64,000 nt of DNA. It comes from Rhizophlyctis rosea (lineage: Eukaryota > Chytridiomycota > Chytridiomycetes > Rhizophlyctidales > Rhizophlyctidaceae). Position numbers and translations under genes: made by a program. Every line of letters starts with the position of its first letter. The first letter of the stretch is position 1. The stretch lies in contig JADGJC010000002.1 of NCBI GenBank assembly GCA_027596075.1, positions 1-64,000 of the forward strand. Reading direction: 5' to 3'. Positions 1-64,000 of this stretch are shown one piece after another. The notes under the pieces are model-generated. The model had not been told where the DNA came from and did not search any database. It was given only the letters and a program-made list of their open reading frames with translations.

Positions 1-1124
1 CGCCGCCGAAGTTCGAGTCAAACGTACCAAGCATATCCTTCGTGCTCTCATGAACCACCTATCTCGACACGAAAGCTTCATTTCGGAGCCGTGCCACCTT
101 GCCAACGCCACCCGTCCAACACAGATGATCTCTCTTGGGCGCAGCCCAAGCGGAAAGGGTGCTGATGGTCACGCGATGCCATTGGCTAGACTTCCTTGCG
201 TATAATTGACCACATTTCACCAAATGTTCATTTCACGTACAATAGCGGAATGATGGCATGACCCATTTTGCAATATTTTCCCCTGTCAATTTCGATGCAT
301 AATTCCTGCACGTTTTAGCTTTGGTGCCGGAGAGGGTGGGCCAGGAATGGGGCTGAGAGATGAGCAATACAATTTGGAAATAAGGAAGGATGGAAATAAG
401 GAAGATTGCATTCATCATCTGGCCCCAACATTGGGTATTGCTCATCTTACATGTATGATATCCCCATATCTGGGATTGGCATGTCGCCTGTAAGCCAGCG
501 TTAACTGGCTCGGATGTCTTGAACTGTAATCAAGGTGTCTGAGGATACGGGTAAATTGTTGAGGTTCTGAGGTTTTGATGGATGCGAGTCCCAGTTGGTT
601 GCGCTTACCATCAGCATCACCGTATTTCATTTCATCTTGAAAATCCTCGAACACATTCTCCACCGTCAGCTTCTGATTGGTGGGGCGGAGGGTGTCAGAA
701 TGCTGAATATTGTTGGGGGCCAGATGATGAATGCAATGCAATTTCGGACTGCACCACCGGCGCAGGATTTGGCCCCACAAAAACCCCCCAGCTTGACACG
801 GGGCGGGTCTGATTCCGACGGCTCATCTTCCTCATTTCCATCCCCTGCTTGCTGCCCTGATACCCTTTACATCCCTTACATAACTGAGAGTCCTTTGAAG
901 TCGGAAGTGAACGGACGTGGTATCCGTGAAAGAAAGGGTTGACCTCAAAACGTTATAAACGAGCGCCACTTCATTGAGCCCCTGCGTCCTCAGACCCAGG
1001 AGACCCTGAATGTGTCGAATTCAACCATCTTGACGGCCTGTCACACTTTTGAGACTCTTCCGCGACACCAAGTTCTCCCAAAGCATAACCTTATACCCCG
1101 ATACCCTTTGCAATCTTTGTAACC
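1..1124. other. Left-edge intergenic region without a firm gene
   Basis: No open frame here starts with ATG and resembles a known protein. The minus-strand frame over about 442-780 stays open for roughly 110 codons but has no ATG at its head; it could be an exon of a gene or chance. The first 180 bases could hold the end of a neighbour beyond the window edge, but nothing is recognisable. Nested inverted repeats occupy 357-449 and 405-737 and are listed separately. Confidence 0.4.
405..737. repeat. Inverted repeat arms about 285 bp apart
   Basis: The 24 bases at 405-428 (ATTGCATTCATCATCTGG...) recur as the reverse complement at 713-737, with one G/C length difference. A second, smaller inverted pair surrounds the left arm: GAGATGAGCAATAC near 357-370 faces GTATTGCTCATCTT near 436-449. 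The arrangement could be the remains of a small inverted-repeat element. No target duplication was identified, so its nature is open. Confidence 0.5.
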
Positions 1125-2389
1125 ATGACCCAATCCTGCCGCATCCTCTCTGACGAACTTCGTCTCATCGCGCGCGTTTCCGATCCTGTCCAAGCGGCCA
1201 AGTTGCAACGTCTATGCAAATTATCCCGGACCCTGGTATCACATAGAGATATTGCTTACTGTGCTGCCTTAAAGGTTGGTCGTCATGTTGACATGGCTTT
1301 GCTCTTTGTGAAGAAACGAGAAAGATCTTCATGAAACGCAAATCACTTACATTCAAACCCAAACACAGCTATGGCGCAAATACAACCGCGCAGCAATATC
1401 CGGAATGTACATCCGCTACCCCCACCTCGCAACAGAACCCCACGCCGCACTCCGCGTTGCCGAGCGTCTCATAGACATGGGTGCAGACGTCTGCACAGAA
1501 GGCGCCCTATCACGCGCCGCAACTTTCGGGCACGACCAAATCGTCCAACTCCTCCTATCAGCCGGCGCAGATATCCACATGGCAGATGAATCTCCTTTAC
1601 GGTGTGCGGTAGAACACGGGCATGACAAGGTCTTGCGGATACTGTTGGCGCATGGTGCGGACGCAGATGCATATGAGGGGGCTATGCTTTGTATGGCGGC
1701 GAGTAGGGGTCATGTGGAGGTTGTTACGACGTTGCTCAAGGCTGGGGATACACTGATGTTGAACGAAGCGCTGTGCCATGCATCGCAGATGGGACGGTTG
1801 GAGGTTGTGAAGTTGCTTTTGAAAGCTGGGGCGGATCCGGCTCAGGATGGTTTGCCAATTGCTCGTGCTGCAGGAGGTGGGCATGCGGAAGTGGTGAGTA
1901 GTTAAACACTTTCTCGCAATGTGGGTTCAAACAAAGAGCTGACATCCAGTCCTTTCAGATTCGAACCCTCATAAACGCAATCCCAAACCCTCGCGCATAC
2001 CTCCCCCGTGCTCTAAACTGTGCATCAAAACACGGTCACGACGACGTCATCAAAGTGTTGCTGCAAGCTGGTGTCGAAATAGATTATTGGGGAGAACATG
2101 CCGTTCTCCTGGCAGTGTCTGCTGGTCATGATCATGTATGTTTATTGACACTTCGTGTCGCGCCAAAACGACAGGCACTGACGCATCAATGAAATCACAG
2201 GTCGCTCGCACCCTCCTCCGCGCTGGCGCCGAAGTTCCGGTAGGCTTTGAGTCTTCCATTAAATACCTCCTCGGCGAAGAAACAGATAAACGTAGTGATT
2301 GGCGCGTCTATGGTCATGGTCCACAATTGGACGGGTTGCCAACCTTATTAGCACCTGGCGCGACGGGAAGTCTGATACCAGATTTCTGA
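1125..2389 (+). CDS. Ankyrin-repeat protein
   Basis: A 346-residue protein read from four exons (1125-1274, 1369-1893, 1959-2135, 2201-2389); every join keeps frame and uses GT-AG ends. The first 50 residues are a helical leader. From about residue 70 to 270 there are repeated ankyrin units, visible as recurring patterns such as GHDQIVQLLLSAGADI, GHDKVLRILLAHGADA, GRLEVVKLLLKAGADP and GHDDVIKVLLQAGVEI. The C-terminal 60 residues lack repeats. Ankyrin stacks bind other proteins, and no catalytic domain is present, so a scaffold or adaptor role is the most that can be inferred. The start is the first ATG of the continuous frame. Partner and pathway are unknown. Confidence 0.8.
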
Positions 2390-2618
2390 AGTGGGATGAA
2401 ATGATGAATGAGGGATTGTTTGTATGGGTCATTTTTCCTTCCATGTCTTGGTGAAAAAATCATGTAAATACTGTTTCACATGTTTAATGCGAAATCATAA
2501 CCAAAAAGTTCTCAGTGTTATGGTTTGCCCATGAGTTCGTATTCCCCTTTACGTGCATCCATTACTATTACATAAAGTACAAAATCAAAAAACACAGACA
2601 CTATGGATTACATACACC

Positions 2619-5600
2619 TTACAACTTCCTCGGTCTAGGATTACTCTTCTTCGGACCTCCTCCTCCCGCACCACCACCACCAGGCCGCTTCCCTCCCCCA
2701 CCTCCCGGCATCGTAAGCGGAGCAATAACATGCCCAACCTTCGTCTGGACACGCGGCTTAACCATCTCCTTATGCTGTGCCGTAGCATTCCACTCCCGAC
2801 CCAACGGCAACCGAATGGTGCGCTCGTACTGCTCCAAAGTATCGAATCCATGCGGGAGTTGGGGGACCATGTATTTTGTTGCCTGCAAAAGCCCCGTGAA
2901 GTTAGATACTGCTTTTCCGGAGGGTGACACATCCCCCGACTTCAAAACAAAAAACAAACCTTCTTCATCCTCTTCTCATTGATGATAACATGCTTCAACT
3001 TGGCATCCTGACGCTTCTCCGCCTCCACTCCATCACCGGCTTTCGGCGCTTTAACAACAACCTTCTTCTTAGCCTTCAACCCCGTCCCGCCCCAGGATCC
3101 CCACCCAGGAAGCGTCAAATCTTCCTCCTTAGGTTTATCCAGCTCCATCATATCCTCTTTCTCGTTCGCGAATTCCTGCAGGGATCATCGTCATTAAAGC
3201 CAGTTCTGGCAGATCGAAGGAAGGCAATGAGAAAACTTACTGCAGCAACGTCATCCCCACTAAACGCCATCTTCAATAGCTCGTTGCGGGACAAAGACTT
3301 CAATTCACTGGAATGCACCATCTTGGGCGCTGCGGCTTCATCCAAGTCGCTGTCTTCGTCGGAATCGTCGGCGGGTAATGACGGTTTGGGCGGTGCTTTT
3401 GCTACGGGTTTGGAAGTTGGTGCGGCCAATTGAGGTGCCGATTTAGAGCCATCTGTACGCCGATAGCGAAATGGATAAGTTGGTTACAAAAGAACTGCTC
3501 CACATCACCACATATTTGCGAATAACGGTATGAATAACTCACCACCATCAACCTTCCTCTCCAAAGCCTTCACACCTCCCAAATCCAACGCAACACCCGC
3601 CACAGCCTGCTCCAACTCCGCGTTCCTCGCATTCTTCCTCCCTCGCGACAACTTTTCAATCTGCCGATCCGTCTTGCTCATACTCATATCGTTGACCATC
3701 TTTGTGCTTTTCTTAACGGCCCTGACGTCATCGTCCCCTTGCAACCAAGGATTGTCAACATCGGCGGAGGCGTCGTCGCCAAAGGTACGACCGGCCTTGG
3801 CGGATTTGGAAGGCCCTGTGCTGGCGGTGAAGGAGGGTTCGTCGTCGGAGTCGGATGGTAGGTCTGCGGGAGGTTTGGCCGAGATGGAGTTTCGTACGGG
3901 TACTGCTTTCTTGGTTGATTTCACCGTGACGGACTGGGAAGTCTCCAATTGGCGTTTGTTTGCATTGCCGATAAAGACACTCTCGGAAACTTCTTCTACT
4001 TCAAACTGCTGGCCGGGGAAGATCGGGTCGATCTTGACCGTGGTCGACTTTTGTGTAGAAGCAATCCGAATGGGACCTGAAGCTTGTGCGCTGAACGTCG
4101 TCCCTTGTTGTCCGGCGGTGTCCCCTTCCTCATCACTCTCTTCAGCTTCAATTTGCCGTTTGGCGGGCTTCTTGTCCGAACCACCGAACACCATCCGCCC
4201 AGCATTTCCGTGCACCGCCTTCCCAGCACCAGTCTCCTCCTCCTCAATTTCCTCATCCTCTCCCGACTCTCCACCATCCATGTCCTCGCCCTCCAAATCC
4301 TCCATCGCCATCCTTACTTGCTCCCTAGACTCCTTCATCTGCTGCTCCAACCCCCTCCGCATAAACTTCATCCCAAAAATCCCCTTTGCTTGCGCGCCCG
4401 CCTCAGCCTCATCCACCTCCTTCTCCAAAACCCCCAAAGCCTTCAACGCATTCGCCCGCGCCGTCTCCGGGTCCTCGTCCTCCGACTCGACCAAATCGCT
4501 CTCAGACTCGTCAGACTCCAACCCGCGGATTTTGCGCTTGAGCGCTTCGTGTTGCTCCAGTTGGTCGGAAATGGCACGCCGGGTGTCGGTGTCGACGTGC
4601 TTGCCGAGCATCTGTTTCGCCCATTTGCCGCTGTTTTTGTGTTTGAGGGACACTCGTTCCTGTAAATGAGTTGAATTTATTTTTAGCGGGAACATAATAT
4701 TGAATGTGCAGAAGAGAAAGGTAAAAATCAACTACTCACAATCGCACGCTGTGCATCAAGCTTCTCCGCCTCTGCCCGTGCCAACTCCGGGTCCAACCGC
4801 TTCAACTCCTCCAGCGAAATATCTTCCTTCAGCTTATCCTTCTTATGTATCTTCCTATACACTTTACTCTTGATCTTGGCAATCTTCTTCTGTTTCTTCT
4901 CTTGGAAGAACAAGAGAGACCGCATCCTCGCTAATTCGGCCCGGCGCTCCATGAGCTGCAAAATATCAATCAGCTTTTTTGGAATTGGAGAATATACAGG
5001 AGACGCATACAAACCTCTTCCTTGCTGACGCGGTTTAGCTCCAACGCTTCGAGTTCCTGTTGTTTCTTATCGACCAGCGACGCTTCTTGAAGGATGGCCT
5101 GAACTTCTTTTTCCATGTCGTTTGTAGCCTGGAAGAGCACAAGGTCAGACCATATTACGTCACATATGCAATGAAAACGAGTTTGAATAACGTCAATGAA
5201 CATACCTTGAATTGACTGACGAGCCCACCACTAGATATTGCGGGTACCTGCGGCTCATTCGCCGCAAAATTCAAATGGTCGGCTTCTCGGTTCTTCTTCA
5301 CAATGGGCTCCCACTTAGAGACCTCTTTCTTAGTTTGCTGGTAGGCGGCTTCGCGTTCGTGGCGATCTTGCACTCGCTTAGGTAAAGGAGCTTGGGCAGT
5401 CGCGAATTTGCCTTTCTGTGCTTTCTCCAAACCCTCCAACTGCTTCTTCAGTCCTCCGAAACTCGTCTCCCCAGCGATAGCCTCCATCAAATCACCTAAA
5501 TCTACTTTGCGAGAAGTCGATTCCCCACTGTATACGTTCCGTGCTGGGAGGTTGTATTCTGACTCCTCGAAAGCTTCGGTAGTTTCCTTAGCACGTTTCC

Positions 5601-6517
5601 GTTTCGTCCCTTCAGACGCTTGCTTTTTCGCGTCCAGTGATTTGATGAAAGTGGTGAAATCTGGGATGTCCTCAGACGGACGCGTTCCCTCTTCCTCCCC
5701 ATCCACTTCCAGGCCTCGCAAGTCGTCCTCCTCCTCCTCCTCCTCTTCGTCTTCTTCCTCGCCCTCATCATCATCAAGGACCTCGTCGTCATCGTCCTCC
5801 TCCATGTCATTTGGCAGCAAAACATTGTCCACTTCCCGTCGAGCAGGTGCCTTTTTTGACGCAGATGGCTTATCATTCAACATGTCGGAAAGGTCCATGA
5901 TCTCGTCGGAATCATATTCTTCGTCATCCTCTTCCATGTCCTCATCTTCGTCCTCGTCTTCCCCATCGTCCCCCTCCGGCTCGACGTCCTCGTTGAGATC
6001 TAATTCTACATTGACATTGGATTTGTGCTTCTTGGAAGTCTGCGACAAAAAGCATGAGAAACGTTCAGCGAAGTGCATTGATTTGACATTCAAGCAGATT
6101 GTGACATACCGCTCCATCGAAGAATGACCCATACTTTTCTTCGTCACTTTCACCGAACGCCTCGTCCTCATCCAGCTCTTCATCGTCCTCCTCGTCTATT
6201 TCGACTCCCTCAAAGTTGTAGTTGTCAATCATGTCCATCACTCGGTCGGGTGCCCCTCCACCACCACCACGCCTAGCCAAAATCCGTCTTTCCCCCTCCT
6301 CCGGATCCGAATCCTCATACACATCGTATATTGACTTCTTTGACTGCTTCGCCTTTCCTTTGCCCTTTCCCTTACTGAAATTGGCGGGACCTCCTGCCCC
6401 CACTCCACGCTTCGGACCCGACGTGGAGCCCCCTGCGACCTTTCGTTGTTTATTGGGACGCCGCTGAACAGCGTCACCCGGGTTGCTCCGCTTTGCACCG
6501 CGCTTTTGGGATAACAT
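2619..6517 (-). CDS. UTP14: U3 snoRNP-associated protein UTP14
   Basis: Component of the small-subunit processome, which acts in the nucleolus in 18S pre-rRNA processing. In yeast it also activates the helicase Dhr1. The gene is split by several short introns on the minus strand. The N-terminus is basic (KRGAKRSNPGD). Long acidic tracts rich in Glu and Asp follow. Then come the family blocks KKEVSKWEPIVKKNREADHL (about 5280-5340) and KIKSKVYRKIHKK (about 4830-4870), which are signatures of Utp14. The C-terminus carries the conserved ending LPLGREWNATAQHKE and a Gly/Pro-rich basic tail. The acidic tracts are rich in GAA/GAC-type codons, so the opposite strand shows long Ser-rich shadow frames. 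It is transcribed divergently from the gene at 6988. Exon edges were not all checked base by base. Confidence 0.92.
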
Positions 6518-6987
6518 TGTTCCGCAGTGCTACTGGTGCGATGCCAGCTAGTTCAATGCAGGTGAGCGAATAAGTAGTCAGACCTCTAACAGGAGAGCAG
6601 GGACAAAAATAACGACCAGTGTGGCACAATGTGGCTTGGTATAAGCCCCAAACAATTATGCCCGCTTTGGGAATGATTTGTGGATTTGGCAATGTCACGT
6701 GTCACATTACAGCTATTGGGGGCTGATCCCAGGCCAATGAGTTTACTCAGCCATTGACAGCCAAGCCAGCCCCATTTATCACCCTGCCCACATCCACCAC
6801 ACGCAAATTTGCATCGTTATCCCCAGTTCTCACACCCCTCCATCCAGATAGCGGGCGCAAACACACAAGGACTATCGAGGTATTGAACAACTATTTGGGT
6901 ATGCAAATAGTGACCAAAAATACCCTGTTTATCATGCAATAACACACTCTCTAACCACGTTTGTCTAAAGCAGCGTCAGCAACCAAC
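6518..6987. promoter_or_regulatory. Shared upstream region of UTP14 and the 6988 gene
   Basis: The 470 bases separate two start codons facing away from each other, so both promoters must lie here. No perfect TATA box is evident close to either start. A gene-sized frame is absent. This is inferred from gene orientation only. Confidence 0.5.
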
Positions 6988-8321
6988 ATGCAGCAACAGC
7001 CTTTCGACATCGCCAAATCTGAAGCAGGCGCCTTGCCTCCCACACCTACCGCCTACCCTCAACTTCAACAGACCATCCCGGGAGCGGAACAGCAGCAACA
7101 CCAACAAGTCATCGACCACCAAGGCCGTCCTTTGGACCTACACGCTGCTAATATCGGAGCTCACGTCGAGGTCCTCAACCGTCAGGTCGCTGACAGCAAC
7201 AAAGTACAACGCCAAAATGAACCCACCCCACGCGATCAGTCGCTCAACCTCAACGCCGACAATCCTCAACATCCCTCCACAATCGTTACCCTACTTCGTG
7301 ATGGATATGAAGCCGGCCAACGCTTCAAGTTCCGCAAGGACAAATTCCCAACCTTGGAAAACTTCCTGCACTTTGCTTGCTTGAAGTTTGAAATTCCTCC
7401 TCGTGACGCAGTCGCCATCGGTAAACTTTCGCTCAGATATTTGTTGGATGGGCAGCTGCTGGACGTGACCGACAGCGATGGGTGGGAAATGGCCTCCGAC
7501 GACCTCGCCTCAGGTCGCGCAACTTCCATCACCCTCCGGGGCTTGCCACCTTTCCCAACCCACTTCTACGCCCCACCTCCAGCACACCTGGCAGCAGTCG
7601 GCCTGGTAGACCCCCTTCACGCCGCTCAACTTCGAACCCGCAAACGCAAGCGCCGTTCCGACGCGTCCGCTCCCCCTCAGCCAGACGCGCCCGAACAGCT
7701 GTCCATGCGTCAGGAGCAACGTGATGTTTGGGAGGCTGCCTTCAAACATGGTGGGCAGCAGGCGGCTTGGAATGCCCTGGACCGTACAACAAAAACCAGA
7801 TACATTCGCGTTCTTGAGATAATGGAAGCAATTTGCGGCTCGAAAGATTACGTCTTGAACCCCATGCAGGTAAGATGCGTGTATGCCTTACTTCCTTGCA
7901 GGATGAACATTGACGCCATCATCATCTTCAGATTGCTTGCCCAGTATGCGGAAGATTTTGCAAACTCAAAGTCATTGCCGACCAACAACTATACAACCTC
8001 TTCGGGGGTCCCCAACACATGAACAACGTCCACGTCAACAAATGCCAAGATCCCGCCATCATCAACGCCGCCACAGAACTCATCGAACGGTACGACCTGG
8101 TCGTCCGCAAAAACCGCAAAGTCACCGAACTGGGTCCTCTCTCCGAAGCGACGCGCGCCACCTTGATTCCGCCGCCGCCGCGGGAAGGGGAGGAGTTCTT
8201 GCCGCATCCTGATAGGGCAGCTGCGACCATGAGTCCCGAAAGTCCATTGAGGGCGACTTATGTGCCGGCGCCGCACTTGCAGGTAGCGCACGGAGTGTCG
8301 CATCCGCCGTTCGGCATATAA
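6988..8321 (+). CDS. Unrecognised protein with a Cys-x2-Cys motif
   Basis: Two exons (6988-7869 and 7932-8321) give about 423 residues. The first 80 residues are Gln/Pro-rich and look disordered. Residues near 90-180 form a compact block (GQRFKFRKDKFPTLENFLHF ... RYLLDGQLLDVTDSDGWEMA) that loosely recalls a doublecortin or ubiquitin-like fold; that is only an impression. A Lys/Arg patch (RTRKRKRRSD) follows and could be a nuclear signal. The second exon begins with CPVCGRFCK, a possible metal-binding knuckle, and ends in a Pro-rich tail. The start chosen is the first ATG, just after an in-frame TTG. Family and function are unknown. Confidence 0.75.
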
Positions 8322-8737
8322 GTTAGATTCATTGATGGGACTGGCTTATTTTGCAGGGTGGCGTTGTTTCGTTGATACCGTTGTTCGGAAATGGAGGAGG
8401 CCGTTCGTGATAAGGTCGAACCGTTCACTCTTGCCTACTGTAAAGTCCATTATAATATCAGTCATTCATCTGTATGGCATCCAGCAACACATCAATCGTG
8501 GTCATTACAATATCGCCACTCATTTTTGAACGACTTGGACGACTAATGTAAGGTGACCATGTTTGCGGCTACATAACGTCCGTGTCCGCCATCATAACAT
8601 ATGATTTGCCCACTTCAAAAGATCTCAATAGAAGCCATCATGCAATAGTAATATTTAGCATAGGTCGACCATCATATTTTGAGCGAATAACTTTATCTGA
8701 CCACTTGGGAATTTGAGGTAAAATACCGATGTAGACA

Positions 8738-9552
8738 CTAACCATGACGGCACCACGCGAATTGTAGTACCTGAATGCCACTCAGAAATGTCATATTCAC
8801 CAATATTCATATAATGACTTACTGTTGCGAATATGTAGACCACACTCAAGAATGCCAGACCATAACTTCCATAAGGTTGATTTTGTTGGATCCAACCCCA
8901 TGAAAAGCAAATAGCGATAACAAGCGTGGTAATGGCTAGTGCAACAGAGATTCCAGTATTGATGATGAACCGATTCCTTGACCAGAAACTGGATTGTGCG
9001 ACATCTTCCAACGCTTTTGCAACCACCCAGAAGTTTGAAGACAAATATTGCAACAAATGCAAAGAAGGATATAATGATGAAGATGATGTGCTATTGGTAT
9101 AAACTAGGTATATTTGGGTTCAATTATGAGTGTTAATCACGTTTTGTGGTGTTGCGAGCTGGCGGAATGCCCAGCTGACAGCAAACATTGTTGTAGACTA
9201 TCAACTTTATGAATGGAAGCGAGTCTTGCAAATTTAAGTATTTACCTTTGTTATTGCATTTCTAAGCCTGTCTATCTCGCGTTGTTTGGCCTCTAGCTCC
9301 GCCGTCATTACCGTCACCATTGGAGTGTAGAGTTCATACTCTACACGAGATTGAATATGATGGTGCTCTTGACGTATTATGATGAGAAGCGAAGTACTGA
9401 CCAATGTCGTCCTCTTGAGGAGGCGCCTGTATCTTCAGGATTTTGCATACAATTTTTTGCGCTGTTACGCGTTGACCAGATGTCAAAAGGAGAGACGTTG
9501 AGCTTTCATCTGGGAATATTTGATACAGTGAGGGTGACGTACGGGTAGACAT
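8738..9552 (-). CDS. Putative small membrane protein with a coiled coil
   Basis: Spliced minus-strand gene; exon edges are partly uncertain. Exon 1 (9552 to about 9403) starts MSTRTSPSLYQIFPDE. Exon 2 (about 9345-9247) joins in frame and encodes a heptad-like stretch (MTAELEAKQREIDRLRN). After one or two short introns comes a hydrophobic part with at least two likely membrane spans (TGISVALAITTLVIAICF and YGSYGLAFLSVVYIFAT). A donor GTAAGT follows YIFAT, and the next exon reaches a stop near 8738. The intron after exon 3 would be only about 37 bases, which is the weakest point of the model. No family is recognised. Confidence 0.5.
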
Positions 9553-10654
9553 GATGCCGGGTATTAGGTGTTCAATTGTTATTTGTTTGAGACTCGGTTT
9601 GGGGACTGTTTATATGTAGTGCGGTGAATGGGTTGGGGGAATCAATAGACCACCCAAAGGAGGGGGATGTGAACAGCAAAAAATGGCCCCCGCCCTTGGC
9701 TTGGAGTGACATGAGGGTCTTATTCCACCTTTGCCCAAAAATAAGCAGTTCTCTACTAGTAGCCCCCCCTGCCATGCAAACTTGGTACCCCGGCCGATGG
9801 CCGGCCTCCCTCCTTTGCAACGGACAGGCCAAACTTGCATCATGCTTATTTATTTGTCATTATTTTTCTTTTTCTTTTTTGGGGAGGTGTGTGTTATTGG
9901 TGTTTATTTTCGATGGAACACTAGGTGAGAGGGGGGGTGAAAAGCGATCCCTAAACCCTTGGTCTTTTCGTTTCACTCAAAGCCAAGGGCATAGGTAAGT
10001 AGGTGAGTGAAGTGAGAGCTTCCTGGGCAATGGGCATTGAGCAGGCATTGAGTGCCCGTGCCGAACGTGCATCCATGATTTATCTATACGTCAACGGCAA
10101 CCTTGACAATGACTTCCCGATTAGGCTAAAGGAAATAAGTACTATTTATTGCCCGAGGGAGGGTATAGTATCAGAGCGAAGCGGAGCTCCTCCTTGAACA
10201 TTATAATCATTATAATCTTGCATTTATTCGCTGACTAGGACCATGGAACAAATGGCGATGTCGGAATCTTTCTCATTTGGCGTCTAATTCTGAAACCGCC
10301 AGCGCTCTATTGCACTAATGAGGGGCAAAAGATTGAACATATCCAGCTACAGGTTAGGAGAAATAGTTGGGGATGCATTGCGTCATTGGTCCAGAGCAGC
10401 GTCAATTGACGAAACCAACTTCACTTGTTTATACCAGCTAGACACTTTTGAAGTAAGTTACCCGGCGATAACGCATACCGAGAACTGGAGCTGCATGCAT
10501 CAGATGGAGATTGAAACACGAACAAGTTGCCACGTTGGCGGGAATTTGACAATTGCGACCGTCCATGTATTTACACATTTCGTTGATGGAGACGACGACG
10601 CAATCTTCAATGTCGTCGCAACATAGCCGCCCACAGCTTAATCCCCATCTGCCT
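9553..10654. other. Intergenic stretch of about 1.1 kb
   Basis: Between the start of the membrane-protein gene and the end of the CCCH/SP-RING gene. A plus-strand frame with an ATG at 10318 runs 102 codons, but it resembles nothing and lies over the likely 3' untranslated region of the SP-RING gene. Homopolymer runs are common around 9870-9930. No RNA gene was seen. Confidence 0.4.
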
Positions 10655-12600
10655 TCAACATGCTGTGCCCTTTCCTCCCAATCCCGGCCCATCCAACGAA
10701 TGGCTTCCATCCGCATAAACCCAAACCGATTCAGCGTCAGGATAGGCGTCAAGAAGATTCGCAACGAGGCGGTCTGGAGTCACATTCTATGATGAGACGG
10801 AATTAGTGACCACATCTTCCTAATGCACGCATCAGACGAATAACATTCCCTATCTAAGGTACTAACGTTCTGCTTCACATCCAATATCTCGTCGCAAACA
10901 GGACATTTCCAGCTGGGACGGTCCATCTTGGATTGAGCATAGCTCAAAAGGTCAAAGCACTGCAAATGGTTGCATCGTTCTCCCTTGGTGGGGCAACGGA
11001 TCCGACGATGGCGTGCCAAAGGGTCCATCAAGCTGACTTGTTGTGGAAGATTCGTTGGCTCAACTTCGCCGCAACCCTTTTTGTCAGCAATACTCGTCCT
11101 TGAAGATGAGATTGACTGCGGTCGTTGAACATTGAGGTCTTGCTCCTTCCCCTGATCGTTTGTGAACACTCCTCCATGACTGGACATCACAGTGCCGGAG
11201 CTTCCTGTTCTTTCTGTTGGGTGACATTCTTCACCAGAGCGTACCGTCCAGTTTGTCTGAAAGTAGAATGTGGTCAAGACATATCGACGCTGCTTCTTCC
11301 GTGATTATACCCCCAAGACGTCGTCACCGGCTTGAACACAGCCACGCCCTTGAAGCCCATTTGCAACCAGACGAAAACTTATACCTTTGACTTTGCCTCC
11401 ATAGACTTCGACACTGCCGCATGAGTGGGCGATCCGATCACATGAGGTGAGAGGACGATCGGTTCTGTTGCCGGTACGGTGTGCTTCGCATGGCGGTATG
11501 TGCTGGATTGAGTTGTTTCTGGTAGCATTGGATTCATTGGCGAAGATGTATCTGCAACGTCCTCATCGTCTATCTCCATGTCATCATCCTCCTCCTCTTC
11601 CGACGTTTGGTCCGTTGTGATCGAGTGTTGGGCATTTCCCCACGTGTTTTGTTCCTCCATAGGACGGGGAGATGCGACTCCGCTTTCGGCACCGAGGTAG
11701 AAATACCCACAGGTTGGATGATAACACCACCCAGACGGATGAACATGATATTGGCCATCCGAGCTTAGCGTGTACCCCGCCACGGCCAATGCTTCTGCCG
11801 CCATTCCCATTTCCATATTCCTGTCATTGGAGCCCACCACCTGTTCGTGACGTGTTGAACCAATCTGCCCCGCCTTCAAATGTTCGCGATGCATCTCTGG
11901 TGGCGGAAACGGTGAGCGCAGTGGCGAAGTAAACGTCCAAGGATTTTGCATGGATGTTTGACGAGAAGGAACAGCCGCAGACGCTCCGAAGTACGGCAAA
12001 CGAGCAGTGGTTGCATCTTGTGGTATGAGCTTGAAGCTGACTGCCGATTCAGACCGGCCCGTGACTTGGAACCATTCCGACGCCGAAGAACGAGTGCTGC
12101 GGGACTCACAGGAATCCGGTTGGTGTCGGTGGGGGATCCCGGCTTTGGGATGGACGAGAGACGGCGGTCGTCTGGAACCCGCGAAAGGATTTAGAAGCCA
12201 TTTGTGGTGAGCAGTGGGCCTGCGTGCGATTGTCGCCAGCAGAGATTTTGCGGGATTTTGAGTCAGAGAGAGTTCGCTCTTGTGAACGAAGTGCCTGGTG
12301 TGCCAACTGAGAGAACGGTGAACTTCTCTGAGAACAATGTTTGGCTGTAGGGCGAAGGTCATCAGCCGATAACTGAAGATTGGGAAGGTTCCTCGCAACA
12401 GTGTGGGACGACGGACGGAATGTGCGGTGCCCCGAGCGGACAGGTTGGAAGGAGGGTGAGGTCAGCCAAGAAAGAGTGCGGCCTTTTCCCTTTGACAGTT
12501 GCGATCTAGTTGGGAAACAAAGCGGAGGTTGCGGGTGCTCGTCTTTGCACCTTGCGCCGCGAGCGCACGTCCCGGCTAGATAGTTTGAGCATATACCCAT
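10655..12600 (-). CDS. CCCH zinc-finger plus SP-RING (PIAS/Siz-like) protein
   Basis: SP-RING domains are mostly SUMO E3 ligases that bring Ubc9-SUMO to nuclear substrates. The N-terminus (CSNYLAGTCARGARCKDEH) fits a CX7CX5CX3H finger of the type that binds RNA. The middle is disordered with a short acidic run (SEEEEDDDMEIDDEDV). An intron at about 11258-11381 (GTATAAGT...TTTCAG) joins in frame to an SP-RING (MIZ) domain: PTKGERCNHLQCFDLLSYAQ followed by WKCPVCDEIL. A further intron (about 10799-10864) leads to a last exon ending near VYADGSHSLDG, matching the usual tail after SP-RING. One frame change within 12106-12398 implies another intron whose edges were not fixed. The pairing of CCCH with SP-RING is unusual. 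The ligase role is inferred. Confidence 0.8.
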
Positions 12601-12840
12601 GGTGGCGAGGCACTTTATTTGATTCCGTATATCCGTATATCTGTTTGATATTTAGTGAAAGAGTATGTGAGATCGTTGCATGCAGATTTGTGGAACTGGG
12701 ACGGTCAGCAGAAACTGGGCAAGAAAACAGGTCTTGGGCTGTTGCATGTTGCTCCGTTGCATGGCTTGGCTGACGCGTCCAGATGTCCGGCCACGCAGGT
12801 CCTCAAGTCTTCTTCAATTTCTTCTACAGCACTTCTTCTT

Positions 12841-12900
12841 CGCACTCATGAACATTTCACCGCACTCATGAACATTTCACTGCACTCATGAACATTTCAC
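12841..12900. repeat. Three tandem 20-bp units
   Basis: The unit CGCACTCATGAACATTTCAC is repeated three times head to tail with a single base change (TGC for CGC in the third). It lies in the roughly 450-bp gap between the CCCH/SP-RING gene and the old yellow enzyme gene. The rest of that gap holds no recognisable gene. Confidence 0.9.
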
Positions 12901-13051
12901 AAGCGCTCGTATTTTGCAAGAGGGTATTGAGGATACAAGTACAACTAGATACAAGAAAACTACCAGCTAATGCCCCACCTACAAACCTAGTCCTTCCGAG
13001 TCTATCTGACTCGTCAATGCAAATAATCTATATACAATATCGTCTGCATCT

Positions 13052-14268
13052 TTATGCCGCCAAGTGCGTAGCCCCAGCCCCAGCCTGAACTTCCTCCCCC
13101 TTCTCCTCCAACTGCTCCTGATACGTCTTGTACGTAGTGTAGTTCTCCTCCCCACCACCATAGAAGACCTTGCTGAAGATATCATCGTACGCCGTCAATT
13201 CCCATCCATTGCGAAGACGCTCGACAAGATCGGGGTTGGTGATGAAAGGCCGGCCAATACCGATAAGCTCGGCGCGACCACTGGCGACAGCTTCTTCACC
13301 GTTTTCAGCAAGGTAACCACCGGTTAGGAGGAGTGCGGTGGGAGCGGTGACAAGAGGACGGAAGACGTTAAGCTTGGATTGGGAGTGAGGAGGGCCTTGT
13401 TGCCACCCGCCCCAGATGGGTTCAGTGAGATGGATGTAAGCGAGGTTGTACGGCTGCAACCGCTTGAGGACGTAGGTGAAAAGGGCCTCGGGGTCAGAAT
13501 CAGTGCAATCTTGGCCGTCCAACCAGGGAGAGAGACGGACAGCAACTTTGGAGGCGGGGATCTTGGCAACGATGGCGTCAATGGTTTCGAAGAGGAAACG
13601 AGCACGGTTTTCGAAGCTGCCACCATATTGGTCGGTACGGATGTTGGAGGAGGATTGGAGGAACTGGTCGAAGAGGTAGCCATGGGCGGCGTGGAGCTCA
13701 ACACCGTCAAAGCCGGCTTCTTGGACAGCGAGACGGGCGCTTTCGGCGATTGCAGCGGTGGTGCTGTGGATTTCGTCGACGGCAAGGGCGCGGGGGACGT
13801 CTTTGCCCTTTGTTGGCAACTCGCTGGCGGAGACTGGTGGCTTGTTGTCAGGTTGAAATTCGGCCTTGGAGGCGCGACCGACGTGCCATAGCTGTGCGTA
13901 GATGTATCCGCCCTTGCGGTGCACGGCGTCAGTAGCCTTCTTCCATCCAACAGCTTGTTCGGGGTTCATAATCGCAGGAACGTGGGCATCTGGATGCGAA
14001 AACAAACTGATTAGAGATTTGCACACATGACCGATCAGCAAACTAAAAGATGCTTACATCCAACACCAGTAGCCGCAGCCGTAGTACCCTCAGAAATGAT
14101 CAAACCGCCCTCAGAGGCGCGCTGCCCATAGTGCTTGGCATTGATGTCGTTGGCGACTTCTCCGGGCGATCTCGAGCGAGTCATAGGACCCATGACGATC
14201 CGGTGCTTCAATTCCATATCACCGACCTTGAACGACGAGAAGAGGTGGGGATGGGCGGTGACGGTCAT
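13052..14268 (-). CDS. Old yellow enzyme family NADH:flavin oxidoreductase
   Basis: FMN-dependent ene-reductase that reduces activated C=C bonds of unsaturated carbonyl compounds using NAD(P)H; related to yeast OYE and plant 12-oxophytodienoate reductase. Two exons (14268-14058, 13989-13052) joined in frame (GVG-YAHVP), giving about 381 residues, near family length. Visible signatures: HRIVMGPMTRSRS near the N-terminus, AQLWHVGR, the active-site block GFDGVELHAAHGYLFDQF, the stretch RTDQYGGSFENRARF, and the phosphate-binding end GIGRPFITNPDLVERLRNG. The His pair usual for substrate binding appears as HAAH. No signal peptide is evident, so it is probably cytosolic. Confidence 0.94.
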
Positions 14269-14956
14269 TTTGCTTTGTTGCTGTGTGTTGACGGGATGTG
14301 GAGGAAGGTATTGATAGCAGGCCGAGACTTGATGTTTTACTGTGAAATCGACGAGCTCACAGGGAAAACCGGCATAACCCGCCTTTTATATGCTGACGTC
14401 CCATCACCCTGTACCACCAACGTCCTCATAATCGTCATGGCCTTGGATAAACTACGGAACTGGGCCAGGCACAAAATTTGATAACGCTGTCAAATCCATA
14501 AATTGTTTGAATCGGTGAGCTCGGTAAATTGTGAAGCCGACCGAAATATCAAATGTCCGCACCAGGCCAGGCATTTGAAATTGAAATTTGGTCCAAAAAA
14601 CGCGTGCTGAAAAATGCGGTGGAAATTCCATAGAATCTTTCCCACAGAAAGCCATCGAAATTTAGCGAAAGATATCAAGGGGTATGGCTACCCGTTCAGT
14701 CCGTCGGACCTCGGACCACAAGCCACATTGATAAATGAAGGGCCTGATCACCCAATTGACAGTTCAAAGCCAGTCATAACTAGGGAAACATTCATTTTTT
14801 GTACAGTATGTAACAAAATAAAAAAGGAAACGAGAAAAGGTATAAATTTGAAGTTGTCGAAATCCCCTCCAACCCCCGAGCACATCATAGAACAGCAAAC
14901 TCGAGCTCCTTCATAGTAACATGGAGGCTCTCGTCATGTTGAGAACATCACAAACA
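14269..14956. other. Intergenic region upstream of the OYE gene
   Basis: About 690 bases between the OYE start codon and the end of the MIT-domain gene. It must contain the OYE promoter. A short A-rich region is near 14810-14850. No gene, RNA or repeat was recognised. Confidence 0.4.
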
Positions 14957-17439
14957 TCATTCAAACCCCATCCCTGCCCCACTAGTGGTGGAGTAGAAAA
15001 GGGACGCATCAGCAAGCGATTGAACACTACGTGCACCAGCACCAGGCGTCTCCTCCCGCCTCCCGCTGGTCGGACCACTAATGCGCCGTACAACATTAAC
15101 TCCATGCTGCTGCCCACCCGGCAACCCCGCCGCCAACCCCTGCCGATGCGTATCCCTAAATCCTGGTGGACCATGCGCTAAAGGTGGAGATTCGGAGAAA
15201 TGCGAGGAAGGAGAGGACGAAAACGATGGTGGCTCAGATGGGTTGAATCGGGGCACCACGCTGTCCATAGCAGGAGGCGGGCGGGGAGGAAGTGCGGCAC
15301 GGGTTTCCGGCGTGTTTAATGGGGATGGAAGTTCGTTCATTGAATCTGGGACTGGGGATGCCCCTGATGCCTTCGCTTCCTTCTTCCGTTTCGCCGATTC
15401 CTTTAACTTATCCCATCGCTCTTTGTACCGTTGCATGGCCACATTCTGCACAAACCGCTCAGTGCAAATTCGACAGATTCTGAGAAATTGCCTCCACGCA
15501 CCTGCTTCTCGCTTTCCTCCCGCACTCTATTGAGTTCGTCTTCCAACTCTGCGATGCGTTGTGCAGCGGATGCTAAAGAATTTTGCGTTAGATGCACTGA
15601 TCAATAAGGTGAAAATTGTAGGCAGCTGCCCATACTTGATGACATATCCGCCGCACTCATATGCGGCTTATATTGCGAAGGATGAGGGACTGGCCCAGTG
15701 CGGATGCCGCTCGCGCTTTGGTTGTGCATCAGCCGCTTTGCCTGCTTTTGAAAGTCCTGTCGGAATTGGATAATACTGCTTCGCAGCAAGTTGTTCTCTT
15801 CCGCAGCCTGGTGTGCGTGGCGTCAATAAAACGTGCGTTGTATAACACAGTTCCATCATTGCTTACCCTTTCTAGCAAGGCAACCTTCCGCGTGAGCATG
15901 TCGATAGTCTGCTTCAATTGCTCATTTTCAATTTGATATTCCTCAAGGGTCTTTCGCGGCCGTATCCCGCTATTAAGGATTATCAGCATGCTCAATATGC
16001 AAGTTTGCAATCTTTGTGGAATACGCACCTTTGTCCACGCTGCGCGGCAGTTACTCCTAAAGGCTGCATTGTCTCGATGCCCACCGTTGCTCTTCGCCCC
16101 GCCCCGCCAAAGAAATTGGAATCGACAGATGCAGTGGTATTGACGAGATCCGCATTGTACTGAGCAGGTTGGAGCGACGATTGACCCATACTAGGAAGTG
16201 GGCTGCTGATAGGGGATCCCGCAGAATTATGTGGTGGAATTACAAAATATGAGTTAAGCATGGTGGTGCTGCGTAATGGGTCGTTCTCCATATGGTCTAA
16301 ATTGTGGGAGTTCAGTATCGTCTATTGCTTTCAGCAACGTCGCTGACGTGACGTACCCGCTGGTCGCCCGCTCGTCTGTGACGAAGGCGAGAGAACGGTG
16401 TTCACTTGCAATTGTGGAGGCTCATTTCCAAGTGGGGCGGTTGTGAAAGCTACCGGACCAGTTACGGAGATTTTCTGCACAAGATTCTCCACAACCTCCC
16501 AAAACTTATTGAACGGATCCTCCGGGTCATTATCCGGTTGCGCTTGATCGTTCAGCATCAGGTAAGACTGCAGTACGGAGTTGCCTGAAGACTGCTGTGA
16601 TTCATCTAGGGAAGTGACCGGAACCGTGGCGACGCTCCCTCGCGTGTTGTTGGCAAGCATTACTGCATAAAGTGCATTAGTTTGTTGTTTTGTCAAATCT
16701 TGTGTGATGGCGCTTACTTTGCTGATTGACACTCGGATCACGTAGCATCTCGTTCATCAAAACGCTGTCGTCTCCGGACTGGCCAACAAAGTAGTGTCTA
16801 GAACCATACATCGATCCGGACCCTCCATTTTGGCTATATAATGCACTGGCATGGCTGGGAACATTCACGAAAGGCGCGGGTTGGAGAGAACGTGGATGTG
16901 AGGGTTGGGTTGCATCCCGGAGGGATGCTCGCGTTGGCGGTGCAAGGTAAGCAGGCCCACGAGACGATCGCGAACTGATAGGAGATGTGAGGCGATCAGA
17001 GGGTACCTGTGCGGGAGACGACTCCTTGCCCTTCCCCAAGCGGCGCTGAAGCTCTTTCCCTTGTCTTGTATGGCTCGCGTACAGCAATTTCAAAGTCTTC
17101 ACCGCCTGCACAGATATGATATTAGCTCATGGGCAAAACTACCGTACTTTCTGACAGATTGTTCTCTTCACCTCCGGATCATTGGTGTCATTGATAGCGA
17201 GCAGATACTGTTCTGCTCACAACAGATTGTCAGCCATAGTTTTTTGTGGCATTATACCTCCATACACCTTACCAGCTGCTTTGAAGTACGCGTCAACCGC
17301 CTGTGGATACAAGCCCCTCTCTGTAAAGTCTTCGGCTTGGCTTCCATATCTATGAGCCTAAAGTGGCCAGTCAGCACCTACAACACCCCACAATACGACA
17401 GTCCGGGCAACTCACTAGAACAGCTGGACTTTCTTCCAT
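14957..17439 (-). CDS. MIT-domain coiled-coil protein, possibly NRBF2/Atg38-like
   Basis: Spliced minus-strand gene. Exon 1 starts MEESPAVL (17439) and joins across GTGAGT...TTTAG to AHRYGSQAEDFTERGLYPQA, then to a helical hairpin ending TLKLLYASHTRQGKELQRRL. Together these make an N-terminal MIT (microtubule-interacting and trafficking) three-helix domain of about 75 residues. A disordered middle contains DPEDPFNKFWEVVENLVQKI and a PVAFTTAPL motif. A coiled coil follows (EYQIENEQLKQTIDMLTRKV), and the C-terminus is basic then Pro/Ser-rich. N-terminal MIT plus a later coiled coil is the plan of NRBF2/Atg38, which links subunits of the autophagy PI3-kinase complex. ATG5 is also in this window, but the assignment to NRBF2 is a guess from architecture. 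Other MIT proteins act with ESCRT-III. Confidence 0.7.
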
Positions 17440-18339
17440 CGGCAACCGAAAACTCAGTTGCAAAACAAAGGGTTTCTTGAAAACAATTACAAAGTAGTCA
17501 CCACAAGCCGGCCAAATTAATGCCAATCAACTTTGATATCTGGGTGCTAAAGTTGGTGTTATTTTGAAGACTAGATTGTTGACAGCGGTATCAGATTTGC
17601 AGAGCAAGTGGGGAAGTCAGCGAGGAATAAGTTGAGACGACATTTGCGTGAAAACATCGTTGCCTCCGAGGAACGGTCGGCGGACATACGCACGTACCAG
17701 GCAACGCTATTGGTTCTTTTGGACTGTTCGTTCAATAGAGAAGGTGGTTGGCAATTCGATAAATTATAAATAATGAGGGAATGGGAATGAAAGCGAACTT
17801 GGGTAAGGCAATCGAAGCAGAGAGATTGGCCAACTGAGGAGTCGTTGAGGACCAACTGAGGACTTTGGGAGGATTCGCAAGTTTCACCGCCAGTCACTTG
17901 ATCAGCGCGTTTGATGAAATCGACGCCACAAAACGGCCAAAGCAAGGGTGAATGGGGCCTGTGTCACAATAAATGCCCAAAGTCATGCGTCTGGCTGGGC
18001 ACACTGTCCGGACTCCGCATCTGGGGGACAGCATTTGTCCGAAACGATGGGCATCCACCAACTGCAGTCTCATCATGCTGTCAGTGCCACTTGGAGTTTT
18101 TGTTGGCTGCTCACATTCATCTTTTGGCACCTGGTTGTTCGAGACCTTGCCCGCATCACGACTCGTTGCCTTCAAAACCCTCGCGAATGTTCTTCAACGT
18201 TTTACACCCAACTATAAGCTATCAATCCACTTAGTCAGACAAGCCGCAACACCAAACGTTCCTCTCTCAATAGGCCTGAGCAGGGTCCGCCTTTTCCACT
18301 TCAGACAATCTTTGCAGACAGAGCCACAAGGCGAACGAT
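17440..18339. other. 900-bp gap with possible short minus-strand coding
   Basis: The divergent promoters of the MIT-domain gene and the 18340 gene lie here. A minus-strand frame at about 17945-17800 encodes a Cys-containing stretch (FCGVDFIKRADQ ... LCFDCLTQ) with no ATG at its head. It may be an exon of a small gene or chance. No other feature was seen. Confidence 0.35.
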
Positions 18340-20331
18340 ATGGATTCCGACTTTGACGATGGACTAGGGGACATAGTTGATCTCCACGCGGTCTCAGACG
18401 GAGACGAGTTTATGAGTGATCTTGGGATGTCTATGGGGGGCCTGAGTATTGAAAAGGGGGGTCTAGATAGTTTTTCAGCGGGAAGCAAGTCGACGAGCGG
18501 GGGATTGGTGGGAAGGCCAGATAGCGATTCAATCTTCGCATCCGGCAGCTCTTCGTCGGCAGTGGCATGTTTGCCTCAGCTATCACCATTCCGAGCACCC
18601 AAAAGCCTGTTCTCGACCATGGAAAGTCCAACACATCAACGTCGAGAGAGCATCGCTTTGTTCAGAAATCTCGCAAAAGGTCAGCGCGTCTGTATGTCCT
18701 TTCGCTTGCAATCCAGTCTGAATGTTTGAATGACAGGTGACAACTTGGAATCCATTGAAGATGAGGACTTTATGATGCAATCGCCTTTTCGGAAAGATCG
18801 CGAACTATCTCCTGATTTTGACGATGTGGCTCATGTTTCGTCCCCTGCCTTCAAGTAAGTGGTGGTGGACTTCCTTTCGGTTTCTATGAGAAGCCGATGC
18901 TGAGTTATAGAGAAGAATATCTGGCTTCAATTTCAGCAGCACGCCGTCCGGATCAGCTCAAATGCCATCAAATGACTTGATGGGAAAGAGTTCGACGCCA
19001 CTTTTTACGCAGTCACATCCCTCACCAGCAGCAGGCACATTCATGGACGAAAGCCCGCAAATCTTGGTACGAGCTCAGAGAGTGACCTTTCGGGAACACA
19101 ACATTGCTAACATATCATTGTGAAGCAGAAAACTCCCAAACCTAGTCTATTCGGCCGATTCCAAGAACCAAGCCATTCCAACAACTATTCACCAGCATCA
19201 TCAGATGACGTGTTTTTTGGTACGCCGACTTTGAAGGAGAAAGCTGCTTTTGAAGCATTGAATCGCACAATCGCCGAAGCTACGCCTAAACCGCAGGCAT
19301 CAATATCGAGAACCCCCGCTCAGGCAGCAACCACATTTGGTAAGTAAAAGTCCTATGACGAAAGCGTATGCGTGCGGGCGAGCTAATGGACTTCTGTAGG
19401 TGACGAATTGATGACCCAATCTCCCGCTGACACGCCCAATCAGTTCACGAGCCCAATGATCACGAACATTCCGGCACCATTCCAATTCACAGCCAGTCCT
19501 AAGAGCGCAACTCCTGCCAGCGTCACAGCAAAATCAAAAAGTGTCAAGCGGTTGATACCGCCCTCGAAATTGAGACCATTCGGCAAAAGCAGAACTTCAC
19601 TAAATGCTTCACGAAAAGTAAGAGCGGTCAATTCGATCTTCCGATTTACATATCCTGACAAACTTCTTCAGGACGCCGGCACGCCCGTAGAACTGAACGT
19701 CGACATATCAATGGACCTTCCATCGCATTCCGCAGATGTCTCATATACAATGAGCGCATTCAGAGATGGAATCAGGTCTCAACCGGCGTTCAGCAACATA
19801 TCACCAACACGAAATGAGCCCAGCCCCGCAATGACATCTATACCACGCCCATCCTCAGTTCTTCGGCGAAACAGTCAGGTGGAGGATGACGCAAGAGGAC
19901 CAACATCACCGAATTCCACGTATATACCAAAACCATGCGTATCACCGAAACGGAAGATTGGGGAGAAGTTCGTTGCAGAACCTGCGGCGGATGCATCACG
20001 ATTGAAGTTTGGAAGGGGTGCGTCGCGGTTGCCTCACTTCAATGCGCCAAAGGTTACTTCCACGGCATTTCCCGTGCCGAAGAGGATTCCGACGTCTACT
20101 GTGGTGCCAACGGCTGGTAGGCAGATTGAAACTCATTTGTTATGTTGTGCTTGCGAATCATTGCTGACTGTGGTCATGACCCCTTCAGATTCACCATCTT
20201 TGATGCCGACACCAACTTCATCGACCTCCACTGGCACGACAACAACAACAAAAAGGACCGGTATACCGGCTCGTCCGCGACTCATGCAACCCAGAAGTTA
20301 CGTATCGAAGCTGAGACCACCTACAGGATAG
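18340..20331 (+). CDS. Disordered Ser/Pro-rich protein of unknown function
   Basis: Several exons with GT-AG joins; the last intron (about 20117-20188) joins VPTAG to DSPSLMPTPT and the frame stops at 20331. The start MDSDFDDGLGDIVDLHAVSD is the first ATG of the frame. The protein is low in hydrophobic residues and rich in Ser, Pro and Thr. Many short SP/TP steps (for example FMMQSPFRKDREL, MTQSPADTP) look like sites for proline-directed kinases such as CDKs. Acidic and basic patches alternate. No fold or family is recognised, so a cell-cycle link is only a suggestion from the SP/TP density. Confidence 0.65.
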
Positions 20332-20575
20332 CATCTGAGGTTATGAATGCATTTGCGCTAGCGCCACTTTACCATGCCGAAGTCCACCACAACGGCTTCC
20401 AGATACCAAATAGATTTGTTGTTTGATGTGTGAAAGGAGAACGTTGATGTATATGTCATGTGAGAGGGCAATCCACGACTATTGTTGATTGCGACAGGGG
20501 TCATAGGCAAAAGCGCTATTATTCCCAGGGGTATCGGCAACAGGAATATACATGGCCACACAGCATCACCAACTT

Positions 20576-21253
20576 TCACTCGTCCGCCTCCTGTGAAGCT
20601 GTACCAGTCTTCTTATACTTCCAGATATCCACCAAAGAATCCTGATTCAGCTTCCCTGCAGCGCGTTTGGAAATTTTGGTCCCCTTGAATCCAACTTCCT
20701 TCATTTTCGACATGAACTCCTCATGGACGAGTGGATCTCTCCTTTCATATGCGATGAAGACTACGCTCTTGGCGTTTGTAAGATTGGATATTGTGTGCGC
20801 TAATGGGGAGGCGAAGCTGATGTCGTACATGACGTCTGCACCGCATACTATATCGTATGGTGGTGATATTGTTTCGGGGTCTGGGTTTATGGCATGGGAG
20901 TTCCAGTCGAGGACTGTGGTTGTGAGTGTGGTGTTGGGTGGGAGGTCGGGAGTGTTTAATGCGATGTTATCTTTTAGGATTGGGCCGTTGATTACGTGCG
21001 GTTGGTCGGTGAGGGTTACGTGTGCGCCGTGGTAAGCGGCTGTGAGGCCTACGATTCCTGTTCCGGTGCCTAGGTCTATTAGGCGTTTGGCGGTGAGGGA
21101 GAGTTTGGATTTTGTGTGGAGGGAGGTGAGGTAGAGGGCTAGGTCGTGGCCGCCTGGCCATACTGTCGTTCCTGAGGTGCCGGAGTCTGTGCTTTGGACC
21201 AGTTTGAGCGTTTGCGTTGGGGAAAGTGTCAGGTGGTAAAGATCTTGGGTCAT
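20576..21253 (-). CDS. METTL21/nicotinamide N-methyltransferase-like methyltransferase
   Basis: Single-exon frame of 225 residues. The start is the first ATG (MTQDLYHLTL), upstream of which only a GTG extends the frame. S-adenosylmethionine-binding motif I is clear (LIDLGTGTGIVGLTAAYHGA), followed by an acidic position after the second strand (VTLTDQP). The substrate-side motif CGADVMYD and the preceding block TTTVLDWN fit the Methyltransf_16 family. Members methylate lysines of chaperones or elongation factors, or act on small molecules, so the substrate cannot be named. No targeting signal is seen. The gene lies tail-to-tail with the gene ending at 20331. Confidence 0.85.
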   Translation of the reverse strand: MTQDLYHLTLSPTQTLKLVQSTDSGTSGTTVWPGGHDLALYLTSLHTKSKLSLTAKRLIDLGTGTGIVGLTAAYHGAHVTLTDQPHVINGPILKDNIALNTPDLPPNTTLTTTVLDWNSHAINPDPETISPPYDIVCGADVMYDISFASPLAHTISNLTNAKSVVFIAYERRDPLVHEEFMSKMKEVGFKGTKISKRAAGKLNQDSLVDIWKYKKTGTASQEADE

Positions 21254-21773
21254 TGTGATTCGTGAGGGATGTGAGCACTCTTGGGACAGCAGATCTATCG
21301 GCTTTGCACAATGTTCGCTTGCTCTTCTGTAATTACTGGCAGCTGCCACAGTCGCAAGTCAGCGAGTGTACCAGTCTGTTGCACTATGAAAAGTTAACTA
21401 CCTGCTGCAGCATGGGAAAGCGGTAACGAAATGGGGATGAGAAGCGCAATGCAGCATCATGCAGTGATTATGCAGGGAAAAAACTTGTGCGGATGAACCA
21501 TCAACCGACAGTCCCAGACCAGTCCCAATTGTCCGGAACCTTGTCAAAAATAGCTCCAAATAGAGTTCCCGCATAATGATCCCAACAATGGAAATCGCCA
21601 CGTTTGGGGCCGGCACGGAACCCTATTGAAAACACCGCCTTCCCTCCCTTCCCTGTTTTTTCACATTCTTTCTCTCACACTTTCGACGACTTTTTGCGAG
21701 AGCCGTTACTTTCTTCAAAAGGAGGACTTTCTCTTTGTTGGTGTGCTCCCTTGAGTAGTCCACCCACCTCGAG
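21254..21773. promoter_or_regulatory. Divergent promoter region, methyltransferase and S1P lyase
   Basis: 520 bases between two diverging start codons. A pyrimidine-rich tract (21630-21730) precedes the lyase start, as is common upstream of fungal genes. No TATA box or RNA gene was recognised. Confidence 0.4.
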
Positions 21774-23837
21774 ATGGATGTCGCCAGTCTTCGACCCCTT
21801 CTTCTCACACGCCTCCAACTGGCATCCGCCAACCCCATCGTCGTCACGCTCAAAAATGCCATCTTCTTGTACGTTCTATACCGGTGGCTAGGAAGAAGTG
21901 CCCGTGAGATCGGCCTCAATGGATTTGCTGGCGCTCTGCGGAAGCTGTATGCGTACATACTGCAGGTAAGTAAACTCACAACAAAACGTACTCAAGTGGC
22001 CAGGAAACCTCACACGCTTTGACAGAGGACAATCAAAGCGGCTCGTTCCGCCGTTCCTGCGGCGAATGCAGCAGTGCGTAAAGAAGTCGAAAAGTCTATC
22101 GCCAGCATCGAAAAGAGCATGTGCCCGGATGTTCCTGGGGAGAAGAAGTACACCGAATTGCCGGCAGTTGGATTGTCGGCGGCTGCGGTCCGCTCTGAAC
22201 TCAAAAAGTGAGACGCCGGTCAAGGATCGATGGATTTATCTGAATGCTAACATGTCTCATATGTGCCACAGGTATCATGAGATGGGACATGTTGACTGGC
22301 AAGGCGGAAAGGTGTCCGGTGCAATCTACCACGGCGGTGAAGAAGTATCGAGGCTCGCTACCAGCGCATTTGAAATGTTTAGTCTGACCAACGTACGTAC
22401 ATATGGCATTTGGAAGCATGAATGATCTTTCTTTTGTACGTCAGACTCAATCAATTTACACTACTTTACAGCCCCTCCATCCGGAAGTGTTCCCTGGTAT
22501 AAGGAAGATGGAAGCAGAGATTGTCGCTATGGTCTTGTCCATGTACAATGCACCACCTGGGGCATGTGGTAGTGTCACTTCCGGAGGTACAGAGAGTTTG
22601 CTCATGGCTGTCAAGACTTACCGCGATATGGCACGAGAGGTGCGAGGTGTAACCGAGCCGGAAATGTATGATAATGATATCACCTTCAGTTCGTTATATT
22701 GCCTTGGGCGTCACTAACATGACAACTCTACAGGGTAGTGCCAACCACCGTCCACGTAGCAATCGACAAAGCCGCCCAATACTTCAAAGTGAAACTCATC
22801 CACATCCCCGTCGACCCCACCACCGGCAAAGTCGACGTCAAAAAAGTCGCCAAAGCCATCACCCGCAACACCATCATGCTCGCTGGCTCGGCACCCAACT
22901 TCCCTCACGGCATCATCGACGACATCCCAGCCCTTGCAGCATTGGCTAAAAAACGCAGAATAGGGATGCACGTGGATTGCTGTTTGGGCGGGTTCATTGT
23001 GCCATTTATGGAGAAAGCTGGCATGCCCTTGCCCCATTATTGTGATTTCAGAGTGGACGGTGTGACGTCTATTTCGGTTGATACGCACAAGTATGGGTTT
23101 GCGCCGAAGGGGAGTTCGGTGGTTATGTATCGGAGTAAGGAGATCAGGAACTATCAGTATTTCATTACGACGGAGTGGCCAGGTATGGAGGAAGATGTGA
23201 AGTTTGTCTGATGAGCAAGATATGCAGGGCATTTGGTTGATCAGTTTTTCAACAGGAGGTATATATGCATCCCCAAGTATAGCCGGTTCACGACCTGGTG
23301 CCTTGATCGCAGGTTGCTGGTCTGCGCTTGTTCGGTTTGGAGAAAGTGGCTATGTAGAGACTACAAAGGAAATTGTTGAAGCTGCTCGCCGCATTCGGGA
23401 CGGGTATGTGCATGAAAGTATACTTCAAAAAAATGGGTTGCCAGATATCGCTGACACATCACATTTGACCCCTTTCAAGAATCGCCCAAATGCCCTACCT
23501 AAAAATCGTTGGCGAACCCCTCGTCTCGGTAGTCGCATTCTACGCCGTATCGCCAATCAAAACATACGGAGTTGCAGATTTGCTGTCTCGCAAGGGTTGG
23601 CACTTGAACGTGCTGCAAAATCCGCCCGCCATCCACATTGCCTGCACGGTGTTGACTGTGCCAGCGGTGGACACGCTACTGGGAGATATAAAGGAGGCGG
23701 TTCAGGCTTTGCTCAAAGATCCTGGCGCGGGAGATGGAGACGTTGCCGCGATTTACGGCACGGCTGCTAATGTACCAGATAGAAGTATAGTTGCAGATGT
23801 GACTAGGGGTTTTTTGGATGCGCTCACCAAGATTTAG
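21774..23837 (+). CDS. DPL1: Sphingosine-1-phosphate lyase
   Basis: PLP-dependent enzyme of the ER membrane that cleaves phosphorylated long-chain bases to a fatty aldehyde and phosphoethanolamine, the exit step of sphingolipid breakdown. At least six introns. Exon 1 (21774-21965) encodes an N-terminal segment with a hydrophobic stretch ([19 protein letters not shown]) that fits the single membrane anchor. Family blocks follow in order: [24 protein letters not shown] sequence, [78 protein letters not shown], and the PLP-lysine motif [17 protein letters not shown]. The C-terminal part ([14 protein letters not shown] and beyond) is complete. Length and order match Dpl1/SGPL1. Confidence 0.96.
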
Positions 23838-24048
23838 GTTGTGTAGAATTTTGTGATTCGGGCAAGGAAGCAAGTTGTTAGGTAGATTAGGTAGGATAGC
23901 GCATGAGGCCTCGTACACTCAAATATGGGCGACCTCTTCTGATACGGCATGCCATGAGATGTGAGCACAGGAGTCGGCTCCGAATTATCAAATGTTCTGT
24001 TATGTTGTGAAATTATATACATTTCCAAGAAGAAACAAGATGAGTATT

Positions 24049-25347
24049 TCAGGCGTTTCCTTCGGGTACAAATTCACTTCTATCCGCCAATGGTTTGGCC
24101 GGTGGCGTGGCCGGTGCTGGTGCTGGTGCTGCGGGAGGAGGGGGACTGCGGAATGGATGAGGGAAGGCGGGGATAGGTGGTAAGGGTGTGTCTTTCACGA
24201 TGGGTTTAGCAGGCTTTGTAGGGAAGATCCAATCCATGGACAGCAGTAGGGCGAATACCCCGACGGCCATCCCTGATTAAGGACGGTAGAGCTAAGTAAT
24301 CAGACCACAACGATATGAAAAAGGATCGAACTTACAAACAATAGTCCTAGTAGTCTCCACCTTCATCGTCTCAATCTTCGTCTTCAGATCGCTCAATTTA
24401 ATCACCAGCCGATGATGGATTTCCTGAATCCTCAGATCGGTATCAGTCCCGACTTCCCTTCCATCCGTCTTGTGGTTGTTGATGTCCATCCCAATCTCCG
24501 ACTTCAAGGAACCCAGCATCTCAGAAAACTTCTGGTTTAGGTTCTCGATTTCGCGCATGATGCTTTCTGTGTCGGATTTCAGTGTGGCAGAGTCGTTTTG
24601 GCGAAGGAGTTGCAGTTCGTTGCGGAGTTCTTGGAGGTGGGCTTTGTAAAGGTAGGTTTGCTAAAAAAACACAGCAGTAGGATGGGAATTGATTTTGTAA
24701 GCTGCATGCACCTTGTGAAGTAGGCCGTCTATCTCGGAACGTTGGAAACCACTCACATTTTCTAGGTCTGTCTTCGACAAAATGTTGGATCGAATTGATA
24801 GAGTACTAGAGTAAAATTCAGCGCCATTGTCCAAGCAACACAGCAGGTTCCGCTACAGGCAGTCGTGCACGAACCTATCAACAAGCAACGCATTGATGGT
24901 CCTCATGATAGCAACAGCCTGTCCTCGCGTGAATCCCTGTCTTTCCAACTGCCGGACGAGTTTATATGTATCAAAATTGAATTTCGACGTGACCCCTCGG
25001 CGTTGATTGTCTATGGATGATCGGACATAAGTGGATATTACTGACAGCAACGCTGGAGGGAGGTTTGGCGGTATTAAGGGGGTGGTAGGTGTGCGCGAAG
25101 AATTTGGTGGCGTGGCATCGGCTAACGATGCTGGTCTTGATAGGTTACTGCTATGACGCCGACATGGCGTTTTTGAGTTGCGTGCGTTGGAGCGCGAAAC
25201 TGTTGCTACAGGGGTGAAAGGTGGAAATCTAACGGGACGTCCTGGTTGCGGGATGGCAGTTTAGTGTTGACTTCGGGTGGCGAATGCTCATACTTGACGA
25301 ATACCTGCTCGACCTGCGCTAGTGGTGATTCTTGCACAAAACAGCAT
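24049..25347 (-). CDS. MCUR1/CCDC90-like (DUF1640) mitochondrial protein
   Basis: Homologues are inner-membrane coiled-coil proteins; animal MCUR1 is linked to the calcium uniporter, and fungal members to cytochrome oxidase or respiratory fitness. The model starts MLFCARITTSAGRAG (25347). An intron of about 60 bases follows, then an Arg/Ser/Pro-rich segment, together a plausible mitochondrial presequence. The family signature FDTYKLVRQLERQGFTRGQA (about 24920-24990) is clear, followed by a long coiled coil (MREIENLNQKFSEMLGSLKS ... LSDLKTKIETMKVETTRTIV). A C-terminal hydrophobic span (GMAVGVFALLLSMDWIF) and a Pro/Ala-rich tail end the protein. The first donor (GTATTC) is not ideal, so the N-terminus is less certain than the rest. 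Confidence 0.85.
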
Positions 25348-25782
25348 GCCCAAATATCAAGAGGATGTTGAAAAGCCGACTGGTAGACACCGATTGAATT
25401 TTCTACTGTGCTATACGAGGGTAGGGATCGTGTAGAGCCGATGGGGGAAGATAACGGGGAGGAACTGTGGGACGCGAAGGTGCGCCATGTTTACTTCCAA
25501 TTTCGGAAGCACATAATTCAGTGAATCCAATTTCATGCAACCGGCTGGAATGAGTGTGTCCAGTTTGTCCGAACTCCCCATCCCTGAGCGTTTTGACGGT
25601 TTTGTTACGGTCTTGACCAGCCAGGTCCTGACTCCCCCACGTTCCGTTCATCATCTCAACCGCTGCATTGGCTATTATCAGTTGTCGGACTCACATAGCT
25701 GACTACAAGGTATAAGATTCACGAAAAAGCCACTCTTCAGCACCAAAGTTCAGACTGTATCGTTCTCCTTTACTGCGCCCGT
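25348..25782. promoter_or_regulatory. Divergent promoter region, DUF1640 gene and PSF2
   Basis: 435 bases between facing-away starts. A minus-strand frame of about 80 codons (25654-25403) begins with ATG but matches nothing and lies where both promoters must be, so it was not called a gene. Confidence 0.4.
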
Positions 25783-26653
25783 ATGGCACTACCGAAAGCA
25801 TACCGCACCGCCTTCACACCGGCAGAGGTGGAGTTTTTGGCGGAGAACGAGTTAATCACAATTGTCCCTCTGCATCGCATGGACACTTTGCAGATGATCG
25901 ATGTAAGAATCCCACCTTCTTGACCCGAGCTCCATCATCCGATAACGCCCTACCGCAATTCTACAAGGGATTCTATGGCCCCTTCCGCCCACCAATAAAG
26001 CAAAAAGTCCCGCTTTGGCTCGCCCTGACCTTGAAAAAAAAGCAAAAATGTCAAATTCAACCGCCATCATGGATGGATCCTGGTATGCCCCAACCTCACT
26101 GATATGTGCATCATCCCGGATCTAAGCTTGGCTTTCATGCAGACCATCTAACGCAAAAAATCGAGGAAGAGAAGAACCGCCGCGAGTTCAGTTCCCTACC
26201 ATTTCCCTACATGGAGATTGCTCATTTGCTGTTAGATTGGTGAGTGGTATAGATGAATGATAGTGCGAGCGAGCATAACGAGGACACGAAAGTTTGACTG
26301 CGCTTGAACAACAGTGCCAATGATGACATTCCTCGAGCGGACACCGTCCGAACGCTGCTAAGAGATCTGCGTGAACGGCGGCAAGCAAAAGCACGTCAAG
26401 GTCTAGAGAGTTTGGATCCATATTACCTGCAGGTGTGCTTAAGATTTCTCAATCGTTCCCCGTCCCCATGCTCCATGGGTACAGTAAGAGTCATCAATCT
26501 CGCATCCTTAAATAGATGGACAACCTCGGGCTGATGGAGATGAACGAAATACGGCCATTCATCACGAAAGCATTCAATGAGATCAGATTGCTGACCCAGA
26601 CATCAGCGCCCGGAGAGGATTCGCAAATGTCGGGACAAACGGCATACTCATAA
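25783..26653 (+). CDS. PSF2: GINS complex subunit PSF2
   Basis: PSF2 is one of four GINS subunits; with Cdc45 and Mcm2-7 it forms the CMG replicative helicase. The gene has five exons. The start [20 protein letters not shown] is the typical family N-terminus, followed by [90 protein letters not shown] and [20 protein letters not shown]. All blocks of the family are present in order. The end at 26653 gives about the usual 190-200 residues. Introns of 50-90 bases separate the exons. Confidence 0.96.
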
Positions 26654-26814
26654 GCAGACCGGATGTAGCTAGGTTGATTGCGGTTTTTGTAAATAGTAGT
26701 TTCATAAGTAGGTTTCATAGCCATATTCCCTTTCCTTAGTGCAGATAGGCGATTGATAGTTCAACAGATATTTTGTACAGTGTATTCTATTTTACATCGC
26801 TAATTACAGATAAG

Positions 26815-29029
26815 TCACTCCTGAGTCGGTTGACTTTCATCAAAATAGGACTGCCATGCAGCCACAACCTGCAAGAAAGATCATCAACAAGGTGACCCCG
26901 AAATTTCAGCCCAGCAATGGCACAAACCTCCTTCTGCGTTTCCAACAGAGACCGCAAGAATCCCTTCATGCTCGCGGCAAACTCGGTTACTTTTTCTTTG
27001 TCGAAACGGTCAAGTTCCTCTCGTAATCTGGAGGAGACATCATCAAACTCCTTCTTGGCCGCCTCGACTTGCTTCGTTGCCTGCCTTAATTGTCAGCGGC
27101 AAGATGGGATGGTGATGGCCCCAAAGCTGCCCACCTCCTCTATCTCAGTCTGAACAACGGCGATCTTGTCGGATCTGGTCCGACTTGCTGAACGAAGCTT
27201 TTCAAGCGCATCGTTCTTCTTTTGCAAATTTGTCTCCGCCAATTGCAACAGTCCATAGTACTTGGCCCGTGATGCGAACGCGTTCTGAGTACGTTGATGA
27301 GCAAAAACAGATCACAATAAGAAGCGAACGCACTTTCATCTACCCGTATGGACCCGATAATGCGAACGTAGTCTTCTGCGGTGGCAGCCAGGTAGTTGAT
27401 ATCACATTTAGCCTGAATGCGTAAATTTAGTGCCGCCTGAATGTACATCGCTGTCGCCAAACCCTTGCCTGTTTGACATTTAAGTCGTTGATCTTCTTTT
27501 GAATAGCAGCAAGAGTGGTAAGCTTTCCGTTCAATGAGCTGCCCGTATGTGCTGTAGCAAGAGTCTCTATTGACTCGCCAAATTCCAATGCTGCTACACC
27601 CATGTCTGCAGGCAAAGTTCAGAATTTGGGATGGAACAGAGATGGCATGCCTACGTAACGCCGACCTTTTCGCTGTTTGATCAACCCTTCCAGCGCCTTC
27701 AGGAGGCCTTGCAGCTGAGCCTCCAGATTATCGATGTGTGTCCGCCGCTTCTCAAAATCCTACTCAAAGTGTGAGTATCGCATCTGAGGACGACACAATG
27801 AACCATGTCGCTCACGGGATCAAACTCCTGCATCTTCGTGGATGGAGTGGCGCCGGAAAAGGTGTCCCCTAGAACCCGCATGAACCCCTTAGATTCTTCC
27901 TTCTTTCGTTGATTGACCTTTTCCAAGGATCTCATTAGGCATGAGTTCACGCTGCCCGCAAACCCTTCCTTACATCGGCTATGAACGTCTCCGATTCCAG
28001 AAAGATTCGGAGGTCCACATCATCCTGCAGAACGCGATGTACCGCCACCTTGCGTACAAATCTCTCCAAAGCTGCCCGCCTGCTCTCAACAAAGTCCTGC
28101 TCAAAGCGCCCTACACCACTACGTCAATTATTGTAAGTTGAAATCAGGATGTAATCGTCCATACCAATTGCATGCTTCTCTGGCACTGGTGGGATGATAA
28201 CGCCGGGGTACTTGGGGAGCAGTTGTTGATGCAGCCAAAGGAAGTCTCGAAACCGTCTGTTGACAGAAAACTCCGGGTTCCGATATGCAGTGTGCGTTGT
28301 CTATGATGCGCATGAGTTTCGACGCAAAAGAATGCCAAAATCATCTGAACTATGATGCTTACACGAGTCCGAACTTTGTAAACAATGTACGGATTCAAGG
28401 CGTCGCCGACCTTCGTTGGCTCTCCCACCGAGATTTCAAATTGTCCCGCATCGGCCGTATCTAAGTCTCCATTCGAGTCATCCGTGTTGGAAGAGGGGGC
28501 TGTGGGCTACGAAACTTAGCCAGTTAGAGAGCAGGGTAAAGATGTTGACTCAAGACTGTTGCACGAAGTCTACCTCTGACGTGTCGTTCGTAGATCCCGT
28601 TCCACCAAGTGGGTCACCGCTAAGGACAACTCCGCGTTCTGCCTTTTTGAATCCGCCGGGAGTGATAGGAGAAGGGAGTGCTGAGAACGCGTTGGATGGT
28701 GGTTGAGGTTGTGCTGCTGGCATTCGCAAGAACGGGTTGTCCAAATCTAGGGTAGCCTTGATTGGCTCGGCAGGTAAATGAGTCTCATAGTGAGTAACCG
28801 AAGGGAGTGATGGTAAAATTGGTACTGCTGGGGCGGCGAATAACTCCGTTTGTTGTGTTTGCTCCCCTACATGAAGACTGTTGAAGTCCTCTTCGAGTGG
28901 CTTGATATGTTCCGTGTGGTCGTCTGTAACTGGCGGAGGGACGTAGGCCGGCTCTGCAAATAGTGAAGAAGCAGAGCCGGTACCGGACGAAGGAGCATCT
29001 TCCCACACGTTCCCTACGTCGTCGTCCAT
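26815..29029 (-). CDS. VPS5: Sorting nexin VPS5/SNX1-like (PX-BAR)
   Basis: Retromer-associated sorting nexin acting in endosome-to-Golgi recycling. The N-terminal 150 residues are acidic and Pro-rich (MDDDVGNVWEDAPSSGTGS) with an NPFLRMP peptide. The PX domain, which binds phosphatidylinositol 3-phosphate, spans about 28430-28000: FEISVGEPTKVGD, PEFSVNRRFRDFLWLHQQL, and KYPGVIIPPVPEKHAIG with the conserved Arg and the Pro-rich loop. The BAR domain follows over many short exons, with helices such as GVAALEFGESIETLATAHTG and REELDRFDKEKVTEFAASMK. The end WQSYFDESQ is typical of the family. It is one of the most intron-dense genes here; exon edges in the BAR part were only partly checked. Confidence 0.93.
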
Positions 29030-29301
29030 GGTTGACGCCGTACAGGGCTTGAGCTATTTTGGGGACAGTGTGAAAGAATGGGAGGAAGCCTGGCAAGGGC
29101 TCAGGGAGCCAGGGAATGCGCTTCAAACGTCATATCAGAGCGTGTGTTCCACTCCAGCCAACTGGAACCTTTTGGGAGCTGGCTAAAATGAAATAAGTCC
29201 CACTTTCCGCCCCTTTGCTCTCAACCTTCTTCCAAGAGTCGCGATTCAGCTCACTATTTGTGCATACTTTCTACCAAAATACAGCCAAGTCAAGAGTCAC
29301 A

Positions 29302-29786
29302 ATGGTTACTACAGCAGCGAAGCGGGGTTTCTTCAAGATGGAGATGTTTAAGGTTGGTTCCAGTCACCGATTTTGGAAGTCTACTCAATTGTCTCAAACA
29401 ATATACCTTGCCCGCGCAGTTTGGTCTGTATATTTTCTTCCCAGTTGGTATCCTATATCTTTACAACGACCCCGAAATTTTGGAAGGATATTTCAGCAAC
29501 CCGGTGCGTTAAGCCATATCCACCATCTTGAAGCTCTATCTCAACTTTGGTTTTTAGGACCGTGACGTACGACCAATTATTACGCCGCGAGACGAACTCT
29601 TCGTAAGTGTACACCGTTGTTATGAAAGGATTGTCAGTATCGCTAACGTCAGCCGAGTAGACATGGCCCAAAACAAAGGAAGACTATGACAGGCACATCA
29701 GAGGAATGCAGAGGCGCCATCAAGAACGCCTGAGACTGGAGGCTCTTCAAAAAGAGCAAGAACAACAAACACAACCTGCCGCATAA
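29302..29786 (+). CDS. PET100: PET100-like cytochrome c oxidase assembly factor
   Basis: Small inner-mitochondrial-membrane protein needed to assemble complex IV. Four exons give about 90 residues: MVTTAAKRGFFKMEMFK, then FGLYIFFPVGILYLYNDPEI, then RDVRPIITPRDELF, then a charged tail (YDRHIRGMQRRHQERLRLEA). The Met-Glu-x-Phe-Lys-Phe-Gly start leading into one hydrophobic span with the FPVG turn is the family signature. The Arg/Glu-rich C-terminal helix is also usual. The ATG at 29302 is chosen because the span follows at the normal distance. Confidence 0.88.
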
Positions 29787-29921
29787 ATAACGTTTCAGCT
29801 TCCCGGACACCGTGCTCACAAGTTCATAGGACTGCCTCTCTACATATAGCATTAACCTTGTAAATAGAATAACATTATGATCCACTATTACTGCCAACCA
29901 CAATAGCTTGAACGATGTGCC

Positions 29922-30522
29922 TTAATCTTCTTCCTTCTTATCCTTTTTCGTCAGCGTTCGGCCCTTCCCTCTCGACTGACCCCGCCCAGCCCCTTTCCCA
30001 CGCTTTGATCCATCCCCACTTTCGTCGTCCTCCTCCTCCTTTGCGGTTGAATCATGTTGTACCGCTCCTCCAACTGTACCCCTTAACCAGTCAAATTTGT
30101 CCACTTGATCCACCGTCGTTTTCCTATTTACACGTTCCATAGCGTTAGATTTATAATCATCAGAAATACATCCGCAAAGACTTACAAGTGCGCAAGAGTC
30201 ATTTTTGTTGCATTGCGGGCTCTGGTTTCTTTGCAGGTTTCGTCGATAAGGCATTGAATGAAGCATTCAAGGGCTTTCGCTGAAAGCAAATTTCAAGTTA
30301 GTTCAAGATATGTATGAGCACTGCAAGCTACGTATGGACGTCTCAACCTACAGATCAGAACTGGTGTCACCTGCGCAACTTTGCCAACCTCCTCATCTGT
30401 TCGCATTATCTTCTTTATCCGCGCCTGCGCAAAGGGGAACAAAGTTATCGAGAATACTTTGGCTCAAATTCAAAGATAAGACGACATACAACAGGGAACT
30501 TTGTTTTGTACTTCTTCTGCAT
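29922..30522 (-). CDS. BUR6: NC2-alpha/DRAP1-like histone-fold corepressor
   Basis: NC2-alpha pairs with NC2-beta; the dimer binds TBP on promoter DNA and regulates preinitiation. Four exons. The first two give MQKKYKTKFPV joined to ARIKKIMRTDEEVGKVAQ, the standard start of the histone fold. The third encodes the second and third helices (KALECFIQCLIDETCKETRA, RNATKMTLAHL). The fourth gives KRTTVDQVDKFDWLRGTVGG, then an acidic stretch and a basic Gly/Lys/Arg tail (KRGKGAGRGQSRGKGRT). Length (about 140 residues) and helix order match fungal Bur6. A short vertebrate-like tail is missing. Confidence 0.93.
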
Positions 30523-31031
30523 GATGGCGATTTCTTTGTCTCACTCAAATTGGGTATATGGGTATGATTTATCTTTGGTGGGAAAATGAGAAGAGATTCA
30601 CGAGAGGGGTTTGGGAACAGAAGCAAGCGGGTGGAGCTGGTGGAGCCACAAAGGACAAGCATCTCATATCAGTGATACGATCAGTGGCGCAGGTCAATTA
30701 TCACATAAGCGCTGCGGATTAAGATTTGGTGGAGAATCATTGTATCGCAAATACCAATCATCGAAATTTTTTGTTTACACCTGGTCCAGGCCCATGGGAC
30801 AAAAATATGTCGACAGCCGATATGTTGATGTCTCGACATATATCATATTCCCGCATGCACGAAATAAATCATAAACAGCTTACGGAAGCCGCCCACTTGC
30901 GAATAACCCGGTTTTGTCAATGGTGGAAACACCGCGAGGAGCTCAGGCAAACCCTTCCTTTCCCAAAAGGTATCTACATATATCTATTTACAACATGGAT
31001 ATGATCAATATGTACAGCAATATGTATTGCC
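30523..31031. other. Intergenic region between NC2-alpha and CDC123
   Basis: About 510 bases upstream of NC2-alpha and downstream of CDC123. A 9-base inverted repeat (ATATGTCGA at 30805-30813 and TCGACATAT at 30833-30841) is present. No gene was recognised. Confidence 0.4.
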
Positions 31032-32428
31032 TCATCGTCCCTCCTCATCATCACTGAGTTGACTGCGCATCAACTCCCGCTGAAATCTGTCCGCAAACTC
31101 GTCTATCGATGCACCATTTGAAAGATCGATAGCATCACGCGGTAGCCGGTTTAGCCCATATGTTGGATTGACACTGGTGGATGCATCGTACTGACTCCCA
31201 ATTACACGAATAGGCACGGGATCCACAACTTCAGCTGGAAGTGATATTCGTGCGTGATGAGTTTCAGTCGTCATAGAACTAATCGGTAAACCAACTCACC
31301 AGTTAGAATATCTTCCCATTTGAAGAGGAGAGCATCGGTCATCGGTCCGAAGGGATTGATGTCTAACAGCCATACCTTCCGGTTGCCCTTGTTGATGTAT
31401 ACATCAAATACAACTTTTGGGACGTGGTCAATGACTTGTGGGTTTTGATTTTGTCAAGCCGAAACTCACATGAGGGGTCCGGGAACTTGCCCTCGAGCTT
31501 CTGGTCATAAAAATGCTCAATCAGGTCGCGGAAATCATTCGCAAGTTCTGGCAAGAACTCATAATAATTTGCGGTGTCCCGCTGACTGATGCCTGGAGCG
31601 CGATGTAAGGAATGGAAGGCATCCAACATCAAATTGTTCCATAGAATGCATACCTATTAGATTTCCATCTCTTACAAAACAGCGGAACTCCATAGATGGC
31701 GAAAGATCGTACCACTTCCTCAGAACTAACTCAAACCGCTCTGGCCGTTTTGGCAGCTCCTCATCAGGACTGGCCGTGCAACAGTGCTCGAATGCTTGAC
31801 ATAAATCATGCGTGACGAAATCACTGCTTTTCAGCAGCAGGAAAATGTCGGCTGCGTTGTCGCACTTTAACGTTCCTGATAGCGCTATCCAAGACGCATC
31901 CTTCGGCGAGCTCCAATTCAGTTTGGGGAATACAGCGCCCCCCAGTTCCTGCACCGCTTCGGCAATGTCCCGCTCCAAATCCGGGAAATGTGGGATGTTC
32001 TGCTCTTCCTCGGTATCATCTGGAGCATCGGAGCTGCCGATGTCCGCTTCGTTACATTCTGCGTTCAAGTGTTCAAACTCCTTTTTCCATTCCTGATCAT
32101 CCTCTTCGTTTTTATCAGATTCGAAGTCGGAGTCATCTGGGTGCTCGTAGTGTGGTTGTGGAAGGCCGTCCCTATGTGGTCCCGGAAACGGTGAGCAGTG
32201 TAATTGTGAGTTGTTCGACAGCAGACTTACGAGTCCAGAGGCAAGAAAAGACCGTCCTTATGGAGATATTCAATAAAGTCTTCTGGCAGAGGTAGAACTT
32301 TTGACTTCAGTGTAATGGCGGAGAACCGTTTGTGCCACTCCGAGAAGGAGCAGTTCAGCACATGCTGCACGGTTATGGGTGGGAACGAAGCACTTCGGGT
32401 ACTATCCAGTTCGGTAACCGCAGGCATG
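31032..32428 (-). CDS. CDC123: Cell division cycle protein 123 (eIF2 assembly)
   Basis: ATP-grasp protein that assembles the eIF2 heterotrimer by acting on the gamma subunit. Exon 1 begins MPAVTELDSTRSASFPPITV and carries the family block VQHVLNCSFSEWHKRFSAIT followed by KSKVLPLPEDFIEYL. An acidic linker (SSDAPDDTEEEQN) leads to PKLNWSSPKDASWIALSGTL, VLRKWYDLSPSMEFRCFVRD, and DTANYYEFLPELANDFRDLI. Then come YVFDVYINKGNRKVWLLDIN and GPMTDALLFKWEDIL, the conserved nucleotide-binding end. A C-terminal extension with a DDEEGR end is disordered. All core blocks are in order, over at least five exons. Confidence 0.95.
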
Positions 32429-33075
32429 TTTTCTGAGTAGGGCGAAGTTACAGAACAGAAAAGGATATCCCAGTACTCCCACCGCTTGTATATACAAAAA
32501 GCGGTCTCAAATTGCGAGCAGAAGAAGTCAAAGAGACGCAAACATATTCTGATGGCACAGCTCACCGCCCCTTATCCAGTCACCGGAGTCAACCAGGTGA
32601 GTCATCATTTGGGTACCTCTCCAGTTACCAGCCACAGGAATGGGGCGCGACTGCGGTTTCTGCATTTGCCCATCCCACACCCAGCAATCACACTAATCAC
32701 AAAGAAAATCCCACGCTTGCGAGTTTCACGCCTGAGCGGGATAGTCAGGCTTGAGGGAGCGGCCGAAACTCGCACCAGTGTGTCTTCTGTAACAACCCTG
32801 GCCAAACACGTCCCAATTTGAGTAATTTGTTGGCTGTTGAATACGTTGTGGGTTTCAGAAGGCGGCGCAGTCCCAGGCTACTAGAGTGTGCAACTGATAC
32901 CACAAAAGGTCATCATGTGATGTTTGAGACAATCAACATAACGTTGCACTCTCATCCATCCCTTTTACAGATCAACCCATTTATGGATCAACCCATTGAA
33001 CTCATTGACACACAACCACTCCACATCACAACATGATGAAGTCACGCTTTGAGTGATAACTGGAAGCCGAAAGGT
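32429..33075. promoter_or_regulatory. Upstream region of CDC123 and the DUF3626-like gene
   Basis: About 650 bases between the CDC123 start and the first usable ATG of the next plus-strand gene. A plus-strand ATG at 32551 opens a short frame (MAQLTAPYPVTGVNQ) ending at a donor-like GTGAGT, so it might be a first exon of the next gene. A later Cys-containing stretch (near 32778-32820, CVFCNNPGQTRP) could also belong to it. These could not be linked in frame. Confidence 0.35.
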
Positions 33076-34667
33076 ATGAACACAAAGTCTCAAGATATGG
33101 TTATTATAATCTACTGCTCAGCGGTAACGTACGTCCATCATCACCCCGCCCAGCGGCTCCACGAGCAAGTCGTCGATGAAGGTGAAATGGAGGACGCGAG
33201 GGCTGGACATGTCAGATGCCCAATGTGTCAGCAGTTTGTAGTGGCAAATGACATTGAGACCCATGTCGCAATCTGTATCGACGGTAGGTCTCCTCAGCAT
33301 CGATGTGATTAATCAGCATCACTGTTCGACGCTAATCCCCGACGGTGGAAACCAGGAGAAACACCATGTCCAAACTGTACCCGCTCCTTCCCAACGTCCG
33401 ACCCCTCCATCTTCGAAAGGCACCAACAAGGCTGCAAGCCCAGCACCCAAGCCTCCTGTCCCATTTGCTCCAAATCCTTCAGTATCGGCGTCCAGCACCG
33501 CAAACATATCAAAACATGCGCCTTCGACGATGAGCAACGGGTTGCCAAAGAGCGTGCATCACAAGCACGATCTGACGCCGTGATGGCAATCGAGAGCGGA
33601 CGTGGTCTTTTATATCCAGAGGACCAGTTGAGTGCGCGGCAGTTATATGCTGTGGAGTATGTGAAGGAACGGGCAAAAATTGCCAGTGCAGCTGCTATGC
33701 CAAACTTGCTAGCAAAGTTCACGAAGCTTGGTAAGTTGACTCTGTCATCCTGCCATTGGAAGCTCTGGACTGATGCTATCATACCCAATTGAAGGCTACA
33801 CATCAGACGACCTCGACGAAACTTTGGACTACATTCGCTTCCACGCTCCAATGATCATACATTTTTCCGGACATAACAGTCGACTGTTGAAGGACTCGCA
33901 TTATCGCAACAGAGAAGAAGTCTATAAATGCAAGAACAGGAGAACTGCGGAACTTACAATGTTTGGTCCTGGGAGTTATACCAAGGACGTACCTGCTTTC
34001 GAATTGGTGAAGTATGGGGTACTAAACGCCGTCAATGAACCTAAGTGAGTATTGAGGGACATTTTGTACTGGAAGCATTTACTGTCTGTATCATTCATCC
34101 TCACTGTTCTGCTGCGCTCATTCCACAAATCATCATCTCTCAAACCATCAGTGGCATCCAAAGCTGCCGACATTACGGTGACTGCCACTTCATTCTATCC
34201 CCAAACATTCGTCTACGCACTACATTCACCTCAATGGGCAGTCTCGGCATCAACGGGCTCCAATTCGCAACCTGAGAAAATTACGCTCACGTTTTGGCCA
34301 CTTACCAAGACCCGGAGCTGCGAGAAACGGTCGCAGTTGCCAAGGGCATCAAGCCATTCGGGAGCTCTCAAGGATTGTTTGGTGCTTACAAGGTTACTTG
34401 CACAATTGACTTCTCTTACGCAATGCCACCGCAACTGACGCTTTGTTCTCTTGCCATACATGTGACGCACCACGCAAACTCCCCACCACCATATTGCATT
34501 CAATGTCACAGGAACTCCAGATTCACGGACCAGTGCTCTTGTCTCGCGATATTGACACTGTGGTGGTTGCTCCCAAATATGGCAGGACATCAGCAGTGGG
34601 CAAGAGCATCTTGAAGTTCGGGGAGAAGAAGGGCGTCGAGGTTATATTTTTGTGTGAGGAATCGTGA
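33076..34667 (+). CDS. Zinc-finger protein with a DUF3626-like domain
   Basis: The N-terminus is unresolved; 33076 is an in-frame ATG, and an ATG at 33187 or an upstream exon are alternatives. Three Cys/His knuckles come first: CPMCQQFVVANDIETHVAIC, then across an intron (phase 1, GAC-G) CPNCTRSFPTSDPSIFERHQ continuing to QGC, and CPICSKSFSIGVQHRKHIKT continuing to C. A helical block (MAIESGRGLLYPEDQLSARQ) follows. The domain then shows MIIHFSGHNSRLLKDSHYRN, LTMFGPGSYTKDVPAFELVK with YGVLNAVNEP, RLRTTFTSMGSLG and a final IHGPVLLSRDIDTVVVAPKY. These blocks match my memory of DUF3626, found in bacteria and fungi with no established function. The assignment is from pattern memory only. Confidence 0.65.
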
Positions 34668-34983
34668 CGCTGAAGGAAAGCCATTTTCGGCTGATTCTTA
34701 TGGGTTGGGGAGACAAGAGTGATTGCATGGGTGCACAAAATAACGGCATAAGATGTAAGAAGGCTTAAAAGGCCATTCCCTGCAGAGTCAGATGCGTGGA
34801 GATTACACAATCGTGCCGGGGCTTATACTGTCATTCACACAGCACTTGGTTCCCTTCCACACAGCAAGTTTTTCAAAAGGACAGTGGATAGGTTTCAAGA
34901 CAAATCAGTAGCGAACAGCCCTCTGCAATTACACAACCTTCACAACTAATGTACAAAACATAATTTCCAACACAACCATCAGT
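34668..34983. other. 316-bp convergent intergenic region
   Basis: Two genes end here facing each other, so the stretch should hold both 3' untranslated regions. Nothing else was recognised. Confidence 0.4.
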
Positions 34984-37900
34984 CTAATCCTCCTGCTCCC
35001 ATTCCCCATCCTCACTCCCCTCCTCATCCTCATCCCCATCCTCATCCGACGCCTGATTCAACTCCTCCATCTCCCTCAACAATTGCGCCTCCTCATCATT
35101 CAACTGATCCAACCGACTCTGTATCCTCGCCACCGAACTTCGCCGTTTCCTATGACTACTAGTACTCCGTCTTCGCCCGCCCCTCAATTCCCTACCAGAG
35201 TCCGCCAGATGTCGCGATGTGGGACGATCAGATATTGAGTTGTACCCGTCAGTCCCTTCCACCGGTCCCTTCATATCATCCCGTCCCGCCTCCGTTCCAA
35301 TATCTGATCTATCCCTATCCCTTTCTGGAAGTGAAATGCCGACAATATTTCGCCATGAATCTTCTGCCGCTGCTGCTCTCAGAGGTTGTGGCGGATCGGT
35401 TGACTCGGGTGATGGGGGCAAAACGACGTGGCTGGCGTATGTTTGGAGTTGTTGGAAGTGCTGACGAACATTCGGAGGTATGGGTATGTTGACGGAGGGT
35501 AAGGGTAGGTGGTGTGTGGCGGCTGTCGTGTGCGTTTGTGTGGGGAAGTATGCGGTTGTTAGAGGCGGTACGGATGCAGAGAAATGATCGATAGAAGGAA
35601 TGGGCTCAGTTCGACTGACAGATGGATGAGCAAACCCAACTGCGTCTGACAGCGGCCGGGTCGTTGGCCATTCTGGGTTCCATTGATCACCGAGCTGTTG
35701 ATACCCATTCCCTTGATCGCTTACTGGTACGGGGATTGGGGGTCTCATGCCCAGGACTTCGAACGGATTTGGTAGCAATGGCTGTCGTCGAGCCGAGGTG
35801 GGGGCGTCCATTGTGTTGGGTGCAATATGTCTATGTTGCGTGGGTAGGGGCGCTGATGTTTCAATTGGATTGAGAAGATGCGATAGGGGCACAGCGTTAG
35901 GTGGGCGGGTTTGGGAATCAGGCAATCTGAGTTCATTGGTGGTAGAAGCGACAGAAAGTGGAAGTGAGACTGTTGCCGACAGTCCGCCAAATTCTCCAGT
36001 ATTGCCACTTGGTGCGAATGTAAGACGCTCCCTCCCAGCTTCAAAAGGAACGGGAACCGACTGGCCTTCTGTCGGGATGTGGGCAGGTGCTGGCATTTCT
36101 ATTTCGAAAGAAATCAGCTATTGTCTCATCATCAACTCGATTGAAACTGCAGTGATCTTACCGTCCATCAAGGTGCCGAAAATGGTCTTTCTGGCGAATG
36201 TGTGGGAAAGTTCGGGCTCGTTGTGCAACATCGGGTCTCTAACCACGCCCCTATCAACGTTGCCATGATCAACCACGTACGCGGGCTGAGATGGATAGTG
36301 ATGCACTGTTCTCTCCTCTCTGCCATCTCGGTGGGCCAAAGGACGATGAGGTGTCATATGATTCATTTCCATGACAGCTAATCCGACCTGCCGAGCAACA
36401 TGCTGCTGCTGAATGCGTGCGGGTGTGGGTGGGACAGCGGAATGTGCGGCGGAAGGGGTTTTGGGAGCAAGCGTTTGTCGCGCAAAGTACTCGTCCATGC
36501 CCTTCTGCAATTTGGAAAGTGGAGCTTCTGAGCATTCTTCGTTCCGTACCTCCTGTTGATGGCATGCTGTCGTTGATACAAAAGGAGCAGAGAATGTTTT
36601 TTCGCAGCAAAAACACTAACCGGCTTCTTCTTGGCAACTCTCACTGGGCCAGCATAGATCGACGCCCGTTTCGATTGCTCATCTCCATCCTGCGCAAGGG
36701 GTTAAGTCGGAGCAAGAATCGTGATCCGAGATGGCTAATTACCCATGCTTTCGCACTAACGGTAGCTCGACGTCCCAGAGTGCCATTCCCAACCCGCCGA
36801 GGTTTATCCAAACCCCACGCCCCAGTGGCTCGTCTATCTACTTTCAAATCAAGTTCCGATGCATTGGAACTTTCAAGGATTTCAGCCAATGATTCGTTAT
36901 TGAATTCATCATCAGCAAAAGACACTGCGGCGTGTGGCAAAGCAGCGGTTGATGCTGCTTTTCTGATCACGCGGGCGGGACCTTTCAGTGCTGGACGTGA
37001 TGCGCCGTTTGCCACAGTTACGGATGGTGCCTTGTTGGGAGGCTGCGCTACGCGGTTATCAGTGTTTGATGACGTGGAGGTAGGTTCCATTGATCGGCAA
37101 GTGGTGGGTAGTTGGTTCTCAGGCGATACGGTTCTTACGCGTGCTGATGTGATTTTCGCAGGATTGGCGGGTTGCAAAGGTGGAGGGGGTGATTCTGTTG
37201 AGCGTTTGGGCAACTGACGCTCAACACCCGGCGATTTAGACTTATGATGCTGAGGCTTCGTTTGCGACAGATGTGATTCCCATTTTTGATGCAATTTTGC
37301 GAAGTTAGGCACCGGTTTGACACTGCTTTTTGCTGTCTATGGGTCGATGCTTGAGCATGACAAGAAATTTGAACGGTGGCAAAACACACTGACCGATGAC
37401 TTAGCGCGTGGAAGTTTTGATTTCGAGTCAGCAGTTGTTGCATCGGGCGGGTGGTCACTGGTTACAGGTCAGCTGTCTAAAGTTGTTGGGTCGACTCGAG
37501 TAAAACTGCTCTCACCTAGAACCTGGGACCGGTTGACTTCGGGCGGTTGCGGCGGAGAGAGGCCGTGATTGTTTATGAGTGTTGCTCAAACCGGTGCGAA
37601 GCGGGTTTGTGTTGGAGTCTTTGCCATCTTCTGCTGAATTCGCTCGACGACGATTCTCCTTCTCACCAAATGCAGAGCTAGTTTTGCCAGTCGCAGGTCT
37701 GACTGTTTTGACGCTGACACTGAGGTACAATTAGTATACTCACTTGCTGCAAATGGTATGGGTGGGTTGTAAGTTGAGAGCGTACCTGGCCGGTCCCAAA
37801 GGCGCCGTGCGTTTATGCATAAGTGCTCCCGGTCGGGGCACTAAGCTGGCACTTTTCTTCAAAGGTGGGAAGGATCTGACAGTTGTCTGATCAAGGTCAG

Positions 37901-38012
37901 AGTGGGGCAAGATGAGTCTGGGTTGAAGCACCCTTGAGGTTAAACAAGTGTTGTGTGAGAAAGGAGAATTGTCTAAGAGGCCGAGTTGTGTGATAAACAA
38001 ACTCTCTGGCAT
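34984..38012 (-). CDS. Large disordered protein with a FxKLHxKW motif
   Basis: Multi-exon minus-strand gene. The first exon starts MPESLFITQLGLLDNSPFSH at 38012. A following exon has basic, Ser-rich sequence (KTVRPATGKTSSAFGEKENR). The short motif VPNFAKLHQKWESH (about 37270-37312) recalls the PxFxKIHxK motifs of microtubule or spindle proteins such as NuSAP; this is a weak resemblance. The middle is Pro/Ser-rich. The C-terminal exon (36096-34984) ends with a basic segment (SHRKRRSSVARIQSRLDQLN), a short coiled coil and a strongly acidic tail (DEDGDEDEEGSEDGEWEQED). Function is unknown. Some exon joins between 36600 and 37750 were not fixed. Confidence 0.6.
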
Positions 38013-38433
38013 TCGCGTGGGTCTGGTCGTGTGGATGAGTGGTGTCCCAGGTTTGAACCCTAGTGATATAAGGTTATAATGTTAGGCCTGTAACCTTGGT
38101 TTGTAAGGTTAGTTTGTAATGATATACAAACCCAGTCAGTCTGCACCCTGTCCAGTGCATCGGACGGCTTCACTTTGGAAGATTAGGGTTAGGGTTAGGT
38201 TAGGGACCTTTACACTAACTACTCCAAACAATCTGATACTCTTTGAAAAGGTCCAAAAATAGACGCGCCACGTGTCCTAGGGACTTGCCAGGGCTGAGCC
38301 CTGTGACCCAAGCTGAACATGACTGGCCGCTTCGCACTTGCCAAACTGCTCGAACTGCCACCATGAACACCAATCGAACTTGCCAATGCTTCAGGAACAA
38401 CCTCTTGATAAATCAAAATAAGTAAGACTGGTC
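38013..38433. promoter_or_regulatory. Divergent promoter region with a telomere-like tract
   Basis: 420 bases between the starts of the disordered-protein gene and MSP1. It contains the TTAGGG-type tract listed separately. No TATA box is evident near either start. Confidence 0.45.
38183..38205 (+). repeat. Short interstitial telomere-type tract
   Basis: The bases at 38183-38205 read TTAGGG, TTAGGG, TTAGG, TTAGGG head to tail (one unit is short by one G). Many fungi, including chytrids, use TTAGGG telomeres. It lies in a divergent promoter about 190 bp upstream of the first gene start and 230 bp upstream of MSP1. It may be a telomere-seeded insertion or a telo-box bound by a Myb/TRF-type factor. 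Confidence 0.85.
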
Positions 38434-40032
38434 ATGAGTTTGGTGAAAATCACACCAGCGACGCGAAAAATAGCATTGGATGGTAAGCACTACCGTGAGG
38501 TCAATGCACAAACTTCACTTGCTGACGGCTATTTTGCCCAATTTCAGTCGCCATCTTTGCTTTATCGCAGGTCGCGCTATTCTATGGCGTCAAATGGATA
38601 TTATCGTCTATCGATCCATTCAAAAAGAAGAAGGAAGAGGCGAAGCTGAGAAGCGATAAGATTTTGCAACGGCTGGGTGTAGGTTTTCAACAATCGTCTT
38701 TCGATCTTCAGAATGCTTCGGTAACGATTCTCATATGTCACAGCTGAAGGACGTGAGGTTGAGTGAGCACGAGGAACTAATAGCAACAGAAGTGGTTTGG
38801 CCCGAGGAAATTAAAGTTACTTTCAATGGTAGCTTGTAGACCAGTCCGCAACCTTGGTACCAAAACCCACACTCACATTCTTACATAGACATTGGTGGGC
38901 TTGAAGAGATCATCGACTCCTTGAAAGAAACCGTTATATACCCGCTATGCTATCCTCAATTGTTTAGCTCTGCATCCGGACTCCTCGGGGCGCCAAAGGG
39001 CGTGCTGCTATATGGACCACCTGGTAAAGTTTACGATCCAATGCAAACGTTGGGGGATGATGGACTTCACGTTGATATTCACAAAATTCGTAATAGGTTG
39101 CGGAAAGACAATGCTGGCAAAAGCTCTGGCAAAAGAGTCTGGAGCCAACTTCATCAACCTACATGTCTCCACACTAACGGAAAAATGGGTATGTCTATTT
39201 ATTTGTTTACATCCAGATGATCCTGCTACAACTTCTCACCCATACCACCAGTACGGCGAATCCCAAAAACTAGTAAACGCCGTATTCACATTAGCACGCA
39301 AACTCCAACCGGCCATCATCTTCATCGACGAGATCGACTCGTTCCTTCGAGAACGGAAAAGCAATGACCACGAGGCTACGTCTATGATGAAAGCTGAATT
39401 TATGAGTTTGTGGGATGGTCTATTTAGTCATGAGCAACGAGTTGTGGTATGATTTTACGTCTGATTGGATTTTGCCGAGAACATGGACGTATGCTGATAA
39501 GTGTGAAAGGTGTTGGGAGCAACAAATCGACCAAACGATATCGACAAAGCCATCCTTAGACGCATGCCGAAACGGTTCCATATCAAGCTGCCAGATCACG
39601 AACAACGGGAACGCGTCCTTCGCCTGGTACGTCGTGCTTGATTGAGCATATGCAAAGGACCAAAGTCACTCAATTGGAAAAACGCAGCTGTTGAGCCAAG
39701 TAGACCTGGAAGAAGACTTCGATTTGAAAAGTGTAATATCAGCCACGCAAGGATATTCAGGAAGTGACCTGAAGGAACTTTGCCGTAACGCCGCCATGAT
39801 TCCTGTACGGGAGTCAATACGAAAATTGGAGGGCAAGTTTGATGAGTTGGATAGTGATGTAAGCTGCTTGGTTGCTGGTTCACTTGAATCTAAACGGCCA
39901 TGCTCATCGATTGAAATGATATTACAGGCTTTCAAAGTACGACCTCTTCGGACGTCGGATTTCTTTGAGCCAATGTCCGGCGCCCATCATGGTATCGATG
40001 GGACGCTCACGGGACTGGTTGATCTTGATTAG
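38434..40032 (+). CDS. MSP1: MSP1/ATAD1-type outer-membrane AAA ATPase
   Basis: Extracts mislocalised tail-anchored proteins from the mitochondrial outer membrane. Exon 1 ([16 protein letters not shown]) joins in phase 1 to [20 protein letters not shown], the N-terminal membrane anchor. Then [20 protein letters not shown] leads to a linker and the AAA module: [20 protein letters not shown], Walker A split by an intron ([21 protein letters not shown]), the pore-region block ([20 protein letters not shown]), Walker B ([11 protein letters not shown]), sensor 1 and arginine finger ([20 protein letters not shown]), and the C-terminal helical part ([16 protein letters not shown]). The final exon is short. 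Every block matches Msp1 rather than other AAA proteins. At least eight exons. Confidence 0.93.
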
Positions 40033-40575
40033 TTGGTTCATTGTATACTCTTTTCTTCATTTTCAGGGAGTTTGTCCCATTTTATTATTTGTTGTACAGT
40101 ATCTTAATGACAATGTATATAAGTACGAACCACGCACTAATAGGTTTGGACCTTTGCCATGAGTTTTTTTGAGAGTGCGCCATGGACTTGTTGAGAGTGC
40201 AACGTGCAAGCAATTAGTGACCCGATATCTATTTGGGGGACTGAATCATCTTGTAAACTAATCGATCTTCCTGCTAGGTGGTGGGTCTAGATCTACTTCC
40301 CGAGTACGTGCTGCACTCGCAGATAGCCATCTTCTGGCATTTCAACTGAGGTTGCATTGCCATTTCCTCATCCCTGGCAAGTGATATGTGCATCAGCAAC
40401 CCCTTGCCCCGCATCACCAGGCGCACTAATCGCGGTATGTGCTGGTTGGATGCACGTGTTCAGGAGTTGGCATGCATGATCGCTATCAACGGTGGATTGC
40501 TGTCCATTGGACGGTGCCCCTTTACAGGTTCCACTATTGGCAGCAACCGACAGTACATGTCCGCCACAAATGAAC
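40033..40575. other. Convergent gap between MSP1 and RABL3-like gene
   Basis: About 540 bases with both genes ending towards it. A 10-base direct repeat (TTGAGAGTGC) occurs twice near 40170-40200. No gene was recognised. Confidence 0.4.
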
Positions 40576-41744
40576 CTATATGCTAGTCAAATAGCCAGAG
40601 GATTGAGCCCTCATAGGGCTGATAGAGCGGCCCAATCCACGTCGGTGCATCTCAGGAGAAATAGGGCCATTGAGCACATCCACCGACCCTCGCAGCATAT
40701 CTGTAGACCCTCTGAGCAGGTCTGTTGTTGAGCCCAGCCCTCGCCGATTCCCGAGTCCGTCCTGTTTGGAAGCGAATCGTTGATCTATCACTGCGTTCAA
40801 GAAGGCATCAAATCGGTCTGATACGGTGATGAATGATTCCAATGATCGGGAGTTCTAAGTTGGGGATGTGAGTTCGTCCCCCTCTTTCCTTGCTTTCGAA
40901 ATGTCCCATACCACATAGACGGACTCTCCACCGTACTCTTCCGCCAGACTGTCCTTTTTTCGGGAGTTCGGGTCCACAGCAGTATCCACTTTTGTGCCCA
41001 CGATCAAGATTGGTACACGCGACTTGGTCGTCGTTCCAATTCGCAAATCTAAATCATAACCTAAATGTCCTTAGCGCCAGTTCATGTCAATGACGATTCT
41101 CTGTGTCCCTTTACACCAACCTGATCGACTAGACGACAAATTAGCAACCGATCCAGAGATATTGCCGTTTTGGTATTGTTCGGAGTTGAACACCTCGGAA
41201 ATCCACTTCCAAAGATTGTTGTAGGACTTTCGGTTGGTGGTGTCGTGAACGAGGATGATGCCCTGGACGTTGGAGTAGAATATTGCTCGGGAGTTGCGAT
41301 GTTTACAAGATCCTGCAACGTCGATGAATTCTATGAAGTACGGTTTTGCTGTTCGTGGGTGTTCGTGTATCTAGAAAAGAGTTAGAGTTGGTGGCCGGTT
41401 CGGAGTCAGCGTGTTTTTTTGAGCAACAAACCGCGCACCTTGACTTCAACATTTAGCCCGGCGGTTCTCGATTGTGCCCGGAGCGGTTCACCACGGCAAA
41501 GCAAGTGCAACAACGATGTTTTCCCGACCCCTACCCAGTCTGTCATTAGGCGTGTAATCGGGATTTTTGAAACGGTGAACACAAACCTGGGTCGCCGACG
41601 ACAACAACTCTGGCTAAACAGAGCATGAAGCTTACAGTCAGCGTCTGCTTGGTTTGTATAGCGAACTCTTGGTAGCTTACCTTTGTCTGTAGGGTCAAAT
41701 GTTGACAATCGCTCTGGCGTGTTGGGAGTTTGTTGAGAATACAT
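40576..41744 (-). CDS. RABL3: RABL3-like small GTPase
   Basis: Rab-like GTPase; RABL3 lacks C-terminal lipid cysteines. Exon 1 starts MYSQQTPNTPERLSTFDPTD. An intron leads to a P-loop interrupted by another intron (RVVVVGDPG/VGKTSLLHLLCR). The switch II region is an atypical FIEFIDVAGS rather than WDTAGQ. The Rab-like segment AIFYSNVQGIILVHDTTNRK and KSYNNLWKWISEVFNS follow, close to RABL3. The G4 motif appears as VGTKVD. The tail is basic and Ser/Arg-rich (HRRGLGRSISPMRAQSSGYL) without a CAAX or CC end. All of this supports RABL3 over a canonical Rab. Confidence 0.85.
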
Positions 41745-42411
41745 GAACACACTATGTTGTCTGTGAACTAACAGTCTAAAGAGAGTGACGGAGGAGTTGT
41801 CTGCGAGCAAATTTTCAGACGTTATGGGACAGTGGCGGTGATCTATATTGCAGTTGTCGGGATTGAGTTAACGTGTGAAGTCGAAGGTTGGCGCGCTGGG
41901 GTCTGGCGATGAGAACTGGGCAATTGGAGACAGTGCTAAATCCCAAAATGGGTATATCAGGTAACCGTCATTCCCGTCGTCTTGGAAAGGGAAAGCGAAT
42001 CAATTTTGACTCATCGCCGAACAAATTCGATCGACTGATCATGGAACTATTGACCGCGCTTAGGCCTTTGGTGATCCGTATGGGCAGTTTCGGGCCAGCC
42101 AATTGTGATTCAATTTCCGTGTTCTGTTTACCCCTCCATCCGCAGCTTGTCAACGTGCTATTTTTGAAACCTAGATCCTGAAAACAAAACTGCCCGCCAT
42201 CCTATACCACATCTGACGTCGGCCTGATCACAGAGGCATACCCGGGAAGCCTATACTCCGTTTGACTGGTGGTAGCCTGGCCGCCGTAGATCTCTTGACG
42301 TTTCACATTCGCACTGGCGGCCGGGGTCGGATAAACCTTGACAGACTCAGTAGCACCCAGGCCAAACCATCATAACAGAGAGCTCCGTCCCTTTCTTTTC
42401 TGAGAGCAAAA
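41745..42411. promoter_or_regulatory. Divergent promoter region, RABL3-like gene and COQ1
   Basis: About 670 bases between diverging starts. A plus-strand frame (41888-42181) opens here but lies inside the promoter space and resembles nothing. No TATA box was recognised. Confidence 0.4.
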
Positions 42412-44152
42412 ATGTGGCGGCATACAGCGAGAGGGGGAAGGAACGTGCACCAGTGCGCAGTTCAGTCATCGACTGCACTTCGACGTCTGTCAAAGGTAGG
42501 ACGATCACTTGACGAACCTCAGTGTGGCAATGTCACTTATCAACCTGTCACGTCACGTTGAAGAAAACTACGCGTTTCATAGCCTGCCACCATACCACAC
42601 CAACCCTTTCCTTCACTGCCCGTCACGCAACCTCCTCTGCCGTCGCTGAGAAACAGCCCGAATCCAATGGTTGGTTTTCAGAAGGATACGCAAACCTCAA
42701 AAGCCAATTCTTCGGATCCCCTTCAAAACTTCAACCTGAATCCCCTCCCACCAAAAGCTGGACGGAAGCCGTTGCTACCGCCGAAACCCTCGTACATCCC
42801 GCCGGCGGTTCGGTAATCAATCCCCGCGAATTGCTAGGAAATGATCTGAAAGTGTTGACGGAAAACATACGGAAACTCTTAGGATCTGGTCATCCCGTAC
42901 TCAACACCATCAGCAACTACTACTTCCAACAACAAGGAAAACACGTCCGACCTCTGATCGTACTATTGATGTCCCAAGCGACCAGTCTGGCACCAAAGCA
43001 GATCGACACGAAGTGGGCAAGGGAGGAGGGTGTGAACGCACCGATATCGGCGGGGGGTGGGATACATTTCGATGGGACGGGCGTACTGGGGTACGGTGCA
43101 AAGAAGGAAGGGGCGTCGAGCTTGACGGATGAGGAGGCGATCGCACATTTGATCACAGCAGATCCGGCTCCATCAATCCTACCCGCACAAAAACGGTTAG
43201 CGGAAATCACAGAAATGATCCACACCGCATCCCTACTACACGACGACGTGATCGATGTCTCAGACGTGCGCCGCGCACAACCGTCAGCAAATGCAGAATT
43301 CGGCAACAAAATGGCCATCCTCGCAGGTGACTTCCTCCTCGCCCGGGCATCAATAGCGCTGGCGCGGCTACGGAATGTGGAGGTCGTGGAGCTACTGGCG
43401 ACTGTGATTTCCAATCTGGTGGAGGGGGAGTTCATGCAGCTTAGAAATTCGGCGATTGATGGCGACAAGGGGTGGTTGGCGAACGTACTTGGAACCCGTG
43501 CATCTAGAAACGGTGAAGTCAATGCTAGATTTGAGTATTACATGGAAAAGACATATTTGAAGACAGCGAGTCTGATTGCGAAGAGTTGTCGGGCGGCTGC
43601 GGTTTTGGGGGGATGTACGGGGGAGGTGGCGGAAGCGGCGTACAATTACGGGAAGAACTTGGGGCTTGCTTTTCAGGTAAGGGTTAGGCAGTATTGAGCG
43701 CATTGCGCTGTTTGCGATCGTGGTATTGATGGCATCATCTTCACCCTCCAGCTGGTGGACGACATGCTCGATTTCGTAGTAACAGCAGATGAATTCGGCA
43801 AGCCCGTCAACGCAGATCTCAAACTCGGACTCGCAACCGCACCAGTATTGTACGCTGCAGAAAAGTACCCACAGCTCTTCCCCCTGATGGAACGCAAGTT
43901 TGAAAAGAAGGGCGATGTCGAAGAGGTATATGCACGATGCACGTCAATGCCGAAGTGGAAGCACTGCTGATACACCCTGCCCCAACTTAGGCTTTGAAGT
44001 ACGTCTTCGAAAGCGATGGAATACCCATGACAAGAGCTTTGGCAGTATCATATTGCCAAGAAGCCATCAACTCCATCTCCCGCCTACCAGACAGTCCCGC
44101 AAAAGACGCTCTGATACAACTTACACACGCCGTCATTTCCAGGAAGAAATAG
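42412..44152 (+). CDS. COQ1: Polyprenyl diphosphate synthase COQ1
   Basis: Makes the isoprenoid tail of ubiquinone in mitochondria. Exon 1 (MWRHTARGGRNVHQCAVQSS) and the start of exon 2 form an Arg/Ser-rich mitochondrial presequence. Family blocks: HPVLNTISNYYFQQQGKHVR, LIVLLMSQATSLAP, the first aspartate-rich region TASLLHDDVIDVSDVRR, GNKMAILAGDFLLARAS, MEKTYLKTASLIAKS, then, after an intron, the second aspartate-rich region LVDDMLDFV. The last exon ends LIQLTHAVISRKK. A 60-residue insert before DDVID (EGVNAPISAGGGIHFDG) is common in fungal Coq1. The first intron ends in AAG, not CAG or TAG, in the best-framed model. Confidence 0.95.
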
Positions 44153-44282
44153 ACAGAGAGCGAGGAAAATCACCCTTTTGTAATTTAAAACACTCGATAG
44201 ATACAATCTAATCTCGATTAATGGGGGCTACTTGGCTATAGTACACTATTCTACAATGAGGGGTGTGAAGCTATTGTATTTA

Positions 44283-45328
44283 CTAATGTTTGAGCTCTAC
44301 ACGCTTTCCTGGTTCCCATTCCTGAATTGCTCGTTTTATGTTGGTCCAGTATTGGAGGCGGACGGTGAGGTCTCGCGCTCGGTCCATATTCCCGGCGGCG
44401 AATGCGTCGCTGAGTTCTGATATTGTTTCCTGTAATCGTTCTGTGACCATCCCCATGCGTGAGCAGAATCGTCGATCATGATGAACAAAGCGATCCGTAC
44501 CGTCATTCTGTTTTGCGACCTCCCCCATCTCCTCCTCACTTGTCGCTTCTTCCAGCAGTTCCCGCGCCTCCAAGACCTCCATCAAAAGCTCCGGATCTTC
44601 CAGCGATGATGATTCTTCTACTTTCATATCTACTTGACTGAGCTACATTGCAAAATCCATCAGCGTTGTGTTCGATATTGGCTATGCCGCCCACTAACAA
44701 CATACCAGGTACTTCGCTCGCGCCAGTGGATCTCTTAGCGTTTGATATGCCTTATTTATGAATGACGACTGTACTTCAGAAAGCTCTTTCTCCGTCTGAA
44801 CATCAACCATCCACGCGTTAGCCTTCCTTTCCCCGCCGTTCATATATAACTCGTTGAATATAACGCCACACTCACCTCAGACTTCTGTTCAAACCCGTCC
44901 GGATGTACGGCCTGCTGTAACCGCAAAAACCGCCGTCGCAACGCTCCAACATCGATATCAAACGGGAGTGGACCGCCGTCGGAATTTGGCGTGGTGTTTT
45001 GTCCGGTGGAACTTGGCAGTAGAACGTTTGTATATCGTGCTGCTGGAGAAACAGGTTGAATAGCTCCACAGCCCTCATCGCCCTTTGCTTTTGATGACTC
45101 TATATCTTCCGCCGTGCGGCCGCAAAAGATCTCCGTGGGAGACGTTATTTGTGCGCCGCATCTCCAGCACTGTCTGGGTTTGAAGGGTTTTGCTGTTGTA
45201 TGATGCCGTATGAAGAGTTGATGTGAGGTGGGTGCGCGTGTTTTTGAATTTGTAGGAACACGAAGTTGGCGGCTAATTTGCGAAGGAAGAAGGTGGAGCA
45301 GTCGTCTGTTTAAGTGGATCCTATGCAT
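44283..45328 (-). CDS. HSCB: HSCB/Jac1-type J-protein co-chaperone
   Basis: Delivers the iron-sulfur scaffold to the mitochondrial Hsp70. The start is ATG 45328 (MHRIHLNRRLLHLLPSQISR), giving a mitochondrial presequence. It is followed by a four-Cys knuckle (CWRCGAQ ... FCGRTAE ... GCGAIQ) seen in animal and plant HSCB but absent from yeast Jac1. The J domain begins FDIDVGALRRRFLRLQQAVH and contains the HPD motif. After introns come the end of the J domain and the helical C-terminal domain that binds the scaffold (LLEEATSEEEMGEVAKQ, TISELSDAFAAGNMDRARDL). The 5' flank is where the mobile element is inserted, 112 bp from the start. Confidence 0.93.
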
Positions 45329-45445
45329 TCCTGATCGTGCGCACGGGCGTTTGAGAGAATGATAACAGTCTGACCTTGCTAAAATTTCACAGTTTAATTC
45401 ACGAAAAAAGGAATTGAAGCAGATGACAAATAAGCAAAGAACAGG

Positions 45446-45601
45446 ACTACTATACAGCTGGACAGTCAATACTACCAGTTTTTTTCAGCCACCCTCAGCG
45501 ATTTCCAAGCTCTAGTGAAAAATGGGTGAAAAGATAGTGAAAAAATAGGGACTAAAATGAGGGTAAGGTCTGAGGGTTAGTAATGAGGGTGAGGTCTGAG
45601 G
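45446..45601 (+). repeat. Left terminal inverted repeat (about 156 bp)
   Basis: Starts ACTACTATACAG and contains a run of seven T at 45479-45485 followed by CAGCCACCC. The inner part has a degenerate repeat of the form GAGGGTNAGGTCTGAGG. Compared with the right end it lacks most of the long T/A-rich stretch. Confidence 0.88.
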
Positions 45602-46214
45602 ATCAAAACAAGTTCAAGTGGGTGTGGATGTGATATGTGGCTGCAACGGCAACACTTTCACAAGCAAATATATGGGCAAACATTACAGAAACATATCTTA
45701 CAAAGCACACATGCTACCTACATTAAGGAATCTACTACTGCAACTCTTCTTCACCAGGCGCAAAAACCTCATGGGGAGTGTGCTGCAACCCATGGACAGG
45801 GCCATCCAGAAACATTAAACCTCAAATAGGCTAAGCAAGACCTGCAAATTAGCCACCAAAAAGCCACAATAGCCGTAAGCAACTCTTGATCCCACAGGAG
45901 GACGATTACGCCGTGAGCTAGTCGCATGGGAACTGCACTGGAACTTGTTCATGACAATTGGTACTTTCCTAACTAGTATCTCTCTATTCGTCCAGGTTAA
46001 CTTTTTGAAAATCGAGGAAAAAGTGCAAAAAAGGCATTGAGAAAACATGCGAAAAAGATTGAAAAAACTTGTGAAACAGGTTTGAATCTTCGCGATATTG
46101 CTGCAAATGAGCTGCTTGGAGAGGCGAGTATGAGGTCAGATCTTGCAATCATCCGCATCCATCCACTACTACTAGATAGTAGTTACTGCCACAAGCGTAA
46201 ATTAAGCCTGAAGC

Positions 46215-46607
46215 ATGATCCTAAAAGCGGCGAATAGTGATGCAAACAACGGAATTGGACAGCAGAGTAGTACAGCTGGTGGGTTGTTTTTAGGAAGGTG
46301 GGTGATGATATCCGATTTCCGTCAAGCAGGTATCAAGTCCGCCGGACTACCTGCACGACATTATGTAGCATGGATGGACAACTCTACTCTTAGATCAGTG
46401 AATGTAGATTCACAAATCCCAGTTGGACAGGGGCCGCCAATACTCATTAGAGTAACTATTTCGGTCAGCAAATTCCCGCCTCACTACACTTTACGCTTTC
46501 GATTCTTTCGCAATAAGTCACTGGCAAAAGCATTGCCCATATTCAGGCGCCTCCAGAGCACAATTGTTCCGATTGCTCATCAATGTATGTTACTGACCTG
46601 TATATGA
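46215..46607 (+). CDS. Unrecognised 130-codon frame inside the element
   Basis: An ATG-started open frame (MILKAANSDANNGIGQQSST) runs to 46607. It is the second-longest ATG frame in the element and lies on the opposite strand, downstream of the homeodomain gene. It shows no family motif that I recognise and could be chance. Listed because the element's mobility gene is unknown. Confidence 0.2.
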   Translation: MILKAANSDANNGIGQQSSTAGGLFLGRWVMISDFRQAGIKSAGLPARHYVAWMDNSTLRSVNVDSQIPVGQGPPILIRVTISVSKFPPHYTLRFRFFRNKSLAKALPIFRRLQSTIVPIAHQCMLLTCI

Positions 46608-46694
46608 TTGACAGGGTCACCTTTTTTTACATAGTATACAACTAATTGCAGCACTAACGTCTTGGGAACTTGTCATGCCGTGGCCAACTGCGAG

Positions 46695-47456
46695 TCATGA
46701 ATATGATGTGGATCGCAGGCGCTGAAGCAACCCACGATCTGGACGGCGAGCTGTTCAATCAATGAGCAAAACAAATCTTTAATTCTTCATCACTTGATCA
46801 TGCTCAAAGTGTTACTCACCGTTTATGAACCAATTTTCCAATTGTTTCTTTCCGATATTGAGCTCAGAGCATAATTGGTCTTTTTCTTCGTTGGTGGGGA
46901 AGGGATTGTTCAAGTGCTGTCTAAGCCAATTCTCCAGAACTTGCACCTTCCATTTAGGATGATTCGGGCGACTGGCATGAGAGGAATTTCGGGAATTGGA
47001 ATTATGGGACGATTGCTTTGGTCGTGGATGGCAGGAAGCGTGATGTTCGGGAGCCCAATCTGTACTGCTATCTTCAGATAGACCAGCGTCGGAGGAAACG
47101 GAGGCTGTAGACGCCGAGATAGAGCGAGGTTGGATGCGAGACGCAAGTATATTCCTCATATTATCTGATAGGTGGCTGAGAGTTTCCGCTAATGAGCGCT
47201 CTGAGTTGAGCGTCTGTTGACATGCTCTGAGGATATCGTTGGAAAGATGTGCGATTATAAAAAACAGGTGTCTATGTCTATTGGGACCTTCAGCAATCGG
47301 ATTTCTGCTGGGGACGTTTGACAGGAGCTGTACAGCTTCAGCACTGTGTACTTGGAGTTCTGTTGCGTCCGTTGTGACAAGCGCCATGTCTCGAATGGCC
47401 CAGAGCCTGTGAACAATGCTATCAATATCAGTATCTATTACGCTGGAGGTCAACAT
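46695..47456 (-). CDS. TALE-type homeodomain transcription factor inside the element
   Basis: A 230-residue protein from two exons (47456-46820 and 46750-46695) with a 69-base GT-AG intron. The N-terminal half has helical stretches (EAVQLLSNVPSRNPIAEGPN, LSNDILRACQQTLN). A Ser/Asn/His-rich linker follows. The homeodomain is near the C-terminus: WKVQVLENWLRQHLNNPFPT, EEKDQLCSELNIGKKQLENW, then WFIN joined across the intron to ARR. The NPFP step between helices 1 and 2 fits the three-residue loop extension of TALE homeodomains, and WFINARR is the DNA recognition helix. The tail after ARR is only 15 residues. Fungal mating-type HD proteins and IRX/MEIS/PBX-like factors share this class. Which it resembles most needs a tree. 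Confidence 0.9.
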
Positions 47457-47525
47457 GGTGCTGTATACTGAAAAATAAACAAACGTCCTCTGCCTCGTCG
47501 GATGGAGATTAAAGCTGAACCCCCC

Positions 47526-47571
47526 CTGTCAATCACAATTGTGATCACAGTGATTGACAGCTGATTGACAG
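47526..47571. promoter_or_regulatory. Three TGATTGACAG sites upstream of the homeodomain gene
   Basis: CTGTCAATCA at 47526-47535 is the reverse complement of TGATTGACAG, which occurs at 47551-47560 and at 47562-47571. The first two form an inverted repeat with 11-base arms and a 13-base spacer. TGATTGACAG is the known composite site for PBX with MEIS/PREP dimers in animals; TGACA is the core of the MEIS class. The sites are 70-115 bp upstream of the homeodomain start codon. Self-binding of the encoded protein is inference. Confidence 0.75.
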
Positions 47572-47573
47572 GT

Positions 47574-47596
47574 GGCGTAGCAAATTCGGCTACGCC
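47574..47596. repeat. 8-bp perfect hairpin next to the homeobox sites
   Basis: GGCGTAGC and GCTACGCC flank a 7-base spacer. It directly follows the third TGATTGACAG copy and may be a protein-binding palindrome or a cruciform. Function unknown. Confidence 0.7.
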
Positions 47597-48536
47597 CCTT
47601 TCAGCTTGAAAGAGACCTGTTGGCTCGTTTGTTCGGCCTTTTGAGAGTAAGTTTTGACAATGTTGCTGAGATCCTTTATGTGGACTGGACTTTCATCCTT
47701 ACCAGAAGGAAATCAACGCACTAATTACAGGGGCAGTCCTATCCTGGTTACTCTTTTAAGGGGAAGCAACAATGGATACGCTCAACCTAATCGTGAAAGT
47801 CTTCAATGAATAACACCCGTCTTTTTTCATGCCCGTGCCTCATTTACTGTGGCCCGAAAGGCGGCTTCGTAATGCTTGGACGCTGCTGAACACCATTTGA
47901 CCAGGAGAGTTTGGTGTTTTTCTTTTCATTTCCTGTCGTGCTTACACATTCTTCACTTGCCTTGGTAGTGGTTAAAATTGTGGATTGGACGAGTCATGTA
48001 ATATGACTAGTCATCATTTCACGAGCGCTAGGCAGAGGTGGAGAACATGGTGCGGGAGCAGCTCTCGGAGTGGCCGTTCTTGGATGATGAGGTGAAGGCG
48101 CACGTGGACGCGGAGCAGAGGGGTGACATCGGCGGGTAGAAGGAGGCAAAGAAGGGATTTGCACGGTGCTTAGGTCCATCATGGGCCAGCGCGTCCCCTA
48201 CAACCTGGATGTTCCAACCCGTCGTCGCGCCCTTCGCGCCACTGCGAACCCTTGCAACCTCATGCCGATGGTGTCCGTAGCTAGAGCTAGACACAGCGCT
48301 TGGGAATGTGCGTCTTCATTGACTAGCAAGCTGGCAACGTCTCGTCTGTATTTTACGCTTCTTTTGTAATGTTTGCTGATTGCTTTGCGATTCCGAAGCT
48401 TGGGAATGTCTCCGTATATCACATCGATGCACACTTGATCGGGTTTTGATTTTCTTGCTTCTCATTGCTTCACCGCACTATCACACGCTGACTTGCAGTG
48501 ACATCGCAGCGATATGGCAGCAATATCACAGGTTGA

Positions 48537-48748
48537 ACCTCAGACCTGACCCTCATTCCTAACCCTCAGACCTAACCGTCATCTTAGTCCCCATTTTCTC
48601 ACTTTTTTTCACCTTTTTTTTCACTTTTTTCACTTTTTTCACCCTTTTTTTCACACTTTTTTCCTGGCTCATTTTTCACTAGAGCTTGGAAATCCGTGGG
48701 GGTGGCTGAAAAAAACTGGTAGTATTGACTGTCCATCTGTATAGTAGT
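48537..48748 (-). repeat. Right terminal inverted repeat (about 212 bp)
   Basis: The reverse complement begins ACTACTATACAG and matches the left end closely for about 85 bases. It then has an expanded stretch of T-runs with CAC spacers (48600-48662) that the left arm largely lacks. The inner 50 bases again match the left arm (GGTCTGAGGGTTAG block). Confidence 0.88.
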
Positions 48749-49050
48749 AACAGGGAAACTGGGAACCAAGGTGAGCAAGTTGGATCATGGATGGTGACGA
48801 CGCCACATGTCCGCCATGGCCCATGCGACGCCCGCTGATCGCGTCTCGCTCGATGTCGGGCCACATTTTGATGTGAGGTCATTTATCCTGACGCGTGATG
48901 GGCAGTAGGAGTCGGTTGGACGATGGACCCTTTCCCATCCTTTTTCCGCAAACCATATAAATAGCCACATTTTGAAGCAAAGGCACCAAGGCGTCCAAAG
49001 ATCCACTATCCTCTAAATCAATATCATTTTTGACCTCTCAATCTACAAAG
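48749..49050 (+). promoter_or_regulatory. SDR gene promoter with a TATA-like box
   Basis: TATAAATAG at 48956-48964 lies about 87 bp before the SDR start codon at 49051. The mobile element ends 300 bp before that start, so its right arm could influence this promoter. The rest of the stretch has no gene. Confidence 0.55.
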
Positions 49051-50331
49051 ATGCCTGACATTTTCAAAACCTTGACCACCGGGGAGTATCCTCACAATCC
49101 TACTCATTGGAAAATCAGGAACCGCAACCATTTCCCGTTCTCCAGCTGGGATCGGCTACCGACCTTATCGTTTGCAGTCTCGAACACCGCCCTTGCCCTA
49201 TCTGCAACAGTTTCGTCGCTCGCCAGCGCTGTATTGACTTTGACAGTGTTTGTACCCATCGGGCTGGTCAGGAGTGTTGTGGATCTCTTTACAAGGAGGA
49301 AAAATGCGATTCAACTGAATGGGCGGGAGAGGGTGGTGGTGATCACCGGTGCAAGGTACGGATCATGCGCCGGCTTCAGATATCAATTCTCATCTTCATA
49401 CTGACTGATTACCATGCGGAAAATAATAGTAGCGGCATGGGTGGAGCTTTGGCGCTTGAATATTCCGCACCGGGAACGCATTTGTACATCATTGGCCGCA
49501 ATAAGGGTAGACTTTCAAGAATTGAGTGTTTCTAATTACGAAGCGCTGTATTTACCATTGCTCATCAGAGCGGTTGGATATCATCCGACAGCAAGGGGTT
49601 GATCATGGCGCGAAAGTGGATACACTATCCATTGATTTCCTGACGGACGCGGGTCGTTCCGAGCTAAAAGCACAGATTACCGAAATCGATCGCAAGCACA
49701 ATGGGATTGATCTCATAATTTGCGCGGCGGCTGTAACTGGTCACTTGGACGAGATTGAAGGAGGAGAGGGTTGGGGCGATGAAATGGCCAACAGGATTAT
49801 TGACGTGAACTTGAAGGCCGTTATGAATTCCGCGTTGGTTGCTTGGGAACTCATGGCGAAGAGGAAGCGGGGACAGGTATGACTTTAATGCATCTACTTT
49901 GTGGTTTGCAAATGCTAACTCCAACCCGGGTGTAGATCTGCATCTTCTCATCCATTGCAGGGTGGTTCACGGTACCCAGTCTTGCCCTCTACGGATCCAG
50001 CAAAGCCTTCCTCAAACTCTTCGGCATGAACCTTCGCTCAATGTCCATTCCCTACAACATCAACGTCACAACCGTCTTCCCGGGCCTCGTCCATTCAAAA
50101 ATGACCGAGACCATGATGCCTCATTCCACCTTCCCACGATGGGCCTTCGTACACCCGCTCAAGGCCGCCCAGATTATCAAGTCTGGCTTGGAAGAAAACA
50201 GGTCGATTGTGACCTTCCCACTTTCGGAATCATTGCCCCAATTTGCATTGCAGGGTGTAAACCCTCTGTGTGAGGAGCTCGGGCTGTGGTTTGGTCAGGG
50301 AAGTGATGTTGCGACAGACTTCGCTTCATGA
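49051..50331 (+). CDS. Membrane-anchored short-chain dehydrogenase/reductase
   Basis: NAD(P)H-dependent oxidoreductase of the SDR superfamily. The N-terminus (MPDIFKTLTTGEYPHNPTHW) is followed by a hydrophobic segment (TVSSLASAVLTLTVFVPIGL) that is a likely membrane anchor. The cofactor motif joins across an intron as ITGASSGMGGALALEYSAPG. The middle motif usually NNAG is ICAAAV here. Catalytic residues are visible: Ser in ICIFSSIAGW and YxxxK as YGSSKAF. The C-terminus (SLPQFALQGVNPL) carries no ER signal that I can see. 3-ketodihydrosphingosine reductase has the same plan, but SDR subfamilies cannot be told apart by eye. Start chosen as ATG 49051; an upstream TTG extends the frame. Confidence 0.85.
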
Positions 50332-50418
50332 GCGGCAATACGGGAGGGGCTTGGGGTGCATGTGTACATATATTGCAAACAATCATTTTCCAATATAAAC
50401 CTCATGGTTGCGAATTTC

Positions 50419-50808
50419 TCATTCTGGCAATGTATCACGCAACAATATCACGTCCACGTTGTCGTGAGCACCCTGTAGGAGGATTTCTCCTTGGAAGTTT
50501 ACCACCTTCCGTTTCTGATAATATAGTTCGTTAGCGGAGAATCATAATCTCACAAGAGAGTACAAGGAAAGTTGCAAACCTTTGCTGCTTTCAATGTGCC
50601 AACGATCCCCTCGAAAATATTCGCACACCGATCATCTCGTACCAAAATTCCGAACTTCACGACCTTTCGTCCTTGAGCTATGGTTTTGTGTTGGTTGACC
50701 CTTGAGTTTGCGAACGTTTTCACCTCAAAACTTACAGTCCGTTGTTCCCAACCTTTGAATCTCTTCAATAAGCTTCTTTATCTCCTCTGTTACTTGATGC
50801 GAAGTCAT
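50419..50808 (-). CDS. Costars-family actin regulator
   Basis: Small protein related to the C-terminus of the actin-binding Rho-activating protein (ABRA/STARS); the Dictyostelium costars protein affects actin dynamics. Three exons give about 88 residues: MTSHQVTEEIKKLIEEIQRL and GTTD, then SQGRKVVKFGILVRDDRCAN with IFEGIVGTLKAAK, then KRKVVNFQGEILLQGAHDNV and DVILLRDTLPE. The first intron is spliced to a TAG acceptor (giving TDSQGRK), because the nearby AAG would create a stop. The gene is convergent with the SDR gene, 87 bp apart. Confidence 0.9.
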
Positions 50809-51089
50809 CGTGGTGAATTCAGTTTGAGATGGGTTTGAGGAGAAGGGAGTTTGATTGTTTCCCCACCCGCCACCACCAAGGATCAGAAACCAGGGTCGGC
50901 AGATTTATCCCCCGATGTTCGCCAAATTTACCCGCACTCCAAATCATTTCCCCTCCTCGCAAGCGAATGAACAAAAACAGACCCCCACCAACCAAAACGA
51001 TCTATAGGTACAGTAGCTGCTATGTCACAAAACGGAAGCACGCAAACTTGTAGGTAGGTTCTCGGTCGCAAAAGATTAATTGCCACTCG

Positions 51090-51098
51090 AAAAAAAAA
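51090..51098 (-). terminator. RNA polymerase III terminator of tRNA-Asp
   Basis: Nine T in a row on the minus strand begin about 10 bases after the tRNA 3' end, the usual Pol III stop. Confidence 0.85.
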
Positions 51099-51107
51099 TG
51101 CATACAG

Positions 51108-51179
51108 CTCTCAGTCCGGGAATTGAACCCGGGTCTCCCGCGTGACAGGCGGGGATACTGGCCACTATACTAACTGAGA
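51108..51179 (-). tRNA. tRNA-Asp (GUC)
   Basis: 72 bases with no intron. The acceptor stem pairs TCTCAGT with ACTGAGA, with G as the discriminator base. The D-arm carries TTAGTATAGTGG (A box). The anticodon loop reads CTGTCAC with GTC in the anticodon position. The T-arm carries GGTTCAATTCC (B box). All stems pair. CCA is not encoded, as usual in eukaryotes. Confidence 0.97.
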
Positions 51180-51742
51180 TTGATGTCTGCTGCCAGATTT
51201 GTGCATTCTTGTCGGCAAACCATGTCCTTCATGTAACAACATCCGGAGATGTCGGAAGATGTTCATCTTCCTTCTAGCATTGATTGTATGTTAAGCAAAG
51301 AGAGCTTGTGTGAAGCACATACGAAGGTCAGATTTTTGAAATGGGATGCAGCGAGCAGGCGAGAATATGATTGTGGAGCTTCCTTGACATTTTGGCTGTG
51401 GATTGGGGCTCCGAGTTCAACTGGATGAGAAAGGCACTATGGAAAAGGTGAGCGGGAGGGAATGTACGTCAAGCAAATGCCCCTTGCCTCGTTCAGCTAT
51501 TGCGGTAAAGTCGGTGTGAGATGGGAGAATAGTAAAAACGCTCAATGCGTGTATTGCTAAAACGAAAAGCTCCAACGGGTAACTGTGTAAGCTAACGTAA
51601 CATAGCTCAAAGGTGCCCGCTGCTCGCCCGTGTGTCTATCTGCAATCAAACCCTATCTGCAATATGAAGCCCGCCATTCGCCTATCTACAACCCAAGCCC
51701 TATCTAAAATGGGAAAGCATGCGTGATGCACCGTACCGCCAA
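51180..51742. other. 563-bp gap between tRNA-Asp and zinc-knuckle gene
   Basis: Two near-repeats of a sequence containing CCCTATCTGCAA / CCCTATCTAAAA are seen near 51650-51710, with CGCC steps. No gene or RNA was recognised. Confidence 0.4.
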
Positions 51743-53956
51743 TCAGAGGACTAACACATTTGGACAATTCTCGCCCAGATGCCCATTGACATCACAATAC
51801 CGACACGCCGCCTTACAATCCGCCGATTGATGATCCTTGGCCCAGCAGTTGGAGCAACGAATCGTCGACCCCCCGTACCGATGGAACCCCGAGTGCGCTG
51901 TCTTGCCCTCTCTCTCCCGGCCCCATCCACGCAATCGGCTACTATTCCCATTGCCTATCCCGCCATTCCTTTGCGCCTCCCTCAACTGACCGACCTCGTT
52001 CCGCAACTGATTGGCCTCGTCCCGCAACGCCTTGTTCTCTTCCGACAGCTTGCTGCACTGCTGCTTCATATGATCCAGAATTAATGATTCGTCGGCGAGT
52101 TGCTGGCGCAACGTCAGGTTATCGGCCATCAGAGCTTCAATTTGGAGTTGATGTTCGTCGGCAGGTGCAGGATCTGAGGATGTACGGTCCGTAGTCGTAC
52201 CATTGGTGCCGTCGTTGCTGCTGGGCGTTTCCGTGCGATCGTCGGTCAACGTCGCGACAATGCTTGATGGAGTGTTCTGAGGAACGATGGATTGCTCATC
52301 GTTCTGTGCCGCCTCTCCGCCCTTCTTTTTGTGCTTCTTCTTCCCGCCTTTGCTGGATTGACTGGAGTTGTTTGCCCCGTGGGCTGGCCCTTTCACACCC
52401 AGACTGACGATGCGTTCAGCCTCCTCCAGCAGAAGTTTAGCCACAATCCGCCCCAATTCCGACTGACAGTACTGAACTGCATTGTGCAAATTTTCCTTCA
52501 ATTCCGAGCTGCGCGTGATGAGGTCTTGGAGTTGCGTATCTTGGGTCATTTGGATCCGGTATTCGCGGAGCAACGTGGATTCCTTAGCTTCGCCAGCAGC
52601 AAGGATGGCGGTAACGGAAAGGAGGGCGGCTTTCACGGGTGCCGACGTCGTTGTCAATTGATGCAATCTTTCAAGCAAATCCGCCAGAATCTTCCGCTGC
52701 CGAACGTCGAAATCTTTCACGCGAGCTTGCCATTCATGACTTGCGCAACGCTCCATGCGGCCGAGTGCTGAGTTTGTGGAGTTTTCGAAGGAGGATTTGA
52801 ACGACACAAGCTGGGCAATCAGGAAATCGCGATGGGATTGGATTTTGGCTCTGATGAAATCGACTGTACTTTGCAAATCCGTCTCCGCGTCCGTCAAAGC
52901 GCCGAGGGCCTCCCGCACACGGCTTGCTGCAAATGGGCAATTTGGTTTGGTGGCCAGCAAAATCGGGAGCGTCTTCTCGCGGAAGGCTACGAACGCCGTG
53001 GTGAAGCGACGAATTGGAGTCGATACTGTTTCTGTCTCGAACTTCTCGAAATGTGCGATGACCCTTCCCATCCAAGTAGAAAACAATCCGTCCGCATCTT
53101 CAACCGTGGGTTGACTCCCTCCTTTCCGTCCCTTTTTCTTCCATTGATCTGTGTTCTTCGCCCAAAAGTCTCCGAATGAAATGGTACTTTCACTGAGACC
53201 CCGATCCTGCTTCAAGTTTCGGATGGGCAAACCAACAGCATCCAACTTCGCAAATTCCTGCAACACCGCCCGCGAACTCCCCCACAAACTTTCCACCTGC
53301 TGATACAAGATCTTCCGATGTTTTTGTTCTTGCCGTCCCAATAGCTCCTTTATGCTGTCCGCTTCCAGGGCTGCATCCCGCCATGTTTTCAGAGGCGATG
53401 GTTTCGGAAGCGGCCTGGCGTCCCCACACACCAAAAACTGAAAATCCTCCGCCGCCAAAATGTAGGTGTTCTTTTCCTTCTGAACGTGACTTGGCAGCAA
53501 GCATAGATGTGCGAGCTTCTTCTGAAGGCTTGTCCCGATGCCCCCCAATGTCTCATCGATCATTCTGTCCACGTCGACCGATGCAAACTGCTGGCCCCAG
53601 TCAATCGCCCCAGATGGAGCCGAAATCCACTGTTCTCCCAAACTCGCGACCTTGGCGCGGTCGCACTCCTGCAAATCCGAACACAACTCGACAAGAGGTT
53701 TCCGGCAAGGTGGCTTCCCCGTGATAGTTAGCTTGCCGAACTCGCGTTCGCCCAATGTGCGCTTGGAGAGTAGCTGACACCAATCACGTAGCGGGATGGA
53801 AAGCGCAGTGCTTCGAAGTTCTTTGTTCAACGCATCTTTCATGACCGCAACATGATCGAATCCGCGATCGGACAGGATACTCAGTGTCGTTTTTGGGTTG
53901 GCCATTCTGGATGGTCCTGGTGTAAGAAGTTTGAGTGAAGATGACAGTGATGTCAT
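51743..53956 (-). CDS. Intronless protein with two CCHC zinc knuckles
   Basis: A 737-residue single-exon frame starting MTSLSSSLKLLTPGPSRMAN. The first 500 residues form a long helical part with no catalytic motif that I recognise. A Lys-rich patch (KGGKKKHKKKGGEA) and a Ser/Thr-rich linker follow. A heptad coiled coil comes next (LTLRQQLADESLILDHMKQQ). At the C-terminus are two C-x2-C-x4-H-x4-C knuckles (CSNCWAKDHQSADC and CRYCDVNGHLGENC) that bind RNA or single-stranded nucleic acid in other proteins. Lack of introns in an intron-rich window and the Gag-like knuckles could mean an origin from a retroelement or retrocopy, but no protease or polymerase is attached. Function unknown. Confidence 0.75.
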   Translation of the reverse strand: MTSLSSSLKLLTPGPSRMANPKTTLSILSDRGFDHVAVMKDALNKELRSTALSIPLRDWCQLLSKRTLGEREFGKLTITGKPPCRKPLVELCSDLQECDRAKVASLGEQWISAPSGAIDWGQQFASVDVDRMIDETLGGIGTSLQKKLAHLCLLPSHVQKEKNTYILAAEDFQFLVCGDARPLPKPSPLKTWRDAALEADSIKELLGRQEQKHRKILYQQVESLWGSSRAVLQEFAKLDAVGLPIRNLKQDRGLSESTISFGDFWAKNTDQWKKKGRKGGSQPTVEDADGLFSTWMGRVIAHFEKFETETVSTPIRRFTTAFVAFREKTLPILLATKPNCPFAASRVREALGALTDAETDLQSTVDFIRAKIQSHRDFLIAQLVSFKSSFENSTNSALGRMERCASHEWQARVKDFDVRQRKILADLLERLHQLTTTSAPVKAALLSVTAILAAGEAKESTLLREYRIQMTQDTQLQDLITRSSELKENLHNAVQYCQSELGRIVAKLLLEEAERIVSLGVKGPAHGANNSSQSSKGGKKKHKKKGGEAAQNDEQSIVPQNTPSSIVATLTDDRTETPSSNDGTNGTTTDRTSSDPAPADEHQLQIEALMADNLTLRQQLADESLILDHMKQQCSKLSEENKALRDEANQLRNEVGQLREAQRNGGIGNGNSSRLRGWGREREGKTAHSGFHRYGGSTIRCSNCWAKDHQSADCKAACRYCDVNGHLGENCPNVLVL

Positions 53957-54951
53957 AATATCAGCTTACTCGTGAAACATACCACGCCTTATCCAGGGTA
54001 ACGGAACTCAAGATCTCAAAGCTGACCAGCCTCCAAAATATTTCAGATGCGAGGTTGGGAGTGCACCCCTTTGCGTGCGCTTTTGGGCTCATGGAATGGG
54101 AAAACAAACAATTCCCGAATTAGTGGCACAGGAAGTAAGTGACACAGAGTGGCTCATCTCTGCATTGAAATTGGGAATTGCACTTTCACATCGTCAAGTA
54201 TACAACCAATATGGCCCATTTGAGGCACCTAATTCTTATTGTAGGAAATTGTACCACCAGAATGACATCAGGATAACTAATCAATCCACTTGACACAAGC
54301 ATGAGCCACAATTCAAATTAATTTAGGATATGCACGAGCCTCATTATAAAGTCCTCCATCTTCAACACCCATTATGAAAGAATGCTAGAAGAGTGAAGAC
54401 ATGGAAGGATGAGAATAACGGGCTAACGGGACCAAAAATATGCCGAGGGACCCGACTCCCCACCTCCATAGCCGTTTTACCATCGCACCTTGATTGCAAA
54501 GTTTGAAAGCACCAAAGGCCTTGGACCCTGGGGACCCCATTTTGGTCCCATACAGCCGGGCGCGTCGGAGTTGTGGTGTGGTCCATGCGCATGGACCAAA
54601 GTCACCAAATTGACTGAGCCATCTTCTCTTCTAAAGATACCTACACCTCTCAAAGTCGACACCCTTTCTCTCCAACCTACAAACAACTCATGTCCACCTG
54701 GCATCTAAATCTCCGATATGCACACTTCATCGGCAGGTGATCACCACCGCTGATCTATCAACCCTCTCGGTAAAAGGTTCGTCCCTTGTGTCAGGCTGTC
54801 AAACGTTTAATCGTTTTCTAGGGGGTATTCCCTCCAGAACATTGCGACTTACACCACTGTCAACGACTCAACCTTCACAGACGACGCATCATACCATCGT
54901 CAATTGTAGTCTACGCCTAGCTGGCTTTGCCACACTTCCGTTCCCTCTCCT
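53957..54951. other. Intergenic region of about 1 kb
   Basis: Separates the zinc-knuckle gene from the membrane-protein gene. Their starts diverge, so both promoters are here. A TATAAAG sequence occurs near 54345. Short frames at 54362-54967 look like chance. Confidence 0.4.
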
Positions 54952-55684
54952 ATGGTCCTCACGCTAAACTTGCGTGACTCGCTGTTGTCAACCTACGCGC
55001 TGTTGGCCGCAATTACTGCGGTGGTCGTGGGGCTCCATGTCGCCTTTTACCGTAAACGGATATACAACCTGAAATACCGCACTCCGAGATCCCAAGCCGT
55101 AGCTCGCATCCATGTGGTCTCAGCATGGTTTACGACCTTTATCTTCCTATTGCGATATCTCGGCCTTTGCCGATCCGATCATCTTGTCATCCTAAGCTGC
55201 TTGTTGCTGCTCTTCATCGTAATGCCGACCGGGATGGAACTCATGCAATTCGCCGCCAATGATGGACCAATCGTTTACTGTGAGTGCGGGTATATCTCGA
55301 ATGCTCAATTGCCAAGTGTAATAATATGCAATTTCCTTCGCAGACTGTCTCTATATCATCTATGTCATATATGTCTTGAATTTCTCAGAGGCTATCGCCA
55401 AATACGCCATCACCGGAGAAATCCCATCACGTTGCATCCGGTCGTCAGTGGTCCTATTAGCCGAGCAACCAATTTCGCGCGTTATACCTACCATCTTATC
55501 TCGACTGGGCTACGGTCTACGGACTTCAATGGCGGTAGCGATTCCATTTGTAACAGTTAGTGGCGCGGGGATCACGTACGGGGATGTTGGGGTAGCTCTC
55601 ACGTCGGCGAGTTTGCTGCTCATATTATGCGTCGACCCCGCTGGGTTTAGCAGAAGGGTAGCCGAGAAGAGAAAACATATTTAG
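54952..55684 (+). CDS. Multi-pass membrane protein of unknown function
   Basis: Two exons joined in phase 1 across a GTGAGT...CGCAG intron (at VY/YCLYIIY). About 220 residues. The hydropathy suggests at least five or six membrane spans: LLAAITAVVVGLHVAF, VVSAWFTTFIFLLRYL, LVILSCLLLLFIVMP, YIIYVIYVLNF, TSMAVAIPFVTVSGAGI and VALTSASLLLILCV. A basic stretch (YRKRIYNLKYRTPRSQ) lies between the first two, probably cytosolic. No family motif is recognised. Start is the first ATG after the pyrimidine-rich leader. Confidence 0.7.
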
Positions 55685-56197
55685 GGGGTTTGTTATTTTA
55701 TAATCTTATATCAAGCGTGTTTGTAGATAGTTTTGCATTTTATATTTCTTAGCATAGTTCATTGTACAAATGTAGAAAGTTGTTTAGTATCTTTTTTCAA
55801 AGATAAACGTTAAATTGAATCGGCATCTCGGACTTTATCATCATTGTAGTGTTTCCAGGCAGATGTGCAAATTTGAAACGGTCAGGGCATCCAGCGTCAG
55901 GTATCATATGAGCAATCATTGCAACTGGAGGTATCTCCAGTCGGTATGCTTGGTCGACTCAAACCGATGTAAGTAAATAAACAAACCCAAGGGGAGTTGT
56001 GATGTCCGACTCGATCAGACGGTTTCATGCACCAGCTTGAGGAGCATCAAGCCACACAAGAACATCAAGATGTCCAGATTTCTCACTCTTGAAAACCTTC
56101 TTGAGAGTTTCTGTCATCCACGGTTCCAACTGGCACTTCATCGCCAACGGAAATTCCACACGATATTGATTTTAGTCTCTCAAATCATAACTTATTT
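55685..56197. other. 513-bp intergenic region
   Basis: Contains the 3' end of the membrane-protein gene and the promoter of the coiled-coil gene, both on the plus strand. AT-rich near 55690-55810. Nothing else recognised. Confidence 0.4.
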
Positions 56198-57742
56198 ATG
56201 TCCACCGTGTCGGAAGCGGCTCAGAAGCTACTTGAGGAAGAGAATGCGAAACTTCAAGGTTTGCTCCCACACAGACGCGTGTTCGAAGATGTGCTGACTG
56301 AACACCAATCATTTTCCAGAGGAACTCCGTCAAACGTCCATACAACTCGCGCAAACGACCAAAAAGTCTCGACAGTTGCTAGAGACCATTGTCAGTCAAC
56401 AGCAGTTTCTGGTGGACATCGGCGATCGACTGCGTGAAGTTGAAGCAGGCCAAGCGCGTGACGCCGATCTACGCGCGCAACTGCAAAAGGCCGAACGAGA
56501 ATTGACAAGTCTGAGGGACGAGAGGGGCACTCTAGTCAAGCGCCTCAAGAGTTTCCGTGAGCAGTATGAGAATGCATCCGAATTGAAACTGTTCTTGGCA
56601 CAGAAGGATAAGGAATTATCCGCGTGTCGCCAACAGTTATGGGATTTGGAGGGCCAAGGTAGAGTGTTAAGAGCAGCGATGCATTCAAACAATCACTGAT
56701 TTGCTCAGTCAATTGACATTGTAGTTCGGCAGTTGGCTGGTCATTCCGAACTTGTATCGCGTCTCAAGACGGAAAATTCGACTCTCACCATCACGATAAA
56801 TCAACTGAAGGCGGACAATGAAGATCTCGCTACAGCGGCGGCACGAATGGTCCCTTCTCAAAAAGCCAACCAGCTTGAAGCCCGCATTTCCGACCTTGAG
56901 AACCTCCTCACCCAAAGCCGCAAGGATGCCGAAGCACTACGTAAGAGATGTGCCTCAGAAGCGAACCGGCAGCGTGCAGCGACCGAAGCGTTACATGCCC
57001 AGCAGCAACAACTTCAATCAGACAATACCATCCTACGGGAGAGACTTGCTCATCATGCCGCCACGTCTCAAGAGAATGCCTTATTGAAGAGCCGCTGTGA
57101 GCGAATGATGGAGGAGCTTACGGCGTTGAGAGCTGGAAAATCGGTTGCGGAGAACGCAGCTATATCAGCTGCGGGACTGCAGGAACGGTTCACAAATGTA
57201 GCGAGGGAGCGGGACATGTTGCAGGAGAGGCTTGCGATGGCACTTCGGAGAGAGAAATCGTTGCTGAAGGATGTGGCGGAGGTGACGGAAGAGAATAGCG
57301 TACTGAGGAAGGGTTACCAGGATAGGACTACATCAATCAATTTGAATGCATCATTAAGGCGGAACGACATCCCGACCAACGATGACTCTGTGCTGTGGCG
57401 AGAGGTTAAGCCCAGTCGCGGCCACAATGTAAGGAATCCGCAATGACAGAATCTTGCATGGCCTTCAAGCCATTGACTTACTCCATTTCTCAGCAACCAC
57501 GTCCAGCCGACGATTTCCGGAGAAGTCTACCCGTCGGCACACATCGAATACGACCCCCAGCCGCCACGACCTCCACCCATCCCCGACCGATACCATCACA
57601 TAACAATCGCTCCCAAGATCAGCCAACCTTCATTCGCGAACAAGCAGAGCTATCGGACAAAATTTTGGATACATTCTCATCACAGATTAACTTGCTTGAA
57701 GCGGAGTTCAACGAGCTTTCTAAACAAACGAGAAATCTTTGA
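56198..57742 (+). CDS. Long coiled-coil protein, possibly centrosomal
   Basis: Four or more exons. Starts MSTVSEAAQKLLEEENAKLQ and continues in heptads almost throughout: TIVSQQQFLVDIGDRLREVE, SFREQYENASELKLFLAQKD, LVSRLKTENSTLTITINQLK, ALHAQQQQLQSDNTILRERL, RERDMLQERLAMALRREKSL. The C-terminal exon is Pro/Arg-rich and ends DTFSSQINLLEAEFNELSKQ. Such plans are common in centriole and basal-body proteins, but also in motor adaptors. The centrosome call is inference from the flagellate context only. No enzymatic domain. Confidence 0.7.
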
Positions 57743-57914
57743 TGTTTTTTCCAAACCGTTTACATGCATAAAATGCTTGATACATAATTTTTGTCTGAAG
57801 GCTGATGGGAGACGCTATTCTTTTGCTATCCTTGATATGTGCTACGCTGCTATGTGCTACCTAGTTTTTAGATAAAACTATGGAGGAGGTGGATTCTTGC
57901 TAATGAATACAGTG

Positions 57915-59026
57915 TTATTGAGCAGCACGAGCTGTTCTGTAAACGACGGGCTCGTCCACAATCGTGACGTGTCCGCCTAATGGGACGTGGTTGATGTTTT
58001 CTAGTGATCCCACCTTGGAATGCGCCCGCCATCTCAATGGCACGTCTACGATTTGCACTTGAGATGCCGGTGGTGCGTAGGCAATGTTCTGTTTGGGAAC
58101 AGTGCATGCAGAAGGGTTATTGGTGCGAAAATTGCCAGGAAGTTATGCTTGAACATGAACGTACCTCTAATGACCCCACCTTGGACCCCACATTCCGGAA
58201 TTTCGGTGCGACCCGCTCATCGAAAATCTTCTTTTGCCCACCTCCTGGTCTATGATGGATATTGTCCAAGGATCCCACTTTGGAGGGGACAGACTTTCGT
58301 CGGCGGAAGCTGGATTCTACATCCACATCCAGGGCAACTCGAGAAGTGGACGATGGTGCTGCTGATGCACGGCGCAGACCAGGTTCATAATAATTCCACA
58401 TTTGGACGTATGCTTTGGCCTCGGTTGTGTCAAAGGAAGAGCGCAGGCGAGGATTTGCGGAGGAGAGTTTAGGGAGGGCAGTGGGTTCTGGGGAGATGCT
58501 CGCGGGTGTTCTGGAGCCGTCCGAAAGATACGTGTCTCGGTATCCGCCGCCTGGTATGTGGTGAATGTTTTCAAGAGAGCCGACTTTGGAGTGTGCTCTT
58601 TCGCGGAAGTGTGGTTTTTCGTCGACGATGCGGACCTTTCCTCCTCCTGGATGGTGGTGGATATTCTACGTGAGGGCAAGAATGTCAATGTTGATCAAAG
58701 CGCGCTTCAACCAAATTGTAAACACTACGTACCTCCAAACTGCCCACCCGGCTCTTGGCCTTTTTCTTGAAGTTTAACCTTTCCTCGAAGGTTTGCACAT
58801 TGCCACCACCCGGAATGTGGTGCGCATTGTCTAAACTGCCCACTCTGGGCTCGACCATGACGACAGTTGTGTGATGGACACGTGGGTGCAGTTTTACTTC
58901 TACCTCCGGGCCGAGAGTGTTGATTGGCGGAGGTCCAGGGATGGGAGTATGAGTTACGGCCCGAGCGACGGTGGGCACAGTGGTGGGATGGACGTCGGCA
59001 CCTGGAGGTTGACTGGCAATGGGCAT
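57915..59026 (-). CDS. Tau/MAP2/MAP4-like microtubule-binding protein
   Basis: Three exons on the minus strand (59026-58733, from 58665 to about 58165, and a last exon to 57915). The N-terminus is Pro/Val/His-rich. Six tandem repeats of the tau type then follow: VGSLDNAHHIPGGG, VGSLE/NIHHHPGGG, VGSLENIHHIPGGG, VGSLDNIHHRPGGG, VGSLE/NIAYAPPAS (degenerate) and VGSLENINHVPLGG. Most are followed by a basic or acidic stretch like VRIVDEK or IFDER. The animal family uses the same PGGG repeats to bind the outside of microtubules. A spacer of about 70 residues separates repeats 3 and 4. Two introns fall at the same position after VGSLE. Family assignment is strong; function in a fungus is inferred. 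Confidence 0.88.
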
Positions 59027-59846
59027 TTGCTGGCGAAAGAAGAAGGAGCCTAAAATTATGCGGGCCGACTAATGTGATAGTATAGCGATTGATGAATTTT
59101 GTGATGTTGAAGTGCAGGATGGTGAGGAAAGCACCAAAGGCATAAATATAGCATCATCCTTGGTCCGCGACGGGCCTGCGTGGTTCAGCACATGAACGTC
59201 ATCCTTTGGCAATCAATGTCATTTACTAACAGAAGTTTGAGGGTCGTGGCTATGTGGGATCTGCCAAGAGACCCTCAAACGCGTGAATTGATGCCGGCCG
59301 GTGTTTTCGGGTATCCCCAGTCATGGGGCATCAATTCACGCGTTTCGGGTCCTTGCCGAAATGAGTAAAGGGAGTTGCTGCGCATACTGCGCGCTCGGCT
59401 TCAAAAGATCTCTTGTGTAAAATAGCATTGAAGTACTTTTGCGTGACTGAAACGCTCGCTTCGTATAGTCAATCCATCTCATGGTTTGCGCCAATGAGTT
59501 GCACATAAGGGAAACAGCAGAGTAAACTTGTCGGTGCATGTTCCAAAATCGCAGATCACAGTTTCCAAGTGCAGTCTAAACAGCAATCAAGGCTCTGAGG
59601 CTAATCGCCAAGAGCATAACGTGTGCGATGTTCCGAACCAAAGGATGCCAAATGAGGCACGGCTGTACAAGTTGGAAAAGGTGAAAAGTGTTGGACCCTG
59701 ACGTGTGCAGGCGAGCCGACGGCACAGCCAATGCTGACTCACCACCACCCCTTGCTGCGTTGCTGGTCCAAACGCCAGTCCCACCGCTTCTCGGCAAGTG
59801 TGCTATTTTTCGCCACCATCTTTGGAACACTCATCAGCACCTCCAA
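59027..59846. promoter_or_regulatory. Divergent region of the MAP gene and ATG5
   Basis: 820 bases between diverging starts. It contains a 19-bp perfect inverted repeat (listed separately). No TATA box or gene was recognised. Confidence 0.45.
59277..59345. repeat. 19-bp perfect inverted repeat with a 31-bp spacer
   Basis: AAACGCGTGAATTGATGCC at 59277-59295 is repeated as its exact reverse complement at 59327-59345. The similarity extends a few bases outwards (CCC on one side, GGG on the other). The spacer contains GGGTATCCCC. It could be a protein-binding palindrome or a hairpin in a transcript. Confidence 0.9.
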
Positions 59847-61011
59847 ATGCCGCCAGTAAGCGCGGACGAAATAGACGACTCCGTGATCCGAACAATATGG
59901 AAAGGAGAACTAGCAGCGTGTGTTTCCCTCGACCAGGAGGAGGCGGCACAGTTCGGCGCGAAGAAGCCAGTTGAGGACTATTTCGTAGGTGCTTACAGCT
60001 GCGTCAATTTCCACGACTGTGATGCTCAAGAGCGAGCAGGTTTTGCTTCCTAGATGTACATATTTCCCACTGGTGACAAACCTTGTTCGAAAACACTTCG
60101 TGGACAGAGGAGAGTTGAGTTTTCAAGGAAATGATTCGGATATTTGGTTTGAAGCGGACAGTGTTCCATTGAAATGGTGCGTGACCTGGAGACAATGGCC
60201 ATATTGCGACTACGACGGGCACTTATCACTGTGACCACTCCAGGCACTATCCCATTGGACTGCTATATGATGTGCACACACTTCCATCGCGTAAAGGGAG
60301 TCAGACCCCTCCCGTACCATGGAAAATCAAAGTACATTTCACCAACTTCCCTGCCGACAAACTCATCAAACTGCAACCACCTGCTTCCATTGATGCGGCT
60401 CAAGCGTTTTTCATGTCAATGATCAAGGAGGTACGACTTGAGGGACCTGATTCTATGGAGCACAATATTCATTATTTATCAGGCAGACCATATCCGAAAT
60501 AACTCAATCAAGAAAGTCATGTCACTATCGAAGCAGGACCAAACCCAGCTATGGGAGGGATTATGGGCGAATGATTACGACCGATTTTGGAAAGTAAACC
60601 GAAATTTGGTAGCGAATGATGGAACGGTACCTAAGAACGTCCCAATTCGATTATACATGGGAGACCGGGCGGTGGTGCAGGATTTGGTACCACCTTCGGA
60701 TACGGATTCAGGTGAAACTGCTTTGTTGCTGTGCACTATGCTGCCGCTCTGACATGTGAGATCTAGGGAAAGAATTCACCGTACGCGACATATTGCGGCG
60801 CTTAGTCCCGGAGCTCTTTCCGGCAGGGGACGACGCATCAAAGCCCGAAGGCGGGGAAAATAGCACCGATTCGAATCCCGCTCCATCGATAACACCGATT
60901 TTACATGGAATCGTACTACCAATGGAATCTCCAATACTATGGGTCAGCCGCAACCTGTCATATCCAGACAATTTTCTACATGTGGCTATTAATACAATAA
61001 GTGGATCATGA
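59847..61011 (+). CDS. ATG5: Autophagy protein ATG5
   Basis: ATG5 is conjugated to ATG12 and, with ATG16, directs lipidation of ATG8. Five or so exons. N-terminus MPPVSADEIDDSVIRTIWKG then CVSLDQEEAAQFGAK, an intron, and CTYFPLVTNLVRKHF. The hallmark block VPLKW/HYPIGLLYDVHTLP follows. Then PVPWKIKVHFTNFPADKLIK, FFMSMIKEADHIRNNS and KVMSLSKQDQTQLWEGLWAN with DYDRFWKVNRNLV. The C-terminal ubiquitin-like part has PIRLYMGDRAVVQDLVPP, ILRRLVPELFPAG and a final GIVLPMESPILWVSRNLSYP. Complete and in order. Confidence 0.95.
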
Positions 61012-61057
61012 ACATGTGCAGTAATGGGTGTTGCTAGGGGCTAACGGACTTCAGAAA

Positions 61058-62743
61058 TCAGACATTAAATAACTCGCTTGTGGGGGTATCTATCTCACTT
61101 GGCCCTTCCATAACATCCGGTGCATACATGGCTAGGAACTCAGGACGGGTGTAGTCAACGCCCTGATCATACCAGTAGCACTGCTCATGCAACGCCCATT
61201 TGCCCTTTCGTCGTCCCGGCCCGCCCGGAGTCAGTCGAGGGTCCACCGCATCTTGGTCCGCAATGAGTGTCGTAGCTTCCTTTGGATCCGTCAATGCTGC
61301 ATCCTTTCCTGTAACCAATTCAGCATACACATCGTATGATCGCATGGAGTTGACCGCAAGGCGCATCCATCCCCGTATTGTTTCATAAGCATTCACCGCC
61401 AATGGTTCTAATGTAAAGAAGCACTTAACATTTGACTGGGAAAAGCCAGAGGGAATTTGTTCTGTACATACCCTTCAACAGGAATCGAACTTGCTGCCAA
61501 TGTGTCCGCTCTGCACTTGGGGATGTGGAGAGTATGAATCCGCCAAGATTTATGTCAAACCATCCCGCTATTCCGTGAATCAATCCTGCCGAATACCGAC
61601 GTCAGTGGTTTGGATCATCGGTAGCTCAACTGAAATCAAATTCGCACCAGTGAACGGCACCTCCCACTCAAATGGAATCACAATGTCCTGCAAATCAGCG
61701 ATGGATATTGTCCGGAAGTCGACTGCCGAACTTGATGAGATGTGGTTCCAGAGAAATTGATATGATGTTCAGCCTCACCGTGGTGGCTGCACGATGGCGC
61801 CAGCAGAATCCGGTGATCAAAGCACCCAACGACCGGTTGCGCAAAGATCTCCTCCCTGGCGTCTCGACTCAGAGGACTGAAGTCTACACCGAAGAAGTTT
61901 GTGTTCTCCCAGAACCGCACTGAATGAAGTGTGAGGGATATGAACGGGTACGTGATATGATTGGTATCAAATAACGCATACCTTTTGCCATTGTTTGCGT
62001 CCAAAGGTTGGCGTCGGTGAAAGGAGCCAAATATATCGTTCCGGCGGATGGCAGCATAGCTCCCCCCGGCTTCAAGAAGTGGTCGCGGGCATACAAATAT
62101 GATTCGATCATTCTTTCATGAACTAGCAGTACACCAATGGGCTCGCTGATCAACGTGTCCACTTGAGGCAATTTGGCATCTTCGATCTTTGCTGCATGGA
62201 GAAGTTGAAATCGGTTCCTTTTCAACGCGAAGACTTCACAAGTGAAAACCTACATGCGACCACCTCCACCCTTCCGTTCATCCAAGTATTTCGCGCGTCG
62301 GTGCTTGTGACCATCTTGCGTATTCTTGATGCCATAGAACTAGCCTCCACCGCATATACTTTGTCAGCTCCCGCTTGCACCGCGAAATACGATAGAATTC
62401 CTATGACAAGGTTAACGAAATTTTTTGAAAATGTTATCCACACGCGTCTGCCATACCGCTTCCCGCCCCGATGTCCATAACGCTCTTTCCGCGGAACCAA
62501 CCAGGTCCGTTTGCAATTATGGCGGAGTGGTACATAGAAGTGCGCACGTTATCCTGCAGCATATTCTGTTGGTGTACAAATTGAGCATAGTAACTGAAAG
62601 CACGGTGAGGTTTGGTTTCGTTTCGGCAACTGCTTGTGGGAAAGCTACCTGAAGTATGCGGGATCTCTAGACTCGGAGGAAGGCGACGCCTTCACCAGGT
62701 CAGTCGCGGTGGGATCTGTCTTTGAGTCTTGCTCGCCACCCAT
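61058..62743 (-). CDS. PRMT4: CARM1/PRMT4-type protein arginine methyltransferase
   Basis: Type I arginine methyltransferases make asymmetric dimethylarginine on histones, splicing and transcription factors. The start MGGEQDSKTDPTATDLVKAS is followed by a phase-2 join to YYAQFVHQQNMLQDNVRTSM. SAM motif I is split by an intron (VMDIGAGSG/ILSYFAVQAG). The double-E loop reads ISEPIGVLLVHERMIESY. Further CARM1-like blocks: LKPGGAMLPSAGTIYLAPFT, FWENTNFFGVDFSPLSRDAR and IFAQPVVGCFDHRILLAPSC. The C-terminal beta barrel follows. A C-terminal tail (GKWALHEQCYWYDQGVDYTR) has a form not seen in yeast Hmt1. The sequence agrees more with CARM1/PRMT4 than PRMT1. Introns at least five. Confidence 0.88.
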
Positions 62744-63269
62744 CTGAACGGACGGTCGTTAGCCCCCGGCCCTCAGCTCACATTAAGAGGACGGCCGTAC
62801 CTTCCGCGACAAGCACTTTCTTTCAAATTGTTGGAAATTTCGCGTGATCTCTGTGGGAAGGCCAAAAATAGCTTGAAAAGTGTGAACACCTTTGTGTCCC
62901 AGATGGTGGCTGCATCCGACAAGCCACCTCATATCATGTCAGCCCGGGCGTCAGCGCAGCACCGTGCCTCCCTCAGGCTGACTCACCCCTTTCATGTTTG
63001 GAGGGTCCACTTACTTCAATCTTCATTCAATCTTCATTCCCTTTCATCACATCCTTCCCCTCCGCAATCCCTGCTTATCATCAAATATCTGTGCTTTTGG
63101 GTTGCGCACCTTGGTAACCCAACTCCTATCTGTATGTATTCCGTACATATGGAGTCCTTTTCGAACGGAACAACAAGCAGCGCGCCTAATCGGCTGGCCA
63201 CATAGGCCCTTACACTGCAAAGACGATTGTCCTAAGTGGTGCCTGCGTCATACATGTGCCGGCCCACAG
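62744..63269. promoter_or_regulatory. Divergent region of PRMT4 and BBS2-like gene
   Basis: 526 bases between diverging starts. Pyrimidine-rich blocks with repeated TTCATTC are near 63015-63060. No gene was recognised. Confidence 0.4.
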
Positions 63270-64000
63270 ATGACTTCCAACCTGACGCTGACCTTCACCG
63301 ACACGCTGCGAAAAGCGCCCAATGATTGGTGCATATTGGGGAAATGTATGTCGTTATCTTTGGCATTTTTGAGAGGAAGCTTCCAAAATTAATTGCATTC
63401 ATCAGACGACGGTGTGCAGTCAACCTTGACATATGCAACATCCAGCAACAGAATAGTCTTCCAGACTGTGGATCTGGCTGGACGGAAGAAGAAGTCATCA
63501 ACGGACTATGGCGAGTTGCGGTCCAAAGATCGATTGACCGGCTTGAATGCTGCTCGATTGGTCCCAGGATCAGGACGGGATGTGCTTGTTATGGCAACTT
63601 TCCGGGGCCTCCTGATGTAAGCGAAATGCCCACCACTCTGTTGCCTCAGTGGCTAAAATGTTCCAGCTTTGATGTCCACGCTGGCCGTGACGTCATGTCA
63701 GTGTCAACCAAAGTCAATGCATTGACGGTGGGATACTTTGAAGCTATCAGCACCATGCTAGTCGTGGTTGCCGGGGATTCATCAATACAAGTAAGTTGCT
63801 CCAACTTGACATGTTGAATCATGACTAAGCCGTTTGTGTAGGGCTTCGATTACCGGGGTAACATGCTGGCTCTCATACCGACCGATGCCGGAATTTGTTC
63901 AATTGCCCTTGTAGATGTCAACAAGGCAAGCGCTTCGTCTAACCGTGTGCCGGGCATATCACTTATTTAACTTTACAGGACGGACAAAACGAGCTCGTAA
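63270..64000 (+). CDS. BBS2: BBS2-like BBSome subunit, cut by the window end
   Basis: BBS2 is a beta-propeller subunit of the BBSome, which moves membrane proteins in cilia and flagella. The N-terminal part only. Start MTSNLTLTFTDTLRKAPNDW then an intron to DDGVQSTLTYATSSNRIVFQ. Further: LNAARLVPGSGRDVLVMATF, FDVHAGRDVMSVSTKVNALT, MLVVVAGDSSIQ joined to GFDYRGNMLALIPTD, and SIALVDVNKDGQNELV at the edge. The pattern of SIQGFD followed by ALxDxNxDGxNEL fits BBS2 blade motifs. Identity is low, so related BBS7 or another propeller is possible. At least four exons in the window. Confidence 0.65.

What the first reader, a model, noticed from the sequence alone, without database searches (positions are those of the whole stretch)
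45440..48754. TIR element with a 6-bp duplication and a homeodomain gene as cargo
Seen: two inverted termini starting ACTACTATACAG, nearly identical for about 85 bases and again in the inner 50 bases, exactly bounded by AACAGG on both sides. The only clear gene inside is a complete TALE homeodomain gene. Known: homeodomain genes define mating-type loci in many fungi, and I know of no described DNA element that carries one as cargo. Inference: either a captured regulator, an element-encoded regulator of mobility, or a mobile mating-type-like cassette. No transposase is recognised.
Basis: partly seen in the sequence, partly recalled or inferred. Interest (0 to 1): 0.92.

Follow-up and report, generated by a model that had tools for sequence, protein, structure and literature searches.

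The report
Inverted-repeat DNA insertion carrying homeobox gene
In a soil chytrid fungus, a 3.3-kb piece of DNA with the hallmarks of a jumped-in transposon sits between two ordinary genes and carries a complete gene-regulator gene whose control region holds a cluster of the DNA motif that animal relatives of this regulator bind.

Summary
The structure is real. It has terminal inverted repeats (TIRs) of 161 and 216 bp (outer 79 nt: 75/79 identical), the only inverted repeat in the window at BLAST E<=1e-3, with AACAGG directly at both outer ends. Inside is an intact two-exon TALE homeobox gene (230 aa), no recognisable transposase, and no other copy of the ends was found in the 44.1-Mb assembly. 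The organism is not a mushroom but, by protein identity, the chytrid Rhizophlyctis rosea, so the mating-type reading loses its basis. The host's one full-length paralog (C400) has no flanking TIRs. In a second, diverged R. rosea genome the two flanking genes have consecutive locus tags (HK097_006369, _006370) on one contig, which fits an empty site, by annotation only. New observation: all four TGATTGACAG sites of the window lie in the element, three of them 70-115 bp upstream of the homeobox ATG. TGATTGACAG is the published Pbx:Prep "DECA" site of animal TALE proteins. Best reading: an old, solitary, non-autonomous TIR transposon carrying a captured TALE gene, possibly self-regulated. The superfamily is unresolved (6-bp duplication; termini unlike the published fungal IS3EU ones). 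Mobility, capture and autoregulation are inferred, not shown.

The parts
45440..45445 (.). left target-site duplication AACAGG
   Evidence: same 6 bp at 48749-48754
45446..45606 (+). left terminal inverted repeat, starts ACTACTATACAG
45602..45690 (+). older, weaker continuation of the left arm (blocks 45602-45636 and 45664-45690, 80% and 78% to the right side)
45933..45983 (+). 51-bp piece, 82-84% like a short dispersed repeat found at C427, C112:355 kb and C439
46605..46614 (+). TGATTGACAG (DECA-type) site, 80 nt beyond the stop codon of the homeobox gene
46695..46750 (-). exon 2 of the TALE homeobox gene (ARRPDRGLLQRLRSTSYS, stop)
46751..46819 (-). 69-nt GT-AG intron, same position and phase as in paralog C400 (splice sites by inspection, no RNA data)
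46820..47456 (-). exon 1 of the TALE homeobox gene, ATG at 47456; N-terminal helical region plus most of the homeodomain
47526..47571 (.). three TGATTGACAG sites (47526-47535 -, 47551-47560 +, 47562-47571 +) 70-115 bp upstream of the homeobox ATG
48033..48300 (.). GC-rich block (61% GC; other parts of the element 40-47%) with no relative found in the genome; possibly captured DNA
48362..48450 (-). older, weaker continuation of the right arm
48533..48748 (-). right terminal inverted repeat, with an extra tract of about 55 nt
48749..48754 (.). right target-site duplication AACAGG
44283..45328 (-). flanking host gene: HscB/Jac1-type co-chaperone, ATG at 45328 (111 bp from the element); exons read off by eye
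49051..50331 (+). flanking host gene: SDR-type NAD(P)-binding protein HDV00_003767, ATG at 49051

Best explanation
A non-autonomous TIR DNA transposon carrying a captured, intron-bearing TALE homeobox gene inserted once into the roughly 0.4-kb divergent promoter between HscB and an SDR gene of a Rhizophlyctis rosea lineage, duplicating AACAGG. A transposase acting in trans, not found in this assembly, would have moved it. The element is now solitary and its inner arms are decaying. The homeobox gene is probably expressed from its own promoter and held by TALE proteins (itself, a partner, or both) at the three TGATTGACAG sites, that is, by autoregulation. Shown: arms, duplication, intact gene, paralogy, site cluster, single copy in the assembly. 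Inferred: transposition, capture from host DNA, expression, autoregulation.
For: Arms match at 75/79 in the outer 79 nt and are flanked exactly by AACAGG. No other inverted repeat at E<=1e-3 in the 64 kb. Taking the element away by arithmetic leaves 413 bp between the two head-to-head ATGs. In a second R. rosea genome, HscB and the SDR have consecutive locus tags HK097_006369 and _006370 on one 118,513-bp contig that also holds coq1. A host paralog on C400 aligns over nearly the whole exon-1 protein (34-39% identity) with an intron at the same place and phase, and its fetched 10 kb show no inverted repeat pair except an 18-nt palindrome. Keeping the intron speaks for a DNA-level copy, not a retrocopy. 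All 4 TGATTGACAG of the window are in the element (expected 0.27 for the whole window, 0 of 100 shuffles reach 4). In 2000 shuffles of the interior no complex 10-mer reaches 4 copies. A direct pair within 12 bp occurs once in the 44.1-Mb assembly, here. The published DECA motif is this sequence (PMC6023610, passages).
Against: No second copy of the termini or of the body was found, no transposase, superfamily not identified. The empty site rests on locus tags, not on DNA; this homeobox protein itself was not found in the protein database (148 candidates, only lengths of about 126-402 aa considered), so it may be unannotated in HDV00 and could be unannotated in HK097 too. Homeodomain position 55, Arg in animal TALEs and in contact with the TGAC guanine (recalled), is Pro here, so TGACAG specificity is not assured; the inferred C11 protein also has Pro, C400 has Lys. 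No TGATTGACAG in the fetched stretches around C400 or the other homeobox genes, and none in the TIRs. Matches of 7/10 or better in the TIRs: 3 left and 3 right (best 8/10), shuffle means 1.27 and 1.52. No expression data were available.
Confidence: 0.6

Rival explanations
1. The homeobox gene is the element's own regulator: its protein binds the element and controls mobility or silencing of the family, and the transposase part has been lost from this copy.
For: It is the only frame of 40 inside that passes a Pfam cut-off; four TALE-type sites lie in the element on both sides of the gene.
Against: The exact sites lie beside the gene, not in the TIRs, and TIR matches to the motif are not clearly above shuffles. 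The protein has a host paralog, C400, without flanking TIRs. No other element copy was found to show a family that carries the gene.
Confidence: 0.14
2. The homeobox gene is a resident gene of this interval and the arms arose around it, by two insertions of one repeat or an inverted duplication.
For: The ends were not found elsewhere in the genome, which is unusual for a transposon family.
Against: An exact 6-bp duplication at the outer boundaries of matching arms; the terminal sequence occurs only at the two outer ends, so neither arm has a second terminus of its own; consecutive locus tags of the flanking genes in HK097.
Confidence: 0.13
3. A decayed transposon remnant with an accidentally intact but silent gene: no regulation, ordinary genomic debris.
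For: Single copy, no transposase, diverged inner arms, Pro at homeodomain position 55; nothing here shows expression.
Against: ORF of 212 codons plus a second exon in frame after a GT-AG intron, with WFINARR intact; Pro55 is shared with the inferred C11 protein; the promoter site cluster is not explained by the shuffles.
Confidence: 0.13

Closest known systems
Pack-type / gene-capturing non-autonomous TIR transposons (recalled)
   Same: TIRs, duplication, host-derived gene with intron inside, no transposase
   Different: single copy here; a whole transcription-factor gene with its own upstream region; superfamily unknown
TET/JBP-carrying fungal DNA transposons (PMC12730594, passages read)
   Same: fungal DNA transposons with an accessory regulatory gene
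   Different: the accessory gene is a dioxygenase, in transposons of Pucciniomycetes, Agaricomycetes and Pezizomycetes; homeodomain and homeobox occur 0 times in that main text
IS3EU DNA transposons
   Same: 6-bp target-site duplication (PMC12730594)
   Different: the TET-bearing IS3EU families of rust fungi end TAYGG..CCRTA; here ACTACTATACAG; no transposase to compare. hAT6 also makes 6-bp duplications (same paper); its termini were not compared
HD mating-type loci of basidiomycetes (recalled)
   Same: TALE-class homeodomain gene
   Different: chytrid host; single unpaired gene; full-length relative is another single gene of the host
Animal PREP/MEIS/TGIF TALE proteins
   Same: TALE homeodomain (best PDB match PKNOX1, E 6.5e-12); DECA-type sites beside the gene
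   Different: Pro instead of Arg at homeodomain position 55; N-terminal region related only to C400 in this genome

Membership tests
TIR DNA transposon (class II) | terminal inverted repeats at the exact ends | tested here: met
   75/79 in the outer 79 nt
TIR DNA transposon (class II) | target-site duplication | tested here: met
   AACAGG on both sides
TIR DNA transposon (class II) | other copies in the genome (usual, not strictly required) | tested here: not met
   ends found only at this locus; with 2 mismatches in 17 bases 6 hits, 2 of them this element, reversed control 11. Lowers the claim; the 634-contig assembly may have lost or collapsed copies
TIR DNA transposon (class II) | empty site in a relative | tested here: inconclusive
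   consecutive locus tags of the flanking genes in HK097; no DNA read
TIR DNA transposon (class II) | transposase in cis (autonomous copy) | tested here: not met
   none among 40 frames of 40 aa or more scanned; a non-autonomous copy lacks it by definition
TIR DNA transposon (class II) | matching transposase elsewhere in the genome | tested here: inconclusive
   only KDZ searched: no match, without a positive control; other superfamilies not searched
IS3EU | 6-bp duplication | tested here: met
   definition from PMC12730594
IS3EU | termini TAYGG..CCRTA (TET-bearing families of rust fungi) | tested here: not met
   termini ACTACTATACAG
TALE homeodomain | Homeobox_KN with WFINARR recognition helix | tested here: met
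Basidiomycete HD mating-type locus | HD1/HD2 pair in a basidiomycete MAT context | tested here: not met
   chytrid host; one homeobox gene in the interval

The most novel reading that the evidence does not exclude
A mobile, self-regulating transcription-factor cassette: a TIR element that carries a TALE gene under its own DECA-type autoregulatory promoter, so that each insertion brings a TALE-responsive control region into a host promoter, here the shared HscB/SDR promoter.
Probability: 0.2. Interest if true: 0.78.

Novelty: new variant of a known kind. Interest (0 to 1): 0.52.

Why it matters
If confirmed, it would be a DNA element in an early-diverging fungus that mobilised a whole homeobox regulator with candidate binding sites of its own. 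It would also suggest that the TGATTGACAG (DECA) site, known from animal TALE dimers, is used in fungi, that is, older than animals. That can be tested with one protein and one short promoter.

Tried and rejected
Mating-type cassette: rejected; chytrid host, single gene, full-length relative is another single gene. Inverted segmental duplication without insertion: disfavoured by the exact 6-bp duplication. Allelic empty contig in the same assembly: none by the left flank (right flank not searched). Other copies of the termini: none by DNA, by pattern with 3 mismatches in 30 specified bases, or above control with 2 mismatches in 17. The 4 weak hits showed no inverted partner, but the script misread the orientation of the two minus-strand loci and looked in one direction only, so this is a weak check. 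KDZ transposase: no match, and the tool warns that nothing rang in its control genomes either. Protein relatives of the homeobox protein among 5.8 billion proteins: none at E<=1e-3 among 148 word-sharing candidates; it did not return C400's HDV00_008679 either, which is in that database, so the search is insensitive. The 51-bp match to C427 looked like a coding exon at first; the matching block is 74-85 bp in three places and the frames outside it disagree, so I take it as a short dispersed repeat; no Rfam match in the four loci searched beyond one sub-threshold tRNA hit at one end of L035. DECA-like sites in the TIRs: not clearly above shuffles. Literature, search listings only: homeodomain or homeobox with transposons, (2 papers; 15 listed of 64; 10 papers): the listed titles and abstract beginnings describe no homeobox gene carried by a TIR element; ACTACTATACAG occurs in 0 papers; Rhizophlyctis rosea with genome and transposable, 0 papers; other listings. 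Read in passages: PMC12730594, PMC10051438, PMC6023610, PMC11109268. The structure model (mean pLDDT 62.9, pTM 0.36, two-row alignment) was not followed by a fold search.
Full report
Observation. The sequence shows AACAGG at 45440-45445 and 48749-48754, each directly outside an inverted arm that starts ACTACTATACAG. The outer 79 nt of the arms agree at 75 positions; a minus-strand self-BLAST of the 64-kb window (E<=1e-3) returns only segments of this pair. The arms go on inward at 88.7% over 71 nt, then as two older colinear blocks at 80% and 78%. The right arm carries an extra tract of about 55 nt. Outer ends better preserved than inner ones are what one expects if the ends were kept by use and the inside was not; this is an inference.

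The gene. On the minus strand an ORF starting at 47456 runs to a GT-AG intron (46819-46751) and a second exon ending at 46695, giving 230 aa. Pfam: Homeobox_KN, 60.9 bits. PDB by sequence: 25 distinct sequences at E<=1e-3, PKNOX1, TGIF and MEIS homeodomains first. An AlphaFold model of the exon-1 protein from a two-row alignment gives the three homeodomain helices and a helical N-terminus at modest confidence (mean pLDDT 62.9). The recognition helix reads WFINARRP; animal TALEs have Arg where this has Pro (TGIF; its role in contacting DNA is recalled). All 40 frames of 40 aa or more wholly inside the element were scanned against Pfam; none but the homeobox passes a cut-off.

Host. The protein search with the C400 paralog returned one protein, HDV00_008679 of Rhizophlyctis rosea, 100% identical over 92% of the query. 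The SDR gene right of the element is HDV00_003767 (100%) on a contig of 439,747 bases, the length of this window's contig C112. The organism is therefore taken to be R. rosea, a chytrid (taxonomy). One detail does not fit: the database gives 193,420 bases for the contig of HDV00_008679, while C400 here has 180,402; I cannot explain this.

Copy number. Searches of the 44.1-Mb assembly with the left end, the interior, the right end and two end patterns found no second copy. The tool says that its DNA search skips very common words, so absence is not proof. The only outside match of the interior was 51 bp, like part of a short dispersed repeat seen at three places. The left flank is unique, so no allelic empty contig was found; the right flank was not searched. 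The assembly has 634 contigs, so collapsed or missing copies cannot be excluded.

Relatives of the gene. Of 10 Homeobox_KN places in the genome, only C400 matches over nearly the whole exon-1 protein (34-39% identity), with the intron at the same place and phase. In the homeodomain alone C11 (62%) and C400 (60%) are closest. An intron at this position can also be drawn in C11 and two members of the C471 cluster, so it does not single out C400 as the source. In the fetched stretches around the other homeobox genes (E<=1e-2) no inverted repeat pair flanks a homeobox; the one pair found, in the C540 stretch, lies well away from it.

Empty site. A chimeric query of four neighbouring proteins (the 8000 candidates sharing most words were scored) returned 27 proteins. 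Among them is a second R. rosea set, HK097, at 56-77% identity: HscB = HK097_006369, SDR = HK097_006370, and a coq1 protein, all with a contig length of 118,513 bases. Consecutive tags mean that no annotated gene lies between HscB and the SDR there. This fits an empty site but is not DNA evidence; an unannotated gene is possible, as this very homeobox gene was not found as a protein of HDV00. HscB of HDV00 was not among the 27 either. Without the element the two ATGs here would be 413 bp apart.

TALE sites. All four TGATTGACAG of the window lie in the element: three at 47526-47571, 70-115 bp upstream of the homeobox ATG, one at 46605-46614 just beyond its stop (expected 0.27 in the whole window, 0 of 100 shuffles reach 4). 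I noticed the motif in the repeat list first, so I also asked how often any complex 10-mer reaches four copies in shuffles of the interior: 0 of 2000 (three or more: 69 of 2000). The three promoter copies could stem from local duplication, so they may not be independent. Genome-wide there are 176 sites against 17 for the reversed control pattern; about 84 are expected from equal base use and about 186 from the window's shuffle rate (my arithmetic), so the motif is not clearly enriched overall. A direct pair within 12 bp occurs once in the assembly, here. [quoted passage not shown] No such site occurs within the fetched stretches around the other homeobox genes.

Mechanism. Most likely a transposase in trans, now lost or absent from the assembly, moved a TIR element that had captured a TALE gene at the DNA level. 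The insertion split a compact divergent promoter. The gene probably remained under its own promoter with TALE sites. Steps shown: arms, duplication, gene integrity, paralogy, site cluster, single copy as far as searched. Steps inferred: movement, capture, expression, autoregulation.

Comparison. The 6-bp duplication is known for IS3EU and for hAT6 (PMC12730594, passages), but the termini differ from the rust-fungus IS3EU termini given there, and no transposase is available. I do not assign a superfamily. Accessory genes in fungal DNA transposons are known (TET/JBP, same paper). A homeobox gene as cargo was not found in the listings (15 of 64 papers listed); the library holds open-licence papers only.

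After a recount I added (all inner frames scanned; distances), corrected 112 to 111 bp and 81 to 80 nt, and stated the contig-length mismatch.

Noticed in passing
contig C471:160.9-165.8 kb (locus L023): Four TALE homeobox places in tandem on one strand within 5 kb; one carries stops in the matched stretch (C471:162347-162637) and one lacks the WFIN motif. A possible chytrid homeobox cluster of unknown role.
   Followed up: partly
C427:282-366, C112:355.2 kb, C439:9.1 kb, window 45933-45983: Short dispersed repeat of about 75-85 bp, 91-97% identical among three places and 82-84% in the element; no Rfam match above threshold, no Pfam match of two frames.
   Followed up: partly
window 48033-48300: Block of 61% GC inside an otherwise AT-richer element, without relatives found in the genome; contains a 30-codon frame with GC-rich codons.
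   Followed up: partly
loci L020, L019, L023: Inferred R. rosea TALE proteins differ at homeodomain position 55 (Pro, Lys, Cys), where animal TALEs have Arg.
   Followed up: no
contig C400 (L020) and HDV00_008679: The database gives a contig of 193,420 bases for a protein identical to the C400 gene, while C400 has 180,402 bases.
   Followed up: no
window 51746-53965: Open frame of 740 aa right of the SDR, ending in zinc-knuckle-like cysteine motifs (motif by eye).
   Followed up: no
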